NCBI RefSeq assembly: GCF_000422885.1
Contig: NZ_AUGX01000008.1
Span: forward strand, 248,001 to 312,000
Length of the DNA stretch: 64,000 bases
Direction of reading: 5' to 3'
From: Ottowia thiooxydans DSM 14619
GTDB taxonomy: Bacteria; Pseudomonadota; Gammaproteobacteria; Burkholderiales; Burkholderiaceae_C
Shown here: piece after piece, positions 1 through 64,000 of the stretch
Layout of the letters: each line of letters begins with the position of its first letter
How positions within the stretch are numbered: position 1 is the first letter of the stretch
Position numbers and translations under genes: made by a program
Notes under the pieces: model-generated
Databases searched by the model: none
Told to the model about the DNA's origin: nothing
What the model saw: the letters and a program-made list of their open reading frames with translations, nothing else

Positions 1-660
1 GCCGGTGCGGCACAGGCGGAGACGCCTGCCTTGTCCGCCACAGAGCAAACCCAGCTTTCGGCCATTGCGAAAGACGTTTTCAAATCGCAAGCCATGCCTC
101 CCGATCTAGTGGCCATGTGCGTGCAGCAACTGCGCCGTGACACTGGAAAAAAACACCCCGGTTACGACGCTTGGGCCGATATGGGTGCGGTCTGCCTCAC
201 CCCTCGAACCGCACACGAACCACGCGATACATCGTATTTGAACGAAAAGGAACGCCAAAATCCTGACATCGCTGCCAACGTCAAGGCCACCCATGCGGTG
301 ATGTCGCAAATTACCTTTGCCGTCAAGACTGACAATGGCGATTTTCTTGGCTACTGGGAATCGCCCCGTGGCACGCCTCTTGCCCTTGCGCGCATCGTGC
401 GCTACGACACCGAAGGCCAGTTCAGCCTGGAACCGGGCCGCACCATCACCGAAGCCTTGTTGCTGGAATTCGTGTCCCTCGAAGAAAAGAATGCTGCTAG
501 CAAGTACCAACGGGCCAGAAAAAGTCTGGAGCAGTTAGGCGCTGGCACGATCCCATCTACGTACAGTGCCCTGAACAAGCAAATCTTATCTACCGTGGCG
601 ACCAGCCCCGACGCCATGCATGATCAACTGTTCAAGCGCTATAGGGCGGAGAGCAAGTAA
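1..660 (+). CDS. Exported protein of unknown function (5' end cut by window)
   Basis: The reading frame is open from base 1, so the real start lies left of the window. The first codons read A-G-A-A-Q-A-E-T-P-A, which looks like the end of a Sec signal peptide with a possible cut after AQA; a start at the TTG at base 31 is therefore unlikely. The visible part is about 219 codons. It has a stretch around residues 95-120 with G-D-F-L-G-Y-W, reminiscent of SMI1/KNR4-type folds, but I would not assign that family. The C-terminal third is charged and probably helical. The next gene (824) is DUF4259-like, so both may belong to a small accessory or polymorphic-toxin-related set; this is only context. 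Function unknown. Confidence 0.6.
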   Translation, partial: AGAAQAETPALSATEQTQLSAIAKDVFKSQAMPPDLVAMCVQQLRRDTGKKHPGYDAWADMGAVCLTPRTAHEPRDTSYLNEKERQNPDIAANVKATHAVMSQITFAVKTDNGDFLGYWESPRGTPLALARIVRYDTEGQFSLEPGRTITEALLLEFVSLEEKNAASKYQRARKSLEQLGAGTIPSTYSALNKQILSTVATSPDAMHDQLFKRYRAESK

Positions 661-823
661 ATCGAGGAGTGAGTTTTCTCTATCGTCACTGCCCTGCGGG
701 GAACATCGTTTGAGATAAACGATGTGATCGGCGTGGATGCGCCAGTCCGTTTCGATCAGATCGAGTCCGTGCGCGAGGTACAGCTGACCCAGACAAAGCA
801 AGTGCCAACTACTGGATATTAAT

Positions 824-1204
824 ATGGGTGATTGGAGTACAAAGCCTTGGGGCTGCGATGAAGCCGCAGACTGGTTCCATAGATTTTGGACAAAAGGAGG
901 AATTGCGGTTCTTATTCGGGAGTTCGAAGAATTCGATGAGCGCCAGGAAAAATACGATTCAATCAGAGCCGCGAGTTACTTGCTTCAAACACTAGGAATT
1001 ACCTTTGTTTGGCCTGTGGATCACAGTGACGAGTTAGAACCGCTCCTGCGCAAAGCGATTCTTATCTTGAAAAATATGATTGACCCACCGACTGATGACT
1101 GGGGATATTTAGAGATGTGCGGCAATGATCCGGGCGCAATCTTGGCGGTCAAGGAGCAAATCACTGCACTTCAAGATCGATTAAGCGATCTGACCCCACA
1201 TTAA
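824..1204 (+). CDS. Small DUF4259-like protein
   Basis: 126 residues starting at an ATG with a poor ribosome site. The N-terminus G-D-W-S-T-K-P-W-G-C-D-E-A-A-D-W resembles the W-G-x-x-P-x-x-N-D-x-A-A-D-W signature of the DUF4259 family of small acidic proteins, which have no settled function and often occur next to toxin or immunity genes. The rest is predicted helical and acidic, with no signal peptide or membrane segment. It lies 163 bases after the exported protein at the left end, and that gap holds only a fragmentary frame without a start codon. The family label comes from the N-terminal motif only, and the function is unknown. Confidence 0.55.
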   Translation: MGDWSTKPWGCDEAADWFHRFWTKGGIAVLIREFEEFDERQEKYDSIRAASYLLQTLGITFVWPVDHSDELEPLLRKAILILKNMIDPPTDDWGYLEMCGNDPGAILAVKEQITALQDRLSDLTPH

Positions 1205-1290
1205 CGGTGCCTCGCGAATCGTTGAACGCTGACTCAACCGCTCGAAACGTTTGGTCGAATGGTTAAGCGTCAGCCAGCCGTTCAATGCCG

Positions 1291-1674
1291 TCAGGAACGA
1301 ACGAAAAGCGTCACAAGTGGATCGTCCCCTACTTGTCGGCTGCAATGGCCGTGAACCAGGGGGTTGAAGGTCTGCCCAGGCGGCAGCGTGTCATCGGAGT
1401 AGAAAAACTCCCCAGGTCCAAATACGCGTTTACTGCCATCTTGCAATCCGATTTCCATGCGTCCCTGAATTACCACAAGCCATTGCGGCGTTGTAGTGCA
1501 GTGGAAATCGCTCTTGAAGCCAATGGGACTCTGGCGCCACTGCATTCCGCCTGACGCCTGCAGCGGACTGAGGCGTGCCGCAGGTGTGCCCTCTGTCAGT
1601 GGCGTGATGTCATCGCGCCAGCGGGCCCGGCCTTCGGCATCGGTGTAGAGCACGGGTTGTGTGAGCGTAGTCAT
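1291..1674 (-). CDS. Single-domain cupin protein
   Basis: 127 residues when started at the ATG at 1674, which has GGAAAG nine bases upstream; an earlier in-frame start at 1698 is possible but has no such site. The core holds a cupin barrel: the stretch ending in Q-W-L-V-V-I-Q-G-R-M-E-I-G-L followed by F-G-P-G-E-F-F is cupin motif 1/inter-motif, and P-P-G-Q-x-x-x-P-L-V-H-G-H fits motif 2. The usual H-x-H metal pair of motif 1 appears as a single H (D-F-H-C), so metal binding is uncertain. It is a stand-alone gene on the minus strand. Substrate unknown. Confidence 0.65.
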   Translation of the reverse strand: MTTLTQPVLYTDAEGRARWRDDITPLTEGTPAARLSPLQASGGMQWRQSPIGFKSDFHCTTTPQWLVVIQGRMEIGLQDGSKRVFGPGEFFYSDDTLPPGQTFNPLVHGHCSRQVGDDPLVTLFVRS

Positions 1675-2115
1675 GGCGATGTTCTTTCCAGCGTTCAATC
1701 AGGACGACGCAGCCAATGGCAAAGCGACGGTGGCGACGATTTTCACCTATTGTTCAAACTGGAGTGCAGGGTTGAAAAAAGTCCCCCCTGTGACATATCT
1801 CTCGATTTAGGCCCATGACATGCACACGCGAACGGTACAAAATGAAGGCTCAACGCGCTCGCAAGCTCTCATGATTCGCTACCAACTTTCGCTGAAGCGA
1901 GCGCCTGACCACCAGATACGGAAAAAGCATGCAGCGGTAGACTCTTAAGCACGCAAAACCAACAAGAACTGGCTCAGTCGGATGAAGGGAATACGCGGAA
2001 ATGAACTCAACCACTTACAACATTTCGTCGCGTACAAGCATGGGCAAAATTCTCTGGGTTTCTGATGGTTGCGCAGCGACCGGTCACCCTGTGTCTACAT
2101 GATTTCAAGCTCATC
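1675..2115. other. Intergenic stretch, nothing certain
   Basis: About 440 bases between the cupin gene and the phosphodiesterase gene. It holds only short frames (for example 25 codons from an ATG at 1871), no convincing hairpin-plus-T-run and no RNA gene that I can recognise. A weak TTGAAA / ATATCT pair near 1772-1800 has promoter-like spacing, but I do not call it. Confidence 0.4.
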
Positions 2116-2940
2116 ATGTTGATCGCCCATGTCACCGACCCGCACATCGGGTTGCGAACCAACCGGATGCAGGCCCACCCCGGCACGACTGAGGCCTTCA
2201 GACGTGCGCTCATCCATGTGCGCCAACTTGTGCCGGCGCCCGATGTTCTGCTGTTAAGCGGTGATTTGAGTGAAACCGGTCGCGAAGAGGACTACATCAC
2301 ACTGGCAGCCATCGTAGAAGAAGAGTTGGCCACACTGGCTTCCTGCGGGCCCCTTGTCCTGGCCATCCCCGGCAATCACGACACACCGGCCGTAGCGAAA
2401 GCCGTGCTCGGTGAGTTGATGCCGGTGGCGGCCGATGCGCCCGACGGAACTATGTGCCTTCACGTCGAACGCGGTGGCCTGCACTTCATAGGGCTGGATA
2501 CGGTGCACCTCGGCTTTGCACATGGGCATCTGAATGAGGCTCAGCTCCATTGGCTGGAGGCACAACTGACGGCCTGCGCAGGCCACCCAGTCTTGCTGTT
2601 CATGCATCATCCACCGTTGGTTTCCGGTATTTCAGCGATGGATGCCTGCGGCCTGCTGGAGGGAGGCCCACAGCTAGGCAAATTAGTGGCGGCACATGGG
2701 GGCGTTCAATTGATCGCCGCGGGACACGTCCACCGGCTCATTCTTGGCACGTTAGGCGGAGCGCCGGTGGTAGTTGCCCCTTCATCGTCCCACCAGATAG
2801 ATCTAAATCTGCAGCCTGGGGCACCCCTGGCCTGCCGGATGGAGCCGCCCATGATCGGCCTCTACCGCTGGTCCCTCGAGGACGGCATGGCTTGCCATTT
2901 CAGCCACGTGAATCCGTTCCCTGGTCCGTTTGCTATATGA
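2116..2940 (+). CDS. cpdA: Calcineurin-like phosphodiesterase, class III cAMP phosphodiesterase type
   Basis: 274 residues from the ATG at 2116; an upstream in-frame ATG at 2065 would add 17 residues before the first beta strand of the fold and is less likely. All metallophosphatase blocks are present in order: D-P-H near residue 8 (D-x-H), S-G-D near 50, I-P-G-N-H-D near 92, a M-H-H-P-P block near 160 and G-H-V-H near 203. This layout matches the CpdA/GpdQ group, which hydrolyses 3',5'-cAMP or glycerophosphodiesters with a two-metal centre in the cytoplasm. The gene stands alone between the cupin and glyoxalase genes. The enzyme class is safe; the substrate (and the symbol cpdA) is inferred. 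Confidence 0.75.
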   Translation: MLIAHVTDPHIGLRTNRMQAHPGTTEAFRRALIHVRQLVPAPDVLLLSGDLSETGREEDYITLAAIVEEELATLASCGPLVLAIPGNHDTPAVAKAVLGELMPVAADAPDGTMCLHVERGGLHFIGLDTVHLGFAHGHLNEAQLHWLEAQLTACAGHPVLLFMHHPPLVSGISAMDACGLLEGGPQLGKLVAAHGGVQLIAAGHVHRLILGTLGGAPVVVAPSSSHQIDLNLQPGAPLACRMEPPMIGLYRWSLEDGMACHFSHVNPFPGPFAI

Positions 2941-3110
2941 CCGAACTTTCTGCGCATGTTCGAGGTGTTTGTTTTAAGGCCTAAACGTTTGGATCGTGGC
3001 GGCCCGAAGCAATCGTACGTTGCTCCGCCAGAGTGGAACACGCGAGCCCATGCCCACCGCTTGCACGGTGATGCTCAGCACAGATCAACCGTTACGACGA
3101 AAATAGCAGC

Positions 3111-3533
3111 ATGAGAATCCTCCACACCATGTTGCGCGTTGGCAACCTTGACCGCTCGATTGATTTCTACACTGAAGTGCTGGGCATGCAGCTTCTGCGC
3201 CGCTCCGAAAACCCGGAATACAAGTATTCGCTCGCCTTTCTAGGCTACGGCGGCGGCAATCCCGGCCAAGCCGAGATTGAGTTGACCTACAACTGGGGTA
3301 CGGAGCAGTACGAAATGGGCACTGCCTACGGTCACATCGCCCTGGGCGTACCAGATGCCTATGCTGCTTGCGAAAAAATCAAGGCAGCGGGCGGCAATGT
3401 CACGCGCGAGGCAGGCCCAGTCAAAGGAGGCACTACGGTCATTGCCTTCGTCACCGATCCTGACGGCTATAAGATCGAACTCATCCAGCGCAACGAAGAC
3501 AGCGCCGGACAAGGGCTTAGAACGGATTCCTAG
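3111..3533 (+). CDS. gloA: Glyoxalase I (lactoylglutathione lyase)
   Basis: 140 residues, the usual length for the short Ni-type bacterial enzyme. It isomerises the methylglyoxal-glutathione hemithioacetal to S-lactoylglutathione. The four metal ligands are visible: H5 (I-L-H-T-M), E57 (I-E-L-T-Y-N-W-G), H75 (Y-G-H-I-A-L-G-V) and E123 (Y-K-I-E-L-I-Q). Two VOC repeats span roughly residues 1-65 and 70-130. Two strong hairpins follow the stop codon directly (3546-3618), consistent with a one-gene transcript. A short unconserved tail follows residue 128. Highly confident family call. Confidence 0.95.
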
Positions 3534-3545
3534 ATGAGCGAAACA

Positions 3546-3566
3546 GAATGCAGAAATTCTGCATTC
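3546..3566. repeat. Perfect 10-bp inverted repeat after gloA
   Basis: Arms GAATGCAGAA and TTCTGCATTC are separated by one base. The near-zero loop makes it a poor RNA hairpin but a good two-fold DNA site, so it could be a protein-binding site for the CYTH-CHAD gene at 3633 or the upper part of a terminator region. Confidence 0.6.
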
Positions 3567-3578
3567 ATTCTGTCTTTG

Positions 3579-3618
3579 AACGTCCCTACGATCCCTTCGT
3601 ATGAATCGTAGGGACGTT
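3579..3618 (+). terminator. 14-bp perfect stem-loop between gloA and the CYTH-CHAD gene
   Basis: AACGTCCCTACGAT pairs without mismatch with ATCGTAGGGACGTT around a 12-base loop. Only a short T-poor tail (CTTAG) follows, so it is either a bidirectional or Rho-assisted terminator of gloA, or a leader structure of the CYTH-CHAD gene, whose ATG is only 15 bases downstream. The stem is certain; the role is inferred. Confidence 0.6.
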
Positions 3619-3632
3619 CTTAGAATGACATC

Positions 3633-5150
3633 ATGAAAAATGCTTCAAGGGCCTCGCAATCCAGCGAAATCGAGTTGAAACTGGTCCTGCCCGGAGCCGA
3701 TCGGCGCCGAATTGCCGATCAATTGGCGACTACACCACCGCTGGCGGGCGTGGCATTCCAAGTGCTGCGTTTGCGCAACATTTACTTCGACACACCGGAG
3801 CAGAATCTGCGCCAGCAAAAGGCGGCCTTGCGCCTGCGCAGCGTCCGCGAAGGTGCGGGAAGCAGGCCACGATGGATTCAAACGTTCAAAACCGCGGGTA
3901 ACAGTACAGCCGGGCTGAGCCAACGTGGCGAATGGGAAACCTCGCTGCGCCGTGGAGAACTCGATCCCATGGCATTACAAGGTACACCATGGAGTGCGAT
4001 CGACGACCATAACGAGTTGTTTGGTCAGCTGATGCCGTGTTTTGAAACCAGAAGCACGAGAACTGTCTGGCAAGTGAGGGGCGAAGACGCAAGCCACGTG
4101 GAAGTGGCGCTCGACATCGGTTCGATACATGCCAGCGGCAGGCGCTTGCCAATCTGCGAGCTCGAACTTGAATTGATCCAGGGCAGTGCAGATGCACTCT
4201 TTACCCTGGCCGAACAAATTGCCTCACATATAGCCGTTTTGCCGGCGCAAACCAGCAAGGCGCAGCAAGGCTGGCGACTCGCGGCGGGCATCAGCGCTGC
4301 GCCATTGAGGGCGCACGCGCTCGCCCTTGATCCCGATCAGCCAGTCATGCCAGCGGCGCAAGCCGTGCTGGGAGAAATGTTCAGCCAGTTCACCGAGAAT
4401 CTTGTGGGCATTTTGCATGCAGACCACACGGAATTGGTGCATCAAGCGCGCGTTGGCTGGCGCAGATGGCGCAGCGGGCTATGGCTATTCAAGCCACTAT
4501 GCAAGCATTGCCCTGCACCTGATGACGATGACCTGCGTCCATTGCTGAAGGCTCTGGGGGCGGTGCGTGATCTCGACGTCGCGGCACTGGAGAGCCTGCC
4601 GACATGGGCTGAGGCGTTCATCGCTGGCGACCCTCACCGCAGTGCAGACTGGCACCTCATGGAAGCCACGTTGCAGGCCGAACGACAAGCGCGCCGTCGT
4701 TCGCTGCTGAAAGCGCTCGCTGCGCCCTCAACCGGATTGGCTCTTGTGCGCACGAGCCGTTGGTTGCATGGCTTGGAACGTACCCAGGAAGCGTCTCAGG
4801 CTTTGGGAGAATGGGCTAAAGACCGTACGCGCGATCTGCACGCAAGGCTCTCGGGCGAAGTGGATGCCATGCACGCGCTGCCGGCCCCGGAAAACGCCGA
4901 GGTCACGGTACGGCAGCATCGCGTGCGATTGCTAGCAAAGCGAACGCGCTATTGCCTGGAAGCGATGGAGCCCGTGCTCCCCAAAGCACGCACGCGCCGA
5001 TGGGCAGACCAGGCGACAGAGCTGCAGAGCAGCATAGGCGCCGCACGTGACCTGCTCATATTGGCAGAGATGCTGGAGCCTCTGGGAGTAGACCGCGCCA
5101 TCCTGGGGTTTCTGCGCGGCATTTCAGCCGCCCGGATGGCACCCCGGTAG
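3633..5150 (+). CDS. CYTH and CHAD domain protein (inorganic triphosphatase type)
   Basis: 505 residues. The N-terminus carries the E-x-E-x-K signature of the CYTH (triphosphate tunnel) fold at E12-I-E-L-K16, with the domain running to about residue 205; basic and acidic residues typical of the tunnel follow (R-L-R-S-V-R, L-E-L-E-L). Residues about 235-495 form a CHAD domain, a histidine-rich helical bundle that binds polyphosphate (H-x-x-R-V-x-x-R-R-W-R and Q-H-R-V-R-L-L-A-K-R-T-R-Y pieces are seen). E. coli YgiF has the same two-domain architecture and hydrolyses inorganic triphosphate, so that activity is likely. Convergent with the OmpA-like gene. The ATG follows a large hairpin closely, so transcription must start in or after it, or read through. 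Confidence 0.88.
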   Translation: MKNASRASQSSEIELKLVLPGADRRRIADQLATTPPLAGVAFQVLRLRNIYFDTPEQNLRQQKAALRLRSVREGAGSRPRWIQTFKTAGNSTAGLSQRGEWETSLRRGELDPMALQGTPWSAIDDHNELFGQLMPCFETRSTRTVWQVRGEDASHVEVALDIGSIHASGRRLPICELELELIQGSADALFTLAEQIASHIAVLPAQTSKAQQGWRLAAGISAAPLRAHALALDPDQPVMPAAQAVLGEMFSQFTENLVGILHADHTELVHQARVGWRRWRSGLWLFKPLCKHCPAPDDDDLRPLLKALGAVRDLDVAALESLPTWAEAFIAGDPHRSADWHLMEATLQAERQARRRSLLKALAAPSTGLALVRTSRWLHGLERTQEASQALGEWAKDRTRDLHARLSGEVDAMHALPAPENAEVTVRQHRVRLLAKRTRYCLEAMEPVLPKARTRRWADQATELQSSIGAARDLLILAEMLEPLGVDRAILGFLRGISAARMAPR

Positions 5151-5191
5151 ATCGGCTACCAGGTATTGAGCACCTGCTCAGGTCGCCAAGG

Positions 5192-5725
5192 TTATTGCAA
5201 GCGCACTTCGACTCGCCGCGCCTCGGCATTTGTGCCACCGGCCAGGGTGACCTCAGGTTTACGCAAATCAAGCTTGTCTTCACCGATGCCGAGGGAAATC
5301 AGGGTATCGCGCACGCCGATGGCGCGCTGCTTGGCCAATTCCTCATTCAAGGCGGGATCGCCGGAAGTGTCGTGGAAACCGCTGATGAGGGCGATTTGGC
5401 CGGCCGCGACGCCTTTCACGATGTCACCCAACGCATCTTTGGCGCCCGGTGCCAATTCTGCTTTGCCGCTGGCGAAGTAAAACTTGACAACGCCTGTTTC
5501 GACCACGATGCTGGCCGCGTCGACTGCTATGACCGTTGCGCCCGCAGCCGCGCCGCCTAAGGCCACACCCGCACCTGGGGTTGCGACAATCGCCGCACTC
5601 GTTGCTGGGGATTTTTTGCTGGACTTGTAGATACCGACGCCAAGCGTCAGACCAACAGCCAATAGCACCATACTGAACACCACGCCCAGCGCCAAACCTT
5701 GGTTATCGTCGTCTTGAGAATTCAT
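5192..5725 (-). CDS. OmpA-family protein with a single N-terminal membrane anchor
   Basis: 177 residues with an AGGAG ribosome site. After a short acidic start (N-S-Q-D-D-D-N) there is one hydrophobic helix at about residues 10-31, then an alanine/glycine-rich linker, then an OmpA_C-like peptidoglycan-binding domain from about residue 75 to the end. The conserved N-x-x-L-x-x-x-R-A-x-x-V block is seen as N-E-E-L-A-K-Q-R-A-I-G-V, with R-R-V-E-V at the end. No lipobox, so it is probably held in the inner membrane with the domain in the periplasm, unlike Pal. Stands alone and is convergent with the CYTH-CHAD gene. Confidence 0.82.
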   Translation of the reverse strand: MNSQDDDNQGLALGVVFSMVLLAVGLTLGVGIYKSSKKSPATSAAIVATPGAGVALGGAAAGATVIAVDAASIVVETGVVKFYFASGKAELAPGAKDALGDIVKGVAAGQIALISGFHDTSGDPALNEELAKQRAIGVRDTLISLGIGEDKLDLRKPEVTLAGGTNAEARRVEVRLQ

Positions 5726-5845
5726 TAACTAAGCTCCTGCTTTTAATAAAGCCTTGCGTGATTTCCTGCGCACCGTGGAGAAAAAGACTCCACGCACTAC
5801 ACAGGCAACCATGCAAGGCATCCTGGAAAATTATAAAGTTTGGCC

Positions 5846-6493
5846 ATGAAGCCCCTGGAAGACCATCCAACCCCGGCGTCCGATTCATTTCGGCATCTGT
5901 TCAGACCGGGCCGAGAGCCCGCTCAAATGCTGGAAAAAGCTCGCCGGCAATGGCTGCAACAGGGCCATGCACAGGATTTGTGGGTCTTCGGCTATGCCTC
6001 TTTAATTTGGCGACCAGATTTCGATCATACCGAACGTCATGCCACACGTGTGCATGGCTGGCATCGGGCACTGGCCATGTGGAGCCGAGTTAACCGCGGC
6101 ACCCCTGAAATTCCTGGTCTGGTTTTCGCGCTTTTACCCGGCGGCAGCTGCCGCGGCGTGATTTACCGCATTCCTCACCGCAATGCGAACGAGGTGCTGG
6201 ATTTGCTATGGGCCCGCGAGATGCCCACTGCGGTCTACGACCCGCGCTGGCTCCCCTGCTCGACGCCGCACGGCCCGGTATCTGCGCTGGCGTTCACCTT
6301 GTCGAGGCGCAGCCCCGCTTTCACCGGCGAGCTGACGCCAGAGCAATACAGCCATATTTTCAGCGGAGCGAGCGGGCGCTACGGCACCACTTTGGACTAC
6401 GCACGCCAAACCCATGAAGCCCTGCGCGCCCACGGGATTGACGATGCATCGCTCACCAGGCTCCTGGGACATGCGAAGCCGGATTCGCCCTGA
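5846..6493 (+). CDS. ChaC-like gamma-glutamylcyclotransferase
   Basis: 215 residues from the ATG at 5846; the frame is also open from a TTG two codons earlier. Y-G/F-G-Y-A-S-L-I-W near residue 50 is the ChaC substrate-binding loop that follows the first strand, and W-A-R-E-M near 127 contains the glutamate expected to act as general acid/base. The family splits glutathione into 5-oxoproline and Cys-Gly. The length matches bacterial ChaC proteins with a slightly long N-terminus. It lies upstream of pdxH in the same direction with a 60-base gap, so co-transcription is possible. Confidence 0.85.
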   Translation: MKPLEDHPTPASDSFRHLFRPGREPAQMLEKARRQWLQQGHAQDLWVFGYASLIWRPDFDHTERHATRVHGWHRALAMWSRVNRGTPEIPGLVFALLPGGSCRGVIYRIPHRNANEVLDLLWAREMPTAVYDPRWLPCSTPHGPVSALAFTLSRRSPAFTGELTPEQYSHIFSGASGRYGTTLDYARQTHEALRAHGIDDASLTRLLGHAKPDSP

Positions 6494-6553
6494 ACACCCT
6501 ACAGGAGTGTCGCGCACAAAGGGCATCACAGCGCCTGCCTTTACACTGCCTGC

Positions 6554-7189
6554 ATGAGCGATATCGCACACCTGCGCAAGAGTTACGAGCGTGCCGAACT
6601 TTCGGACGACGCCTCGCATGCCGACCCACTTCACCAGTTTGGGAAATGGTTCGACGAAGCCCGGAAAAGTGAGGTGCCAGAGCCGAACGCCATGACGCTG
6701 GCGACCGTCAGCGGTGATCTAAGACCCAGCACGCGCATCGTGCTGATCAAGGATTTCGATGAACGTGGCATCGTCTGGTATACCAATTACGACAGCCGAA
6801 AAGGGCGCGAATTGGGCGGCAACCCTTATGCTGCACTGCAGTTTCACTGGGTAGAACTGGAGCGCGTGGTGCGCATCGAAGGTCTCGTGGAAAAAGTAAG
6901 CGATGCCGAGAGCGATGCCTACTATGCCAGCCGACCTCTAGACAGCCGCATTGGCGCCTGGGCCAGCCCACAAAGCCAAATCATTGAAAGCCGTTCGGTA
7001 CTGGTGACAAGTGCTGCCAAGTACGGTGCCAAATTTCTGCTCAATCCCCCGCGCCCGCCGCACTGGGGCGGGTTTCGGCTGGTACCGGAGCGCTGGGAGT
7101 TCTGGCAAGGCCGCAAAAGCCGGCTGCACGACAGGCTGCAGTATCGAATGGGTGAGAGTGGCTGGTTGCGCGAGCGCTTGGCGCCTTAG
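6554..7189 (+). CDS. pdxH: Pyridoxamine/pyridoxine 5'-phosphate oxidase
   Basis: 211 residues, the normal length. It makes pyridoxal 5'-phosphate from PNP or PMP with FMN and oxygen. Family blocks are complete: M-T-L-A-T-V near 46, R-I-V-L-I-K-D-F-D near 62, Y-T-N-Y-D-S-R-K-G near 75, the F-H-W[11 protein letters not shown] block near 97, S-R-P[10 protein letters not shown] near 125, and the C-terminal [17 protein letters not shown]-x-x-R-L-H-D-R signature. Convergent with the transporter gene at 7213. Confidence 0.97.
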
Positions 7190-7212
7190 TGGGCCGCAGG
7201 AGTTGAGCAGGC

Positions 7213-8169
7213 TTATCGCGGCAGCAGCCACATCACCACAGACACCGTAACCACCGCCATGGCGGTGGAAATCGCTACCGAGGCCGTGACCAGCTCCTCA
7301 GCCTTGTGATAGCGCTGCGAGAACAGAAACACGTTGGCGCCCACCGGCAAGGCCGCGGCGACCACCATCACCGCCAGAGGCAGGCCGGTAAGGCCTAGGG
7401 CCCAGCCAGCCAGAGCCATGAGCGCCGGATGCACGACGGTCTTAAGAGTAGAAATGACCAGCGCACCGCGCAGATGCGGACCGATGGCGGTTTGAGCCAG
7501 CGTCACGCCCACCAGGACGAGTGCCACTGGACCAAACGCGTCTCCCAGCAGCTTGAGTGGACGCTCCACTATGGGATGCAGCCCGATCCCTGTCAGTGAA
7601 TACAAAAAGCCCGCGATGATGGGAAGCGGAACCGGATGGAAGATCGCGTTCTTGACCGCCTGCACCACGGTGGCGGCAATGTGGCGTTGGCGCCCCTCAC
7701 CCGCGGCTTCCTGCTCTCGCGCCACCAGCAGCTCAATGACCACCGTGGCCAGGGTCAGCAGCACCAGCGCATGCATTGAAATCAGGGTAAAAAGATTCAA
7801 CAGGCCCGCCGGGCCGTACGCCAGTTGGACAAGCGGCACTCCAATCATCAGCGTATTGCTAAAAATGGCTGCCATTGCCACCACTGCTGACCGGCTATTC
7901 AGGCCTTGAATGAACAACAGGACGAAAAACAGGACGCCCGCCACGACGTAATACAACGCGACAGAGCGCAGATCCAGCCGTTCCAATTGCGCCGTGGCCA
8001 TGCTTCGAAATAGCAATGCCTGCACCAGCACCAGAAACACCAGGTTGGAGAGATCGCGCACGGCTTGGCCGCGAATCAGCTTCATTCGACCCGCCAGAAA
8101 ACCAATACCAATCAGCAGCACCACCGGAAGCAGGGAGGACAGAACGGGGTGGTCGAGCGATAAGGCCAT
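7213..8169 (-). CDS. AEC-family transporter (auxin efflux carrier type)
   Basis: 318 residues with about ten hydrophobic segments in two groups of five, separated by a short polar loop (R-E-Q-E-A-A-G-E-G-R-Q-R-H) around residues 150-162. The N-terminal L-P-V-V-L-L-I-G-I-G-F-L-A-G-R start is typical of bacterial AEC proteins, which export or import small carboxylates such as malate. Divergent from ribBA across a 157-base gap, with no regulator next to it. Substrate unknown. Confidence 0.85.
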   Translation of the reverse strand: MALSLDHPVLSSLLPVVLLIGIGFLAGRMKLIRGQAVRDLSNLVFLVLVQALLFRSMATAQLERLDLRSVALYYVVAGVLFFVLLFIQGLNSRSAVVAMAAIFSNTLMIGVPLVQLAYGPAGLLNLFTLISMHALVLLTLATVVIELLVAREQEAAGEGRQRHIAATVVQAVKNAIFHPVPLPIIAGFLYSLTGIGLHPIVERPLKLLGDAFGPVALVLVGVTLAQTAIGPHLRGALVISTLKTVVHPALMALAGWALGLTGLPLAVMVVAAALPVGANVFLFSQRYHKAEELVTASVAISTAMAVVTVSVVMWLLPR

Positions 8170-8326
8170 ATGGAAAACGGTGGATTGCGAGCAAAGCTAA
8201 ATTTCAGAGGCAAGACGGCCCCCAGGTTTGGGACCGCTAATGCAGCTAAAGGAATAGAAGGCCTCAAAGCGCCGATAATGTCACCTTTTGCCGCACTTGC
8301 GGCTGGCCACACGCGCCAGGCACACC

Positions 8327-9469
8327 ATGAACGCCCCCCTATCCCAAGCCACGCCCCTTGCACCCGCAGCCATCGCCCCTGTGGAAGAGATTGTCGCCGA
8401 GTTACGCGCCGGCCGCATGGTGATCCTTGTCGATGAAGAAGACCGGGAAAACGAAGGCGATCTGGTGCTTGCCGCCGATCACGTCACCCCTGAGGCTGTC
8501 AATTTCATGGCCAGGTTTGGCCGAGGCCTGATCTGCCTCACATTGACGCGTGAGCGCTGCGAACACTTGCAGCTGCAGCCCATGGCCACGCGCAATGGCA
8601 CCAAATACTCCACCGCTTTCACCGTTTCCATAGAGGCAGCTGAAGGCGTGACCACCGGTATTTCAGCTGCCGATCGCGCCCGCACTGTGCAAGCCGCCGT
8701 AGGCGCCAATGCCCGCGCCGATGATCTGGTGCAACCAGGGCATATTTTTCCGTTGCAGGCCGTAGACGGTGGCGTGTTAATGCGCGCTGGTCATACGGAA
8801 GCCGGATGCGATCTGGCCGCCATGGCGGGTTGCTCACCCTCTTCCGTGATCTGCGAGATCATGAAAGACGACGGCACCATGGCTCGTTTGCCGGATCTGC
8901 AGGAGTTCGCGGTCACTCATGGCCTGAAGATAGGCACCATTGCCGATTTGATCGAATACCGCAGCCGCAATGAATCCCTGGTGCAAAAAGTAGCCTCGCG
9001 CTCTTTGACCACTGCTCACGGCGAGTTCATGACACACGCCTACCGCGACAAACCCAGTGGCGAGCTGCATTTGGCCCTCGTCATGGGGAAATGGGACGCG
9101 CAGGACGTGGTTCCCGTTCGCGTGCACGAGCCTCTTTCGGTGCTCGATTCGCTGGAAGTCCAAACCGGCATGCATTCCTGGAGTGTGCATGCCAGCCTTC
9201 GCTACATCCAGGCGCAGGGCAAGGGTGTGGCCGTACTGCTTAACTGCGGGGAAAGCGCCGACCAACTCCTGGCGCAGTTCGAAGGCAAAGCCCGCGCCGC
9301 ACATGCGCCCGAGCGCGGCCGGATGGATCTGCGTAGCTACGGCGTAGGTGCGCAAATATTGCGCGACTGCGGCGTCCAGCGCATGGAACTGATGGGCACT
9401 CCGCGCCGCTTGCCCAGTATGGCAGGCGGATTTGGGCTCGAAGTCGTAGGCTACATCCCGAACGAATAA
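8327..9469 (+). CDS. ribBA: DHBP synthase with degenerate GTP cyclohydrolase II domain (RibBX type)
   Basis: 380 residues from the ATG at 8327; the longer frame from 8288 has no support. The first ~205 residues are a complete 3,4-dihydroxy-2-butanone-4-phosphate synthase, with D-E-E-D-R-E-N-E-G-D-L and H-T-E-A-G-C-D-L. The rest follows the GTP cyclohydrolase II fold, but the zinc-binding cysteines of the C-x10-C-x-C motif are missing: where the motif is expected the protein reads V-R-V-H-E-P-L-S-V-L-D. The second domain should thus be inactive as a cyclohydrolase, as known for RibBX proteins of proteobacteria, and a separate ribA is needed elsewhere. It heads the ribBA-ribH-nusB run. I see no FMN riboswitch in the 157-base leader. 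Confidence 0.9.
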   Translation: MNAPLSQATPLAPAAIAPVEEIVAELRAGRMVILVDEEDRENEGDLVLAADHVTPEAVNFMARFGRGLICLTLTRERCEHLQLQPMATRNGTKYSTAFTVSIEAAEGVTTGISAADRARTVQAAVGANARADDLVQPGHIFPLQAVDGGVLMRAGHTEAGCDLAAMAGCSPSSVICEIMKDDGTMARLPDLQEFAVTHGLKIGTIADLIEYRSRNESLVQKVASRSLTTAHGEFMTHAYRDKPSGELHLALVMGKWDAQDVVPVRVHEPLSVLDSLEVQTGMHSWSVHASLRYIQAQGKGVAVLLNCGESADQLLAQFEGKARAAHAPERGRMDLRSYGVGAQILRDCGVQRMELMGTPRRLPSMAGGFGLEVVGYIPNE

Positions 9470-9565
9470 CGCCTGGCATTCGCCGCACCATAACCTGGAA
9501 GGGATTGTCGAAAAAACCGCTCCCCTTCCCCGCGCCACGCGAAACAAGATAGAAGAAAACAGTCA

Positions 9566-10030
9566 ATGAAAAACGCAAACCAAGGCGCACTACCCGAGCT
9601 GGATGGCAGTCAGCTGCGAATCGGCATCGTGCGGGCTCGCTTCAACGATGACGTGACAAGCGCCCTGCTGAACGCCTGCACGACCGAGCTTGCAGCTCTG
9701 AACGTGCCCAGTGACAACATAGAGTACGTGAGTGTTCCTGGAGCCCTGGAGGTGCCGCTGGCACTGCAAGCCCTGGCTGATTCTGAAAAATACGACGCAT
9801 TGATCGCTCTCGGATGCATCATTCGCGGCGAAACCTATCATTTCGAGCTGGTGGCCAATGAGTCCGGGGCTGGCGTGACACGTGTAGGCCTGGAACACGG
9901 CATTCCTATCGCCAACGCCATCCTGACCACGGAAAACATGGCACAAGCCGTGGCACGCCAAGTCGAAAAAGGACGAGACGCTGCACGTGTGGCAGTGGAA
10001 ATGGCACAACTGCTGGAGCGCCTGAAATGA
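9566..10030 (+). CDS. ribH: 6,7-dimethyl-8-ribityllumazine synthase
   Basis: 154 residues, standard length. It condenses 5-amino-6-ribitylaminouracil with DHBP, the product of the gene upstream. I-G-I-V-R-A-R-F-N near residue 18, V-P-G-A-L-E-V-P near 53 and the active-site block [12 protein letters not shown] near 83 are all present, with the catalytic histidine in the last block. Overlaps nusB by four bases (ATGA), so the two are translationally coupled. 96 bases after ribBA. Confidence 0.97.
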
Positions 10031-10572
10031 GTGAAGAAGAACAAAAAGCGTCCGCGAGCAAGGCTCTGGCCCCTAAACCCAATGGCACACGCAGGTCGTC
10101 CACCAAATCGCCGCGCTCACGCGCTCGTGAGTTTGCCCTGCAGGCGCTGTACCAGCACTTCGTTGGCGGTGGCGATCCCGCTGTCATTGACGCCTTCACA
10201 CGTGAATTGCAAGGTTTTTCCAAGGCCGACGCAGTGCACTATGACGCCCTGCTCTACGGCTGCATTGAACTCAAGGACGATCTGGATGCACTGATCCTGC
10301 CCTTGCTCGACCGCAAGATGGATCAGATCTCGCCCATTGAGCATGGTTGCATGTGGATTGGAGCCTACGAACTCCTGCGCTGCCCCGACGTACCGTGGCG
10401 AGTGGTTTTGAACGAGTGCATCGAACTGGCCAAGGATTTCGGAGGCACCGACGGACACAAGTATGTCAACGGCGTACTCAACGGCATTGCGCCCACACTG
10501 CGCCCTGCGGAAGTGCAGGCAGATCGTGCGGCTCCCAAGAAATCTTCGGACCCCGCCTCGCCTACTCCATGA
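10027..10572 (+). CDS. nusB: Transcription antitermination factor NusB
   Basis: 181 residues. The first ~35 are a basic, disordered extension, then [14 protein letters not shown] opens the NusB helical fold. The C-terminal [19 protein letters not shown] block is the family signature. NusB works with NusE (S10) on boxA RNA in rRNA antitermination. It is coupled by ATGA overlaps both to ribH before it and to the aminotransferase after it; ribH-nusB linkage is widespread in bacteria. Residues after 160 are an unconserved tail. Confidence 0.97.
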
Positions 10573-11786
10573 AAATCTCGGCCCGGGCTCAGCGTGTGGA
10601 GCCCTTCTATGTAATGGAAATGGCCAAATCGGCCGCGGCCATCGCCAAAGAGGCTGCCGGCACTGACCGGCCCATGATCTATCTGAACATCGGCGAGCCA
10701 GATTTCACGGCCCCGCCTCTGGTTCAGGAAGCTGCCGAAAAAGCCATTCGCGACGGACGCACTCAGTACACCCAAGCCACCGGCCTGCCCCAACTGCGCG
10801 AGCGCATCAGCCATTGGTATGCCGAACGCTTTGGCGTGCAGGTGCCGGCACGGCGCATCGTGGTGACCGCAGGGGCCTCTGCGGCATTGCAACTGGCCTG
10901 CCTTGCCCTGCTGGATGCAGGCGACGAAGTGCTCATGCCAGACCCGAGCTACCCATGCAACCGCCAGTTTGTAAGTGCGGCAGAGGGCAGAGCGGTGCTG
11001 CTTCCGGCCACCGAAGCGGAGCGGTTCCAGCTCAGCGCCGACAAGGTAGAACAGGCCTGGGGCGCCCACACGCGCGGCGTGATGCTGGCCTCACCCTCCA
11101 ACCCCACGGGCACCTCCATCCATCCGCACGAGTTGCGCCGCATCCATAGCGTGGTGCAGGAGCGTGGTGGCGTGACCCTGATCGATGAAATTTACCTGGG
11201 CCTCAGCTACGAAGAGACCTACGGACACAGCGCGCTTGGGCTGGACGATCAAATCATCAGCATCAACAGCTTCAGCAAGTATTTCAACATGACAGGCTGG
11301 CGCCTGGGATGGTTGGTGGTGCCAGATTCGTTGGTTGACGTGGTGGAGCAGCTCGCGCAGCACCTGTTCATTTGCCCAAGCACGATTGCCCAGCACGCGG
11401 CGCTGGCATGCTTCGAACCCGAAAGCCTGGCGATCTACGAAAGCAGGCGAGCGGAATTCAAAGCGCGCCGCGACTGGTTTGTGCCGCAACTGGCCGCCCT
11501 GGGATTGCCCGTTCCCGTCACACCCGACGGAGCCTTCTACGCCTGGGCCGACTGCACTGCGGCTTGCCAGAAATTGCTGCCCGCTAGCTCCGAATATAAT
11601 AGCGACATGCAGATCGCCGGCAGCTGGGAATTCGCCTTCGAACTGATGAAGCGCGCACATCTGGCCATCACGCCAGGGCGCGATTTCGGGCGTGCAGATA
11701 CAGCACGCTACATTCGCTTTTCCACCGCCAATTCCATGGCACAGCTCGAAGCCGCCGTAGGCCGCCTGCGCGCTTTGCTGGCCTGA
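10569..11786 (+). CDS. Class I/II PLP-dependent aminotransferase
   Basis: 405 residues from the ATG at 10569, which overlaps the nusB stop; a longer frame runs into nusB and is discarded. It is a fold-type I aspartate aminotransferase-like enzyme: Y-L-N-I-G-E-P-D-F near residue 36, N-P-T-G-T-S near 180, D-E-I-Y near 207, and the PLP lysine in [15 protein letters not shown] near 240. R-Y-I-R-F-S near the end holds the carboxylate-binding arginine. Members linked to nusB in this group are annotated only as generic aminotransferases, so the amino donor and product are unknown. Confidence 0.9.
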
Positions 11787-11804
11787 GCTCTGTTTCTGAA
11801 AGCT

Positions 11805-12236
11805 ATGGCGTTCGAGTTTCCCATTCGAATTTACTGGGAAGATACCGACGCTGGCGGCATTGTTTTCTACGCCAACTATCTAAAATTCTTCGAGCGCGCT
11901 CGTACTGAGTGGCTGCGCGCCCTGGGCGTGGGACAGCAAATACTTCGTGAACGCGAAGGTGGCATGTTCGTGGTCAGCGAGACCAATGTGAAATACCACT
12001 CCCCTGCTCGTCTTGACGATGAACTTATCGTCACCGCAGCGCTCAAAGAAGCGGGCCGGGTGACGCTGAACATTGAACAGCGGGCTACCCTCAAGTCGAC
12101 CGGTGCCCTGCTTTGCCAGGGCAGTATCCGTATCGGCTGGGTGGACGCTCAAACGCTCAGACCCGCGCGCATTCCTGCCGCGATCATTGATCAGTTGAAT
12201 TCAGAAACAGCCATTGACCGCTTGTCATCTTCCTAG
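11805..12236 (+). CDS. ybgC: Tol-Pal associated acyl-CoA thioesterase YbgC
   Basis: 143 residues, hotdog fold of the 4-hydroxybenzoyl-CoA thioesterase group. The active-site block W-E-D-T-D-A-G-G-I-V-F-Y-A-N-Y at residues 9-24 contains the catalytic aspartate, followed by F-F-E-R-A-R-T-E-W-L. It hydrolyses short acyl-CoAs or acyl-ACP and is the usual first gene of the tol-pal operon; here tolQ follows after 102 bases. Confidence 0.95.
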   Translation: MAFEFPIRIYWEDTDAGGIVFYANYLKFFERARTEWLRALGVGQQILREREGGMFVVSETNVKYHSPARLDDELIVTAALKEAGRVTLNIEQRATLKSTGALLCQGSIRIGWVDAQTLRPARIPAAIIDQLNSETAIDRLSSS

Positions 12237-12338
12237 AAGCCACATGAATACCGATTCCCGCCACTTCGTTGGTCTTCACCTATCAGATGTGAGCGCTACG
12301 CACTTGCAGGCACCGCGCTCCACTCCAAGGCTCCAAGC

Positions 12339-13043
12339 ATGAACCAGGATCTCTCCATCGTCCAACTCGTATTGCACGCCAGTTTTGTCGTGCAATTGGT
12401 CATGCTGCTCTTGCTGGGCGTGTCGATTGCCAGCTGGGCTGCGATTTTCAGAAAACTTCGCTCCCTCAAGCAGGTCAAGCAGCTCAATGATGACTTTGAG
12501 CGCGAATTCTGGTCAGGCACGAGCTTGAACGATCTTTTCGCTGCCGCCACCCAAAATGCCAGAAGCACTGGCCCCATGGAGCGTATTTTTGCCAGTGGCA
12601 TGCGGGAATATCAAAAGCTGCGCGAGCGCCGAATTCAGGACACCGGGACACTGCTCGACGGTGCACGCCGCGCCATGAGGGCCAGCTTCCAGCGCGAGAT
12701 GGATGAGACTGAATCCAACCTCTCTTTTCTCGCCTCCGTGGGCTCAGTCAGCCCTTATGTGGGTTTGTTTGGCACGGTGTGGGGCATCATGCACGCGTTT
12801 ACCGGCTTGGCCAGCCTCCAGCAGGTAACCCTTGCCACCGTGGCACCAGGCATCGCTGAAGCCCTGGTCGCTACCGCGCTTGGCCTGTTCGCCGCCATCC
12901 CTGCCGTGATCGCCTACAACCGTTTTGCGCGAGACATTGACCGCATCGCCAACAAGCAGGAAACGTTCATAGAGGAATTCTCCAACATCCTGCAGCGCAA
13001 CCTGGGCGTACATACGCAATCTACAACGGCCTCGGGGCACTGA
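12339..13043 (+). CDS. tolQ: Tol-Pal system protein TolQ
   Basis: 234 residues, inner-membrane proton-channel subunit of the MotA/TolQ/ExbB family. There is one N-terminal membrane segment (about 10-35), a large cytoplasmic loop, then two segments (about 130-155 and 165-190). The channel-lining block V-S-P-Y-V-G-L-F-G-T-V-W-G-I-M-H-A-F is intact, as is T-V-A-P-G-I-A-E-A-L-V-A-T-A-L-G-L-F-A-A-I-P. With TolR it uses proton flow to energise TolA. tolR starts five bases after the stop. Confidence 0.97.
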   Translation: MNQDLSIVQLVLHASFVVQLVMLLLLGVSIASWAAIFRKLRSLKQVKQLNDDFEREFWSGTSLNDLFAAATQNARSTGPMERIFASGMREYQKLRERRIQDTGTLLDGARRAMRASFQREMDETESNLSFLASVGSVSPYVGLFGTVWGIMHAFTGLASLQQVTLATVAPGIAEALVATALGLFAAIPAVIAYNRFARDIDRIANKQETFIEEFSNILQRNLGVHTQSTTASGH

Positions 13044-13047
13044 CACC

Positions 13048-13458
13048 ATGCCCGCCGTTAGCTCTCGCGGCCGTGGCCGTCGCACCATCAATGAAATCAA
13101 CATGGTGCCGTTCATCGATGTCATGTTGGTGCTGCTCATCATCTTCATGGTGACCGCGCCGCTCATCACACCCGGTGTGATCAATGTTCCCAGCGCTGGC
13201 AAATCGTCGAAGGCGCCTGACAAACTCATCAGCGTGAACATTGATGCAAAGGGCCAGGTGTCCCTCTCTGGAGAAGTCAAACTGGCCGAAGCCAGTGAAA
13301 AGGAAGCCGTTTCCGCCATCAAGAAAGCGTTGGAGGACACACCTGATATGCCTGTGATGCTCGCTGCTGACAGCGATTTGCGCTACCAGCAGGTCATCAG
13401 CATGATGAAGCAGTTGCAAGAAGCGGGTGTTCAGCGGGTTGGTTTGGCAGTCAAGTAA
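13048..13458 (+). CDS. tolR: Tol-Pal system protein TolR
   Basis: 136 residues. A short cytoplasmic start with basic residues (R-G-R-G-R-R) is followed by one membrane helix, I-N-M-V-P-F-I-D-V-M-L-V-L-L-I-I-F, which holds the essential proton-accepting aspartate (D24 here). The rest is a periplasmic ExbD/TolR domain, ending Q-R-V-G-L-A-V-K. Complete, in operon with tolQ and tolA. Confidence 0.97.
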   Translation: MPAVSSRGRGRRTINEINMVPFIDVMLVLLIIFMVTAPLITPGVINVPSAGKSSKAPDKLISVNIDAKGQVSLSGEVKLAEASEKEAVSAIKKALEDTPDMPVMLAADSDLRYQQVISMMKQLQEAGVQRVGLAVK

Positions 13459-13477
13459 TCCGGAAGACTGAACACGC

Positions 13478-14515
13478 ATGAACGCCGCAGCCGAACGCCA
13501 AGAGTTCGCCCCTCCCCAACAAGGTGGAATGGGGCGCGCCATGGCGCTGGCACTTTTTGCCCATTTGCTGCTGATCCTCGCGCTGACCTGGGGCATCAGC
13601 TGGCGCAGCGAAGCGCCAGAAGACGCAGTAGAGGCCGAGCTCTGGGCGCCGGCCGTGCAACGCGCCGCGCCAAAGGCTGCACCCAAGCCGCCGCCAGAGC
13701 CAGCGGTAGAGCGGGTAGAACCTCCTGTGCCGCCCAAGCCAATCCCCAAGCCCGAACCCGTCGTGAAGCCGCCCCCACCGCCCAAACCTGCGGTGGACGA
13801 TGCACGAGAGGCAGAGATCGCCTTGGCGCAAAAGAAGAAGAAAGAAGAAGAAGCTCGTCGCAAAGCGGCTGAAGCGCGCGAGGAGAAACGCCGCGAAGAG
13901 AAACGCGAAGAAGAGCTTGAGCGCAAAGAATTGGCGCAAAAGAAAGCCGCCGAAGACAAACGTCGCAAAGATCTTGCAGCCAAAGAAGTGGCTGAAAAGA
14001 AAGCCGCCGATAAGAAGCTCGCCGAAAAAGCCGCTAAGGAAAAAGAAACCGCCGAACGCAAGGCAGCAGACGCCAAAGCCAAGGCAGAAGCTAGCCGCGA
14101 GGCCAAAGAATCCGACAGCCGCCGCAAAGCCGAGCTTGCACGCATGGCCAAACTGGCAGGTAGTGCAGATAGCGACGGTGGAACCTCCGCCAATGGGAAA
14201 GGTGCCACAAAAGGCAGTGCTGGCGGTACTGACGAACGCGACGCCGGCCCATCAGGTAACTACGCCGGCAGAATCCGCTCCGCCGTCCGGCCCAATATCG
14301 TGTTCTCCGACGATGTGCCCGGTAACCCAGTCGCTGAAGTGGAAGTACGCACCGGCCCCACCGGCACCATCATCAGCCGCCGCATCATCAAATCCAGTGG
14401 AGTGAAGAGCTGGGACGATGCTGTGCTGCGAGCACTTGATCGGACGGAAAAGCTGCCTTCGGATAACGGGCGTTTTTGGAATCCGATGGTGATGCAGTTC
14501 AAGTTGAGGGATTAG
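13478..14515 (+). CDS. tolA: Tol-Pal system protein TolA
   Basis: 345 residues. One N-terminal membrane helix at about 22-43 (A-L-A-L-F-A-H-L-L-L-I-L-A), then a proline/lysine linker (about 60-105), a long K/E/A/R-rich coiled coil (about 107-225), a Gly/Ser/Thr spacer and the globular C-terminal domain that binds TolB and colicins (about 255-345). The end is complete. Its last ~22 codons occur a second time at 16880-16946. In related genomes tolB and pal normally follow; here they do not, and a duplicated accessory region begins directly after the stop. The composition-driven antisense frame over this gene is not real. Confidence 0.96.
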   Translation: MNAAAERQEFAPPQQGGMGRAMALALFAHLLLILALTWGISWRSEAPEDAVEAELWAPAVQRAAPKAAPKPPPEPAVERVEPPVPPKPIPKPEPVVKPPPPPKPAVDDAREAEIALAQKKKKEEEARRKAAEAREEKRREEKREEELERKELAQKKAAEDKRRKDLAAKEVAEKKAADKKLAEKAAKEKETAERKAADAKAKAEASREAKESDSRRKAELARMAKLAGSADSDGGTSANGKGATKGSAGGTDERDAGPSGNYAGRIRSAVRPNIVFSDDVPGNPVAEVEVRTGPTGTIISRRIIKSSGVKSWDDAVLRALDRTEKLPSDNGRFWNPMVMQFKLRD

Positions 14516-14517
14516 GG
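14451..14517 (+). repeat. tolA 3'-end segment, copy 1 of direct repeat
   Basis: 67 bases ending just after the tolA stop codon. Copy 2 lies at 16880-16946. The two differ at six positions in five codons (GAT/GAC, AAC/AAT, CAG/CAA, AAG/AAA, TTG/CTC), all synonymous. The following ~100 bases and the lipoprotein genes beyond are also related between the copies. Confidence 0.95.
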
Positions 14518-14621
14518 AGCTGTTGCATAACCCCTCGATTGCCAGTTTTTAGTCGCCGCTATCCCGATCGGCAGCGAGACGGCACAAATGCCAGCTCGGC
14601 GTGGGATTCAGTATGCACTCA

Positions 14622-15158
14622 TTATGGCTCGCAGGTGTCGCCATCCGGCATGTGTATTACTGAGCCAGAAACGGCCTTGTTGTATTCGAGATAGCGTTGG
14701 GCGCGCTGTCGCGTGTTGGCAGTGATGGCTTCGATTTTTGTCGTCCATACCCCAGGTCGACTCTCAACAAAGACACTGCGAATGCAATGGATAGCCGCTG
14801 CACTTAGAGCGCCAATCCGATCAAGTGCCGCTTCGTCATTCAAGGGCGTGACCAAAGATAACTGCAAGGCTCTGCCACCCTGCAACAATGCTCTTTTCTG
14901 CTCATCGCTGAGTGGTTGGGCAGCAATATAGGCATCGATGTCATCGCGCACGCCATTTCTATTGGAGTCAGTACCGGCAATGCTGGTACCTTGGTCGAGA
15001 CGATGTATTTGGCCAGAGCTCTCCAAATCGGCTATTTTGCTTGCTGCTTCACGCACAGCGCCATCGGGATCACTACAGCCCGTCGAGCTATACAAAGTCA
15101 GCAAAGTAAGAGCGCCGGCGAAGACTCTGCGAAAAGAGGAAGAAAAAGGAGATGTCAT
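14622..15158 (-). CDS. Putative lipoprotein with an EF-hand-like motif, paralogue 1
   Basis: 178 residues. The N-terminus (M-T-S-P-F-S-S-S-F-R-R then a hydrophobic stretch ending L-Y-S-S-T-G-C) looks like a lipoprotein signal with the acylated cysteine near residue 28; position -3 is a serine, so the lipobox is weak. Residues around 62-75 hold D-S-N-R-N-G-V-R-D-D-I-D, a bacterial calcium-binding EF-hand-like loop. The C-terminal half carries two cysteines (near 139 and 175) that could pair. It shares most of its length with the protein at 17057-17602. It lies 44 bases downstream of the hydrolase gene on the same strand, so they are probably one transcript. I recognise no named family. Confidence 0.75.
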   Translation of the reverse strand: MTSPFSSSFRRVFAGALTLLTLYSSTGCSDPDGAVREAASKIADLESSGQIHRLDQGTSIAGTDSNRNGVRDDIDAYIAAQPLSDEQKRALLQGGRALQLSLVTPLNDEAALDRIGALSAAAIHCIRSVFVESRPGVWTTKIEAITANTRQRAQRYLEYNKAVSGSVIHMPDGDTCEP

Positions 15159-15202
15159 GCAAATGTGTCCGGAAAACTCAGCTGTGATCGAACATGGGTG
15201 GG

Positions 15203-16435
15203 TTAAAGCTCCGAAGCCTGGTCCAGCGCTGCGCCCAACAGTGCCTTAATGCTGCCTCGCGCAGCGCGAGCCGAATCAAGATAGGTTTTGACCAGGGTGT
15301 GACCACTAGCATCTTCGAGTAGATTTGCGGGAATGTTGATGTTTACTGGCGGCACTGTGTTGGGGCCACCATGCAAGCGTAGACCATTGATCACCAAATC
15401 AATATCTGCCAGTAAATGCTCGCCTCGCAGGGTAGGTGAAGCAGGAGCCACATGCACAGCCGCCACCTTCGTGAAGGGATGGGCGTTCTTAGCGTGGTCA
15501 TATGCCGGGTTGAGGAACAGATTGCCTTGTGAATGTCCTAACAGCACCAAGTGATAGCCGTCCTGCGCAAACGCATTGAGAACACGAGTTTGTTCGATGA
15601 TGTCAGCGGCAGTGGGTGGATTGCTAAGTAGATGTGCCCAGCCGCTCGCGACCTTATTGATCAAGTTTTCAACCGTCGCGTCCACCAACTCGATTAGGCC
15701 GCCCCCGTAGTGGCCCAGCTTGCTGAGCAGGTTTTGCGTCAGTGCACCGTCTTGGCGGTGGGTGCCTGACAGCATTTCCCAGAAATACTCCCAGCGTTGA
15801 TTAAGTAACCCATTTAACTCACGGTCACGCTGGATAAAAACCTCGGCCAAGTCCTGTAACCCGGTGCTGCCACTGACGCTACCGGTCTGGTTGTAGAGCA
15901 CCTTATAGCTCAAAACATGGTTCTTGTAGATGCGACCATGCACCGTTTTAATCTCATCAAGTCCATCAACGGCTTGCCAGCGTGTGTTCCAAACCCCATT
16001 GAAGAAACCTACGAAAACTGGCTTGATCTCTTTCGTGCATGTGACGGCGAAAACTCGCCCACGCTTGCTCCAAGGCGTTCCATCCTGTCTGCGACCCCCG
16101 TATTGGCAATCGATAAAAAATCCTTCGGTCACCAACGAACTTCGCCCGCCTGAGTCAACTTGTGGCCCCCAAGGATCTGCATAGGAAGGACGATTAAACC
16201 TTTGGCCTTTCTTCTGCTCTTCAGCGGTGGGATCGTTTGGAAAGCCTCCTTCTTGAAGATACAGCTGATATGCCTCCTGTGGAGAATGAGCAAATAAGTC
16301 AAATCTGAACCCGCTGCATCCGCCAACTTGCCCATCGCCCTCAGAGTTAAAACTGCATGCGTAGGGAGTCGCATGGGCAGCGTGAGCGAGCATCGCTACT
16401 AGCCACACAACAGAGGCTGCACAAACAAGCCTCAT
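15203..16435 (-). CDS. Secreted alpha/beta-hydrolase (lipase-like) of unknown substrate
   Basis: 410 residues from the ATG at 16435, chosen because it gives a clean Sec signal peptide (M-R-L-V-C-A-A-S-V-V-W-L-V-A-M-L-A-H-A-A-H-A). A longer frame to 16498 would run through the apparent -10 box. A nucleophile elbow, L-V-L-L-G-H-S-Q-G-N-L-F, sits near residue 302 and fits the G-x-S-x-G motif of lipases and esterases; a histidine in D-A-S-G-H-T-L-V-K near residue 383 is a candidate member of the triad. There are several cysteines before the hydrolase core (C-S-F, C-S-G-F, D-C-Q-Y, C-T-K). Followed directly by the lipoprotein gene. Cargo and substrate unknown; a lipase/partner or effector/immunity pair is possible. 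Confidence 0.72.
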   Translation of the reverse strand: MRLVCAASVVWLVAMLAHAAHATPYACSFNSEGDGQVGGCSGFRFDLFAHSPQEAYQLYLQEGGFPNDPTAEEQKKGQRFNRPSYADPWGPQVDSGGRSSLVTEGFFIDCQYGGRRQDGTPWSKRGRVFAVTCTKEIKPVFVGFFNGVWNTRWQAVDGLDEIKTVHGRIYKNHVLSYKVLYNQTGSVSGSTGLQDLAEVFIQRDRELNGLLNQRWEYFWEMLSGTHRQDGALTQNLLSKLGHYGGGLIELVDATVENLINKVASGWAHLLSNPPTAADIIEQTRVLNAFAQDGYHLVLLGHSQGNLFLNPAYDHAKNAHPFTKVAAVHVAPASPTLRGEHLLADIDLVINGLRLHGGPNTVPPVNINIPANLLEDASGHTLVKTYLDSARAARGSIKALLGAALDQASEL

Positions 16436-16484
16436 TAGGCCGGATAGATTAGATATGCTCACCTTGAGAACCGAATAAATTAAT

Positions 16485-16490
16485 ATTATA
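16485..16490 (-). promoter_or_regulatory. Putative -10 box of the hydrolase/lipoprotein transcript
   Basis: On the minus strand the sequence reads TATAAT exactly, about 50 bases before the chosen ATG. No good -35 box lies 17 bases upstream (GAAATT), which would suit an activated or regulated promoter. The same TATAAT with its surroundings is conserved upstream of the second lipoprotein gene (17694-17699). Confidence 0.5.
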
Positions 16491-16491
16491 G

Positions 16492-16509
16492 TTCTCAATT
16501 AATTGAGAA
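16492..16509. promoter_or_regulatory. 18-bp perfect palindrome next to the -10 box
   Basis: TTCTCAATTAATTGAGAA is its own reverse complement and occupies the -10/-35 spacer of the putative promoter, a typical operator position. In the duplicated promoter at about 17701-17718 the right arm has decayed (TTCTCAAAAAATTGATG), so any control may differ between the two copies. Confidence 0.5.
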
Positions 16510-16719
16510 TTTCGTATATATCCGACAGGCAATCAAGGGTGGCTGCCCTCCGCACTTATCCGCGCGGCTTATGCCTGAGGAGCTACGGCCTCCCGTAAGG
16601 AGCTGCGTGCAAGGCTGTCGCAGTCGAGGCTCTGGGTGGGCCTTCGGAGCCGTCGACGCAAAGAGAACCTCGGCTAAATGAGTCAGCATGCACTCATGTC
16701 GCCCGGCACATCGGTGGCG

Positions 16720-16819
16720 CCCCAACCCTCACCCCAACCCTCACCCCAACCCTCACCCCAACCCTCACCCCAACCCTCACCCCAACCCTCACCCCAACCC
16801 TCACCCCAACCCTCTCCCG
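16720..16819. repeat. 12-bp minisatellite, eight copies
   Basis: The unit AACCCTCACCCC begins at 16724 and recurs every 12 bases up to 16808 without mismatch; the last copy runs into a REP-like hairpin. The unit equals the left flank of the REP-like element seen elsewhere in the window (18061, 52700, 52921), so the array grew from that element's edge. Confidence 0.95.
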
Positions 16820-16833
16820 CAGGCGGGAGAGGG
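16810..16833. repeat. REP-like palindrome (CCCTCTCCCGC/GCGGGAGAGGG)
   Basis: 11-bp perfect arms with a two-base loop. The following bases (GGGGGAAAACCAGACGGCCGCGGAGTAGGCCATACGGG) match flanks of the copies at 18170 and 52740, marking one dispersed intergenic family. Confidence 0.85.
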
Positions 16834-16879
16834 GGAAAACCAGACGGCCGCGGAGTAGGCCATACGGGTGTAGCCGCGG

Positions 16880-16946
16880 AGCTGCCTTCGGACAATGGGC
16901 GTTTTTGGAATCCGATGGTGATGCAATTCAAACTCAGGGATTAGGC
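16880..16946 (+). repeat. tolA 3'-end segment, copy 2 (no gene attached)
   Basis: It encodes the same last 20 TolA residues and the stop as copy 1, with only synonymous changes. The bases before it belong to the REP-like flank (compare TAGCCGCGGAGCTG at 16871-16884 with 18198-18211); the two sequences part company after the shared AGCTG, which marks the junction. Confidence 0.93.
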
Positions 16947-17056
16947 AAGGCCGGCGGTCTCGCCCTCAGGTTGCCAGCTGTTCGGCGCCGCCGGTCGTGG
17001 GATTGCCGGGAAAACGGCGCAGATCCGGACTGTGCCTACAGCGCGCTGGGTCTTTA

Positions 17057-17602
17057 TCATGGCTCACAGGTATCGCCGTCCGGCATGCGTGTAAACGAGC
17101 CGGAAACTGCCTTGTTGTAGTCGAGATATCGCTGTGCGCGCTGCCGCGTATTGGCGGTCATGGCTTCGATTTTCGTTAACCAAACGTCGCTGTCCCGGGA
17201 ATCAAAAACACGGCCGATGCAGCGGACTGACGCTGCACTCAGAGCGCCAATTCGATCAAGTGCAACCTTGTCATTTAATGGCGTGATCAGAGATAGCTGC
17301 AGGGCTCTGCCAGCTTGCAGCAACGCCTTTTTCTGCACGTCACTAAACGGCTGTGCGGCTATAACGTCCTCGATGTCATCACGCACGCCGTTCCCATTGA
17401 CATCTACGCCGGCAATGCTGGTGCCTCGGTCGAGCCGGGGTATTTGACCGATGTTTTCCAGGTTTTCTATCTGAGCGGCTGCTTCGCGCCCGGCTCCTTC
17501 TGCATCGCTGCAGCCAATTGAGAAAAACAGCATCGCCAATGTGAGGGCACTGAAAACTAGCCGGCGAAGCGAAAGCAAGGCATGAGCTACTTGAACGGAC
17601 AT
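17057..17602 (-). CDS. Putative lipoprotein with an EF-hand motif, paralogue 2
   Basis: 181 residues from the ATG at 17602. It matches paralogue 1 from the lipoprotein signal to the shared end M-P-D-G-D-T-C-E-P. The signal ends F-F-S-I-G-C, again a weak lipobox. The loop D-V-N-G-N-G-V-R-D-D-I-E is a better EF-hand than in paralogue 1, with glutamate at position 12. The first residues (M-S-V-Q-V-A-H-A) and the DNA upstream match the signal peptide and promoter of the hydrolase gene at 16435, not the start of lipoprotein gene 1. The second cassette therefore looks like promoter + hydrolase start joined to the lipoprotein, with the hydrolase body deleted. Confidence 0.75.
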   Translation of the reverse strand: MSVQVAHALLSLRRLVFSALTLAMLFFSIGCSDAEGAGREAAAQIENLENIGQIPRLDRGTSIAGVDVNGNGVRDDIEDVIAAQPFSDVQKKALLQAGRALQLSLITPLNDKVALDRIGALSAASVRCIGRVFDSRDSDVWLTKIEAMTANTRQRAQRYLDYNKAVSGSFTRMPDGDTCEP

Positions 17603-17988
17603 CGCTACTAACCCCAGAATGCGGACTGAACGAGCACTATTTGTTAGGCTGGATGACTTAGTTGCGCGCACTTTTATATTCGTATAAATTAATATTATAG
17701 TTCTCAAAAAATTGATGTTTCGTGTGTGTCTTGCACTTTTCCGCACAGGACACGCCTGTGGAACCACGGCCCCTCGTAAGGGAGGTGCGCGCAAGACTTC
17801 AGGAGTTGAGACCCAAGGAAGGCACTAGGAACCGATAGCCGCGGCGGCACTTCGGTATATGAGTCAGCAGACACTCATGGCGCCCTGTACATCGGCGGCG
17901 CGGCTACCCTCACCTGCTTGCGGGTGTGGGGGAAATGGAGTGATGCAAAAGCTGCGCGTCCGTCAAATGCCGCTTGCCCCCATCCCAA

Positions 17989-18009
17989 CCTTCCCCCAGC
18001 GGGGGAAGG
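17989..18009. repeat. REP-like palindrome (CCTTCCCCC/GGGGGAAGG)
   Basis: 9-bp perfect arms around a three-base loop, preceded by CATCCCAA as in the other family members; a variant of the CCCTCTCCC type. Confidence 0.8.
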
Positions 18010-18070
18010 AGTAGAAAAGCGTGCAGACTCACGGCGCCCTGCATCGGTGGCGCTCCGGCCCTCACCCCAA

Positions 18071-18094
18071 CCCTCTCCCGCGAGCGGGAGAGGG
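18071..18094. repeat. REP-like palindrome (CCCTCTCCCGC/GCGGGAGAGGG)
   Basis: 11-bp perfect arms, two-base loop, preceded by CTCACCCCAA. Same stem as 16810-16833. Confidence 0.85.
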
Positions 18095-18218
18095 AGAAAT
18101 ACATGGCTGGTCGCGGAACGCGACCACACTTGAATTGCCTCGGAGTTCCATAAATGGCGGCGCCACCAAAAGGCCGCGGAGCAGGCCATACGGGTGTAGC
18201 CGCGGAGCTGGCTTTGCC

Positions 18219-18347
18219 AGGCCGCTGGGTGCGTCCCCCTCCGGGGGAAGGCGCGCAGCGACTCAGGGGGAGCCCATCTCTCCAGGCCGCTGGCTGCGTC
18301 CCCCTCAGGGGGAAGGCGCGGCAGCGACTCAGGGGGAGCTCACTCGT
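18219..18347. repeat. Tandem pair of a 65-bp unit abutting the dnaE stop
   Basis: Units begin AGGCCGCTGGGTGCGTCCCC at 18219 and AGGCCGCTGGCTGCGTCCCC at 18284. Each contains a CCCCCT-AGGGGG mini-palindrome and ends GACTCAGGGGGAG. Related sequence lies at 52795-52850 and 53015-53065, where it abuts the stop of the thioesterase gene. The placement after stop codons on the opposite strand suggests a shared role or insertion preference. Confidence 0.8.
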
Positions 18348-21300
18348 ACACTATCATCGCCCGCCCCTCATCAGCCTGCGCCATCCAACCGGCGAGCGCG
18401 GCATCACTTGGGAAAAAGCGGGCTTCTTCTCCCAACTGAATCTGGGCCATGACGCCTTTGATGCCACGGTGCTCGTCTGTACGTCGCTCCAGCACCAAAC
18501 GCACCAGCATGCCTTTCAGCAACTCGCCATGCTCAGTGACTTCAGACTTGGGCGGATGCTCTGCGAGTAGTCGTTTCACATCCGGAACTTGGCCATTCAC
18601 GGCGACGCGCAGGAACTTCCCAAACCGGCAACGCGCCGATGGCAGATCCAATATTTGCGTGATCGTGACTTGAACTCCACCGGAGAATCGATCAGGTTGC
18701 ACCTTGCCCATGACAATGATCAGTTCATCGTCTTTCAAGAGGTTGCGGTGCTGGTTGATCAAGGCTTCATCCGCACGCGCCTCGATCACACCCGATTTGT
18801 CGTCAAGCTTGAACAGCGCGAGCTTGCCGCGCTGGCCGTTGATGACCCGAAAATCTCCCACAATCCCGGCTAGCAACTGAGGGTCTCGGCTATCGACCAG
18901 ATCGTCAATACGCCGGCGCACGAATTGCCGCACCTCGCGTTCGACTTCATCGAAAAGATGGCCCGAAAGATAGAACCCAATGGCGGTCTTCTCCAGGGAA
19001 AGTCGCTCCTTCACGCCCCATGGCATCACCTGCGCAAGCTCCGGCTCTTGCGTGACCGATCCATGGCTGTCATCAAGCAGATCAAACAACCCGCTCTGGT
19101 TGGCGTTCGCCGCGCAGGCAGCCCCATAGTCGAAGGCCAGATCCAAGGATGTGGCCAGCGCAGCCCGGTTCATCTGCAATGAATCAAAGCCTCCGGCGCG
19201 AATGAGCGCCTCTACGGTGCGCTTATTGACGCGCGAACGATCGACGCGATTGCAGAAGTCAAACAGGCTCTTGAATGGCCCCGACTCGCTTCCTGAATCT
19301 CCAGCTCCTCGCCCTTCGCGCGCAGCGACAATGGCTTCAATAGCCTGCTCGCCCGTACCCTTGATGGCCCCCAGGCCATAGCGAATCAAGGTATTGCTGA
19401 TGGGCTCGAAGCGGTAGGTTCCCCGATTGACGTCTGGTGGTTCGAAAGTCATGCCGCTCTTCAGCGCGTCTTCGTACAACACCTTGAGCTTGTCAGTGTT
19501 GTCCATCTCAACCGTCATGTTGGCGCAGTAGAACTCGGCGGTGTAGTGCGCCTTGAGCCAGGCCGTGTGATACGCCAGCAGAGAATAAGCGGCAGCGTGC
19601 GACTTGTTAAAGCCGTAGCCTGCGAACTTCTCCATCAAATCGAAGATTTCGTCGGCCTTGCTTTGGGAAATGTCGTTTTTGGCCGCACCTTCCCGGAATA
19701 TCTGCCGGTGTTCCGCCATTTCCTCGGCTTTTTTCTTACCCATGGCACGGCGCAACAAGTCGGCGCCGCCCAGGCTATAGCCGCCCAGGATCTGCGCAGT
19801 CTGCATGACCTGCTCCTGGTAGACCATGATGCCGTAGGTCTCGCTCAGCATCTCGGCCACCAGGGGGTGCGGGTACTCGACCGGTTCGCGCCCGTGCTTA
19901 CGCGCAACGAAGCTTGGGATCAGATCCATAGGGCCGGGACGATACAGCGCGTTCAGCGCGATCAGGTCCTCAAGCCGGGTGGGCCGGGCGTCACGCAACA
20001 TGCCTTGCATTCCGCGGCTTTCAAACTGGAACACAGCTTCAGTGCGGCCATCCTGGAACAGTTTGTAGGTCTTGGCATCCACGAGCGGGATGTTTTCGAA
20101 AGCGAAATCTTTCTGGCTCGGGTGGCGGCGAACAATCAAATCCTTGGCGATTTCCAGGATCGTCAGGGTGGCGAGGCCCAAGAAGTCGAACTTGACCAGG
20201 CCGACGGCTTCGACGTCATCCTTGTCGTACTGGCTCACAGCTGAATCACTGCCCGGCTGTTGGTAGAGAGGGCAAAAGTCAGTGAGCTTGCCCGGGGCGA
20301 TCAACACGCCACCGGCGTGCATACCGACGTTTCGCGTCATACCTTCCAGCTTCTGCGCCAGCGCGAGCAAGGTCTTGACCTCATCCTCTTTTTCCAAGCG
20401 CTCCGCCAGCACGGGCTCGACTTTGATGGCGCCATCAATGGTGATGTGCTGGCCGGGCTTGTTAGGAATGAGCTTGCTGATGCCATCGCAGAACATGTAG
20501 CTCATGTCCAGCACGCGGCCCACGTCACGAATGGCCGCGCGTGCCGCCATGGTGCCGAAGGTGGCGATCTGGCTCACGGCGTTCTTGCCGTATTTATCCT
20601 TCACATAATCGATCACGCGGTCACGGTTGGCCTGGCAGAAATCGATATCGAAGTCAGGCATGCTGACGCGTTCGGGGTTCAGGAACCGCTCAAACAGCAG
20701 GTTGTACTGGAGCGGATCGAGGTCGGTGATCTTCAGTGCGTACGCCACCAGGGAACCCGCACCCGATCCACGCCCCGGTCCTACCGGACAACCGTTGGCC
20801 TTGGCCCACTTGATGAAGTCGCCCACGATCAAAAAATAGCCCGGGAAACCCATCTTCAAGATGGTGCCGATCTCGAACTCCAGCCGTGCCTGGTAAAGCG
20901 GCATCTGGGCCGCGCGCGCGGTGGCATCAGGGTAGAGGTGCGCCATGCGCTCCTGCAGGCCTTCTTCCGACGCAAGGCGGAAGTAGTCGCCAATGGGCAT
21001 GCCGTTTGGCGTGGGGAAATCCGGTAACTGCGGCTTGCCGAGCGTGAGCGTCAGGTTGCATCGGCGCGCGATTTCCCCCGTATTGGCCAGCGCCGAAGGC
21101 ACATCGGCAAACAGCGCTTGCATTTCTGCTTGCGACTTGAAGTATTGATCCTCTGTAAACCGGCGTACCCGACGGGGGTTGCCCAGAATCTCGCCCTCGG
21201 CGATACACACGCGCGCCTCATGTGACTCATAGTCGTCTGGCCGCTGAAACTGAATGGGGTGCGTTGCGACCACCGGCAGTTGAAGTCGCGCCGCCAATTG

Positions 21301-21849
21301 AACCGCTGCAGCCACATGGTTCTCGTCATCCGGCCTGCCGGCTCTCTGCAGTTCCAGGTAAAAGCGATGCGGGAAGATCCCCGCCAGACGAAGCGCCAGC
21401 TCGCTAGCCCGCGCAAGATCACCTCGCACCAAAGCCTGCCCAACCGGGCCGGCCTGCGCACCAGATAGCACCAGCAAACCTTCAGAGAGTTCACTGAGCC
21501 AAGCCCAGGTAGTGACGGCCTGAGACTTAACTGATCCTTGCGTCCACGCCCGAGCCAGGAGTTCCGACAAATTCAGGTAACCCTGGTGGCTTTGAACCAG
21601 GAGCAACACCCGCGATAGCGTGCCTTTTTCTGCATCGGCTCCTTCAAGCAGGATTTCAGCGCCGAGAAGCGGTTTGACCCCCGCCGAGCGAGACGCTTTA
21701 TAGAACTTTATAGCCCCGAACAGATTATTCAGATCGGTGATGGCCAAAGCGGGTTGGCCATCCGCGCAAGCCGCTCCCACGATGTCATCGACACGATTGG
21801 TACCGTCGATGACAGAAAACTCAGTATGCAAACGAAGGTGAACGAACAT
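18340..21849 (-). CDS. dnaE: DNA polymerase III alpha subunit
   Basis: 1169 residues from the ATG at 21849 (M-F-V-H-L-R-L-H-T-E-F-S-V-I-D-G); the frame extends 27 residues further but without family support. Domains in order: PHP (about 1-280), polymerase with the catalytic acidic block M-P-D-F-D-I-D-F near residue 400 and G-R-G-S-G-A-G-S just before, tandem HhH (near 830), OB fold (near 990-1070) and a C-terminal tau-binding tail. Replicative polymerase of the holoenzyme; essential. Complete, with normal family length. The 3' end is bordered by tandem repeats. Confidence 0.97.
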   Translation of the reverse strand: MFVHLRLHTEFSVIDGTNRVDDIVGAACADGQPALAITDLNNLFGAIKFYKASRSAGVKPLLGAEILLEGADAEKGTLSRVLLLVQSHQGYLNLSELLARAWTQGSVKSQAVTTWAWLSELSEGLLVLSGAQAGPVGQALVRGDLARASELALRLAGIFPHRFYLELQRAGRPDDENHVAAAVQLAARLQLPVVATHPIQFQRPDDYESHEARVCIAEGEILGNPRRVRRFTEDQYFKSQAEMQALFADVPSALANTGEIARRCNLTLTLGKPQLPDFPTPNGMPIGDYFRLASEEGLQERMAHLYPDATARAAQMPLYQARLEFEIGTILKMGFPGYFLIVGDFIKWAKANGCPVGPGRGSGAGSLVAYALKITDLDPLQYNLLFERFLNPERVSMPDFDIDFCQANRDRVIDYVKDKYGKNAVSQIATFGTMAARAAIRDVGRVLDMSYMFCDGISKLIPNKPGQHITIDGAIKVEPVLAERLEKEDEVKTLLALAQKLEGMTRNVGMHAGGVLIAPGKLTDFCPLYQQPGSDSAVSQYDKDDVEAVGLVKFDFLGLATLTILEIAKDLIVRRHPSQKDFAFENIPLVDAKTYKLFQDGRTEAVFQFESRGMQGMLRDARPTRLEDLIALNALYRPGPMDLIPSFVARKHGREPVEYPHPLVAEMLSETYGIMVYQEQVMQTAQILGGYSLGGADLLRRAMGKKKAEEMAEHRQIFREGAAKNDISQSKADEIFDLMEKFAGYGFNKSHAAAYSLLAYHTAWLKAHYTAEFYCANMTVEMDNTDKLKVLYEDALKSGMTFEPPDVNRGTYRFEPISNTLIRYGLGAIKGTGEQAIEAIVAAREGRGAGDSGSESGPFKSLFDFCNRVDRSRVNKRTVEALIRAGGFDSLQMNRAALATSLDLAFDYGAACAANANQSGLFDLLDDSHGSVTQEPELAQVMPWGVKERLSLEKTAIGFYLSGHLFDEVEREVRQFVRRRIDDLVDSRDPQLLAGIVGDFRVINGQRGKLALFKLDDKSGVIEARADEALINQHRNLLKDDELIIVMGKVQPDRFSGGVQVTITQILDLPSARCRFGKFLRVAVNGQVPDVKRLLAEHPPKSEVTEHGELLKGMLVRLVLERRTDEHRGIKGVMAQIQLGEEARFFPSDAALAGWMAQADEGRAMIVYE

Positions 21850-22140
21850 TTCAAATATGTGAGCGACAAACGATGGATTGGGAGGGGCGCCTACCTGTAA
21901 AGCATTCATGCGCCTGTTGCAAAAAGACACTCTTATTCGGGTTTTTACGGGGCTAGTTGTGCATTACTTCTCACGGACTCCAATCGACCTCTCACCAGTG
22001 GAGCTTAGAAAAATATACTCAGTCCATCGGATGCAAAAAACCAAAAAAAAGCGTCTCAAAGAAAACAATTAGTGGCCAACGACTTAGCTGTTGCGCCGTT
22101 TGTAAGTCAGGCAAAGATGCCTAAACGTAGCACATAAATT

Positions 22141-22821
22141 ATGTCTTCCTTAAAACTCGGCGCCTATAACCTGCCCCCTGCCGAGGTCGCGCTGATCAAG
22201 ACACTTTTCCGCTTGTTCTCCCATGGCAACACGTTTCAATGGACGTTTGTCAATGCACCGCCCTATGACGCCCTGCTGGTCGATGGGACCACGCTTGATG
22301 CCGAGAACAAAGACCTCAGCCGCCTGGCGAAAGCGGTTCTTTTTTTGAAGCGCATGAATTCAGGCTCAGGCCCGAACACGCTGGAACGTCCCATCCGCGC
22401 GGACCAATTGCAGAACTGGCTCACCGCCACTGAGAAAAACCTGCGGGAGACCCTGTCCAGCAGCTCTTCCCACGCGCCCGAGCCCGAGTCCGAACTAACG
22501 GCTTTCCCAAGCCAGGCGCGCTTCAAGCTGCGCCGCTGGCCGCCCGCTATCTTGCTGCGAGGCGATGCTACCCGCATTCGGATGGCTACGATTCTTTCCC
22601 GGCGGGCGTTGAGCGTTGGCGATCTTTCAATCGTATGCCAGCAACCCGTGAGCGTATGTGAAACATTTCTGCAAGTACTGCGCGCAGCCAGTCTTATTGA
22701 CATGGTAGAGCAGCCTGTGGCGGAGACTCCCGCTCCAGCATCAGGCAGCAAAGCCCACGCTTCCCGGCCTAAATTCTCAAGCGGTCTCATTTCCAGCATT
22801 CGCCGTCGCCTGGGCCTGTAG
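22141..22821 (+). CDS. Unknown protein heading the GTPase/roadblock cluster
   Basis: 226 residues. No family recognised with certainty. Residues 1-100 are mixed alpha/beta. A Ser/Pro/Glu-rich linker follows (about 100-120), and then about 125-195 reads like a winged-helix fold: L-R-R-W-P-P-A-I-L-L, a helix R-I-R-M-A-T-I-L-S-R-R-A, then S-V-G-D-L-S and a recognition-like helix V-S-V-C-E-T-F-L-Q-V-L-R-A-A. The tail is basic (S-S-I-R-R-R-L-G-L). It starts only 8 bases before the GTPase, so it is surely part of that operon; a partner or effector of the GTPase is the natural guess. No membrane segments. Confidence 0.7.
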   Translation: MSSLKLGAYNLPPAEVALIKTLFRLFSHGNTFQWTFVNAPPYDALLVDGTTLDAENKDLSRLAKAVLFLKRMNSGSGPNTLERPIRADQLQNWLTATEKNLRETLSSSSSHAPEPESELTAFPSQARFKLRRWPPAILLRGDATRIRMATILSRRALSVGDLSIVCQQPVSVCETFLQVLRAASLIDMVEQPVAETPAPASGSKAHASRPKFSSGLISSIRRRLGL

Positions 22822-22829
22822 AAATAGTC

Positions 22830-23366
22830 GTGCGCGAATACAAGATACTTTTCACTGGCACCATGGGTGCCGGCAAAACTACGGCCATCGGAACGGTAAG
22901 CGAAGAGGCGCCGATCGTGACCGACGTGTTCAACAACGACTCGTCGCATTCAAAAACATTCACGACAGTCGGTCTGGACTTCGGCCAGTTCACACTGGAT
23001 AACGGAGACCGCATCCGGATGTTTGGCACGCCGGGGCAATCGCGTTTCGATTTTCTCTGGAAAATTCTTGCGAAGAACGCCATCGGCATGGTCATCCTCG
23101 CGGACAATTCACGCCCCGACCCGCTCGCGGATCTGCGTATTTATTTGGAGGCTTTTGCCGAAGACCTGGATATCATGCCTTGCACTATCGGCGTGGGCAG
23201 GTTGGCTGAGCACCCGACCCCATCGTTAGACGATTACATTGACGAGTTGGCCCGACATGACCGTATGCTTCCCGTCCTTGAAGTGGATGTTCGCGAGCGG
23301 CAAGACGTACTTTTGCTGATCGATACTTTGCTGGCGCAGCTAGAAGCCGGCATGTTTGGAGATTAA
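22830..23366 (+). CDS. Small Ras-like GTPase of the prokaryotic roadblock-linked type
   Basis: 178 residues from a GTG; the P-loop begins at residue 10, so a later start is not possible. G1 is complete: G-T-M-G-A-G-K-T-T (10-18). The switch I threonine is in F-T-T-V-G-L-D-F-G (44-52). G3 is F-G-T-P-G-Q (65-70), lacking the usual aspartate, as in the Streptomyces conservon CvnD group. The G4 motif N/T-K-x-D is not there: the expected strand reads T-I-G-V-G-R-L-A-E (119-127), so base specificity is unclear. Such GTPases act with roadblock/LC7 proteins as co-regulators (MglA/MglB control cell polarity in Myxococcus). Three roadblock genes follow here. Role unknown. Confidence 0.85.
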   Translation: MREYKILFTGTMGAGKTTAIGTVSEEAPIVTDVFNNDSSHSKTFTTVGLDFGQFTLDNGDRIRMFGTPGQSRFDFLWKILAKNAIGMVILADNSRPDPLADLRIYLEAFAEDLDIMPCTIGVGRLAEHPTPSLDDYIDELARHDRMLPVLEVDVRERQDVLLLIDTLLAQLEAGMFGD

Positions 23367-23367
23367 G

Positions 23368-23760
23368 ATGTCCACGAATTTGAACTTGGCGCCTGGCGTC
23401 AAGGAGATTGCTTCCCGGGAGGCAGAGCTGTTCTTGAACGAAGTGAATGGTGTCACTGCAGTAGTGGTTGCGAGCATTGACGGCTTCGACATCGCTGCCG
23501 CCATGAAGCATGGTGATGCGGCCCGGGTCGCGGCCATGGCCAGCTCAATCTCTGCCATCGGTTCGGTCGTTTCCCAGGAAGCCAATCTAGGGCGTAGCAA
23601 AAGCGTCACGATCAACACGGAGTCAGGTTTCGCGATGGTCTATGCGGTACACCGCACTGATGCGGAACTCATTGTGAATGTGATCGCAGACGGCAATGCC
23701 ATCCTGGCCCAGGTGGCGTACCGGGCGGCAGAATTCTCCAGGACACTCGCGAACATATGA
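23368..23760 (+). CDS. Roadblock/LC7 domain protein 1
   Basis: 130 residues from the ATG just after the GTPase stop. Fold: helix E-I-A-S-R-E-A-E-L-F-L-N-E-V, strand G-V-T-A-V-V-V-A-S-I-D-G-F-D-I-A, a helix rich in alanine (A-A-R-V-A-A-M-A-S-S-I-S-A-I-G), then strands V-T-I-N-T-E-S-G-F-A-M-V-Y-A-V and E-L-I-V-N-V-I-A-D: the full LC7/MglB pattern. MglB-like proteins are activating or scaffold partners of the adjacent GTPase. Overlaps the next gene by ATGA. Confidence 0.9.
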   Translation: MSTNLNLAPGVKEIASREAELFLNEVNGVTAVVVASIDGFDIAAAMKHGDAARVAAMASSISAIGSVVSQEANLGRSKSVTINTESGFAMVYAVHRTDAELIVNVIADGNAILAQVAYRAAEFSRTLANI

Positions 23761-24122
23761 CAGAAAAAGCCTTGCGCACGGCCCTGGAGTCGATGGCTGC
23801 GATGCAGGGAGTGGAAGGTTGCGCGCTCGTTGAGATCGAAGCCGGCATGGTCTGGCATCACGTGGGACACATCGAAGGCGTTCAGACCTTCGCGGAAGCC
23901 GCCAGCGACTATTGGCGTCTTTATCAACGCCTTTCGCACCAATTTGAGGGCCTTGGAGACTTGCGCGCATCGGTCATGATGCATGCATACGGACGTATTA
24001 CATTACTACCCTGCGGCGTTGGTGTCTTGCTGGTGATGCTCACCCGCGATAAATCAGGTACGGACTGGACTAAGGTGCAGACCAAAGCGAAGGAGTTGGC
24101 TTTGGTGGTGGACGCCCTATGA
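23757..24122 (+). CDS. Roadblock/LC7-like protein 2
   Basis: 121 residues. It follows the roadblock pattern more loosely: helix L-R-T-A-L-E-S-M-A-A-M, strand G-C-A-L-V-E-I-E-A-G-M-V-W, a middle helix with aromatic residues, then A-S-V-M-M-H-A-Y-G-R-I and V-G-V-L-L-V-M-L-T. Translationally coupled to roadblock protein 1 by a four-base overlap. It may form a heterodimer with it. Confidence 0.8.
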   Translation: MTEKALRTALESMAAMQGVEGCALVEIEAGMVWHHVGHIEGVQTFAEAASDYWRLYQRLSHQFEGLGDLRASVMMHAYGRITLLPCGVGVLLVMLTRDKSGTDWTKVQTKAKELALVVDAL

Positions 24123-24219
24123 TTGGTTTTTATTTTTAAAACAGAAGCGGAAGTGTTTTCGGCGTGGCACTCGCTTCATTCACAATCACGCTAAGCTCAC
24201 CCTCCCTAGGAGATACCAA

Positions 24220-24579
24220 ATGGCAAATATCAAACAAACCCTCGAAGAACTCATGACGTTGGACGGCGCTTTGTGCGCTGCCGTAGTGGACTCCTCCAGC
24301 GGCATGATGCTGGGATCGATTGGCTCTGGCGTGGATCTGGAAGTAGCCGCTGCGGGCAACACCGAAGTGATCCGCTCGAAAATGAAAACCATGCGGGCGC
24401 TCGGCCTGAATGATGTGATCGAAGACATCCTGATCACTCTGGGCAAGCACTACCATATCCTGCGCCCCTCAGCGCGCAAAGAAGGCGTGTTCATCTACTT
24501 CGTGCTCGACAAACAGCGTGCCAACCTGGCCATGGCCCGCCGCAAAGTGACAGACGTGGACAAAGAAATGACATTCTGA
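24220..24579 (+). CDS. Roadblock/LC7-like protein 3
   Basis: 119 residues with a strong ribosome site (CTAGGAGATACCAA before the ATG), implying higher expression than its neighbours. L-E-E-L-M-T-L-D-G-A-L-C-A-A-V-V-D-S-S-S-G-M-M-L starts the roadblock fold; E-D-I-L-I-T-L-G-K-H-Y-H-I-L-R and V-F-I-Y-F-V-L-D-K are the later strands. The 97-base gap before it may hold its own promoter. A good terminator follows at 24603. Confidence 0.82.
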   Translation: MANIKQTLEELMTLDGALCAAVVDSSSGMMLGSIGSGVDLEVAAAGNTEVIRSKMKTMRALGLNDVIEDILITLGKHYHILRPSARKEGVFIYFVLDKQRANLAMARRKVTDVDKEMTF

Positions 24580-24602
24580 GCCAAGACTCAGGATTTCCAG
24601 AG

Positions 24603-24628
24603 AACCGCGCTACGGCGCGGTTTTTTTA
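24603..24628 (+). terminator. Rho-independent terminator of the GTPase/roadblock operon
   Basis: AACCGCGC-TACG-GCGCGGTT followed by TTTTT: an 8-bp perfect stem, tetraloop and T run, 24 bases after the stop codon. Textbook structure. Confidence 0.93.
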
Positions 24629-24729
24629 TTGAGGGGCAGCACACCTCGCAATGCTGGGAAGCGTAGGGGCTATTTTCTTTGCTCGCCGGACCGCTCTCAA
24701 GACAAAGGGCGTCCCCTCAACAAAAGTAA

Positions 24730-25140
24730 TTAGCGCTTGTTGCGGCCATCCAGGCTAAATGCGCCTGCGCCGAACGCGGCGAGAATCAGCAACCCACCGG
24801 TGATGGCGATGTTCTTGTTGAACATAAGCTTTTGCACCATTTGCTGAGCTTCAGGCACGGCCCAGAAATTATGGAAAAAGATGGCTGAAGCCAAGGTGAA
24901 CAGTGCCAAGGCCAGTGCCGCCCAACGTGTCTTGAGCCCCACGAGCACCATCAAACCGCAGCCGAGCTCTACGATGATCGCCAGCGCTGCGCCAGCCTCC
25001 GGCAAGGGCAGCCCTTTTGATGCGATGTAGCCTGCGGTACCAGCGAACCCGGCGCCGATCTTGCCCCAACCAGCAGGGATGAACAAATAGGCAATTAAAA
25101 GGCGGCCAATCAGAGCCAGGGGATTTTGCAGTGCTGTCAT
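24730..25140 (-). CDS. DoxX-family membrane protein
   Basis: 136 residues from the ATG at 25140 with AAGGAAG upstream. It has four hydrophobic segments; the first contains the family motif R-L-L-I-A-Y-L-F-I-P-A-G-W-G-K, then G-L-P-L-P and an E-L-G-C-G-L block. DoxX proteins are small inner-membrane proteins linked to redox and thiol stress. It follows the pirin gene on the same strand (102 bases), and a LysR regulator is divergent; E. coli yhaK-yhaJ has a similar pirin/LysR layout. Confidence 0.88.
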   Translation of the reverse strand: MTALQNPLALIGRLLIAYLFIPAGWGKIGAGFAGTAGYIASKGLPLPEAGAALAIIVELGCGLMVLVGLKTRWAALALALFTLASAIFFHNFWAVPEAQQMVQKLMFNKNIAITGGLLILAAFGAGAFSLDGRNKR

Positions 25141-25242
25141 GAAAGCTTCCTTTGGAAGTAGTGGTTTAAAAAGAACTCTAAATATCAGCTCGGGGATCAA
25201 GGCCAGGGCTTGTATCGCAGATGCAGCCCCGCCCTCTCACGC

Positions 25243-25941
25243 TCAAACCAAGTCGAACAACAAAACTTCGGCATCTTTGCCGGAATCCAGTGTGATCCGC
25301 GATTCGCCTTCGATCAGCGCGGCGTCTCCCGCAGCCAAGGGTGTACCGTTGACACTCAAAGCACCTCGAACCAGGTGTACATAAGCCTTGCGGCTTGGGT
25401 CAATGTCGACCGAAGCGCTTTCAGCTCCGTCGAACAGGCCAGCGTACATGGCGGCATCTGCATTTATTTGCACCGCCCCATCCGCTGGCTGCTCGGCCGC
25501 AACCAGCTTGAGCTGGCCACGCGTACTGCCTTTCGGCACCGTGATCTGTTCGTAGCTCGGCGCCACGCCGGTCACGTTAGGCTCAATCCAGATCTGCAGA
25601 AAGTGAGTCGTTTGCCCTTCAGCATGATTGAACTCACTATGCGTCACGCCCGTGCCTGCGCTCATTCTCTGCACATCGCCAGGCGGAATGCCTTTGATGT
25701 TACCCATGCTGTCCTTGTGAGCCAGGTTGCCTTCAAGCACATAGCTGATGATCTCCATGTCTCGATGGCCGTGCGTGCCGAAACCCCTGCCCGGTGCCAC
25801 ACGATCTTCATTGATCACACGCAGGTTTCCCCACCCCATGTGGTCCGGATCGTAATAGCCTGCGAACGAAAAACTGTGAAACGACTTCAGCCAACCATGG
25901 TCAGCGTAGCCTCGATCCAGTGATTTGCGAACTTTAAGCAC
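25243..25941 (-). CDS. Pirin-family protein (YhhW/YhaK type)
   Basis: 232 residues when started at the GTG at 25941. That start is preferred over upstream ATGs (25998, 25989) because AAAAAGGAG sits seven bases before it and the protein then begins M-L-K-V-R-K-S-L-D-R-G-x-A-x-H-G-W, as in E. coli YhhW. It is a bicupin with metal ligands in the first barrel: F-G-T-H-G-H-R-D-M-E-I (two His) and T-H-S-E-F-N (His and Glu). E. coli YhhW has quercetinase activity. Probably co-transcribed with doxX and controlled by the divergent LysR gene. Confidence 0.9.
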   Translation of the reverse strand: MLKVRKSLDRGYADHGWLKSFHSFSFAGYYDPDHMGWGNLRVINEDRVAPGRGFGTHGHRDMEIISYVLEGNLAHKDSMGNIKGIPPGDVQRMSAGTGVTHSEFNHAEGQTTHFLQIWIEPNVTGVAPSYEQITVPKGSTRGQLKLVAAEQPADGAVQINADAAMYAGLFDGAESASVDIDPSRKAYVHLVRGALSVNGTPLAAGDAALIEGESRITLDSGKDAEVLLFDLV

Positions 25942-26065
25942 TTTGGGCTCCTTTTTGAAGTGGATGACGGAGATGGACGCTTTCGTCATTTCCTTCATCC
26001 GGTGGGAATAGAAGCAACTTTAGTGATTTCACACCCTGCTGAAACCGCACGCCATTGATGGCATC

Positions 26066-26082
26066 ATTCAAATTTATTGAAT
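26066..26082. promoter_or_regulatory. LysR-type operator candidate
   Basis: ATTCAA-ATTTA-TTGAAT is a perfect interrupted palindrome that contains the T-N11-A core of LysR sites. It lies between the divergent pirin and LysR genes, overlapping a TTG that could be taken as an early LysR start, which supports the ATG at 26098. Confidence 0.5.
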
Positions 26083-26097
26083 CAAACAAACCTTGTC

Positions 26098-27033
26098 ATG
26101 CAAAACCCGAGCGATGTACTGACGCCCGATGCGTTCCGAATCTTGCGGGCCATTGCCCAAGCCGGGAGCTTTGCGGGCGCCGCCCGTGCGATAGGCGTGG
26201 TGCCGAGCGCACTGACCTATCGAGTACGTCAGATCGAAGACGCATTGGATGTCCTGTTGTTCGACCGCTCCTCGCGCCAAGCGGTACCCACGGCCGCAGG
26301 TGCCGAATTGCTGCGCCAGGGAGAACGCCTGCGTGGCGAAGTCGAAGCCGTTGTGAACCGGGTCAAGCGCATGGCCACCGGCTGGGAGCCTCAGCTAACC
26401 ATCGCTGTAGATGGGCTGATCGCTCACCCAGCCTTGATGGAGCTGGCCTGCGAGTTTTTTAATTTGAATCCGCCTACACGGCTGCGCATTCGCGATGAAA
26501 TCCTCAGCGGCACGGTTGGGGCGCTGGCCTCGGGCAGAGCGGATTTGGCCCTGGGCGCCATCCTGGAGCCCTCCAACGTGGCTGACCTCAAGGCCAGGCC
26601 ACTCGGGACAGTGCGCTTTGTCTATGCCGTGGCACCCCATCATCCTCTGGCGCAAATGCCCGAACCACTCAGCGACGCGGAACTGCAGAAACACCGCGCG
26701 GTAGTGGTCTCCGATTCGACGCAGAGCGCCACCACTCAATCGTTTGGCCTGATTGAAGGGCAGGACAGCTTTGTTGTGAGCAGCATCGCCTCCAAGCTCG
26801 ATGCCCAACTACGGGGACTGGGTTCGGGCTTCCTCGCCGAACCCATGGCGCGGCCTTACCTGGAAACCGGTCGGCTGGTGGCTCGCCAGGTCGAGCGGAG
26901 CACGCGTGAGGTCAGTCTCTCCTACGCTTGGCGTGCCAGCGGGGCACCTGGCAAGGCTCTGGAATGGTGGTTGGAGCAGCTTGACCGACCAATTACACGC
27001 CGTGCATTGCTGGAACAGCACCGCGGCGTGTAG
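26098..27033 (+). CDS. LysR-family transcriptional regulator
   Basis: 311 residues from the ATG at 26098. The N-terminal winged helix is clear: F-R-I-L-R-A-I-A-Q-A-G-S-F-A-G-A-A-R-A-I-G near residue 12, then S-A-L-T-Y-R-V-R-Q-I-E (recognition helix) and L-F-D-R-S. The ligand domain follows from about residue 90. It is divergent from the pirin-doxX pair and very likely regulates it, as E. coli YhaJ does with yhaK. Effector unknown; quinone-like or electrophilic compounds are plausible from that analogy. Confidence 0.92.
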   Translation: MQNPSDVLTPDAFRILRAIAQAGSFAGAARAIGVVPSALTYRVRQIEDALDVLLFDRSSRQAVPTAAGAELLRQGERLRGEVEAVVNRVKRMATGWEPQLTIAVDGLIAHPALMELACEFFNLNPPTRLRIRDEILSGTVGALASGRADLALGAILEPSNVADLKARPLGTVRFVYAVAPHHPLAQMPEPLSDAELQKHRAVVVSDSTQSATTQSFGLIEGQDSFVVSSIASKLDAQLRGLGSGFLAEPMARPYLETGRLVARQVERSTREVSLSYAWRASGAPGKALEWWLEQLDRPITRRALLEQHRGV

Positions 27034-27066
27034 AGTGCTACCTATTGCAAAGAAGAAAGAGACTGC

Positions 27067-28137
27067 GTGACCAATCGCTCCCCATCCGAATCGCGCCGTA
27101 TCGCCATCGTCGGCGCTGGCATCGCTGGCCTGGCCTGCGCACGAACACTGGCGCAAGCCGGCCATCAGGTTTCAGTATTTGAGGCCTCAGACGTTGCTGG
27201 CGGTCGCGTGACCACGTATGAATCCCCTTTTGGAGGATTCGACGCCGGCGCGCAATACTTCACCGTCCGCGACGACCGGTTCGCCAGAGCGCTCGAAGCT
27301 ACGGTGCCCGGCTTGGCCCGACGCTGGAGTGCCAATGCGGTGCGCGTACTGGACGCCGGAGGCCGCGTGGTTGAGGCTTCTCCACCGGGCCGGGAGGCCC
27401 ATTGGGTGACCACCCCCGCCATGTCTGAATTGCCGCGGCGCTGGGCGCTTCCCTTGCAGGCTTCAGGCCAGCTTCAGACCAGCACCCGCGTGACGCGACT
27501 TCAGCGTGACGCACTCGATACAACCCGTTGGCAACTGCATACGGAAAGCGCGGATGGCGGCCAACAGGTTTTTGGAGGGTTCGACTCAGTCCTGCTGGCT
27601 TTGCCGCCGTCCGATCTTCGCCTGCTGCTTTCCCGCTCGAAACACGCTGCCCGTTTGGCCAAACGCATTGAGGCTGTCGAAGTGGCTCCTTGCTGGACAC
27701 TGATGATGGCCTTCCCGAATGCTGCTCAGCCCGGCCTGCAAACGCTGGGACCGCAGTGGAACGCTGCTCGCAGCACCCACCACCGCGTGGCATGGCTTGC
27801 TCGTGAATCGTCGAAACCCGGGCGCAACCCCATCGAGCGCTGGACGGTGCAAGCCAGCGCCGTCTGGTCACGGGAACACGAAAGCGACGACGAGGCACGC
27901 GCTACCGCCAAACTGTTGAAAGCCTTCTCGGAAGTCACCGGAATTCGGGCTGCTCCAGCGTGGTCCAAGGCGGTGCTTTGGCATGAGGCGAAGACCACGG
28001 AGCCGCTGGGCGAGTCTTTCGTATGGGACGCCGAACTTCGTGTCGGCCTCGCCGGTGACTGGTGCCTGGGAGCCCGGATGGAGGATGCGTTCGTCTCCGG
28101 CCTGGACCTGGCGCTGCGTACGCTAGAGCAGTCGTAG
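27067..28137 (+). CDS. FAD-dependent oxidoreductase (renalase/amine-oxidase type)
   Basis: 356 residues from a GTG. The N-terminus has the dinucleotide fold I-A-I-V-G-A-G-I-A-G-L-A-C-A at residues 12-25 with the acidic end of strand 2 (V-F-E-A-S), then G-G-R-V-T-T. The C-terminus has the second FAD-binding block, G-L-A-G-D-W-C-L-G-A-R-M-E-D-A-F-x-S-G. This architecture fits the renalase-like group of NAD(P)-binding amine oxidase relatives common in proteobacteria. It starts 33 bases after the LysR gene, so read-through is likely, but no functional link is known. Confidence 0.85.
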   Translation: MTNRSPSESRRIAIVGAGIAGLACARTLAQAGHQVSVFEASDVAGGRVTTYESPFGGFDAGAQYFTVRDDRFARALEATVPGLARRWSANAVRVLDAGGRVVEASPPGREAHWVTTPAMSELPRRWALPLQASGQLQTSTRVTRLQRDALDTTRWQLHTESADGGQQVFGGFDSVLLALPPSDLRLLLSRSKHAARLAKRIEAVEVAPCWTLMMAFPNAAQPGLQTLGPQWNAARSTHHRVAWLARESSKPGRNPIERWTVQASAVWSREHESDDEARATAKLLKAFSEVTGIRAAPAWSKAVLWHEAKTTEPLGESFVWDAELRVGLAGDWCLGARMEDAFVSGLDLALRTLEQS

Positions 28138-28214
28138 AGGCTTTCAGGGGTTAGTGAGGAGGGTCAGGCGTTTGAAGTCACGTGATTCTTCGCGTTGAAC
28201 ACCAAGCATCTTCC

Positions 28215-29279
28215 ATGTACGTTGGCCGCTTCGCTCCCTCACCCACCGGCCCCCTGCACGCTGGCTCACTGGTCGCCGCGCTGGCGAGCTGGCTTGATGC
28301 ACGCGCACATAGTGGGCGCTGGCTGATACGCATTGAAGACATCGATGCTCCCCGCTGCGTGCCTGGAGGGGCAGAGCTCATATTGAATCAACTTGCGGCA
28401 TGCGGCATGCATCCTGATGAGCCTCCGGTACGTCAATCGCTGCGCGGCGTGCTCTACCAACAGGCCCTTGACGAACTTGTGGTTCAGCGGTTGGCCTACC
28501 CCTGCGCTTGTTCACGCAAGGAGATCGAGCAAGCACAGGCTGCGCGCGGGGTGGCGCGCTTGCGCGGTGGCGAATTGCCCTACCCTGGCACCTGCAGGCC
28601 ACCACAAAATGATACCGACGCCCTTCTCGGCCGACAGGCAAGGGCTTGGCGTTTTCATAGCGGCCTGGCAGCCAGAGGTTTGCTCAAAGATGGCCTCGTT
28701 CACTGGCACGACAGGCGACTGGGCGCTCAGCAGCAACATGTGGAATCTGCGGTCGGTGATTTCGTCCTCAAGCGCGCTGATGGTCTTTGGGCTTACCAAC
28801 TCGCTGTGGTGGTGGATGACTCTGCCCAAAGCGTGACCCACATAGTTCGAGGACAAGATTTAGCGGACAACACACCCCGGCAGATTCTGCTGCAGCAGGC
28901 ACTCGGGCAGGCCACGCCCACCTATCTGCACACGCCGCTTGTCATGGCCACTGATGGCGAAAAGCTCAGCAAACAAAATGGCGCTCAAGCGCTTGATCTC
29001 ACCAATCCCCTGCGGGCCTTGACCCAAGCTGCAGAGCACTTGGGGCTAGCGCCTTCTCAAGCCGGAGACAGCCTGGTTGCCGCACTGTCCAGATGGACCC
29101 GTGAATGGGCTGAAAAATATGCCGCGACGTCCACGAGCTCTGACACCCATTCGCTTTCGAACATAAGTGCCGTTAACGCGGAGCCTGTCGAGGTACCGCG
29201 AGAAGCTTCGACAAACCCGAACGGTGTCTATCAATTGAACCCAACTCCGCACAAGAAGGATTCCAGATGCTCCAACTAA
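28215..29279 (+). CDS. gluQ: Glutamyl-Q tRNA(Asp) synthetase
   Basis: 354 residues from the ATG at 28215 ([19 protein letters not shown]), where P-x-x-x-L-H-A-G is the HIGH motif; K-L-S-K-Q-N-G is the KMSKS counterpart near residue 255. Zinc ligands are in Y-P-C-A-C-S-R and near G-T-C-R. The enzyme charges glutamate onto queuosine of tRNA-Asp and lacks the anticodon-binding domain. It is longer than the usual ~300 residues: the last ~50 residues are low in conservation and the DNA under them resembles a dispersed repeat (29180-29225). It overlaps the DUF421 gene by 13 bases. Confidence 0.92.
29181..29224. repeat. REP-like inverted repeat inside the 3' end of gluQ
   Basis: GAGCCTGTCGAGG ... 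AGAAGCTTCGACAAACCCGAACGG has imperfect arms (CTGTCGAGG with CTTCGACAA) and resembles the TTCGACAGGCTC-type repeats that I know from Comamonadaceae genomes. It is translated as part of the GluQ C-terminal tail. Confidence 0.5.
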
Positions 29280-29803
29280 GCGTGCCTTGGTGGGAATTCA
29301 TTATTCGCGGGATTGTGGTGTATGTGTTCCTGCTGTTCTTTCTGCGTCTCACCGGGCGACGTCAGATTGGGCAATACGACCCATTTGATTTAATCTTGCT
29401 CCTGATCCTCTCCAATGCCGTTCAGAACTCGATGAACGCAGGAGACAACTCCCTGATTGGCGGGCTGATCTCCGCGCTGACACTGATCAGCTGCCACGTG
29501 CTGCTGGCGCGCTTGGGCTGGCGCTACCCTCGCCTTGCCAGGTGGATAGATGGCAAACCGAAGGTCCTGATCCACGCCGGACAGTTGAACAAGGAGACGA
29601 TGCGCAACGAACGGCTCACGCCGGACGATGTGCAAGCCGCGTTACGCGCCGCCGGATGCCTGCACAGCTATGAGGTACAGCAAGCAACCATAGAGACCAG
29701 CGGTCAAATTACAGTGGTTCTACGCCAGCGCGGTGTGCCCACTTCCGACTCACCGGACAGTGCGCCTGGGGCTGTGAACGATGGCCCTTCCGGCGCCCCT
29801 TAG
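29267..29803 (+). CDS. DUF421 membrane protein (YetF/YcaP type)
   Basis: 178 residues. Three N-terminal membrane helices (about 10-30, 38-55, 62-80) with the family block R[14 protein letters not shown] between the first two, then a cytoplasmic domain with G-K-P-K-V-L-I-H-x-G and L-x-x-x-D-V-x-x-x-L-R. Its ribosome site (AAGGA) lies in the end of gluQ. In Bacillus, YetF-like proteins affect germination and stress; no function is settled here. Confidence 0.88.
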
Positions 29804-29853
29804 AACGCAAGGTTCACATACCCACTACTGATCTGAGTGCAGGCACCCAGCTT

Positions 29854-31188
29854 TCAACGCCCCAGCCGCCGCAAGCGCTCGCCCGCCAAAACCCGGGCTT
29901 CAATCTCCTCCAGGGAAACGCCACGCGTTTCAGGCACCCAACGCAAACTGACGATCAGCGATAGAACGCAAACGCCCAGGAAAAGGCCAATGGCCGTAGC
30001 TAATCCCACTGCGTCCATCAGGGACAGAAAAGTCAGCGCAATCAGGGCATTGAAAAGCCAACTGACCGCCGACGCGAATGCAATGCCCCGCTCACGTAGC
30101 GCGCCAGGAAACAATTCAGCCATCATCACGTAAGGCAGCGGACCCAAGCTCAGTGCGAACGCGACGATATACAGGCAAAGCCCCAACAAGCCCACCAATG
30201 GCCAGCCCTGAAAGGCAGCCAGAACCACAATAGCCAGCCCGACCGCCATAGCCGCACTCCCTCCGATCAGAAGAGGCCGGCGCCCCAGACGATCAACCAG
30301 GACAACCCCAACCAGGGTGGCCAGAAAGTTGGCCAGGCCGAGACCGAAAGTGGCCAGTAGCGCTGCGCGCTCGCCAGAGAAGCCCATGTCCCGAAAGATG
30401 TGTGGAGCGTAATAGAGAATGCCGTCGATACCGCTCAAGTTCTGCAGCACAAAGAGTCCCGCGCATAGTGCCAAAACTGCGGCGACACGACCTTGGCGTA
30501 ACAAGGCTATCCAATCGGCCGGGGCTGAAGCCGAAGCAGGTGGGGCCGCTTCCCATTCCTGCTGCAAACCCAGCTTGGCAACCACTTCTGCAGACTCCTC
30601 CACGCGGCCCTGCCGATGCAACCATCGAGGGCTTTCCGGTAGTCCGACCAGCGCGGCCATCAGCAGCAGCGCAGGCACCATGCCGATGCCCAGGACCAGG
30701 TGCCACTGACCCTGGCCTTCGAACGCCAGAGCAGCGCCATACGCCCCCAGAATGCCTCCTGTAATGGCCAGTTGAAACAGGCAAACCACCCCCCCTCGAT
30801 ATCTCGCGGTGCAAGCCTCTGCGGCATACATGGGCGCCACCATGGACAGCAGGCCGATGCTAAAGCCGGCCAACACTCGCGCAGCGACCAAAGCACCGTA
30901 GCTTGGTGACGTCAGCATCCAGGCGTTGGCTGCCGCTGATACCAGCGCCGCCAGCCACAGTACCGGCCTGCGCCCCCAACGAAGTGACAGCGGTCCGGCG
31001 GCCAGCGCACCAAAGAAACACGCGATGACCAAAGAGAAGACCAGCCTCTGCTCGCTGGCCAAACCAAGGTCAAAAGAACGCTCCAGAGCGGGGAGCACTC
31101 CCGCGATGGCCGCAATGCCAAAACCAAAGATGGTCCCCGCTGAGCACACCATGCAGGCAACGCGCAAAACTGAACTGGGCAACGCCAT
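29854..31188 (-). CDS. MFS sugar porter 1
   Basis: 444 residues from the ATG at 31188 with AGGAG ten bases upstream; the frame runs 57 residues further into non-coding sequence. About 12 membrane helices. Sugar-porter signatures: W-G-R-R-P-V-L after helix 2, P-M-Y-A-A-E-A near 125, P-E-S-P-R-W-L-H after helix 6, L-Q-N-L-S-G-I-D in helix 7, D-R-L-G-R-R-P-L, and P-E-T-R-G at the end. It is paralogous to the porter at 32842 and divergent from the aminotransferase gene at 31526. The helix-7 motif has D instead of the usual N, so the substrate may differ. Confidence 0.9.
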   Translation of the reverse strand: MALPSSVLRVACMVCSAGTIFGFGIAAIAGVLPALERSFDLGLASEQRLVFSLVIACFFGALAAGPLSLRWGRRPVLWLAALVSAAANAWMLTSPSYGALVAARVLAGFSIGLLSMVAPMYAAEACTARYRGGVVCLFQLAITGGILGAYGAALAFEGQGQWHLVLGIGMVPALLLMAALVGLPESPRWLHRQGRVEESAEVVAKLGLQQEWEAAPPASASAPADWIALLRQGRVAAVLALCAGLFVLQNLSGIDGILYYAPHIFRDMGFSGERAALLATFGLGLANFLATLVGVVLVDRLGRRPLLIGGSAAMAVGLAIVVLAAFQGWPLVGLLGLCLYIVAFALSLGPLPYVMMAELFPGALRERGIAFASAVSWLFNALIALTFLSLMDAVGLATAIGLFLGVCVLSLIVSLRWVPETRGVSLEEIEARVLAGERLRRLGR

Positions 31189-31525
31189 GGCGTTTGTACT
31201 CCTGGGGATTGAAATTTCGCTAAAAAACGAATTGGCCTGGATGAACATCAAACAAGGGAAGACTGCTGAAACCCCGAACCGCTGATTCTTGACTCCACCT
31301 AACGCTACGTCCATGCAGGCTTTCCACTCACGACACTCACTCGCGACCACTAAAGCCACTTCGCTCAGCTACAACCATTGAAGCATTAATGTCTACTTCA
31401 TTGTAAAAAAATAAAACTTTCTAGAGAATGATGTTAAATATGAATGGATTTTTATCCAATTCAGTGCAAATAGTATGAGCATGAGGGGAATACCAGCATG
31501 CTCGCAACACCTCAGGAGTTCGTAG
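31189..31525. other. Divergent promoter region, AT-rich core
   Basis: 337 bases between the divergent porter and aminotransferase genes. Bases 31385-31445 are much richer in A/T than the rest and should hold the divergent promoters. I call no individual -10/-35 boxes or operator. Confidence 0.4.
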
Positions 31526-32845
31526 ATGACCCTCGCCACCCCGACACGCGACGCGATGAAACTGGCCTTGAATGGTGGCACCCCCGTCCGAACGGAACCA
31601 CTGCCCTGGGAGCTTCCAGGCGCTCACTGGATCGGCGCCGAAGAGCGCGCCCTGGTCGATCAGGTTTTGCAAGCGCGCAGTCCCTTCCGCTATTACGGCC
31701 TGGACGCGCAGCACATGGTCGACACCTTCGAGAAGGAGTGGCGGGACGCGTACGGGCATAAATTTGCACTGGGGGTTTCGTCAGGCACCGCAGCGCTCAG
31801 CATCGCGATGAGCGCCTTGGAACTGGGCCCGGGCGATGAAGTACTGGTACCAGGTTATCTCTGGGTAAGCTGTGTCTCGGCCATCGTCCGCTGTGGCGCC
31901 ATTCCAAAGCTGGTGGATGTGGACTCCACGTTTTGTCTCGACCCGGATGATCTCGCCCGCAAGATCGGCTCGCATTCACGGGCTGTGCTGTGCGTGCACA
32001 TGAGTGGCGTTCCCGGGCGCCTGGACGAAATTCAGGCTGTCTGCAAAGCCAATGGCCTGGCCTTGATCGAGGACTGCGCCCAAACCGCGGGCGCCAGCTT
32101 CAAGGGCCTTCCCGTAGGGCGCCATGGGGATATCGGCATCTTCAGCTTTCAGTTGAACAAGAACATGACCTGCGGCGAAGGCGGCATGGTGGTCTGCGAA
32201 GACGAGAAACTGTACCGACGCATCGTCGCCTTGCATGACCTGGGCTACGCGCGCACCCCGGCTGGCCGCCTGGACACCAGTGACCCCAATGTGCAGCTCT
32301 GGGGCCAGGGCGCACGTATGTCAGAACTGGCAGGCGCGCTGGGGCTGGCTCAGGCCCGAAAGCTTCCGCAGATTACCGGCGCCATGCGGCGCGCCAAATG
32401 GCGTATCCGCGAAGCACTGGAAGGCACGCCCGGCCTCTCCTTCCGCCGAGTACCCGATCCTGCTGGCGACACCGGACCGTTCCTCCTGATGACTCTGCCT
32501 GATGCTGCACAGGCGGATTTTTTTGTAAGCGCGCTGAGGGCCGAAGGCATCGCCGGTCCCGCTGGCAGCCTGGCCTGCTTGACCATGCGTGAATGGGGCA
32601 TGCACTGGTACTTCAATATTCCGAGCCTGGTCCATAAACGATCGAACAGCCGGGATGGCTTCCCTTGGAGTCACCCTGCCAACCAGTTTGCCGAGAACTA
32701 CGAATACACCCAAGGCGCCCTGCCGGTCTGCGACGATCTGCATACCCGGTCAGTGCTGTTGACGATTGCCTCCACCTTGTCGGATCAGGACATCCTGGAC
32801 ATCATTGAAGCCATGCGCAAAGTAGCTCCAGAACTGAAAGCATGA
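31526..32845 (+). CDS. DegT/DnrJ/EryC1/StrS aminotransferase 1
   Basis: 439 residues from the ATG at 31526 (AGGAG eight bases upstream). PLP-dependent sugar or cyclitol aminotransferase: S-S-G-T-A-A-L near residue 83 binds phosphate, I-E-D-C-A-Q-T-A-G near 177 holds the ring-stacking aspartate, and the PLP lysine is in F-Q-L-N-K-N-M-T-C-G-E-G-G near 211. It is longer than sugar-nucleotide enzymes of the family (~380), closer to StsC/AHBA-synthase-like members. ATGA overlap with the porter gene and then a GMC oxidoreductase: the set could oxidise an alcohol and aminate the ketone. Substrate unknown. Confidence 0.88.
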   Translation: MTLATPTRDAMKLALNGGTPVRTEPLPWELPGAHWIGAEERALVDQVLQARSPFRYYGLDAQHMVDTFEKEWRDAYGHKFALGVSSGTAALSIAMSALELGPGDEVLVPGYLWVSCVSAIVRCGAIPKLVDVDSTFCLDPDDLARKIGSHSRAVLCVHMSGVPGRLDEIQAVCKANGLALIEDCAQTAGASFKGLPVGRHGDIGIFSFQLNKNMTCGEGGMVVCEDEKLYRRIVALHDLGYARTPAGRLDTSDPNVQLWGQGARMSELAGALGLAQARKLPQITGAMRRAKWRIREALEGTPGLSFRRVPDPAGDTGPFLLMTLPDAAQADFFVSALRAEGIAGPAGSLACLTMREWGMHWYFNIPSLVHKRSNSRDGFPWSHPANQFAENYEYTQGALPVCDDLHTRSVLLTIASTLSDQDILDIIEAMRKVAPELKA

Positions 32846-34548
32846 TCTACCTTGTTGCTGCACTAGCCGGCCTGGCTGGCATTCTCTTCGGGTTCGACGA
32901 AGGCATCATCGCCGGTGCCCTTGGCCCGCTACGGGGGGCATTCACCATCAGCCCCCTGGATGAAGGCCTGATGACGGCTGCCGTTCCGCTGGGCGCACTC
33001 TTTGGGGCCATGTTAGCTGGCCGCGCGGCCGAACGTTATGGCCGCCGCGCCATGCTGATGGCTGCAGGCATTCTGTTTACCCTGGGCGCTGTCGGAGCCA
33101 GCATGATCACAGCCATCTGGATGCTGAGCGCAGCCCGGCTCGCTCTGGGCGTGGCTGTTGGCATAGCCGCCATGGTGGCGCCGCTGTATATCTCGGAAAG
33201 CGCTCCACCAGCGAAACGCGGCGTACTGGTGGCGGTGTACCAGTTGGCCATCACCTTAGGGATCTTGCTGGCCTACCTCGCTAACTTCGGCCTGGGCGAT
33301 GCTTGGCGCAGCATGTTCCTCTTGGGTGCGTTGCCAGGCATAGCCCTGTTCGTGGGGATGTTCTTCATGCGCGACACGCCGCGCTGGTTGCAAGCGCGCG
33401 GTCGAACCGGAGAAGCGCGGGCCGCCTTGGCTCGCTTGCACGGACTCCCGCCAAGTGATGCTCGCATTGATGCGGAGTTGGCTCAGATCGCTCAGGCAGG
33501 GCAGACCGAATCCCGTGATGTGGCGCGCTGGCGTGAACTCGCCGCGCCAGCCGTGCGCCCCGCACTCATCGTAGCCATGGGCTTGTTCCTGCTACAGCAG
33601 CTCAGCGGTATCAATGCTGTCATCTATTACGCCCCCACGGTCTTCAAGGAAGCTGGATTTGACTCCCACTCTACGGGTCTGATGGCCACCATTGGCATAG
33701 GCATCGTGAACGTGCTGATGACAGTCGTCGGCATGCTGCTGATCGATCGCATAGGCCGACGCCGTCTGCTGGCAGTGGGCTTCGTGGGAACGGCCGTCAG
33801 CCTGAGCATGATCTCCATTGGCGCGATGACCGAAAGCCAATCGCTGGATGTTGTCGCCACTATCGGCTTGGTGCTCTACATTGCCGCTTTTGCCGTCAGT
33901 CTGGGCGCTCTGCCTTGGGTCATGATGGCCGAAGTCTTTCCCAGACGCGTGCGCAGCCTGGGCATGAGCGCTGCCACGTTGGCCAATTGGGGCCTGAACT
34001 TCCTGGTGGTGTTCCTTTTTCCGGTGTTGATCGCCACCATCGGTTTGGGCGGTGTGTTCGCGGTGTTCGCACTCGCTTGCCTGACTGGCATCTGGTTCAC
34101 CCTGCGCTACGTTCCAGAGACCAGCGGCGTTCCATTGGAAGTGATTGAAGCGCATCTGCTCTCAGGCTTGCCCTTTCACCAGTTGCGCCCTGAATCAGCT
34201 GGCCGCCCGAACGCTGCAGCGGCCGAGGCCAGCCTCGCGCTCCCTCGGGAAAAAACCGGTGCGCTGGTTGCAGCGATCGTGATGCACAACCCCTACCGCA
34301 GCACACTCACACCGATGCTGCCGCGCATTGCGGAACTGGCCTACGAAAATCACCAGATTCGGACCGCCTTGTATGCCATTTGGCAAGACAGTGCGTTCGC
34401 GCGCACAGGCACCCTGCGCGCCTCTGACCTTAGCGCTCACAAGGGAACGATCTGGCGGTTCCTGGAACATATCCATTACGCTTCGCCAGAGTTCCTGGCC
34501 TCCGTCCGAGAAGGTGGCGCCACGCCTGGGAATCCCAATGCACACTGA
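32842..34548 (+). CDS. MFS sugar porter 2 with an extra C-terminal domain
   Basis: 568 residues. Residues 1-445 are a 12-helix sugar porter: G-F-D-E-G near 18, R-x-G-R-R loops, Q-Q-L-S-G-I-N in helix 7 (the hexose-type motif), D-R-I-G-R-R, and P-E-T-S-G. About 110 more residues follow, hydrophilic and helical (from G-L-P-F-H-Q-L-R to the end), with no membrane segment. I do not recognise this part; it is not present in porter 1. Overlaps the aminotransferase by four bases and the GMC gene by eleven, so the three genes are one translation unit. Confidence 0.9.
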   Translation: MIYLVAALAGLAGILFGFDEGIIAGALGPLRGAFTISPLDEGLMTAAVPLGALFGAMLAGRAAERYGRRAMLMAAGILFTLGAVGASMITAIWMLSAARLALGVAVGIAAMVAPLYISESAPPAKRGVLVAVYQLAITLGILLAYLANFGLGDAWRSMFLLGALPGIALFVGMFFMRDTPRWLQARGRTGEARAALARLHGLPPSDARIDAELAQIAQAGQTESRDVARWRELAAPAVRPALIVAMGLFLLQQLSGINAVIYYAPTVFKEAGFDSHSTGLMATIGIGIVNVLMTVVGMLLIDRIGRRRLLAVGFVGTAVSLSMISIGAMTESQSLDVVATIGLVLYIAAFAVSLGALPWVMMAEVFPRRVRSLGMSAATLANWGLNFLVVFLFPVLIATIGLGGVFAVFALACLTGIWFTLRYVPETSGVPLEVIEAHLLSGLPFHQLRPESAGRPNAAAAEASLALPREKTGALVAAIVMHNPYRSTLTPMLPRIAELAYENHQIRTALYAIWQDSAFARTGTLRASDLSAHKGTIWRFLEHIHYASPEFLASVREGGATPGNPNAH

Positions 34549-36160
34549 TTTCGACTGCGAAGTTTGCGTCGTCGGTACGGGTGCCGGTGGCGGCATACTG
34601 GCACACGCGCTAGCCCAGGCGGGCGTGAACGTGATCTCACTGGAGCAAGGCCCCGCTCTCCCCAAAGACCAGTTCACCCGGGTCACGCCCTCCCTGCCCC
34701 GCGAGAGTTTCGGCATTGGCCCCAACACATCATGGCCATCTGATCCACACGACAACCTGTTCATTCACCCTCTTTTTGCGGATGGTCGCCACGGTGCGAC
34801 AGCACGTTCACCGGGCACATTCCAGCACTTTCAGGTGCTGGCGCTCGATGGCCTGCAAAACCTGTGGAACGGCGTGAGCGTGCGCTTCTCCCCGCAAGAC
34901 CTCGCGGCCTGGCCTGTGGACTATGAAACGCTGGCGCCACACTACAGCGCGGTAGAGCGTCGAATCACGGTCTGCGGAACACGGGAAGGAATCCCCGCAT
35001 TACCCGACGGTGAGTTCATTCCCCCAAAGCCCCTGCGGCCCGCCGACCAGCTCATCGTCGATGCGGTGCGCCGCCTCGATGAGCCTGATGCCTATGCCAT
35101 CCCCAATCGGAAAGCCATCAACACGATAGCCGGTACACCCCAGTCTTGCATCTCCACCGGCATCTGCACTTCAGGCTGCAGCGTCCATGCCGTCTACAAG
35201 TTCTCCACCCGGTTGCTTCCGGAAATCGCGAACCGATCCAACTACCAATTGCGTACGGGCGCCAAGGTGCTGCACCTGCTCACGCAGCCCGAAGAAGGTA
35301 GTGAAAGCCGAATCACAGGCGTAGAGTATCTGGATACCGCCACCCAAACTCGCCACATCATTCGAGCGAAGTACGTGGTGTTGGCCGCGGGTGCCGTCGA
35401 GACGCCACGCATCCTGTTCAATTCAGCAGATGAACATCACCCGGGCGGCCTCGCCAACCCACATGATCAATTGGGAAGGCGGCTGCAAGACAACCCTAAA
35501 GTCGTGCTGTCCACTTCGTTATACCGTCTGTGGGGTAAGCAGCGCGACTATGACATTGGCTACGGTGACTTGCTCATCCTCATGGCCAACGGAAGTCTGC
35601 CTGACGGCAGCCGCTTCCCCTTCATCGGCCATGCCATTCACGGGCTACCCGAGGTACCTCACTATGCCGAAGCCATGGGACCGCTGCCTGCAGCCGTCAA
35701 GAAGCGGCTGGCCCGGACGATGTTCCACAGCTATGTGACGCTTGGCCTGTTCTGCGCCGGGGAGCCTGAGAAGAAAAATCGAGTTCGCCCCGGTGACACC
35801 CAGGATGTGCACGGCGCCCGCCAGGTCGCCATAGACTTCACTATCCCTACTTCTGCCCATCACCAGATGGATGCCATGACCGCCTGGGGACAGCGCGTGT
35901 TGCGTAGCGCCTCTGGCACGCAATACCATATCACCCGAGACAACAGCGGCACGGGCATTCACTATGCAGGTACCACCGCCATGTCAAACGACGCGCGTTC
36001 AGGCGTGGTGGACGCCAACCTCAAGGCCCATGACCTGGACAACCTATACATTTGTGATGGTGGGGTCATCCCCGTATTGCCAGATAAGCACCTGACGCTC
36101 ACCATCATGGCGTTGGCAGATCGGCTTAGTGGACACCTAGCCAAGCGCCTGGGCAAATGA
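34538..36160 (+). CDS. GMC-family FAD oxidoreductase
   Basis: 540 residues from the ATG at 34538. The FAD fold starts at V-V-G-T-G-A-G-G-G near residue 12, and the C-terminal GMC catalytic pair appears to be H475 (G-T-G-I-H-Y-A-G-T) and H518 (D-K-H-L-T-L-T-I-M-A-L-A). A cysteine-bearing segment G-I-C-T-S-G-C-S is near 210. It groups by look with sugar dehydrogenases of the gluconate-2-dehydrogenase flavoprotein type, but there is no signal peptide and no cytochrome or small subunit next to it, so it is probably cytoplasmic. Last gene of the aminotransferase-porter-GMC operon. Confidence 0.88.
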   Translation: MHTDFDCEVCVVGTGAGGGILAHALAQAGVNVISLEQGPALPKDQFTRVTPSLPRESFGIGPNTSWPSDPHDNLFIHPLFADGRHGATARSPGTFQHFQVLALDGLQNLWNGVSVRFSPQDLAAWPVDYETLAPHYSAVERRITVCGTREGIPALPDGEFIPPKPLRPADQLIVDAVRRLDEPDAYAIPNRKAINTIAGTPQSCISTGICTSGCSVHAVYKFSTRLLPEIANRSNYQLRTGAKVLHLLTQPEEGSESRITGVEYLDTATQTRHIIRAKYVVLAAGAVETPRILFNSADEHHPGGLANPHDQLGRRLQDNPKVVLSTSLYRLWGKQRDYDIGYGDLLILMANGSLPDGSRFPFIGHAIHGLPEVPHYAEAMGPLPAAVKKRLARTMFHSYVTLGLFCAGEPEKKNRVRPGDTQDVHGARQVAIDFTIPTSAHHQMDAMTAWGQRVLRSASGTQYHITRDNSGTGIHYAGTTAMSNDARSGVVDANLKAHDLDNLYICDGGVIPVLPDKHLTLTIMALADRLSGHLAKRLGK

Positions 36161-36253
36161 TCTCCTCACGCATTGAAATATGCGGTGAGCGACGAGATAG
36201 ATGCAACCCTCAAGGAGGCTGGCGGATGTAGAGCGAAACCCGATCTACTCCGC

Positions 36254-37714
36254 TCAACGACGCCAAAACTGTGGCGTAAAGAGCACCAGCACTGACAGCA
36301 ATTCCAGCCTCCCCAAAAGCATGGCGAGGCTGCAGATCCAGATCTGGATCTCGTTCAACGAACCGAAGTTTCCTGCCGGGCCCACCTTACCCATACCTGG
36401 CCCGATGTTGTTCAGGCAACCGATCACGGCCGTAAAAGCGGTGACCACATCAAGGCCTGTAGCCAACATCATCAAGGTCAGCCCCACCATCACCGCCCCG
36501 TAGATCAGCATAAAGGCCATGACCGCGCTGATCACGTCTTGCGGAACGGCCATTCGGCCCAGTGCCACCGGATGGACCACTCGTGGATGAATGATCCTTA
36601 GCAACTCTCGCTGCGCCACGCGTACCAACACCAACATCCGCACCATCTTGATGCCGCCTCCGGTAGAGCCGGCGCATGAAACGAAACAACCCAGAAACAG
36701 CAATAGAACTGGCACGAACGTCGGCCATAGCAGATAGTCTGTCGTCGCATACCCTGTCGTCGTGCTCACGGACACCACCTGGAACGCCGCCTGCCGAAGC
36801 GCCGTTTCAAACTCCGGATAGACCGAGCTGCCCATCAGCATCAGGGTGATCACCACCGTGGCCAGCAGCATCACGCTGAAATACGCACGCACCTCGGTAT
36901 CGTGAGCTACCGGCGCAAGGGAGCGTTGCTGCCACAAAACGAAATAGCGCGCAAAACTGATGCCTGACAGCGCCATGAACAACACCGCCGTCCATTCTAG
37001 TTGCGCTGAATTCCAGAAACCGAAACTTTGATCGTGCGACGAGAGACCGCCCAAACCCACCGTAGTGCACATGTGCATGAACGCGTCTGGCCAGCTCATC
37101 CCGCCGGCACGGTAGGCCAGGAGGCAAGCTACAGACAGAACGAAATACACCCCCCACAGGCCGCGAGCCGTTTCCGCCACTCGTGGTGTCAGACGCTGCT
37201 CCTTCATAGGGCCTGGCATCTCGGCCTTATACAGCTGCATGCCCCCCAGACCTAAAAACGGCAGGATGGCCACCGCCAGCAGCATGATGCCCAGGCCTCC
37301 GACCAATTGCAGGAAGCAACGCCAGATATTGACAGACGTGGCCAGCAGGTCGACCCCCGCCAACGTGGTGGCGCCGGTGGCGGAGAGGCCGCTCATGGCC
37401 TCAAAGTACGCATCCGTCCATGAGATGCCGTTCACCACAAACATCAGCGGCAGCGCGGCGTAGGCCGGGAGCACCACCCAGACGAGGGTCACAAGCAAAA
37501 AGCCATCTCGCGCAGATAGCTCCCCATGCGACTTACGGTTGCGCTCCCACAGCCAGGCCCCCGTAGCGAGCGTGAACAGAAAGCACCACGTCCATACGCT
37601 CCAATTGCGCCCATCTTCCCCAAACCAATCCCAGGCCGCCGGCACCAGAAAGGCGAACGAGAAACCCATGATGACCCATGACAGCACGAGGAAAGTGGCA
37701 GAAAAGCGCTTCAT
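36254..37714 (-). CDS. trkH: Potassium uptake protein TrkH
   Basis: 486 residues, integral membrane, eight membrane helices with four selectivity-filter loops; S-A-T-G-A-T near 95, T-V-G-L-G-G near 215, S-T-T-G-Y near 315 and L-N-N-I-G-P-G near 430 are the filter glycines. C-A-G-S-T-G-G-G-I-K is the intramembrane loop. It forms the K+ channel part of the Trk system with TrkA. trkA lies upstream on the same strand, 82 bases apart. Confidence 0.95.
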   Translation of the reverse strand: MKRFSATFLVLSWVIMGFSFAFLVPAAWDWFGEDGRNWSVWTWCFLFTLATGAWLWERNRKSHGELSARDGFLLVTLVWVVLPAYAALPLMFVVNGISWTDAYFEAMSGLSATGATTLAGVDLLATSVNIWRCFLQLVGGLGIMLLAVAILPFLGLGGMQLYKAEMPGPMKEQRLTPRVAETARGLWGVYFVLSVACLLAYRAGGMSWPDAFMHMCTTVGLGGLSSHDQSFGFWNSAQLEWTAVLFMALSGISFARYFVLWQQRSLAPVAHDTEVRAYFSVMLLATVVITLMLMGSSVYPEFETALRQAAFQVVSVSTTTGYATTDYLLWPTFVPVLLLFLGCFVSCAGSTGGGIKMVRMLVLVRVAQRELLRIIHPRVVHPVALGRMAVPQDVISAVMAFMLIYGAVMVGLTLMMLATGLDVVTAFTAVIGCLNNIGPGMGKVGPAGNFGSLNEIQIWICSLAMLLGRLELLSVLVLFTPQFWRR

Positions 37715-37796
37715 TTTTGTTGTTCGACGTGGGGCCTGGTTCGTGCACTTCTTGCGCGCTCAAGTCCTGTGAGTGTTGGACGCGAAATTCAGTCTC

Positions 37797-39185
37797 TTAA
37801 AAAAATGTAGCTCGCACCTGGAACAGCTTCTCTACTTCCCGCACCATACGTTTGTGAGGCAGGAAGATGATGACGTGGTCGTCAGACTCGATCATGGTTT
37901 CGTCACTTGCCATCAGTACCCGCGCCTCACCATCTTGCCCTCGTACGAGAGCGCCAATGCGCACGCCGGCAGGCAGCTTGATGTCTCCAATGCGCCGCCC
38001 CACCAACCGAGATGTTTTTGCATCTCCATGGGCAATGCCTTCGAGCGCTTCCGCGGTACCACTGCGCAGACTATGCACCGCCGCAACCGCGCCCCGCCGT
38101 ACGTGCATCAGCAGCTCACCAATGACTGCATGTGAAGGCGAAATGGCGATATCGATGGTGCTTCCCTGCATCATGTCCGCGTAAGCGCGGCGGTTGATCA
38201 GCGCCATCACTCGGCGCGCGCCCATACGTTTGGCCAGCATGGCCGACATGATGTTGTCTTCGTCGTCACTGGTGAGCGCGATGAACAAATCCATATCACC
38301 CACGTTTTCCTCCTCAAGAAGGTCTTCGTCGGCCCCATCGCCTTCCAACACGAGCATCTCCGGGGGGAGCTGCCCGGACAGATATTCGGCCCGCTTGCGG
38401 TTGGACTCGATGATCTTGACCTGACACACGCCGGTCAGGCTGCGGGCCAAACGCAGGCCCACTTTACCGCCGCCCACGATCATCACCCGGCGCACCGGTC
38501 GGTCAGGGTTGCCAATGGCCTGCAGCGCCTGTCGTACCTGTTCACGCGCCACCAGCACATAAATTTCATCGCCGGGCTGGACACGGGTGTCACCTTCTAC
38601 GGGAAGTGCTTCATCTTGCCGGTAGATCGCGACAATGCGCAGCGGCACATCCGGATTTTCTGCGCGGAAATCTGCAATGGAATGATTGGCCAGCCGGCTA
38701 CCTGGGGCCACGCGAACTGCCACCAGATGAGCCTGCCCCTGTGAAAACTTCACCACCTGCAAGGCCCCGGGGTACTCAATCAACAGCTGCACATAGCGCG
38801 TGACCGTGGCCTCCGGGCAAATGACCTTGTCGACCGCAAAACCGGTCTTGTCCAGCAACTTGTCACCTTGCGGGAACTCGGGCGAACGCAAGCGCGCAAT
38901 GGTGGTGGGGATACCGAAGACATCGTGCGCGATCTTGCAGGCGACCAGGTTGGTTTCGTCCATTGCGGTGCAAGCGATGAACATATCGCAATCTTCCGCC
39001 CCCGCGCCGCGCAACACCGAAGGCTGGATACCGTTGCCAGCCACTCCACGCAGCTCAAGCCGCGCTTCCAGATCGCGAAGGCGCTCTGGGTCGGTATCAA
39101 TCACCGTGATGTCGTTTGCTTCCGTCACCAGGGTTTCTGCGACGCTTTCGCCTACACGGCCTGCGCCGAGGATGATGATTCTCAT
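37797..39185 (-). CDS. trkA: Trk system potassium uptake protein TrkA
   Basis: 462 residues from the ATG at 39185 (M-R-I-I-I-L-G-A-G-R-V-G-E-S), the standard TrkA start. Two tandem units of RCK_N (NAD-binding, G-A-G-R-V-G at 7 and G-G-G-K-V-G at about 240) plus RCK_C. Peripheral cytoplasmic regulator that gates TrkH in response to NAD(H) or ATP/ADP. Complete. Confidence 0.96.
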   Translation of the reverse strand: MRIIILGAGRVGESVAETLVTEANDITVIDTDPERLRDLEARLELRGVAGNGIQPSVLRGAGAEDCDMFIACTAMDETNLVACKIAHDVFGIPTTIARLRSPEFPQGDKLLDKTGFAVDKVICPEATVTRYVQLLIEYPGALQVVKFSQGQAHLVAVRVAPGSRLANHSIADFRAENPDVPLRIVAIYRQDEALPVEGDTRVQPGDEIYVLVAREQVRQALQAIGNPDRPVRRVMIVGGGKVGLRLARSLTGVCQVKIIESNRKRAEYLSGQLPPEMLVLEGDGADEDLLEEENVGDMDLFIALTSDDEDNIMSAMLAKRMGARRVMALINRRAYADMMQGSTIDIAISPSHAVIGELLMHVRRGAVAAVHSLRSGTAEALEGIAHGDAKTSRLVGRRIGDIKLPAGVRIGALVRGQDGEARVLMASDETMIESDDHVIIFLPHKRMVREVEKLFQVRATFF

Positions 39186-39266
39186 GAGTCGCGTTCCGTT
39201 ATTTACCGATACTAGCTTGGCCAACCCCCATATTGGTGGCTTCTCTTCGCGCGTCTGTGAAATCCT

Positions 39267-39704
39267 TCAATAAAGCGTACCGTCCAGGTAGAACCAGCGC
39301 ATCTGCCCGGCGGGATCTGCCTCGCGCTTGAAACGGCTTAATTCGTGCAATCTTGTAGCCCGGCCGTGCAAGCGTGAGCGGGCCACGAACTCGACTTCGG
39401 CTTGTTGATCATCCATAGTTCTGTGCAAACGCACTTCCAGGCCAAGCCATTTGATCCCTGGCTCAAATTCGAGCGCACCGGGTCGGGTTGAAGGATGCCA
39501 GGTGGCGAGCAGATACGACGCGTCCTCGCGAACGAAAGCCGAGTACCGTGATCGCATGAGCGCCTGCGCGTCAGGCGCGGGAGCTTCAGCGAGTTGCTCT
39601 ATCCAACGGCCACAACAATCTCTGAAACTCTTACCTGCGGCATAGCCACCACAGGGACAGCTATCCCCAGTGTTAACTTTGTGTTTAGCGCTTGGATATG
39701 ACAC
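39267..39704 (-). CDS. ychJ: YchJ-family protein with SEC-C zinc motif
   Basis: 145 residues from a GTG. The N-terminus carries C-P-C-G-G-Y ... D-C-C-G, the SEC-C zinc ligands, then the UPF0225 domain with R-S-R-Y-S-A-F near 50 and T-W-H-P-S-T-R-P near 68, and W-L-G-L-E-V. The family adopts an NTF2-like fold; its role is unknown. Confidence 0.9.
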
Positions 39705-39722
39705 TACCGCACCCTCGAAGCG

Positions 39723-39887
39723 ATGAGCTTCAATAATTTCACGTCATCCTTTCGAGCCGCATTGAGGCGTCATGTCCCGCACGAAACCACTCGCGCAAGC
39801 GCGTGGATTATCCACTGGCCCGAAAAAGAAGGCACCGTCATGTTCAAGGATTTTTATCACGCCACAGGAAATCTATCGCTTGCGTAG
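39723..39887 (+). CDS. Possible small ORF, 54 residues
   Basis: An ATG-started frame ([10 protein letters not shown]) between ychJ and the next gene, ending [11 protein letters not shown]. Ribosome site is weak. No family recognised. Codon use is not clearly coding. Listed because the 230-base gap has no other content; it may be spurious. Confidence 0.2.
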
Positions 39888-39936
39888 CATCAAGCCTCCT
39901 TAGCCATCTACACGGCTAATGCAAGATGTACTCTCT

Positions 39937-40773
39937 TCAGGCCGCTTTCAGCGCCAATCTGTCCGAGGACCGCTCCGCAATCGATCTAAAAAGCCGTTGA
40001 CGCTGAGCCTCATACGTTTGCCGGTATGTCACCGCTTGCGTTTTGAGAAAATGCCCTTTCAGTGCCTCGAGCCTGAGCAAGACATTAAAAAAATCCTCCG
40101 CACCCTCAGAGGTGAGCGGGGCGCGCTCGAGATCTATGCCGATCTCCGCATCCATCCCTTTCATCTCCAGCAGCACGGACACCATGCGCTCCATCATGAA
40201 AATCTTCATTGGGTACTCGACCCTGCCGTGATGGAGCGTTTGGGAATTCAATCGCGCCCCCAGAACTGATCCTTTGGTTTCAGTGATTTTCAGCAGACGT
40301 TCGGTCAGCTCAAGCCATTCAACCCAAAAGCTGTACTTCGCCACGAAGTAATTTCTGAAAATAATTCGTGTCTGATCCTGAACCAGATTATTCAGATTGA
40401 TGTTTATATCAAGCGTATTCAGCGTGGTTTGCGCCAAATTTAGCAATCCGGGATGCATGATGTCACCCTGGACAAAACTATTAGGATAGCTTGCAATCTG
40501 CTCGAAGGCCGAGGAGAAGCTGATCACGTCTCCGCTGAACTGAGCAAGACGATCCTTGACCTGGCGGCCAGTCATCGCCGTTTTGCGATTAAACCAAGGG
40601 CAAAAAAATCCAATGTATTCATTATCATTGAATTTTCCGGTTCTTAAAACCTGAGAAACGGAGGCGTGCTCGAACAAATCCGGATACGCCGAATTCATAT
40701 TGTTCAGAGGAGCAAAATCGGGATCCAATAGTGCTCGTGTGGCATCGTCATGAAAAAACTGAAACAGGTGCAC
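39937..40773 (-). CDS. Conserved protein of a glycan island, paralogue A
   Basis: 278 residues from a GTG. It aligns along its whole length with the protein at 41102-41914 (shared Y-P-N-S-F, Q-G-D/E-x-x-H-P-G-L-L, N-Y-F-V-A-K-Y, M-K-I-F, A-L-K-G-H-F). No signal peptide or membrane segment. The N-Y-F-V-A-K-x-x-F-W block recalls proteins found next to glycosyltransferases in polysaccharide loci, but I do not know a named family. Divergent from paralogue B across ~330 bases. Base composition is near the window average, unlike paralogue B. Confidence 0.75.
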   Translation of the reverse strand: MHLFQFFHDDATRALLDPDFAPLNNMNSAYPDLFEHASVSQVLRTGKFNDNEYIGFFCPWFNRKTAMTGRQVKDRLAQFSGDVISFSSAFEQIASYPNSFVQGDIMHPGLLNLAQTTLNTLDININLNNLVQDQTRIIFRNYFVAKYSFWVEWLELTERLLKITETKGSVLGARLNSQTLHHGRVEYPMKIFMMERMVSVLLEMKGMDAEIGIDLERAPLTSEGAEDFFNVLLRLEALKGHFLKTQAVTYRQTYEAQRQRLFRSIAERSSDRLALKAA

Positions 40774-41101
40774 GGTGACTCTCGTTGATCCGACCTCACG
40801 CTAAGGACATACCTGAAGAATTTCAGACTAGGCGCTCGTGAGCACCATACTTGGACGCTACATGCCCACGCATGTCCCACTTGGTGGCGAAGCTCATGCC
40901 TTAGCTCTGATCAGGAAGCGATTCACTGACCAAGAGCAGCCTCTGGTTCGGCCACGATTGTCTCACTGCCCCCGCAGTTTACAAGCATTCTTGCACAGAC
41001 TCTTGTGGAAAATTCCCGTATAGTAGCCTTATCTTCTCTATGATGCCTCTCCAAATAGTCGTGACAAAGTTCCGTTGATGACCTCAGGAACTGCAAAGAA
41101 T
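40774..41101. other. Divergent region between the two paralogues
   Basis: About 330 bases, becoming AT-rich after 41000. It must hold both promoters. TATAGT at about 41018 is a possible -10 box for paralogue B without a good -35. Nothing else recognised. Confidence 0.35.
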
Positions 41102-41914
41102 ATGCGGTTATTTCAGATTTATTATAACAATGAGACTCTAGAAAGTCTCGACAATGGCTTCATACCACTCGACAATACTCAGCCAGAGCGCCCTGATTTT
41201 TATGAATATTGGCCAATTCGAACTGCACTGCTAAACCAGGAGTTTGAAGAAGAAGAATATCTGGGATTTTTCTCCCCTCGGCTGAAAGAAAAAACAAATC
41301 TAACATTCACCGACATAGAAAGAATAGTAGAAAAATCACAATCCGAGGTGATCAGTTTTTCACCTTGTTTTGAGGAGATTGCGTGCTACCCAAACAGCTT
41401 CATTCAAGGTGAAGTTGTGCACCCCGGCCTACTCAGAGTAGCTCAGGAAATATTTGACGATCTGGATGTCAAGGTCAACCTGGCCAATCTCATTCAAGAT
41501 CAGTCGAGAATAATATATAGCAATTACTTCGTTGCAAAATACAGATTTTGGAAAGAATGGCTTCAACTAACAGACCAGATTTTTAAAATATCAGAAGATT
41601 CGAAATCCACATTAGGCGATACTTTGAATTTCAACGCAAAGCATCGAACAGGCGCAAACTACGCGATGAAGATTTTCATCATAGAACGTGCCGTCTCCAT
41701 TTTGTTAGAAACCAAGAAAATAAATGCAGAAATTGGCGTGGACATGAATAACATTCCCGTCACCTGGCCCGGCGGTGAAAAATTATTTGCCACCCTCATG
41801 GATCTTGATGCGTTAAAGGGGCACTTCGTCAAGACAAAGCTCCCAGCCTATCTTCAGTTCTATGAGAAGCATCGCTGGGAAATTCTTCGGTTTCTTTCTG
41901 TCGATAAACGCTAG
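41102..41914 (+). CDS. Conserved protein of a glycan island, paralogue B (AT-rich)
   Basis: 270 residues from the ATG at 41102, chosen because it aligns with the start of paralogue A (M-R-L-F-Q / M-H-L-F-Q); a TTG at 41075 opens the frame earlier. Visibly richer in A/T and in AAA, ATA and AAT codons than its neighbours, which points to a separate origin by transfer rather than a recent local duplication of paralogue A. Contains S-F-S-P-C-F-E-E-I-A-C-Y-P-N-S-F and N-Y-F-V-A-K-Y-R-F-W. Function unknown; glycan synthesis or transfer is likely from the downstream genes. Confidence 0.8.
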   Translation: MRLFQIYYNNETLESLDNGFIPLDNTQPERPDFYEYWPIRTALLNQEFEEEEYLGFFSPRLKEKTNLTFTDIERIVEKSQSEVISFSPCFEEIACYPNSFIQGEVVHPGLLRVAQEIFDDLDVKVNLANLIQDQSRIIYSNYFVAKYRFWKEWLQLTDQIFKISEDSKSTLGDTLNFNAKHRTGANYAMKIFIIERAVSILLETKKINAEIGVDMNNIPVTWPGGEKLFATLMDLDALKGHFVKTKLPAYLQFYEKHRWEILRFLSVDKR

Positions 41915-42012
41915 CCCGGCCAGCCCTAAATGCACATTTCTGGACCATCCTTGACTCGCACTCCAATCGCGCCCGGTGGATGCATCCGTCGCGTGTCGTC
42001 AAGCTGAGTCAG

Positions 42013-43161
42013 ATGAGCTTGCCTGAAAAATTTCCCCCGCTCTTTCCAGCCGTGTTTGGCAGACCTTTGCTACCGCAAAGAGAAGTCCTCATAGGCCTTA
42101 TCGACGAAATACTCGACTCCAACCAGCTGTCGAATTGTGGGAGTATGCATAACCGGCTGGAAGATGAGCTGACTCGGTTAATGGGCAAGCACCTATGCCT
42201 GACTTCGTCCGGAACTATGGCCTTGATGATGGCCCTGAGGCTCGGAAATTTACGCAAAGGGGGTGAGGTCATTACCTCACCCTTGAGTTTCGCGGCCTCT
42301 GCGCAGGCCATCGAATGGTGCGGGTTCAAACCGGTCTTCGCGGATGTGGAGTGCGGCTTTCCGACCTTGGATCCTGCTGCCGTCGAAAAGGCCATTACAC
42401 CCAACACGGTCGCTATATTAGGCGTCCATTTCATGGGTATTGCATGCGACACCAGTGCTCTGGAGCGCCTGGCAAGCCAGCACAAGCTTTGGCTGGTTTT
42501 TGATGGCGCACAGACGCCGGACATTAAGCAAGCCGGTCAACATCTGGCCCAACGGGGCGATGCCACCATTTTGTCGCTTCACGCTACCAAGCTGTTGAAT
42601 ACCGCAGAGGGAGGTGCGGTGGTTGTCAGGAGTGCCGAAGACAAAGAACGCCTCGTAAGGATGCGCAATTTCGGTCTTTACGAAGGGCAAATGGTGGATA
42701 TCGGTATCAATGGGAAATTGTCCGAAATTCACTCGGCCATGGGTCTTGCATCTCTCCCTTTGCTTGAACCAGAGATAAGCGCTCGCCATCGCCTGCGTGA
42801 AACCTATCAACGAATGCTGGCTGGGATACCGGGCGTGACAATTTTGAAACCTCGGCCCGACAGCTCCGCCAGTCACCTCTACTTTGCGTTGTCCATGCCG
42901 AAAAGCGCGCGCCAAGCGGTAGTGGCATCGGCGGCTGAAAAAGGGTTCGCACTCAGAGATTCGTTTAGTTTGCTATGCGGACCGAATACTCTGTTCGAGA
43001 ATGAGAACATCGTTTGCACCGGAGCTGCAGCTTTGGCGCCTGAAGTCGCCCCAAGCCTGCTGGCCTTGCCAATGCACAGCAAAATCAGCGACGCATCAGC
43101 AGCGCAAATAGCCTTAATTATTAAAAATTGTGCCGTAAATCATTTGGAAGGTAACGCTTGA
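42013..43161 (+). CDS. DegT/DnrJ/EryC1/StrS aminotransferase 2
   Basis: 382 residues from the ATG at 42013, normal length for sugar-nucleotide aminotransferases; an ATG at 41980 is an alternative. S-S-G-T-M-A-L near 70, F-D-G-A-Q near 164 and the PLP lysine in L-H-A-T-K-L-L-N-T-A-E-G-G near 188. It should aminate a keto-sugar nucleotide. The stop overlaps the acyltransferase start (TTGA), so the pair likely makes an N- or O-acylated amino sugar. The 4,6-dehydratase that would make its substrate is not in the window. Confidence 0.9.
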   Translation: MSLPEKFPPLFPAVFGRPLLPQREVLIGLIDEILDSNQLSNCGSMHNRLEDELTRLMGKHLCLTSSGTMALMMALRLGNLRKGGEVITSPLSFAASAQAIEWCGFKPVFADVECGFPTLDPAAVEKAITPNTVAILGVHFMGIACDTSALERLASQHKLWLVFDGAQTPDIKQAGQHLAQRGDATILSLHATKLLNTAEGGAVVVRSAEDKERLVRMRNFGLYEGQMVDIGINGKLSEIHSAMGLASLPLLEPEISARHRLRETYQRMLAGIPGVTILKPRPDSSASHLYFALSMPKSARQAVVASAAEKGFALRDSFSLLCGPNTLFENENIVCTGAAALAPEVAPSLLALPMHSKISDASAAQIALIIKNCAVNHLEGNA

Positions 43162-43859
43162 AAGCTACTGATCAGTTTGACGACCTGGTAATTTATGGCG
43201 CCAGGGGTACTGCGGAGATGGTCTTGAGTGACCTGCAGGAGGCCCGCGGAGGGCGAGTTCGGGTGCGTGCCCTGGTTGACGATTTAAACCACGGTTTCGA
43301 TCATCCCAGGTTATCAGCACCCGTTATTTCGGCGCAGCAAAGGCTTGAGCGCTTTCCCGACACTCCGGTTCTTTTAATGATCGGCGACGGATCGGCTCGT
43401 GAAAAAGTGGCGCTTCGGCTTGCGGCCGAAGGGGCCATGTTCGCTACGTTTTGCGGTAACGGCCCTGGCGTACGTGATGCCCAACCACAACTAGGACCAG
43501 GAAGCTATATTCCCTCTTTTACTCGGGTCGGCCCCAATGTTCGCCTAGGCGCATGTGTTCTGGTTCATGGGGATTTCATCGCCCATGATGTGACCGTAGG
43601 GGATTTCACCAACATCGGCGTACGCGCATCCATTTACGGGCATGTCGAAATTGAAGACCACGTGATCATTGGACCGAATGCGATCGTCGGCAACGGCTCG
43701 CCAGACAAACCCATCAGAATAGGCGCAGGCGCGGCGCTAGGGTTCGGCTGCGTCGTGACTCGTGACGTGCCTCCGGGTGCTCGACTAGTAGGGAATCCAG
43801 CAATGCCATCACAAGACTGGGCGATCCTGCGCAAGCTGATCAAAGACGCTCAGTCTTGA
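43158..43859 (+). CDS. Sugar acyltransferase, PglD/NeuD-like
   Basis: 233 residues from a TTG that overlaps the previous stop, with GGAAGG upstream. The N-terminal domain (about 1-95) is a small Rossmann-like fold (L-V-I-Y-G-A-R-G-T-A), then left-handed beta-helix hexapeptides from about residue 110 to 215 (I-P-S-F-T-R-V-G-P-N-V-R-L-G, V-T-V-G-D-F, I-I-G-P-N-A-I-V-G). This is the PglD/NeuD layout; such enzymes N-acetylate UDP-4-amino-sugars or O-acetylate sialic acid using acetyl-CoA. The usual catalytic histidine in the N-x-H-x-x-x-x-H block is not obvious: H-G-D-F-I-A-H-D is the nearest. Confidence 0.85.
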   Translation: MKATDQFDDLVIYGARGTAEMVLSDLQEARGGRVRVRALVDDLNHGFDHPRLSAPVISAQQRLERFPDTPVLLMIGDGSAREKVALRLAAEGAMFATFCGNGPGVRDAQPQLGPGSYIPSFTRVGPNVRLGACVLVHGDFIAHDVTVGDFTNIGVRASIYGHVEIEDHVIIGPNAIVGNGSPDKPIRIGAGAALGFGCVVTRDVPPGARLVGNPAMPSQDWAILRKLIKDAQS

Positions 43860-45402
43860 GCAACTCGAGCAAGGCATTGCAATAGGTAGCAAACGAGGTG
43901 TTTTTCCGGATGTGGTCCCGCCTAAACCTCCGGCGCGCCTGTGAATCCTCGCGCGCCAAGCGCAGCACCTCCTCCACAAACCCATCCATGTCCCCGGGCG
44001 GTACAAAAACACCCAACGGATCCGCCAAGCCCCTCAAACCAATGTTTTCTGCAAACCCCACAAACCCAGTACCCACGGCTGCTGCGTGGGCAAGGGTAGT
44101 AGGGCCAGCGTCCTCGCGGGATGTGAGAAGGTAGGCCGCAGCTTCACGGTACCAAGCCGCCGAGTCCGACACGAAGCCGGGCAAAATCAAGCGCAAACCA
44201 TCCGCCTGAGCTTGCGCCGCCAAGCCCTGTGCCCAGGAATCAAGGCTTCCAAGCCATACAAAAACCGAGCTATCCAGACGGTTTTGGATCATGTGGCACG
44301 TCTGCAGGAAAAGATCGAACCCCTTTCTCCGATCTGCGTACCCTGCACCGATGAACAAGGTCTGATCTTTGAAGCGACGGTGCACAGCAGAACACTGGCT
44401 GAATCTCAGGCTTGGTTGAACGATGCCAGGTTGCAGATGAGGCAACTCACCGAGCTCGGCTTGAAGTTCGACGACCATGCGTGGTAACGATGCGATCAGC
44501 CGGGCACCAAGTGCTTGCACGGCCATGAGCCCTGGCATCAGGCTTTGCTGATCCAGATAGCCCCGCATTTCGTGAATGAGCAAGACCGTGTGATGTCCGG
44601 TGCTCGCCGAAAAGCGTGCCACTTCTACCGCTGCGGCAGAGTTGACCAGCGCAGGAGCCTGCTTACGAATCCCGGAAAACAAGCCCTTCCCGTTCCAGCC
44701 CTCGGCCAGAAGAAAAACGGGCCCAAGCCTGCGAAACTCATCAAGCAAAGGCCCCCCATTCAAAAAGATAAAACAGGGGGAATAGCCAGCCGCACAAAAG
44801 GCCTTCGCGATGTCAAGCAATAGTATGGGGGCGCCCGCAGCTTGCGCATCATGCACAGACAGGACAATGGGATTCGCTAGATGCCATGTGGCGTCCCATG
44901 CGGCCTGCCTCGAGGCCTCGTAGGTCTTCGTCTCCGGGACGGGAAGCAGATGCTCCAGCCGTCCTTGCTCTACATAGTGCCGGAACGCTCGCATCTGCCC
45001 CAGCCGAAGATAACAGCGGGAATAGAAACCTGGGTCAAACCGCTTTGAAGGCCGTCTTCCTTCGCCGTCTCCATGCTGCGCAAAGTGCAAATTGGGATGC
45101 ACCTTCCCTTCAGCCAGATCCGGGTAGGCGTCAAGGTAGCTGTTCGGATCGATCAAGGGGTGGGGTTTTCTGTAATCACCCGCCTCCTCCTGAGCGATGA
45201 AATTCTCAAGCGCCGTGCGCTCGCCGCTCATATTCCAATCAGGATAAGAATTCTTGTAGAAATTGGTATTGAAATAAGGCGAGGGATCGAGATCCAGCTC
45301 GTCTCCTACCTCCACAAAATGGGCGTACGGGTCTGCCGGCGACTCATCTATTTGCCGCAGGTAATAGTCAGCATCGAAAAAAAACCGCAGAAATATTTCC
45401 AC
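43840..45402 (-). CDS. Glycosyltransferase, GT4-like, with N-terminal repeat region
   Basis: 520 residues. Residues 1-150 contain several short units of the form F-D-x-x-Y-Y-L / D-x-x-x-Y-L-D-A-Y-P-D-L / F-D-P-G-F-Y, a pattern seen in front of glycosyltransferase domains in O-antigen and protein-glycan loci. From about 175 to the end is a GT-B fold: the acceptor half begins V-L-S-V-H-D-A-Q-A-A-G-A-P-I, and the nucleotide-sugar half has F-I-G-A-G-Y-A-D-R-R-K-G-F-D-L-F near 365 and S-R-E-D-A-G-P-T-T-L-A-H-A-A near 440, with the family's E-D-x-x-x-x-x-x-x-E partly kept. Overlaps the acyltransferase tail-to-tail by 20 bases. Confidence 0.85.
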   Translation of the reverse strand: MEIFLRFFFDADYYLRQIDESPADPYAHFVEVGDELDLDPSPYFNTNFYKNSYPDWNMSGERTALENFIAQEEAGDYRKPHPLIDPNSYLDAYPDLAEGKVHPNLHFAQHGDGEGRRPSKRFDPGFYSRCYLRLGQMRAFRHYVEQGRLEHLLPVPETKTYEASRQAAWDATWHLANPIVLSVHDAQAAGAPILLLDIAKAFCAAGYSPCFIFLNGGPLLDEFRRLGPVFLLAEGWNGKGLFSGIRKQAPALVNSAAAVEVARFSASTGHHTVLLIHEMRGYLDQQSLMPGLMAVQALGARLIASLPRMVVELQAELGELPHLQPGIVQPSLRFSQCSAVHRRFKDQTLFIGAGYADRRKGFDLFLQTCHMIQNRLDSSVFVWLGSLDSWAQGLAAQAQADGLRLILPGFVSDSAAWYREAAAYLLTSREDAGPTTLAHAAAVGTGFVGFAENIGLRGLADPLGVFVPPGDMDGFVEEVLRLAREDSQARRRFRRDHIRKNTSFATYCNALLELLKTERL

Positions 45403-45451
45403 CTCTATGGCTCCGAGTCTACGTACGTATTCATTTTCAACTCATTCAATC

Positions 45452-46588
45452 CTACAGCGCCCTTGAAATAATAATTTTTTGCACGTCGCTCGTTCCTTCA
45501 TAAATTTGGCACACACGCACATCGCGGTAGATTCGTTCTATGGGGAAATCAGCCACATAGCCGTAGCCCCCCAAGGTCTGGATGGCTGCCGTACAAACCT
45601 GCTCAGCCACCTCACTGGCGAACAGCTTGGCCATGGCCGCCTCTTTCAGGCAGGGCCTGCCTGCATCGCGCAACGCGGCAGCATGCCAGATAAGTTGGCG
45701 TGCGGCTTCCAATTTGGTGGCACATTCGGCTAAGCGGAAGCTCACAGCCTGGTGGTTAAAGATGACGGTGCCGAACGCTTCACGCTCTTTGGCGTACTGA
45801 ATGGCGACCTCCAGGGCAGAGCGCGCCATGCCTACGCTCTGCGCACCAATGCCGATGCGTCCGCCCTCCAGTGAACTAAGAGCGATTTTGTAGCCCTCAC
45901 CTTCCTCGCCAATTCGGTTTTCGACGGGGATGCGGCAGTTCTCCAGATTGATCTGCGCAGTGTCACTGGAATGCTGGCCTAGCTTGTCCTCCAGACGCGC
46001 AACCACCCAACCGGCATTGCCTAGGTTGTGCGTGGGAACGATGAAGGCACTCAGGCCACGCTTGCCAGCGGCTTTGTCGGTGACAGCAATTACCACGGCC
46101 GCATGGCCATTCTTCCCGCTGGTGATGAACTGCTTGGCTCCATTCAAGATGTATTCATCACCCTTTCTCACGGCCGTGGCACGCAACGCAGACGCATCGC
46201 TGCCCACATGCGGCTCAGTGAGTGCGAAGGCGCCCAGCATCTCACCGCGAGCGGCCGGAGCCAGCCACGTCTGTTTTTGCGCCTCGCTCCCATACATCAT
46301 CAGGATGGCGTTATAGGGGCAGTTGGTCACGCTGATGGGGGTGCTGGTACCGCCGTCACCGGCCGCGACTTCCTCCAGGACCAGCGCGAGCGAGAGGTAA
46401 TCCAGTCCCGCGCCGCCGTACTCCTCGGGCACACAAATCCCGTAGGCGCCGAGTTCGGCCAGCCCACGGTGTGCCTCAACCGGAAAATGATGTTCTTTAT
46501 CCCAGCGCGGGGCGTGAGGCCACAACTGCTCTTGTGCAAATGCTCGCACAGCGTCGCGGATCATTTCCTGGTCTTCGGTCAGTAGCAT
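45452..46588 (-). CDS. Acyl-CoA dehydrogenase
   Basis: 378 residues, homotetrameric flavoprotein type. A-L-T-E-P-H-V-G-S-D-A-S near 125 and F-I-T-S-G-K near 157 bind FAD and substrate; the catalytic glutamate is in I-Y-E-G-T-S-D-V-Q near 366, the position used by short-chain acyl-CoA dehydrogenases. I-G-I-G-A-Q-S-V-G-M-A lies where isovaleryl-CoA dehydrogenase would have its own base. Last gene of the minus-strand acyl-CoA block; substrate chain length not assigned. Confidence 0.93.
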   Translation of the reverse strand: MLLTEDQEMIRDAVRAFAQEQLWPHAPRWDKEHHFPVEAHRGLAELGAYGICVPEEYGGAGLDYLSLALVLEEVAAGDGGTSTPISVTNCPYNAILMMYGSEAQKQTWLAPAARGEMLGAFALTEPHVGSDASALRATAVRKGDEYILNGAKQFITSGKNGHAAVVIAVTDKAAGKRGLSAFIVPTHNLGNAGWVVARLEDKLGQHSSDTAQINLENCRIPVENRIGEEGEGYKIALSSLEGGRIGIGAQSVGMARSALEVAIQYAKEREAFGTVIFNHQAVSFRLAECATKLEAARQLIWHAAALRDAGRPCLKEAAMAKLFASEVAEQVCTAAIQTLGGYGYVADFPIERIYRDVRVCQIYEGTSDVQKIIISRAL

Positions 46589-46694
46589 CGTTGTCTCTCG
46601 TCATGTTGCGGACCTATTGGGTCCATGAGGTTTTCCACATCTGGTTGCGATGCCGGGCAATAAATACTATCCGAACACCTGGGGGCGCACGTAT

Positions 46695-47378
46695 CTACCA
46701 ACCGGCCAGGCGTGAGCCGTCATAGCGCTGGAATGAACCGCTATCGGCACGTGTGGCGCTGGCGAGCGCCCTGCGCAGTCCGGCGGCGCTGTCTTGCACG
46801 GTGACCGGAGCTGATTCGCCGCCCATCGCGGTTTGCACCCAGCCCGGGTGAAACGAGACAAATGTCGCCTGGGGATAGCTGTGGCGAGCTGAGGCGACAG
46901 CCATATTGAGGGCCGACTTGCTCACCCGGTACAGCCACGCACCCGAGCCACCCACGCTCCCGATATGCCCCATCTCGCTGCTGATGAACCCAAAACGCCC
47001 ACCGCCAGGCGCTTTACTGAACTCTACCAAGGGAGCAACTTGCGGGATGACCTGCATGGGGCCCAGCACGTTGGCATGCATGACGCGGTCAAACTCCTGC
47101 TGAGAAGGAGGTGTTTGCGCATTGGCACGGTTGCACATGACACCGGCCACTTGCCAGGCGATATCGATCCGCTCCCCATCAAGTTGCCAGGCGAGGCCAC
47201 TCACGCTGGCAGGATCAACTACATCCAGCTTGAGCGGCTCGCACCCCAGATCGCGCAGCTTGGCGAGCCCTTCTTCATCCCGGGCAGTGGCGATGACGCG
47301 CTCGCCTTCGGCGGTGTACTGCAGCGCTAATTCATAGCCGATGCCTCTGGAGGCGCCAATGATCAATATCGTGGACAC
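46695..47378 (-). CDS. Short-chain dehydrogenase/reductase
   Basis: 227 residues. I-I-G-A-S-R-G-I-G-Y-E near residue 6 is the NAD(P) loop, and Y-R-V-S-K near 150 is the catalytic Y-x-x-x-K. The usual N-A-G block is changed to Q-V-A-G-V-M-C-N-R. Length is short for the family, in line with the CsgA/YwfD-like subgroup. Between the thiolase and acyl-CoA dehydrogenase genes, perhaps in the same transcript; substrate unknown. Confidence 0.88.
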   Translation of the reverse strand: MSTILIIGASRGIGYELALQYTAEGERVIATARDEEGLAKLRDLGCEPLKLDVVDPASVSGLAWQLDGERIDIAWQVAGVMCNRANAQTPPSQQEFDRVMHANVLGPMQVIPQVAPLVEFSKAPGGGRFGFISSEMGHIGSVGGSGAWLYRVSKSALNMAVASARHSYPQATFVSFHPGWVQTAMGGESAPVTVQDSAAGLRRALASATRADSGSFQRYDGSRLAGW

Positions 47379-47429
47379 ACTTGAACTCCTTCTTCAATCA
47401 GCGATGAGCGCTCCCGGCCTGATAGCCTC

Positions 47430-48611
47430 CTAAAGCATCTCTATAGCCACGGCGGTGGCCTCGCCGCCACCGATGCATAAGGTGGCCACGCCTTTCTTCA
47501 AGCCTCGGGCCTTCAACGCGTGCATCAACGTGACCATGATGCGCGCACCGCTGGCGCCAATCGGATGGCCCAAGGCACAAGCCCCGCCATTGACGTTGAC
47601 TTTCTCATGCGACACTTTCATCTCATGCATCAGTGCCATGGGGACCACCGCAAAGGCTTCGTTGATTTCCCAGAGATCAACCTCACCCACCTGCCAGCCA
47701 GCTTTTTTCAACACCTTTTCTGTCGCTCCGATAGGCGCGGTGGCAAACCACTCGGGCTCTTGTGCATGCGTTGCGTGGCTGACGATGCGTGCCAACGGAG
47801 TGCAACCCAGCGCCTTGGCCGTAGACTCGCGCATCATGACCATGGCCGCTGCGCCGTCGTTGATGCTGGAGCTGCTAGCCGCGGTGACGGTACCGTCTTT
47901 TTTGAACGCAGGTTTGAGGCCAGGGATCTTCTCGACATTGATACGGCCCGGACCTTCATCGGTGTCCACCAGGCGCTCGCCCTTGCGATCTTTCACGGTG
48001 ACCGGCGCAATCTCTTCCTTGAACGAGCCAGATTTGATGGCTTGTTGCGCACGCTGCACACTGGCGATGGCGAAGGCGTCCTGTTGCTCGCGGGTGAAGT
48101 TGAACTTGGCCGCGCAATCTTCGCCAAAAGTACCCATGCTGCGCCCGGCCTCGTAAGCGTCTTCCAGACCGTCCAGCATCATGTGGTCATACACTTTGTC
48201 GTGGCCCATACGATAGCCGCCGCGGCCCTTTTGCAGCAGATAGGGCGCGCCTGTCATGCTTTCCATGCCACCGGCCACCAGCACATCGTGCGAGCCTGCC
48301 GCCAGCATGTCGTGCGCAAACATGGCCGCGCGCATGCCCGAGCCGCACATTTTGCTCAGCGTTACCGCACCCGCGCTCTTGGGCAGGCCTCCCTTGAAAG
48401 CCGCTTGTCGAGCAGGCGCTTGCCCCTGACCCGCGATCAGGCAGTTACCGAAGAGCACCTCAGTCACGAGCTCCGGCGAAATGCCGGCACGCTCCACCGC
48501 CGCCTTAATGGCCACACCACCCAGATCGTTGGCGGACAGATTGGAAAAGTCACCCTGAAAACTCCCCATAGGGGTGCGGGCAGCGGAAACGATAACGATG
48601 GGATCTGACAT
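47430..48611 (-). CDS. Acetyl-CoA C-acyltransferase (thiolase)
   Basis: 393 residues. The acylated cysteine is in L-S-K-M-C-G-S-G-M near residue 88; N-V-N-G-G-A-C-A-L-G-H-P-I-G-A-S-G near 340 holds the histidine, and L-C-I-G-G-G near 378 the second cysteine. Biosynthetic or degradative acetoacetyl-CoA thiolase; in this context acetoacetyl-CoA from leucine breakdown is a natural substrate. Confidence 0.95.
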   Translation of the reverse strand: MSDPIVIVSAARTPMGSFQGDFSNLSANDLGGVAIKAAVERAGISPELVTEVLFGNCLIAGQGQAPARQAAFKGGLPKSAGAVTLSKMCGSGMRAAMFAHDMLAAGSHDVLVAGGMESMTGAPYLLQKGRGGYRMGHDKVYDHMMLDGLEDAYEAGRSMGTFGEDCAAKFNFTREQQDAFAIASVQRAQQAIKSGSFKEEIAPVTVKDRKGERLVDTDEGPGRINVEKIPGLKPAFKKDGTVTAASSSSINDGAAAMVMMRESTAKALGCTPLARIVSHATHAQEPEWFATAPIGATEKVLKKAGWQVGEVDLWEINEAFAVVPMALMHEMKVSHEKVNVNGGACALGHPIGASGARIMVTLMHALKARGLKKGVATLCIGGGEATAVAIEML

Positions 48612-48702
48612 ATGCGGTCTCCTTTAATGGTTGAGAGATTCAAAAAATAAAAGACTTATCAAACCAACTGCATCGCTGAACGCAGAGAGTTCGTTCGAGG
48701 TG

Positions 48703-50607
48703 TCATTCAGACAGTTCCCCGCCGGTCATGGGTGCTGATGTATCCGGCCGGTCGGCGGGGGTTTCACTGTGCATGGCAGCTGGGTCGGCCATTTCGGGAA
48801 CGCCCCAGGCGCCATGGTTGACATCGAATCGCCGGTGTACTCCGTAAGGGAAAAAATCGATGACATCACCCCGCTGAATGCGGTCTTTGTTGCGCTGCCA
48901 GAAATCAGCTTCCAGCAGATCGGCATGGTGGCGCATGAAAGCTTCTCGCACGCGCGGGTTGCCAAGCAAGAAGGGGCCGAAGGTCTCTGGAAACACATCT
49001 CCCTTGGCCACGCTGTACCAGATCTCACCGCTCATTTCTTCCTCTTCGTTGCGCGGCAGCGGCACCTGGCGGAAATTGCAATCGGTGATGTATTCGATCT
49101 CGTCGTAGTCGTAGAAAACCACTTTGCCATGGCGAGTGACGCCGAAGTTCTTCCAGAGCATGTCTCCGGGAAAGATGTTGGCGGCCACCAGATCCTTGAT
49201 GGCGTTGCCGTATTCGATCACGGCGTGCTCCAGCTGGGCGCCCGAAGCCGCATCCTCCGCGCCGCTGTCAATGGCTTCCTGGAGGTACAGGTTGAGTGGA
49301 ATCATGCGTCGTTCGATATAGGCGTGCGCGATGATGACTTCGGTCTGGCCGTCACCGTCCCGGTCAGAAACCTCCAACTGGCTGGGCGCATACTTTTCAA
49401 TTTCAGCGATCAGCGCATCTTCGAACCGATCGCGGGGAAAGGCAAGCAGCGAGAACTCCATGGTGTCTGCCATTCGGCCCACCCGGTCATGGTGCTTGAC
49501 CAGCTTGTATTTGCCGCGAACCTGCTCGCGCGTGGTTTCCTTGGGTGGCGGATAGAAATCCTTGATGATTTTGAACACGTAGGGAAAGCTCGGCAGATCA
49601 AATACAAGCATGACCATGCCTTTGATACCCGGCGCAATGCGAAACTTGTCTGAGCTGTGGCGCAAGTGCCAGAGCAGATCACGATAGAAGAGGTTCTTAC
49701 CTTGCTTGGCCAAGCCGAGTGCGTTGTAGATCTCGGCCCGCGGCTTACGCGGCATGAGGCTGCGCAGAAACTGAACGTAGGCCGATGGAATTTCCATGTC
49801 GACCATGAAGTAGGCTCGTGAGAAGGAAAACAGAAGCAGCAGATCTTCTTCGCCAAACAGGGCTGCATCCACGAACACCGTGCCAGGTCGTCGGTGGAGA
49901 ATGGGCAGCGCAAACGGCACCTCACGAAAACCGTTGATGACCTTGCCCACCAGATACGCACCTTTGTTACGGTAGAAAAGGCTGGACAGCACCTGAATCT
50001 GGAAATTAGGCCGTGGCCGGCTATCGCCCAGCTCGCGGCGCAACGCGGTCGCAACATAGTGGGCATCGCGCTCGATATCTTCGAATGCAATGCGCAGGCC
50101 AAACGATTCGAGCACCGCGCGTACCGTGTCCTCAAGCCGGCTTAGTTCAGGGTAGAAGGCCTGATAGGTGGTCTTGGCTTTCGGGTCATCGGTCTCCATG
50201 TACTCGGTACTGATCGCCGGGCGCACGAAGATGAAATCGTTGTGAAAATAGCTGCGGTGCAGGATTTTGGTGGTGACTGAGTTGAAGAAGGTCTCCGCCA
50301 ACTCAGGCTGCTTGTGCGCCACCAGCATGCCGATGTAATGCAGCTTGATCTGCTGCCATGTTTCCATGGGCTGCTCGCCGGCCTTGAATTCACGCTCCAA
50401 CCTGCGCTGGCATTCGCGCACACGCAGGTCGTAGAACTCGATGCGCTCTCGCTGGGCTCGCTGTTGGCCGTGCCAGTCACAGGTTTCAAAGCGATGCCTG
50501 GCGCGCGCCGATTCAGTTCGAAACAGGCGGTAGTGGCGGTTGAAGCCGTCGACCATGGCCTGCGCGATGTCGCGGGCCAATGGGGAATCTAGTACTAGCG
50601 CTGGCAT
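48703..50607 (-). CDS. aceK: Isocitrate dehydrogenase kinase/phosphatase
   Basis: 634 residues from the ATG at 50607; another ATG four codons upstream is equally possible. The AceK fold is complete, with the regulatory N-terminal half and a kinase-like C-terminal half containing G-A-Y-L-V-G-K near 215, [23 protein letters not shown] near 470 (catalytic and metal aspartates). It phosphorylates and dephosphorylates isocitrate dehydrogenase to switch flux to the glyoxylate shunt. No aceA or aceB is in the window; the link here is to leucine and fatty-acid catabolism that yields acetyl-CoA. Confidence 0.96.
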
Positions 50608-50628
50608 GGCCTCACGCATTGGCCTAAT

Positions 50629-51315
50629 TCAGAGATGGAGATCAGTGGAGGTAGAGGTTTCGCCCGGCGCGCGCGGATAGCGTTTGATGGCATTGCGAAA
50701 CACATCTACCACTTCCTCCGAGTTCGACATGGTCACGCCCAGGTCCTTGACATGCCCATCCTTCAGGCCATAGCACCAGCCATGAACCGACACCGCCTGC
50801 CCCCTCGCCCATGCATCTTGCAGCACGTTGGATTGGGCCACGTTGCCCACCTGCTCGATCACATTGACCTCGCACAGCGTGTCTTCCTGCTCCTGATTGC
50901 AAAGATGCATCAGTCGCCCACGGTGGCGCATCTTCACGTCCTGCACGTGGCGCAGCCAGTTGTCGGCCAGACCTACGCGCTTTTCATGCAGTACCGCCAA
51001 CACACCGCCACAGCCATAGTGCCCCACCACCATGATGTGCTCCACTTTGAGCACATCCACGGCGAACTGAATGACCGAGAGCGCGTTCAGATCGGAGTGC
51101 ACCACCACGTTGGCCACATTACGGTGTACGAACACTTCCCCGGGAGCCAGGCCAATGACCTGGTTGGCGGGGACACGGCTGTCTGAGCAGCCGATCCACA
51201 AGTATTTAGGCGATTGCTGAGCCGCCAGGTTCTTGAAGAAGCCCGGACTCTCAAGTTCGACGCGTTCAGCCCATTCGCGGTTTTTGTCGATCAGATGTTG
51301 CAGTGTAGAGGCCAT
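50629..51315 (-). CDS. can: Beta-class carbonic anhydrase
   Basis: 228 residues from the ATG at 51315; an earlier TTG at 51336 is unlikely. Zinc ligands are in W-I-G-C-S-D-S-R near residue 39 (Cys, with the Asp-Arg dyad) and G-H-Y-G-C-G-G near 98 (His and Cys). Interconverts CO2 and bicarbonate. Packed between the isovaleryl-CoA dehydrogenase (30 bases) and aceK genes on the same strand; bicarbonate could serve the biotin-dependent carboxylation step of leucine breakdown, though that carboxylase is not in the window. Confidence 0.95.
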   Translation of the reverse strand: MASTLQHLIDKNREWAERVELESPGFFKNLAAQQSPKYLWIGCSDSRVPANQVIGLAPGEVFVHRNVANVVVHSDLNALSVIQFAVDVLKVEHIMVVGHYGCGGVLAVLHEKRVGLADNWLRHVQDVKMRHRGRLMHLCNQEQEDTLCEVNVIEQVGNVAQSNVLQDAWARGQAVSVHGWCYGLKDGHVKDLGVTMSNSEEVVDVFRNAIKRYPRAPGETSTSTDLHL

Positions 51316-51345
51316 AGGAGAGGGGATCGAGAACAAAAGAAAAGG

Positions 51346-52527
51346 TCACATGGTTTCGGCAAAGAGCTCTCTGCCGATGAGCATGCGGCGAACTTCGCTC
51401 GTGCCGGCGCCGATTTCATAAAGCTTGGCATCACGCCACAGCCGGCCGAGCGGGTATTCATTGATGTAGCCGTTGCCTCCGAAGAGTTGAATGCCGTCAC
51501 CGGCCATTCGGGTGGCTTGCTCGGCAGTCCAGAGGATGACCGAAGCACAGTCCTTGCGCACCTGACGCACGTGCTCAGCACCGAGAGCGTCCAGGTTTTT
51601 ACCGATGGTATAGAGAAACGCCCGCCCTGCCTGAAGCACGGTGTACATATCGGCCACCTTACCCTGCACCAGCTGGAATTCTCCGATGCTCTGCCCGAAC
51701 TGCTTGCGGTCATGGATATAGGGCACGATGTTGTCCATCACTGCCTGCATGATGCCCACGGGGCCACCCGCCAGCACGGCGCGCTCGTAGTCCAGCCCGC
51801 TCATCAGCACTTTGGCGCCTTGATTGAGCCCTCCGAGCACGTTGTGTGCAGGAACCTCGACGTTGTCAAACACCATCTCGCCGGTGTGGCTGCCGCGCAT
51901 TCCGAGCTTGTCGAGCTTCTGAGCGGTTGAAAAGCCCTTCATGCCTTTCTCGACGATGAATGCTGTCACGCCTCGCGCGCCAAGCTCGGGTTCGGTTTTA
52001 GCGTAGACCACCATGGTGTCGGCATCAGGGCCGTTGGTGATCCACATCTTGGTGCCATTCAACAGGTAGTAACCACCCTTGTCTTCCGCTTTCAGCTTCA
52101 TGCTAAGAACATCGCTGCCAGCATTCGGCTCGCTCATGGCGAGAGCGCCTACATGTTCGCCGCTGATCAGCTTGGGCAGAAACTTTTTCTTCTGTTCCGA
52201 ATTGCCATTGCGTTTGATCTGATTCACACACAGGTTGCTGTGGGCGCCATAGCTGAGCCCGATCGACGCGCTGGCGCGGCTGATCTCTTCCATGGCGATC
52301 ATGTGCGCAAGGTAGCCCATGTTGGCACCGCCGTATTCCTCAGGCACCGTGATACCCAACACGCCCAGCTCCCCCATCTTGGGCCACAAATCCATAGGAA
52401 ATTGGTCGGTGCGGTCGACTTCCGCCGCGCGCGGGGCAATCTCGGCTTCGGCGAATGAGCGGACGGCGTCACGCAACGCGTCGATTTCTTCACCAAGTTG
52501 GAAGTTCAGGCCAGGTAAATTGCTCAT
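51346..52527 (-). CDS. liuA: Isovaleryl-CoA dehydrogenase
   Basis: 393 residues, oxidises isovaleryl-CoA to 3-methylcrotonyl-CoA in leucine catabolism. [10 protein letters not shown] near 128 and W-I-T-N-G near 160 are the FAD blocks. The catalytic base is in the isovaleryl-type position, [11 protein letters not shown] near 246, while the position used by other acyl-CoA dehydrogenases reads E-I-G-A-G-T-S-E near 377. That pattern makes the substrate call firm. AGGAG-type site (AAAGGAGACAAAAC) upstream. The rest of the liu genes (carboxylase, hydratase, lyase) are not next to it. Confidence 0.94.
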
Positions 52528-52711
52528 GTTTTGTCTCCTTTAAAAGCCAATTTTCGAATCATCCAGGGAATTGATTAACGTGGGAAGTCAACTCAGGGAG
52601 TTTCATTCCAGGGCTACCTTATCCACAAACGGCCGCGTTGCAGGCCATGCACGGAACGCCATGAAATGCCATGTGTTGCCTCGATAGATGCGCTGCCGCC
52701 CCTCACCCCAA

Positions 52712-52735
52712 CCCTCTCCCACAAGTGGGAGAGGG
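52712..52735. repeat. REP-like palindrome (CCCTCTCCCAC/GTGGGAGAGGG)
   Basis: 11-bp perfect arms, AA loop. A compensated variant of the 16810 and 18071 stems: C-A and T-G swapped together at the inner pair region, so pairing is kept. Confidence 0.85.
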
Positions 52736-52930
52736 AGTCAAAAGGCCGCAGAGCAGGCCATGCGCGAGCGCCATGGACGGACCTGTGCCGGCCATTGGCG
52801 TTGTCCCCCTCCCGCAGGGAAAGAGGGGGAAGGCGCCGAAGGCGACTCAGGGGATGCCTCATTTTCTTCAGCCCACAAGCGCCAATGCCATGCGTCGCCT
52901 CCATAGATGCGCCGCCGCCCCTCACCCCAA

Positions 52931-52954
52931 CCCTCTCCCACAAGTGGGAGAGGG
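52931..52954. repeat. REP-like palindrome, second tandem copy
   Basis: Identical stem and loop to 52712-52735, 219 bases away. Confidence 0.85.
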
Positions 52955-53072
52955 AGTCAAAAGGCCGCGGAGCAGGCCATGCGTGGAACGCCATGGACGG
53001 ACCTGCGCCGGCCATTGGCGTTGTCCCCCTGGGGGGAAGGCACCGAAGGGGACTCAGGGGGGGGCCCATTTT

Positions 53073-53501
53073 CTAGTAGGTTTTGGCAACAGGCATCAAG
53101 GTCTGCTGCATCAAGGCGCAGGCAGACTGCTGTCCATCCTCCGCGACGTGAAGCACCTCAGCGCTGGTGATGATGAGCCGCTTGCCGGGCTTGGTCACCC
53201 TGCCTATCGCTCGCAGCGCTCCACCCTTGAAGCTGGCAAGGAAATTGATTTTGTACTCAACCGTGACAACTTCCATGCCGTCAGGGGCGACCGTCAGGCC
53301 CGCATAGCCGCCAGCAATGTCGGCCACCGCGCCCATGGCTCCGCCATGAAAGCCATCCTGCTGCTGCGTGACCTTGTCGGAATAGGGCAGCCATATCTCG
53401 ACCAAGCCGGGCTCCACACGCCGTAACTCGGCGCCCAGATGCAGCATCATGCCTTGGCGCGCGAAGCTCGCGGCTATACGCTGAAATTCTGAAGTATTCA
53501 T
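53073..53501 (-). CDS. PaaI-family hotdog thioesterase
   Basis: 142 residues. F-H-G-G-A-M-G-A-V-A-D-I-A-G-G-Y-A near residue 50 is the H-G-G block with the catalytic aspartate of the PaaI group. Starts inside the end of the MerR regulator gene (ATGA overlap), so the two are translationally coupled. It probably hydrolyses an acyl-CoA of the pathway controlled by the regulator. The stop is bordered directly by the repeat array. Confidence 0.9.
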   Translation of the reverse strand: MNTSEFQRIAASFARQGMMLHLGAELRRVEPGLVEIWLPYSDKVTQQQDGFHGGAMGAVADIAGGYAGLTVAPDGMEVVTVEYKINFLASFKGGALRAIGRVTKPGKRLIITSAEVLHVAEDGQQSACALMQQTLMPVAKTY

Positions 53502-53923
53502 TTTTTTGATTTCGAGGTGGAGCTGCCTGACACCTTCCTGTTGCCGGCCAAAAGTGCGCGAGCCTCTTTCTCGTGCTCACCGACCTCCGCCAGCGTGGCC
53601 TGTAAATCCGCCAACTGCGCCTCAAGGTGAGCCCGGTGATCCGCCAACACGCACAGGAATTTCTCCAGTTGCGGACCCGTATCGCGCGGACTGTCGTACA
53701 TGTCGATCAGTTCCTTGGCTTCGGTCAGCGATAAACCCAGGCGCTTGGCACGCAGTGTGAGCTTCAAGCGCGTGCGATCACGCCCGGTGTAGATGCGAGT
53801 CCGGCCCCCAGGGCCGGAACGCCCGGGTTGCAGCAAGCCCATATCTTCATAGAAACGCATGGCGCGCGCAGTCAGATCGAATTCGCGCGCCAGATCGCTG
53901 ATGGAGAAGGTGGTGGACGTCAT
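53498..53923 (-). CDS. liuR: MerR-family regulator, LiuR-like
   Basis: 141 residues. MerR winged helix at the N-terminus: F-S-I-S-D-L-A-R-E-F-D-L-T-A-R-A-M-R-F-Y-E-D-M-G-L-L, then R-I-Y-T-x-R-D-R-x-R-L-K-L. A long coiled coil follows (about 85-125) and a short basic tail (S-K-S-K-K). No metal-binding cysteines as in metal-sensing MerR proteins, which fits LiuR, the regulator of branched-chain amino-acid catabolism in proteobacteria. It heads the thioesterase-liuA-can-aceK-thiolase run and faces the MBL hydrolase gene, with a palindromic site between them. Confidence 0.88.
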   Translation of the reverse strand: MTSTTFSISDLAREFDLTARAMRFYEDMGLLQPGRSGPGGRTRIYTGRDRTRLKLTLRAKRLGLSLTEAKELIDMYDSPRDTGPQLEKFLCVLADHRAHLEAQLADLQATLAEVGEHEKEARALLAGNRKVSGSSTSKSKK

Positions 53924-54002
53924 GGCGATAGAAGGCTTGGCCGCAAGCGGCTGTCGCCTGTGTGCAGCAAAAAATAGGATCTCTTACTAAAATGAAAACA
54001 TA

Positions 54003-54020
54003 GTTGACGTTAACGTCAAC
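54003..54020. promoter_or_regulatory. LiuR operator candidate, 18-bp perfect palindrome
   Basis: GTTGACGTTAACGTCAAC is exactly self-complementary and lies between the divergent liuR (start 53923) and MBL hydrolase (start 54062) genes. The ACGT-TT/AA-ACGT core resembles published LiuR sites. TTGACG within it could serve as a -35 box on either strand, as is usual for MerR-type operators. Confidence 0.7.
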
Positions 54021-54061
54021 TTCCCTCCATCGTACTTCACATTCAACGAGCCACTATTCGG

Positions 54062-55126
54062 ATGAACGCCACTGAACTTGAACGCGCCCTGAATTACCCC
54101 TGGGGCGATGATCTCCCCGCGTCTGGCGGCACCATGGAAGTCGCGCCAGGAGTGAAATGGCTGCGCATGCCCCTGCCCTTTGTACTCAACCACATCAATT
54201 TGTGGCTGGTGCGTGACCGCATCGATGGGCGAGAAGGCTGGACAGTGGTCGATTGCTGTATTGATCACCCACAGTCGCGCGCCGATTGGGAGACTGTGTT
54301 CACCAAAGAGCTGAACGGCCTGCCGGTTCTGCGGGTGATCGTCACCCATATGCACCCAGACCACATTGGACTGGCGCATTGGCTATGTGAACGCTGGGAT
54401 GTCCCGCTGTGGATCAGCAGCACCGATTACCAGACGGCACGCTATGGGTGCGAGGTCGTGAACAGTTTCGGTGGTGATCGGCTGGCACGTTATTTCGCAA
54501 GCCATGGCATGACAAATCCCGACGATCTCGAACAGATTCGTAACCGCAAGTCCTATTACCGTAACCTGGTACCGGCGGTGCCTGCCAGCTTTGCGCGCCT
54601 TCTGGACGGCGGCACGGTCACAATCGGCGGCAACGCTTGGCGCTGCATCGCCGGCTATGGTCACGCGCCGGAACACATGGCGCTGTATTGCGAGGCGCTG
54701 GGCGTGTTGATCAGCGGCGACATGGTTCTGCCCCGTATCTCCACCAATGTCAGCGTGTATGAGATGGAGCCAGAAGCAGACGCGCTCACCCTGTTCCTGG
54801 ACTCGATTGATCGATTCAAGCCGCTGCCGCAGGAAACCCTGGTGCTGCCTTCACATGGCAAGCCTTTCACCGGTTTGCACACCCGCATCCAACAGTTGCA
54901 TGACCACCACCGTGACCGGCTGGAAGAAGTCATCGAAGCCGCCCAGGCTGGCCCAGTGTCGGGCTACGAGATGTTGCCGGTGCTTTTCAAGCGCCCGCTA
55001 GATCTTCATCAAACCACGTTCGCTCTCGGTGAATCGGTGGCGCATTTGCACCGGCTTTGGTACGGCGGAAAAATGAAACGCCAACGTGACGCCGAGGGCG
55101 TCTGGAGATTCAGCCTTATTGGTTGA
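54062..55126 (+). CDS. Metallo-beta-lactamase-fold hydrolase
   Basis: 354 residues. T-H-M-H-P-D-H-I-G-L near residue 98 is the H-x-H-x-D-H zinc motif, G-Y-G-H-A-P-E-H near 198 gives the third histidine, S-G-D-M-V-L near 217 the bridging aspartate and L-P-S-H-G-K near 262 the last histidine. A C-terminal helical part (about 280-354) includes L-L-P-V-L-F-K-R-P-L. It is divergent from liuR and shares the palindrome, so it is probably in the same regulon, perhaps as a thioesterase-like hydrolase. Exact substrate unknown. Confidence 0.9.
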   Translation: MNATELERALNYPWGDDLPASGGTMEVAPGVKWLRMPLPFVLNHINLWLVRDRIDGREGWTVVDCCIDHPQSRADWETVFTKELNGLPVLRVIVTHMHPDHIGLAHWLCERWDVPLWISSTDYQTARYGCEVVNSFGGDRLARYFASHGMTNPDDLEQIRNRKSYYRNLVPAVPASFARLLDGGTVTIGGNAWRCIAGYGHAPEHMALYCEALGVLISGDMVLPRISTNVSVYEMEPEADALTLFLDSIDRFKPLPQETLVLPSHGKPFTGLHTRIQQLHDHHRDRLEEVIEAAQAGPVSGYEMLPVLFKRPLDLHQTTFALGESVAHLHRLWYGGKMKRQRDAEGVWRFSLIG

Positions 55127-55215
55127 GGAGCGAGTGTTTACAGGCCTGCGGACGAACCGCCCTATCCTCAGGAGACTCTAACTTTCCCTGGAACACGTTC
55201 CTGAACAGCCTGCGC

Positions 55216-56172
55216 TCACCACTTGGGAACGGCTTCATCCTTGAGTTCGCCGCGCCGGCTCGCATAGTCCGGCATGACGCTTTCTACGTGAGCCCAAAAA
55301 CGTGGGCCATGGTTCATCTCGCGCAGGTGGGCCAATTCGTGCACCACCACGTAGTCGATGATGGGCTCGCTGAAATGCACCAAGCGCCAGTTCAGGCGGA
55401 TTGAACCATCGGCACTGGCTGAACCCCAACGGGTACCGGCCGAAGACAAGCTAAGTTTCTTCCACTGAACGCCCAATTGCGGCGCAAAGTGGTCCAGACG
55501 GGCGGTAAACACACGCCTTGCCTGGCGCATGAGCCAAGCTTGGGTAGTGTCTCGTAGCTGCTCCGTGGTGGCCGTGTTTGGCAGGCCCAGTTGCAGCGTC
55601 CGGTGTGCAACGCCGGGTACTGATTCCCCGTCTGCCTGCAATACCGCGCCACCGCTTCCATGCCGCTGCCTCGGATCGATTTCCAGGAAAACTGGCTCAC
55701 CGAGAAAAGGGATGCTCGCGCCGTCGCGCCATTCGATGCGCGTGGACTCCATGCGTTGATGGCGCTCGTGCGCCTCACCAAGCTTGGCGATGATCCAGCG
55801 CTCTTTCTCGCGTAACGCAGCTTCGACTTCCTTGATCGAGGTGACGCGGGGAGCGCTTACAACCAACCCATCTGCGCCTACCGTAAAACCTATGGTGCGC
55901 CGCTTGCCGCGGCGAAACTCATAGGCTACAAGCGCATGCTCAAAAGCAATCTCGCGGTTGGCACGCGGATGGGCGAAATTGACGCGGCTCAGCACGCTGG
56001 TGAACGGCTCGGCAGGAACATAGACGCCCGGCTTCTTAGGCAATGGTGGCGCCTTTTCCGTGGTGACTGGCGGAGCCTTTGGCTTGGCCTCACTGCCGCC
56101 ATTCGGCAAAGCTTCGTTGCCGCCGAACCAATCGAATGCCAACTGCCGCATATCAGCTATCCATGAAGGCAT
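55216..56172 (-). CDS. YgjP-like M48-type metallopeptidase (DUF45)
   Basis: 318 residues; an internal ATG seven codons later is an alternative start. Residues about 70-310 match the DUF45/YgjP fold: R-x-T-I-G-F-T-V, then W-I-x-x-K-L, and near the C-terminus V-V-H-E-L-A-H-L-R-E-M-N-H-G-P-R-F-W, which is the H-E-x-x-H zinc motif plus the third ligand. The N-terminal ~60 residues are proline/lysine-rich and unconserved. No signal peptide. Cellular target unknown. Confidence 0.9.
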   Translation of the reverse strand: MPSWIADMRQLAFDWFGGNEALPNGGSEAKPKAPPVTTEKAPPLPKKPGVYVPAEPFTSVLSRVNFAHPRANREIAFEHALVAYEFRRGKRRTIGFTVGADGLVVSAPRVTSIKEVEAALREKERWIIAKLGEAHERHQRMESTRIEWRDGASIPFLGEPVFLEIDPRQRHGSGGAVLQADGESVPGVAHRTLQLGLPNTATTEQLRDTTQAWLMRQARRVFTARLDHFAPQLGVQWKKLSLSSAGTRWGSASADGSIRLNWRLVHFSEPIIDYVVVHELAHLREMNHGPRFWAHVESVMPDYASRRGELKDEAVPKW

Positions 56173-56210
56173 ATGACGCTGTCAATGCTTGGAATGAGTT
56201 GACTGGTGCC

Positions 56211-56957
56211 TCAGACAGCAGCCTTGTCATAGGCCTCGGGATCCAGGCGCCGCATCTCGGTTTCGATCCAGTTTTCCACCTCTTTCATCAGCTCGTCGGG
56301 CTTGCGGCCTGCGCTGGGAATCTGCGGGCCAATCGAAATATCAACGATGCCGGGGCGTTTGATGAAAGCTTTGCGCGGCCAGCACTTGGCTGAAGTCACT
56401 GCAATAGGAATCACCGGCGTTCCGCACTCAATGGCCAGACGTGTGCCGCCTGAGCGGTACTGACCCTTTTCGCCGCGCGCAATGCGTGTGCCTTCGGGAA
56501 ACATGATCACCCAGACGCCCTCGCCCGTCAGCCTGCGGCCCTGCGCAACTACCTTATTGAAGGCCTCAGCCCTTCGGCTACGGTCAATATGGATCATGTC
56601 CATGCGCGACATGGCCCAGCCGAAGAACGGCACTCGCAGAAGCTCCTTCTTGAATACATACGCCAGCGGGTGAGGCATGATCGCCGGCATGCTGAAGGTT
56701 TCCCACGTGGATTGATGCTTGACCAGCAGCACCGCACCGTCCTTGCTTCCCACCGGAAGATTTTCCATGCCTGTGACGCGGTTCTTGATGCCCAGGATCA
56801 CAGTGCCACCATTCACCGCTAGCTTGAGCCAACCTGCGCACATCCAGTAGATGCGGGTACTGTTCATGAACGGAGCGGCGATCAGCACGGCCAGGGCCCA
56901 TGGGATAACGGTGACCACCATCCACACCAGATGCAGCACGGAACGAATGAAATTCAT
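56211..56957 (-). CDS. plsC: 1-acyl-sn-glycerol-3-phosphate acyltransferase-like (PlsC family)
   Basis: 248 residues. N-terminal membrane helix (about 5-30), then the catalytic motif I, which reads V-K-H-Q-S-T-W-E-T-F: the family H-x4-D is here H-x4-E, a form I have seen in burkholderial homologues. Motif III is F-P-E-G-T-R near 152 and motif IV V-I-P-I-A-V. It acylates lysophosphatidate at sn-2. Overlaps gmhB by four bases, so translation is coupled. Confidence 0.88.
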   Translation of the reverse strand: MNFIRSVLHLVWMVVTVIPWALAVLIAAPFMNSTRIYWMCAGWLKLAVNGGTVILGIKNRVTGMENLPVGSKDGAVLLVKHQSTWETFSMPAIMPHPLAYVFKKELLRVPFFGWAMSRMDMIHIDRSRRAEAFNKVVAQGRRLTGEGVWVIMFPEGTRIARGEKGQYRSGGTRLAIECGTPVIPIAVTSAKCWPRKAFIKRPGIVDISIGPQIPSAGRKPDELMKEVENWIETEMRRLDPEAYDKAAV

Positions 56958-57553
56958 GGTAATTTAGTTTGAAGCGTCGAAGCGGCTGAAGCCTTGGCTG
57001 TGGCCTCTGCTTCAGCAATGAACGTGGTAGCGAAATCTGCGAGATCGGCGTGAACACGCGTACCGGCGGGAAACTCAGGCGGCAAAGGATTGGTCGATAA
57101 AGGCGCCCCTATGCCAGTCATGACCAGATGCGGCACGCAGCCGGCGGCGACGGCAGCCTGCACGTCACGCACGCCATCGCCCACCGCGTGCACCTGGCTC
57201 AAATCCACCTTGTAGCGCTCGCCGATCTGTTGGAACAGGCCTGGCAAGGGCTTGCGGCAATTGCACCCCTCATCGGGCGCATGAGGGCAGAAGAAAACCG
57301 CCTCCACACGCCCCCCTACCGCGGCCAGTTGCTTGTTCATGCGTGCATGAATGGCATTGAGCGCGGCCACATCAAACAAGCCCCGCCCAAGCCCGGGCAT
57401 ATTGGCTGCGACGACCACCTGGAAGCCTGCATGGTTCAAGCGCGCGATGGCGTCCAGGGCACCGGGCAGTGGTTCCCACTCTTCCGGCGTCTGGATGTAG
57501 CCTTCGCGCTCTACGTTGATGGTGCCGTCACGATCGACGATGACGAATTTCAT
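56954..57553 (-). CDS. gmhB: D-glycero-beta-D-manno-heptose-1,7-bisphosphate 7-phosphatase
   Basis: 199 residues from the ATG at 57553 (M-K-F-V-I-V-D-R-D-G-T-I-N); the frame extends 90 residues upstream through an overlapping gene and is not used. HAD fold with D-R-D-G-T, then a zinc loop F-F-C-P-H-A-P-D-E-G-C-N-C-R-K-P near 107 and G-D-G-V-R-D near 140 holding the last Mg ligand. In E. coli GmhB dephosphorylates the LPS inner-core heptose precursor. The T-N-Q-S-G block of the family is altered to A-N-M-P-G-L-G-R-G, so specificity is not fully certain. Sits between plsC and the glycyl-tRNA synthetase genes, as is common in this group. Confidence 0.88.
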   Translation of the reverse strand: MKFVIVDRDGTINVEREGYIQTPEEWEPLPGALDAIARLNHAGFQVVVAANMPGLGRGLFDVAALNAIHARMNKQLAAVGGRVEAVFFCPHAPDEGCNCRKPLPGLFQQIGERYKVDLSQVHAVGDGVRDVQAAVAAGCVPHLVMTGIGAPLSTNPLPPEFPAGTRVHADLADFATTFIAEAEATAKASAASTLQTKLP

Positions 57554-57563
57554 GATGGGAGAA

Positions 57564-58202
57564 TTATCTCGTTGGCGTAGCAAGTGGGGCTTCAATGCGC
57601 CAGTCGGTGACATACAAGCCACTGAACCGACCTTGCGCCAAGGATAACGTGACTGGAGTTCCGGCCGGCAGCCGGGCCGCATCCGCCTCTTCGAGCAATA
57701 CGCTCTGCGGTGCTTCCAATCCCGGCACACGCGCCAGCACCACCGCGCCCCCGGGGCTGCGCTCTGAAGCCGTCTGGGTGCGGGCCTGTATGACGATAGC
57801 CGTCCGCGCGGGTGCGGCCTCACGACCCATGCGGTTAAGGTAGGCGTAACCCACAGCCAGCAGGGCTGCGGCGCACATCAAAACCCACAAAACGGCGGCC
57901 ACCCGAATCACTCGGGGCCCACCATAACGGCGCCAGGACCACCGCGCCACCAGCACGGTGAGCACCAGCACCGCGACCATCCACAGAAAAGGCCCGCTGG
58001 CCTGCAGCATCAGGCTGCCTACTCCGCTTTCATGCGAGGCGCCAGCGGCCCGCAAGGCTTGGAGCGGCGTAGTGTCTTTCTGGCTCAAAGTGGCCAACCA
58101 CCACTGCAATGCGGCCACCGCAAAAGGCGGCGCGAACAGCACCCAGGCTGCGCGCGCCGTGCGGCGCTCTGCCGCCGGTGATTCGGCGGTGACTTGGTTC
58201 AT
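57564..58202 (-). CDS. Predicted membrane protein between glyS and gmhB, unknown
   Basis: 212 residues with three hydrophobic segments (about 20-38, 68-88, 100-120) and a C-terminal soluble part (from about 130) rich in Val/Leu and short strands that could form a small beta barrel. No family recognised. It starts directly where glyS stops (1-base overlap) and ends ten bases before gmhB, so it is within the glyQ-glyS-gmhB-plsC transcript. Confidence 0.75.
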   Translation of the reverse strand: MNQVTAESPAAERRTARAAWVLFAPPFAVAALQWWLATLSQKDTTPLQALRAAGASHESGVGSLMLQASGPFLWMVAVLVLTVLVARWSWRRYGGPRVIRVAAVLWVLMCAAALLAVGYAYLNRMGREAAPARTAIVIQARTQTASERSPGGAVVLARVPGLEAPQSVLLEEADAARLPAGTPVTLSLAQGRFSGLYVTDWRIEAPLATPTR

Positions 58203-60334
58203 CAGGCAGCCAAGCGCGACAAATCAGCCACGCGGTTCATGGCTTGATGCAACTGCTTGAGAAGACCCTGGCGGTTCAGGCGAAGATCCAATTGCTCCGC
58301 GTTGACCATCACGCCATCAAAAAAGGCATCCACCGGTTCGCGAAACGCTGCCAGGGTTTGAAGAGACCCCGTGTAATCACCGGCTTCAAACTGCGCATTG
58401 GCGCTTGGCACCACCTTTTGCATCGCGGCATGGAGAGCTTTCTCGGCGGGCTCTTGCAGTAGCGACTCGCTGACGGCGGCGCCAGCCTCGGCTTCGCTCA
58501 CCTTTTTCAGAATGTTGCCAATGCGCTTGTTAGCAGCGGCCAGGGCTGGAGCTTCTGGTAGCTGGGCAAACGCGCGCACGGCGTCCAAACGCGGAGGCAT
58601 TTCACCCCAAAGCGGCCGAACCGAGATCACGGCATCGACTTCTTGCGTGCTGTAGCCCAGTTCGCGCAGGTAGCTCGCCACCCGTTCGTAGAAAAAGTTG
58701 AGCAGCAGCGCGTTGCTCTTGTCACTTTCGGGCAGCAAGTTGCCAAATACGCTGGCCGCCTGCGCGAGCACGCTGGGCATATCGAGGGGGAGTTTTTTCT
58801 CCACCAGCATGCGCACGATGCCGAGAGCGTGCCGGCGCAGGGCAAAGGGATCCTTGTCGCCAGTCGGCAAATTGCCGATGCCGAACATGCCAACCAGTGT
58901 TTCCAGCTTGTCGGCCAAGGCCACCACCGTACCGGCCTGGCCCCGGGGCAGCTCATCGCCGGCAAACCGGGGTTTGTAATGGTCTTCCACGGCGAAGGCG
59001 ATGTCTTCGGACAGCCCGTCGTGGCGAGCGTAGTAGCCGCCCATCACACCCTGCAGTTCCGGGAATTCACCCACCATGTCCGTCAAGAGATCGGCCTTGG
59101 CCAGCATGGCAGCCTGATCCGCCGCCTTGGCCAGAACATCTCCGCCAAGTTGCTGGCCAATGAGACGAGCTATGGCGCGTACGCGCTCGGTGCGCTCGCC
59201 TTGCGTACCCAGCTTGTTGTGATAGACCACCTTGGCCAGCGCAGGCACGCGCTCGGCAAGGGTCTTTTTGCGGTCCTGATCGAAGAAAAATTTGGCGTCT
59301 GCCAGGCGTGGACGCACCACGCGCTCATTGCCGCCGATGACGGCGCTTGGATCTTCGGGGGTGATGTTGCTCACCACCAGGAACTTGTTCGTCAGCCGCG
59401 CATGGGAGTCCAGAAGCGGAAAATACTTCTGGTTGGCTTTCATCGTGAGAATTAAGCACTCCTGCGGCACATCGAGAAATTGTGGTTCGAATTCGCAGAT
59501 CAGCACGTTAGGCCGTTCGACCAACGCCGTCACCTCATCGAGCAGCGCCTCATCCTCAATCGCTGCGAGATCCTTGCCAGCACGGGCAGCGGACTCCTTG
59601 AGCTGCGCCTCAATAGCGGCGCGACGTTCTTCAAAACTGGCAATGACCGCGCCCTGCTCACGCAAGCTGACGGCATAACTGTCGGCATGCCCAAGCTCTA
59701 TGGGGTCAACGGAGGCTTCAAAGCGGTGGCCGTGCGTGTTCCGGCCGGCCGTCAGGCCCAGCGCGGAAACTGGCACGACGCTGGTGCCATGCAGAGCCAC
59801 CAGTCCGTGCGCAGGGCGAACGAACTGCACGCTGCTCCAGCCAGGAAGCTCGCAACCCGATTCGAGCTGGTAGGTCATGACCTTGGGAATGGGCAGCTTG
59901 GCAATGGCTTCGGCCAGGGCTTTCTGCAGGCCGGTCTCAAGCGTTGTGCCAGAGGCCACGCTGTCGTAGAACAAAGCTTCCGCCTTGCCATCCATCGCCC
60001 GCCGCAAGAGAGGTACGGCGCTGGCATCGGCACCTGCGGCCTGCAAGCGTTTCAAAAGGGCTGGCGTGGCATTGCCATTGGCGTCGAGGCCAACGCTCAC
60101 GGGCATCAGCTTTTGTTGCACTGCTTTGTCTGCCGCCTTGTCGACCACTTGCGTGATGTGCGCCGCCAAGCGGCGCGGGCTGGCGTAGGCCGTGGCGATG
60201 GAGGTTTCATCAGCCAAGCCTTGCGCCTTCAACTGTTCGTGAAGGACAGTAGCGAAAGCGTTGCCCAGTTTTCTCAATGCCTTGGGGGGCAGCTCTTCAA
60301 CGAAGAGTTCAATCAGGAGGTTTTGCGCGGTCAT
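58202..60334 (-). CDS. glyS: Glycyl-tRNA synthetase beta subunit
   Basis: 710 residues from the ATG at 60334; a TTG three codons upstream is also in frame. N-L-L-I-E-L-F-V-E-E-L-P-P-K-A-L is the family start. S-P-R-R-L-A near 50, the R-E-V-x-T-Y-Q-L-E-like V-M-T-Y-Q-L-E-S-G near 155, and the HD-like H-D-G-L-S-E-D near 440 are visible; the C-terminus is the anticodon-binding part. It forms the alpha2beta2 enzyme with GlyQ, 24 bases upstream. Confidence 0.96.
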   Translation of the reverse strand: MTAQNLLIELFVEELPPKALRKLGNAFATVLHEQLKAQGLADETSIATAYASPRRLAAHITQVVDKAADKAVQQKLMPVSVGLDANGNATPALLKRLQAAGADASAVPLLRRAMDGKAEALFYDSVASGTTLETGLQKALAEAIAKLPIPKVMTYQLESGCELPGWSSVQFVRPAHGLVALHGTSVVPVSALGLTAGRNTHGHRFEASVDPIELGHADSYAVSLREQGAVIASFEERRAAIEAQLKESAARAGKDLAAIEDEALLDEVTALVERPNVLICEFEPQFLDVPQECLILTMKANQKYFPLLDSHARLTNKFLVVSNITPEDPSAVIGGNERVVRPRLADAKFFFDQDRKKTLAERVPALAKVVYHNKLGTQGERTERVRAIARLIGQQLGGDVLAKAADQAAMLAKADLLTDMVGEFPELQGVMGGYYARHDGLSEDIAFAVEDHYKPRFAGDELPRGQAGTVVALADKLETLVGMFGIGNLPTGDKDPFALRRHALGIVRMLVEKKLPLDMPSVLAQAASVFGNLLPESDKSNALLLNFFYERVASYLRELGYSTQEVDAVISVRPLWGEMPPRLDAVRAFAQLPEAPALAAANKRIGNILKKVSEAEAGAAVSESLLQEPAEKALHAAMQKVVPSANAQFEAGDYTGSLQTLAAFREPVDAFFDGVMVNAEQLDLRLNRQGLLKQLHQAMNRVADLSRLAA

Positions 60335-60358
60335 GGAAGTCAATTCAGATCAGCCTGT

Positions 60359-61267
60359 TCAAGCGGCTTTTCGGGGCGGCATTTGCGCTACCCACTCGCG
60401 CGGAGCCAGTGGAAAATCCAGGCGCTCGCGGGATTCGTAGTAGCTCTGCGCCACAGCGCGGGCCAGATTTCGAATGCGGCCTATGTAGGCGGCGCGCTCG
60501 GTCACGGAAATGGCGCCGCGCGCATCCAGCAGGTTGAAGGTATGCGCGGCTTTGAGCACTTGCTCATAGGCAGGCAACGCCAATTGCTGCTCAATCAGGT
60601 GCTTGGCTTGCTTTTCATATGCATTGAACGCAGTGAACATGAATTCAGCGTCTGAATGCTCGAAGTTGTAGGCAGACTGTTCCTGCTCGTTTTGCAGGTA
60701 GACGTCGCCATAGCTCAGGCCTTCGGTCCAGGTGAGGTTGAAGACGTTGTCCACGCCTTGCAGGTACATGGCCAGGCGCTCCAGGCCGTAGGTGATCTCA
60801 CCAGTGGCCGGTTTGCAATCAATGCCCCCTACTTGCTGGAAATAGGTGAACTGGGTCACTTCCATGCCGTTCAGCCAGACCTCCCAGCCCAAGCCCCAGG
60901 CGCCGAGTGTGGGATTTTCCCAATCGTCCTCAACGAAACGGATGTCGTTTTTCTTCAGATCGAAGCCCAGGGCCTCCAGCGAGCCCAGGTAGAGCTCCAG
61001 GATATTGGCCGGCGCGGGCTTGAGCACCACCTGAAATTGGTAGTAATGCTGCATGCGATTGGGGTTTTGCCCATAGCGGCCGTCTTTTGGGCGACGGCTG
61101 GGCTGCACATAGGCGGCTTTCCAGGGCTCAGGGCCTATGGCACGCAGAAAAGTGGCGGTATGGGAAGTACCGGCCCCGACCTCCATGTCATAGGGCTGAA
61201 GGAGCGCGCAGCCTTGCGCGTCCCAGTATTGCTGGAGCTTGAGAATGATCTGCTGGAAGGTAAGCAT
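60359..61267 (-). CDS. glyQ: Glycyl-tRNA synthetase alpha subunit
   Basis: 302 residues. [14 protein letters not shown], then [15 protein letters not shown] near 28 and [11 protein letters not shown] near 57 are the class II catalytic blocks of the tetrameric bacterial enzyme. Complete and upstream of glyS. Confidence 0.97.
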
Positions 61268-61334
61268 GCGGCGGTGGCCCGGGCAAGAAACGAGAAAAGC
61301 GCGACCGTCTCACGGTCACGTAAAAACCTAGATT

Positions 61335-62972
61335 CTAAGAGCGGCCCCGCACTGACCCGGCGATGCCCCACAGAACCAGAGCCAAGCACAGCCCCCAGAG
61401 CGGCCACAACCCGAATCGAGAGGCCCAGTTGGCGAACGGGGTCAGGTTGGTGCGACCCTCGAATTGGGCCTTCAGAACGCCTCGCGTCAAACGGGGCAGC
61501 TCATGGGTGACTTGGCCTCGGTGGTCAATGACTGCCGTGGCGCCCGTATTCGTGGCTCGGAGCATGGGGCGTTCGAATTCAAGCGTACGCATGCGGCTGA
61601 TCTGCAAGTGCTGACCAATCGCTATGCTGTCGCCAAACCAGCCAATATTGCTGAGGTTGACCAAGGCAGTAGGTGCGTTGGCAGGCGTGGCAAACCGGGC
61701 GGCCAGCTCCTCGCCAAACAAATCCTCATAGCAGACATTGGGCGCGAGCCGTTGACCCTGCCATTCGAACGAAGCTTGGCCCACAGCGCCGCGCTCGAAA
61801 TCGCCCAGTGGAATGTTCATCATCTGCGTGAACCATTTGAAAAACGGCGGGATGAACTCACCAAAGGGCACAAGGTGATGCTTGTCGTAACGGTAGGGCT
61901 CCGTCTGGCCAGGTTTGAAACCGACCACGGAATTGGTGTAGCCCGCTTCCATGTCGCCCAGCGGTATGCCCAGCAGCGCAGCCTGAGCACCGCCGTCGTA
62001 TCGGGCTGCCAACGCTTCCCAATAGCCCGTAGGTAATTGGCGGGGCAGCACCGGCACGGCGGTTTCAGGTGCCACCACCAGGGTGGCCTCGGCGTCGCGC
62101 AGTTGCTCGCCATACCAGCGCAAGGAGTCCATGACACCCGTGCCGGGCACGAATTTCTCGTCTTGCGGAATATTGCCTTGCAGAAGGGCCACACTCATCA
62201 CCAGCGGCTGCGCAGGAGAAGCCGAGACTGGACAAAAACCGGCAGTGCCATCGACAGCGCACTGCCGCGCTGCCCAGCCTGCGCCACCCAGCGCCACGAC
62301 CAACGCCATTCCAGCGTAAATAGGCCAGGCGCGCCAGCGAAAACGGGGCGCCAATACCAGCAACGCCGCCAGCGCCGCGGCCACAAAACCTATGCTGTAC
62401 ACGCCTCCGTATCGTGCCAGGAAGGCCAGCGGCCCATCTATGTGGGCATATCCACCCGCGCCCCATGGAAAGCCAGTGAACCAACTGCCACGGGCCAGCT
62501 CGGCCAGTGTCCATAACGCGGCAAATAGAAGTGCGGGGGCCAAGCCGCCTGCATTCCTGCGCGAAGGCGTCAACGCCATGAAGACCGCGCAAACGAAGCC
62601 GTAGTAAAGCGCCAGTAAACCGGCTAGCCCCAATACCGCCATCACCGCCAGCACGGCATTCAGCCCACCATAGGTGTGCATGGAAATGAACAACCACCAG
62701 AATGTGCCGGTCAGCCAGCCCAACCCGAACAGCCAGCCTAGCCACAAGCCTGTACGCCATCCCGCTTCAACCTGCGGAGTGCCCCAGGTGCTGGCACTCC
62801 ACGATGTGGTTCGCTCGGTTCGATGAACCAGCTGCCACACCAGGAATGCGAGACTGAGCACCTGTAGCCACCAATGCGGCTGGCCTGTCCACGGATCACC
62901 GATGGAAAACGCCTGCGCGCAGCCTGCGGCCAGCGCCATAGGAGAGCAGGCGAACCGGCGCGCGAAACTCAT
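61335..62972 (-). CDS. lnt: Apolipoprotein N-acyltransferase
   Basis: 545 residues. About six to seven N-terminal membrane helices up to residue 240, then a periplasmic nitrilase domain with the Glu-Lys-Cys triad visible: V-A-P-E-T-A-V-P near 290, K-H-H-L-V-P-F-G-E-F near 360 and N-V-C-Y-E-D-L-F near 412; a last helix closes the protein (near 520-540). It adds the third acyl chain to lipoproteins. Follows corC by nine bases, the classical corC(ybeX)-lnt pairing. Confidence 0.96.
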   Translation of the reverse strand: MSFARRFACSPMALAAGCAQAFSIGDPWTGQPHWWLQVLSLAFLVWQLVHRTERTTSWSASTWGTPQVEAGWRTGLWLGWLFGLGWLTGTFWWLFISMHTYGGLNAVLAVMAVLGLAGLLALYYGFVCAVFMALTPSRRNAGGLAPALLFAALWTLAELARGSWFTGFPWGAGGYAHIDGPLAFLARYGGVYSIGFVAAALAALLVLAPRFRWRAWPIYAGMALVVALGGAGWAARQCAVDGTAGFCPVSASPAQPLVMSVALLQGNIPQDEKFVPGTGVMDSLRWYGEQLRDAEATLVVAPETAVPVLPRQLPTGYWEALAARYDGGAQAALLGIPLGDMEAGYTNSVVGFKPGQTEPYRYDKHHLVPFGEFIPPFFKWFTQMMNIPLGDFERGAVGQASFEWQGQRLAPNVCYEDLFGEELAARFATPANAPTALVNLSNIGWFGDSIAIGQHLQISRMRTLEFERPMLRATNTGATAVIDHRGQVTHELPRLTRGVLKAQFEGRTNLTPFANWASRFGLWPLWGLCLALVLWGIAGSVRGRS

Positions 62973-62981
62973 GGAGGATTT

Positions 62982-63869
62982 TTAGTCTGGAGCGCCAGTT
63001 GGCGTCACTTTGAACCAGCGCACTGCGCCGCCCTTGGTGTGTAGCACCGCGAAATCAAGGCCACCCAATTGGAAACGCTCGCCGCGCTTGGGTACGTGAC
63101 CCATTTCATGGGCGATCAGACCCCCGATGGTGTCAAAGTCGACTTCCAGATCGCTGTCGGAATGAGTACCCAACTGAACGCCGAAGGACTCGTTGACGCG
63201 CTCAAGCGGGGTATCACCCGCCACGCGCCAAGTGTTGTCTGCCAGCGCGAAGATATCACCCGCGTCAGCGTCGATGTCGAATTCGTCCTCAATCTCACCG
63301 ACGATCTGCTCAAGCACGTCTTCAATGGTGATCAAACCCGCTGTGCGACCGAATTCATCGACCACGATGGCCAGATGATTGCGGTTGATGCGAAATGCTC
63401 GCAGCAACTCGTTCAATCCCTTGGTCTCCGGAACAAACACGGCTGGGCGAAGCAGTGTGCGAATATTCAGCTCCGGGGCCCGTTGCAGCTTGAGCAGGTC
63501 CTTGGCCATCAGGATGCCAATGATGTTCTCGCGCTCGTCCTGGTAGACCGGAAAACGCGAATGAGCGGTCGAGATGACCTCCCTCAGCAATTCCTCGTAC
63601 GGCGCGTCGATATTCAGCAAGTCCATGCGTGGCGCGGCCACCATGGCATCGCCAGCCGTCATGTCGGCCATGCGAAGCACGCCCTCCAGCATGACCCGGC
63701 TTTCGGCGTTGATCACCTGATTGTCCTCAGCCTCTGCCAAGGTTTCGATCAGTTCATCTGTCGAATCAGGGCCGGGGTTGATGAACTCGACGAGTTTCTG
63801 AAATAAGCTGCGTTTGTCTTCTCGCTCGGAAGCAGAGTAAGAGGAGTGCGCGGGATGCGGGTCAGCCAA
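62982..63869 (-). CDS. corC: CorC/HlyC-family magnesium and cobalt efflux protein
   Basis: 295 residues, no membrane helices. Two CBS domains (about 75-195; M-A-A-P-R-M-D-L at the first, V-D-E-F-G-R-T-A-G-L-I-T near the second), then the CorC_HlyC/transporter-associated domain (about 205-290: D-T-I-G-G-L-I-A-H-E-M-G-H-V-P-K-R-G-E). Cytoplasmic accessory to Mg2+ homeostasis. The upstream partner (commonly ybeY/phoH) would lie beyond the window. Confidence 0.94.
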   Translation of the reverse strand: MADPHPAHSSYSASEREDKRSLFQKLVEFINPGPDSTDELIETLAEAEDNQVINAESRVMLEGVLRMADMTAGDAMVAAPRMDLLNIDAPYEELLREVISTAHSRFPVYQDERENIIGILMAKDLLKLQRAPELNIRTLLRPAVFVPETKGLNELLRAFRINRNHLAIVVDEFGRTAGLITIEDVLEQIVGEIEDEFDIDADAGDIFALADNTWRVAGDTPLERVNESFGVQLGTHSDSDLEVDFDTIGGLIAHEMGHVPKRGERFQLGGLDFAVLHTKGGAVRWFKVTPTGAPD

Positions 63870-64000
63870 GGTCTGGGTGTGCAGGACGTGCGGTAGTTGC
63901 GAACCGCTCTAGGATAGCGGAAATCGCGGTCAAACCCGGGGTATTGCAAGATTTTCCTGGCTGGGCAGGTGGCGTAGCCTCAACAACCCAGGCAAGGATT

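Follow-up and report, generated by a model that had tools for sequence, protein, structure and literature searches.

Organization of the tolA-dnaE interval

The window, that is, the whole stretch of 64,000 nucleotides that was analysed, contains tolA and dnaE, and a self-alignment of the window displays two tandem units behind tolA. The first has the order tail, lipoprotein, hydrolase and spacer, and the second has the order tail, lipoprotein and spacer. The features are as follows, with the basis of each assignment in brackets.

13478..14515, forward strand: tolA, complete, carrying tail 1 (TIGR02794 tolA_full, 9.2e-38; Pfam TonB_2)
14451..14515, forward strand: tail 1, the tolA 3' end common with tail 2 (sequence comparison)
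14622..15158, reverse strand: lp1, unit 1 lipoprotein gene, 178 aa (ORF; family alignment; lipobox by eye)
15203..16498, reverse strand: hyd, putative secreted alpha/beta hydrolase with GHSQG motif (ORF; HSQG invariant in family alignment)
16475..16498, reverse strand: 24-nt block upstream of hyd and, with identical sequence, of lp2 (unit alignment)
16720..16815, no strand: array of the 12-nt unit CCCCAACCCTCA (repeat search)
16842..16884, forward strand: copy of a genome-wide interspersed repeat, ending at the joint (repeat search; other copies)
16880..16884, forward strand: joint AGCTG, common to the repeat end and tolA (alignment)
16880..16944, forward strand: tail 2, displaced tolA 3' end, 20 codons and stop (sequence comparison)
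17057..17602, reverse strand: lp2, unit 2 lipoprotein gene, with 68% identity to lp1 (ORF; family alignment)
17579..17707, reverse strand: leftover homologous to the hyd 5' end, in frame with lp2 (nucleotide alignment)
18165..18214 (also given as 18167-18220), forward strand: interspersed repeat, right end of unit 2 (repeat search)
18340..21930, reverse strand: dnaE (ORF; directly after tolA in the congener G004)

Unit 1 (14451-16879) comprises tail 1, lp1, hyd, the 24-nt block, which looks promoter-like by eye, spacer and repeats. Tail 2, lp2, the same block and similar repeats make up unit 2 (16880 to about 18214), from which hyd is absent. The initial annotation had recognized a repeat of tail and lipoprotein gene, and this pair was confirmed; the repeat is longer than had been stated, continuing past the lipoprotein start as far as about 18214 and so forming a second unit. 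The likely start of hyd is the ATG at 16435, with an apparently Sec-type signal peptide recognized by eye. Because the region before lp2 aligns with the hyd 5' end (89/127 aligned nucleotides identical; 43-residue readings gapless by eye), unit 2 probably once had a hyd gene and has since lost it. The G+C content is 54.1% in unit 1, 57.5% in unit 2 and 58.1% in the window; the lower value of unit 1 gives a weak hint that this unit is newer.

Several minor features were also found in the window. A perfect 18-nt palindrome, TTCTCAATTAATTGAGAA, lies upstream of hyd at 16492-16509 (by eye), and a half-site alone is kept in unit 2 at about 17700-17707; the palindrome is a possible operator. An 88-codon ORF at 16678-16944 holds PQPS repeats and ends in frame with tail 2. 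At 52665-53074, about 204 nt are repeated in tandem with 86% identity.

Silent differences between the two tolA tails

Tails 1 and 2 both encode LPSDNGRFWNPMVMQFKLRD, and the stop codon is TAG in each. The initial counts proved right on re-reading: the same 20 residues and stop are encoded, six bases differ in five of the last 20 codons, and no residue is changed. The differing codons (copy 1/copy 2) are codon 4, D (GAT/GAC); codon 5, N (AAC/AAT); codon 15, Q (CAG/CAA); codon 17, K (AAG/AAA); and codon 18, L (TTG/CTC).

In simulations of 20,000 trials for each of three transition biases, the chance that all random changes are silent is P 0 to 1.5e-4 for six changes, 0.001-0.003 for four and 0.006-0.015 for three. 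Since the changes of a working copy are expected to be silent anyway, only those on the copy-2 branch were used to assess drift. As polarised by us, copy 2 departs from G004 and other congeners at the Q, K and L codons, and copy 1 departs from them at D and perhaps N. The copy-2 branch thus holds changes in three codons and at either three bases or four, according to which of CTG and TTG was the ancestral codon, and therefore the fair P for the silent-only pattern is about 0.001-0.015. The earlier argument that a useless fragment drifting after plain duplication should not keep only silent changes was slightly too strong in view of this value, and its rejection of drift is retained.

Divergence of tail, spacer and lipoprotein pair

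Between the units, the tail and stop are identical at 57/63 positions (90%), whereas the spacer beside the tail is at background, with 57/106 aligned nucleotides identical (54% compared with 53% in shuffles). The spacers are still homologous, because their alignment score of 47 exceeds that of all 200 shuffles (best 33).

The third-position divergence of the tail pair is 0.25. For the last 20 tolA codons, the third-position difference ranges from 0.05 to 0.45 in 11 congener pairs, ten of which are at or below 0.20, and is 0.20 between the window's genome (G000) and G004. The tail pair is more diverged at these positions than 10 of the 11 congener pairs, and its value therefore lies within the interspecies range for a working tolA, on the high side. 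Additionally, the 80 codons before the tail change more slowly than the remainder of tolA in all pairs but L028-L029 (10 of 11).

For lp1 and lp2, dN is about 0.22 and dS 1.2-1.4, similar to the dS of 0.54-1.37 between G000 and G004 for tolA, tolR, tolQ and part of dnaE (two methods), so the tail and the lipoprotein can have diverged equally long. The NG86 dS of the tail, 0.65, is lower than the 1.4 of the lipoprotein pair; a lower tail value would also be expected from gene conversion, and the tolA C-terminal end is slow between species as well. Because tail 2 shows no nonsynonymous change in about 48 sites, the time that it has spent without function may be put roughly below 10-20% of the divergence time.

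Joint of the units and distribution in relatives

The stretches 16839-16888 and 18165-18214 are 92% identical, and the interspersed repeat, about 50 nt long, has many matches across the genome. The five other copies that were read go on as GGAGCTGGCTTTGCC past the joint position; therefore, the match at the joint is 5 nt (AGCTG, 16880-16884), and the units join without long homology.

G004 has the nearest tolA among the congeners, 89% identical by protein to that of the window. Its locus consists of tolA, a similar interspersed repeat in the tolA-dnaE spacer, and dnaE, with the module absent, and thus represents an empty site. In the other congeners with a tolA match, dnaE lies within the tolA flank that was taken in 10 of 26. 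Among the 29 genomes of the genus, searched with the tail pattern at up to 3 mismatches, only G000 has two matches; 20 others have one and 8 have none. A strict tail pattern applied family-wide matched 4/399 genomes, all in the window's genus, and is too strict to speak for other genera.

Over 60 nt of the tail, copy 1 and copy 2 differ at 6 positions, copy 1 and G004 at 5, and copy 2 and G004 at 7; the 19 other congeners with an extracted tail show at least 15 differences per 60 nt from either copy. The clustering of the tails with those of congeners had been proposed as a check on a foreign origin of copy 2. Neither copy groups with another species, and a comparison over 60 nt is uninformative on this point. 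A donor with the same tail and module was not found among the 28 other genomes of the genus, and lp matches there occur in G028 alone, on another contig than its tolA match. By third base, the G004-like codons are 4-5 in copy 2 and 15, 17 and 18 in copy 1; a mosaic formed by crossover within the tail fits this arrangement and was set aside (chance 0.2). As a separate observation, the congener G006 has a second TolA C-terminal-like match close to tolA (C242:148-435).

A parallel locus in Sulfuricurvum

In the window, an intact tolA is followed by an insert and then by a partial copy of the tolA 3' end in the same direction. The same holds for gX, a carbon-nitrogen hydrolase gene by eye, at locus L053 of a MAG of Sulfuricurvum sp., where the order is complete gX, lp, hyd, fragment of gX and a dnaJ-like gene. 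Over 30 codons of this fragment, 10 of 16 changed codons are silent, compared with a neutral mean of 2.8 silent codons, and 10 were reached in 0/5000 simulations. The fragment also has a stop and five residue changes. Judged from these codons, this is the same silent-biased signature in an older, decaying form.

The L053 fragment differs at 19/90 nt from its own gX and at 19-26/90 from all 29 relatives compared, which are the best matches of the 59 matching out of 60, kinship not being indicated there; gX itself differs at 5/90 nt from the relative L128. In 21 of the 29 relatives gX stands directly before the dnaJ-like gene (empty site); of the remainder, one has the lp-hyd pair, six have other DNA and in one the contig ends. 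The other DNA between gX and the dnaJ-like gene was seen in L130, L132, L134, L135, L138 and L141, marking a variable site; five of these inserts are about 3.4-4.5 kb and one about 0.7 kb. In G1198, apparently the same contig as L045, gX, lp, hyd and the dnaJ-like gene occur without the fragment.

The end of the L053 fragment runs on into the spacer found in empty-site relatives. The last 23 codons of gX compared (261-283) differ from L128, the nearest relative, at 17/69 positions, compared with 37/780 before them (p 1.9e-7). Between L128 and L129, both with an empty site, no such jump exists at the gX end (8/69 and 101/780); the jump in L053 is weak against L129 (p 0.009) and absent against L136 (p 0.42). 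Because the middle is foreign, the fragment bears the native end and gX bears a swapped end, we infer that L053 has the anatomy expected when a re-closed donor piece integrates by a single crossover. L053 is an analogy from another bacterial group and not the same event as that of the window.

Origin of the two units

The anatomy of the interval, the joint, the silent-only divergence, the decayed flank, the empty site of G004 and the same pattern in L053 can be read directly from the sequences. It is probable that each tail diverged within a functional tolA, the two genes belonging to separate lineages, and that a homologous event together with an illegitimate one recently brought the tails into one genome. 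The parent lineages would be about as far apart as G000 and G004. The donor piece would have carried a tolA 3' end and the lipoprotein-hydrolase module, and the recipient would already have had a tail and lipoprotein gene behind tolA. On one side, homologous recombination within tolA would have left tolA intact; on the other, the piece would have been joined at the 5-nt chance match AGCTG, and the earlier tail with its lipoprotein gene would have been stranded downstream. The route may have been either a donor circle with a single crossover or end-by-end joining (homology-facilitated illegitimate recombination, HFIR), of which the single crossover seems to fit L053 better. We infer this route, the direction of transfer, its recency and the loss of hyd from unit 2.

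The initial annotation had suggested that copy 2 came from a working tolA of another lineage together with its lipoprotein gene. The interspecies-like divergence of tail and lipoprotein agrees with a working tolA of another lineage, and the foreign tail may be either copy 2, as suggested, or copy 1. In L053 the swapped end sits on the gene and the stranded piece continues the native-type spacer.

The main rival, which the initial annotation had named as its second option, is a possible, though improbable, gene conversion: an old tandem duplication in one lineage via the 5-nt match, after which tail 2 was overwritten from tail 1 of its own or a related strain. An ordinary tandem duplication would give the same joint and the same order of units, the high identity ends abruptly after the stop codon, as would a tract limited to the common stretch, and the tail is less diverged than lp1/lp2. 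However, the 3-4 base changes of copy 2 should then include residue changes (all silent, P 0.001-0.015), and conversion need not be invoked once the slow interspecies change of the tolA C-terminal end is taken as the yardstick for the tail.

It is very improbable that tail 2 is still under selection, either translated as the end of the 88-codon ORF or serving in recombination or as RNA. The silent-only pattern does indicate coding constraint at some time, and the ORF with its PQPS repeats ends in frame in tail 2, but its upstream part consists of the 12-nt simple repeat and the interspersed repeat, and the search of the genus's 28 other genomes revealed no second tail, 8 of them lacking any match. 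Plain tandem duplication with neutral drift of a useless fragment would account for the duplication of the entire unit, including the spacer and promoter-like block; it is rejected as scarcely credible, because the spacer decayed to background while the tail kept 90% identity with silent changes only.

There is hardly any likelihood of an integrase-driven element using the tolA 3' end as its attachment site: unit 1 lies between direct repeats of the gene end and the target gene is whole again, yet lp1, hyd and lp2, the three evident genes of the interval, match no recombinase family, and the homology extends far past the tail into lp2. An assembly artefact, suggested by the joint at a many-copy repeat in a genome of 78 contigs, is equally remote, since the units diverge by about 10-46% where they align and the genome matches contain one full tolA, one extra tail and nothing more, so that the contact of repeat and truncated tail should exist in the reads.

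Comparison with known systems

In Neisseria, minimal mobile elements swap gene content between conserved neighbour genes and have no mobility genes; the window may be likened to them in both respects, exchange by flanking homology being putative in its species.

The recombination mechanism of the preferred origin by two unlike joints is already known, while the passenger lp-hyd is uncharacterised. As described for E. coli (PMC3240628), linear DNA can be re-closed and integrated by single crossover, and HFIR produces one homologous and one illegitimate joint. In the laboratory clones described there, a piece of the anchor gene was duplicated (diagnostic PCR product in 56/60), with duplicated pieces of 109-950 bp in the sequenced clones (n=14). 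The window resembles these products in its homologous and illegitimate joint and its duplicated anchor piece; unlike the clones, it formed in nature, from parents that had diverged, and its piece is 65 nt long; its route is deduced from sequence.

In the immunity arrays of another report (PMC5361080), a new pair is inserted at the anchor, the old large gene is lost and the small gene is kept downstream, and one array holds a displaced 3' gene end. By analogy, the window may be compared with these arrays on these points and in that its small gene adjoins the large one and outnumbers it; it is unlike them in that the anchor is an unrelated envelope gene and the effector-immunity role of hyd and lp is putative. 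For the orphan cdi modules of Acinetobacter, displaced 3' gene ends with small genes are reported, with an illegitimate joint proposed (PMC6336857); there, unlike in the window, it is the toxin gene itself that varies. Merodiploids of Streptococcus pneumoniae arise by natural transformation, incoming DNA making tandem duplications (PMC3784515), but through recombination between long repeats, whereas the joint of the window is a 5-nt match.

These findings imply that silent-only differences in a stranded gene end tell integrated diverged DNA apart from a plain duplication and set limits on how old the event is. Since the signature recurs in L053 with a homologous module at an unrelated gene, it is searchable.

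The lp-hyd module

Neither lp nor hyd had a sequence match at cut-off in Pfam, PADLOC or PDB. In NCBIfam, hyd had no match and lp1 had only two weak hits, both falling well short of the curated cut-offs (17.1 bits, cut-off 120; 13.7, cut-off 50). The hyd-lp pair, matching nothing at cut-off in these sequence searches, is a concrete target for functional work. The predicted structure of lp1 (mean pLDDT 84) consists of helices only and has no PDB match at E 0.001 or better; that predicted for hyd (mean pLDDT 50) was set aside.

The lp gene stands beside hyd in 27/27 distinct loci with hyd, although 9 of these 27 came from the lp search and so hold lp by selection. One weak hyd match outside the 27 (L070) had no lp in its flank. 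Closer examination covered 11/22 non-own hyd places of one search and 0/9 of another. Extra lp genes exist in 5 of the 27 loci (window, L044, L046, L096 and L106), and hyd remnants lie beside lp in L044 and L095. In L097 (8890-9999), a hyd homologue broken by one TAG stands beside an lp homologue.

Direct repeats flank the module in 6/24 loci compared with 1/183 control placements, and in 5/23 loci without the window (p 6e-5), the control placements overlapping and thus not being independent. The 24 loci include two with lp alone (L048 and L049); left out were L099 (the module sequence of L098 in a second genome), L104 (the same locus as L052) and six with flanks below 500 nt. According to names given by eye, the repeats are gene ends in the window and L053, terminator-like in L098, an interspersed element in L100, transposase-like ends in L101 and hicAB-like remnants in L108. 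With kinds so different, the repeats yield no single insertion rule for the module. The tblastx matches between module flanks were mostly noise-like.

A doubtful reading is that lp-hyd forms a so far unrecognised module for competition (or for envelope lipids) that is exchanged widely. Lacking mobility genes of its own, it would pass from species to species by borrowing the 3' end of any gene that it adjoins, regenerating the neighbour and stranding its old end, and earlier lipoproteins would be kept as a protective array. At one further locus, L054, an 893-nt direct repeat of 99.6% identity lies at 4855-7259, and a repeat family of about 300 nt is located just upstream of the lp gene.
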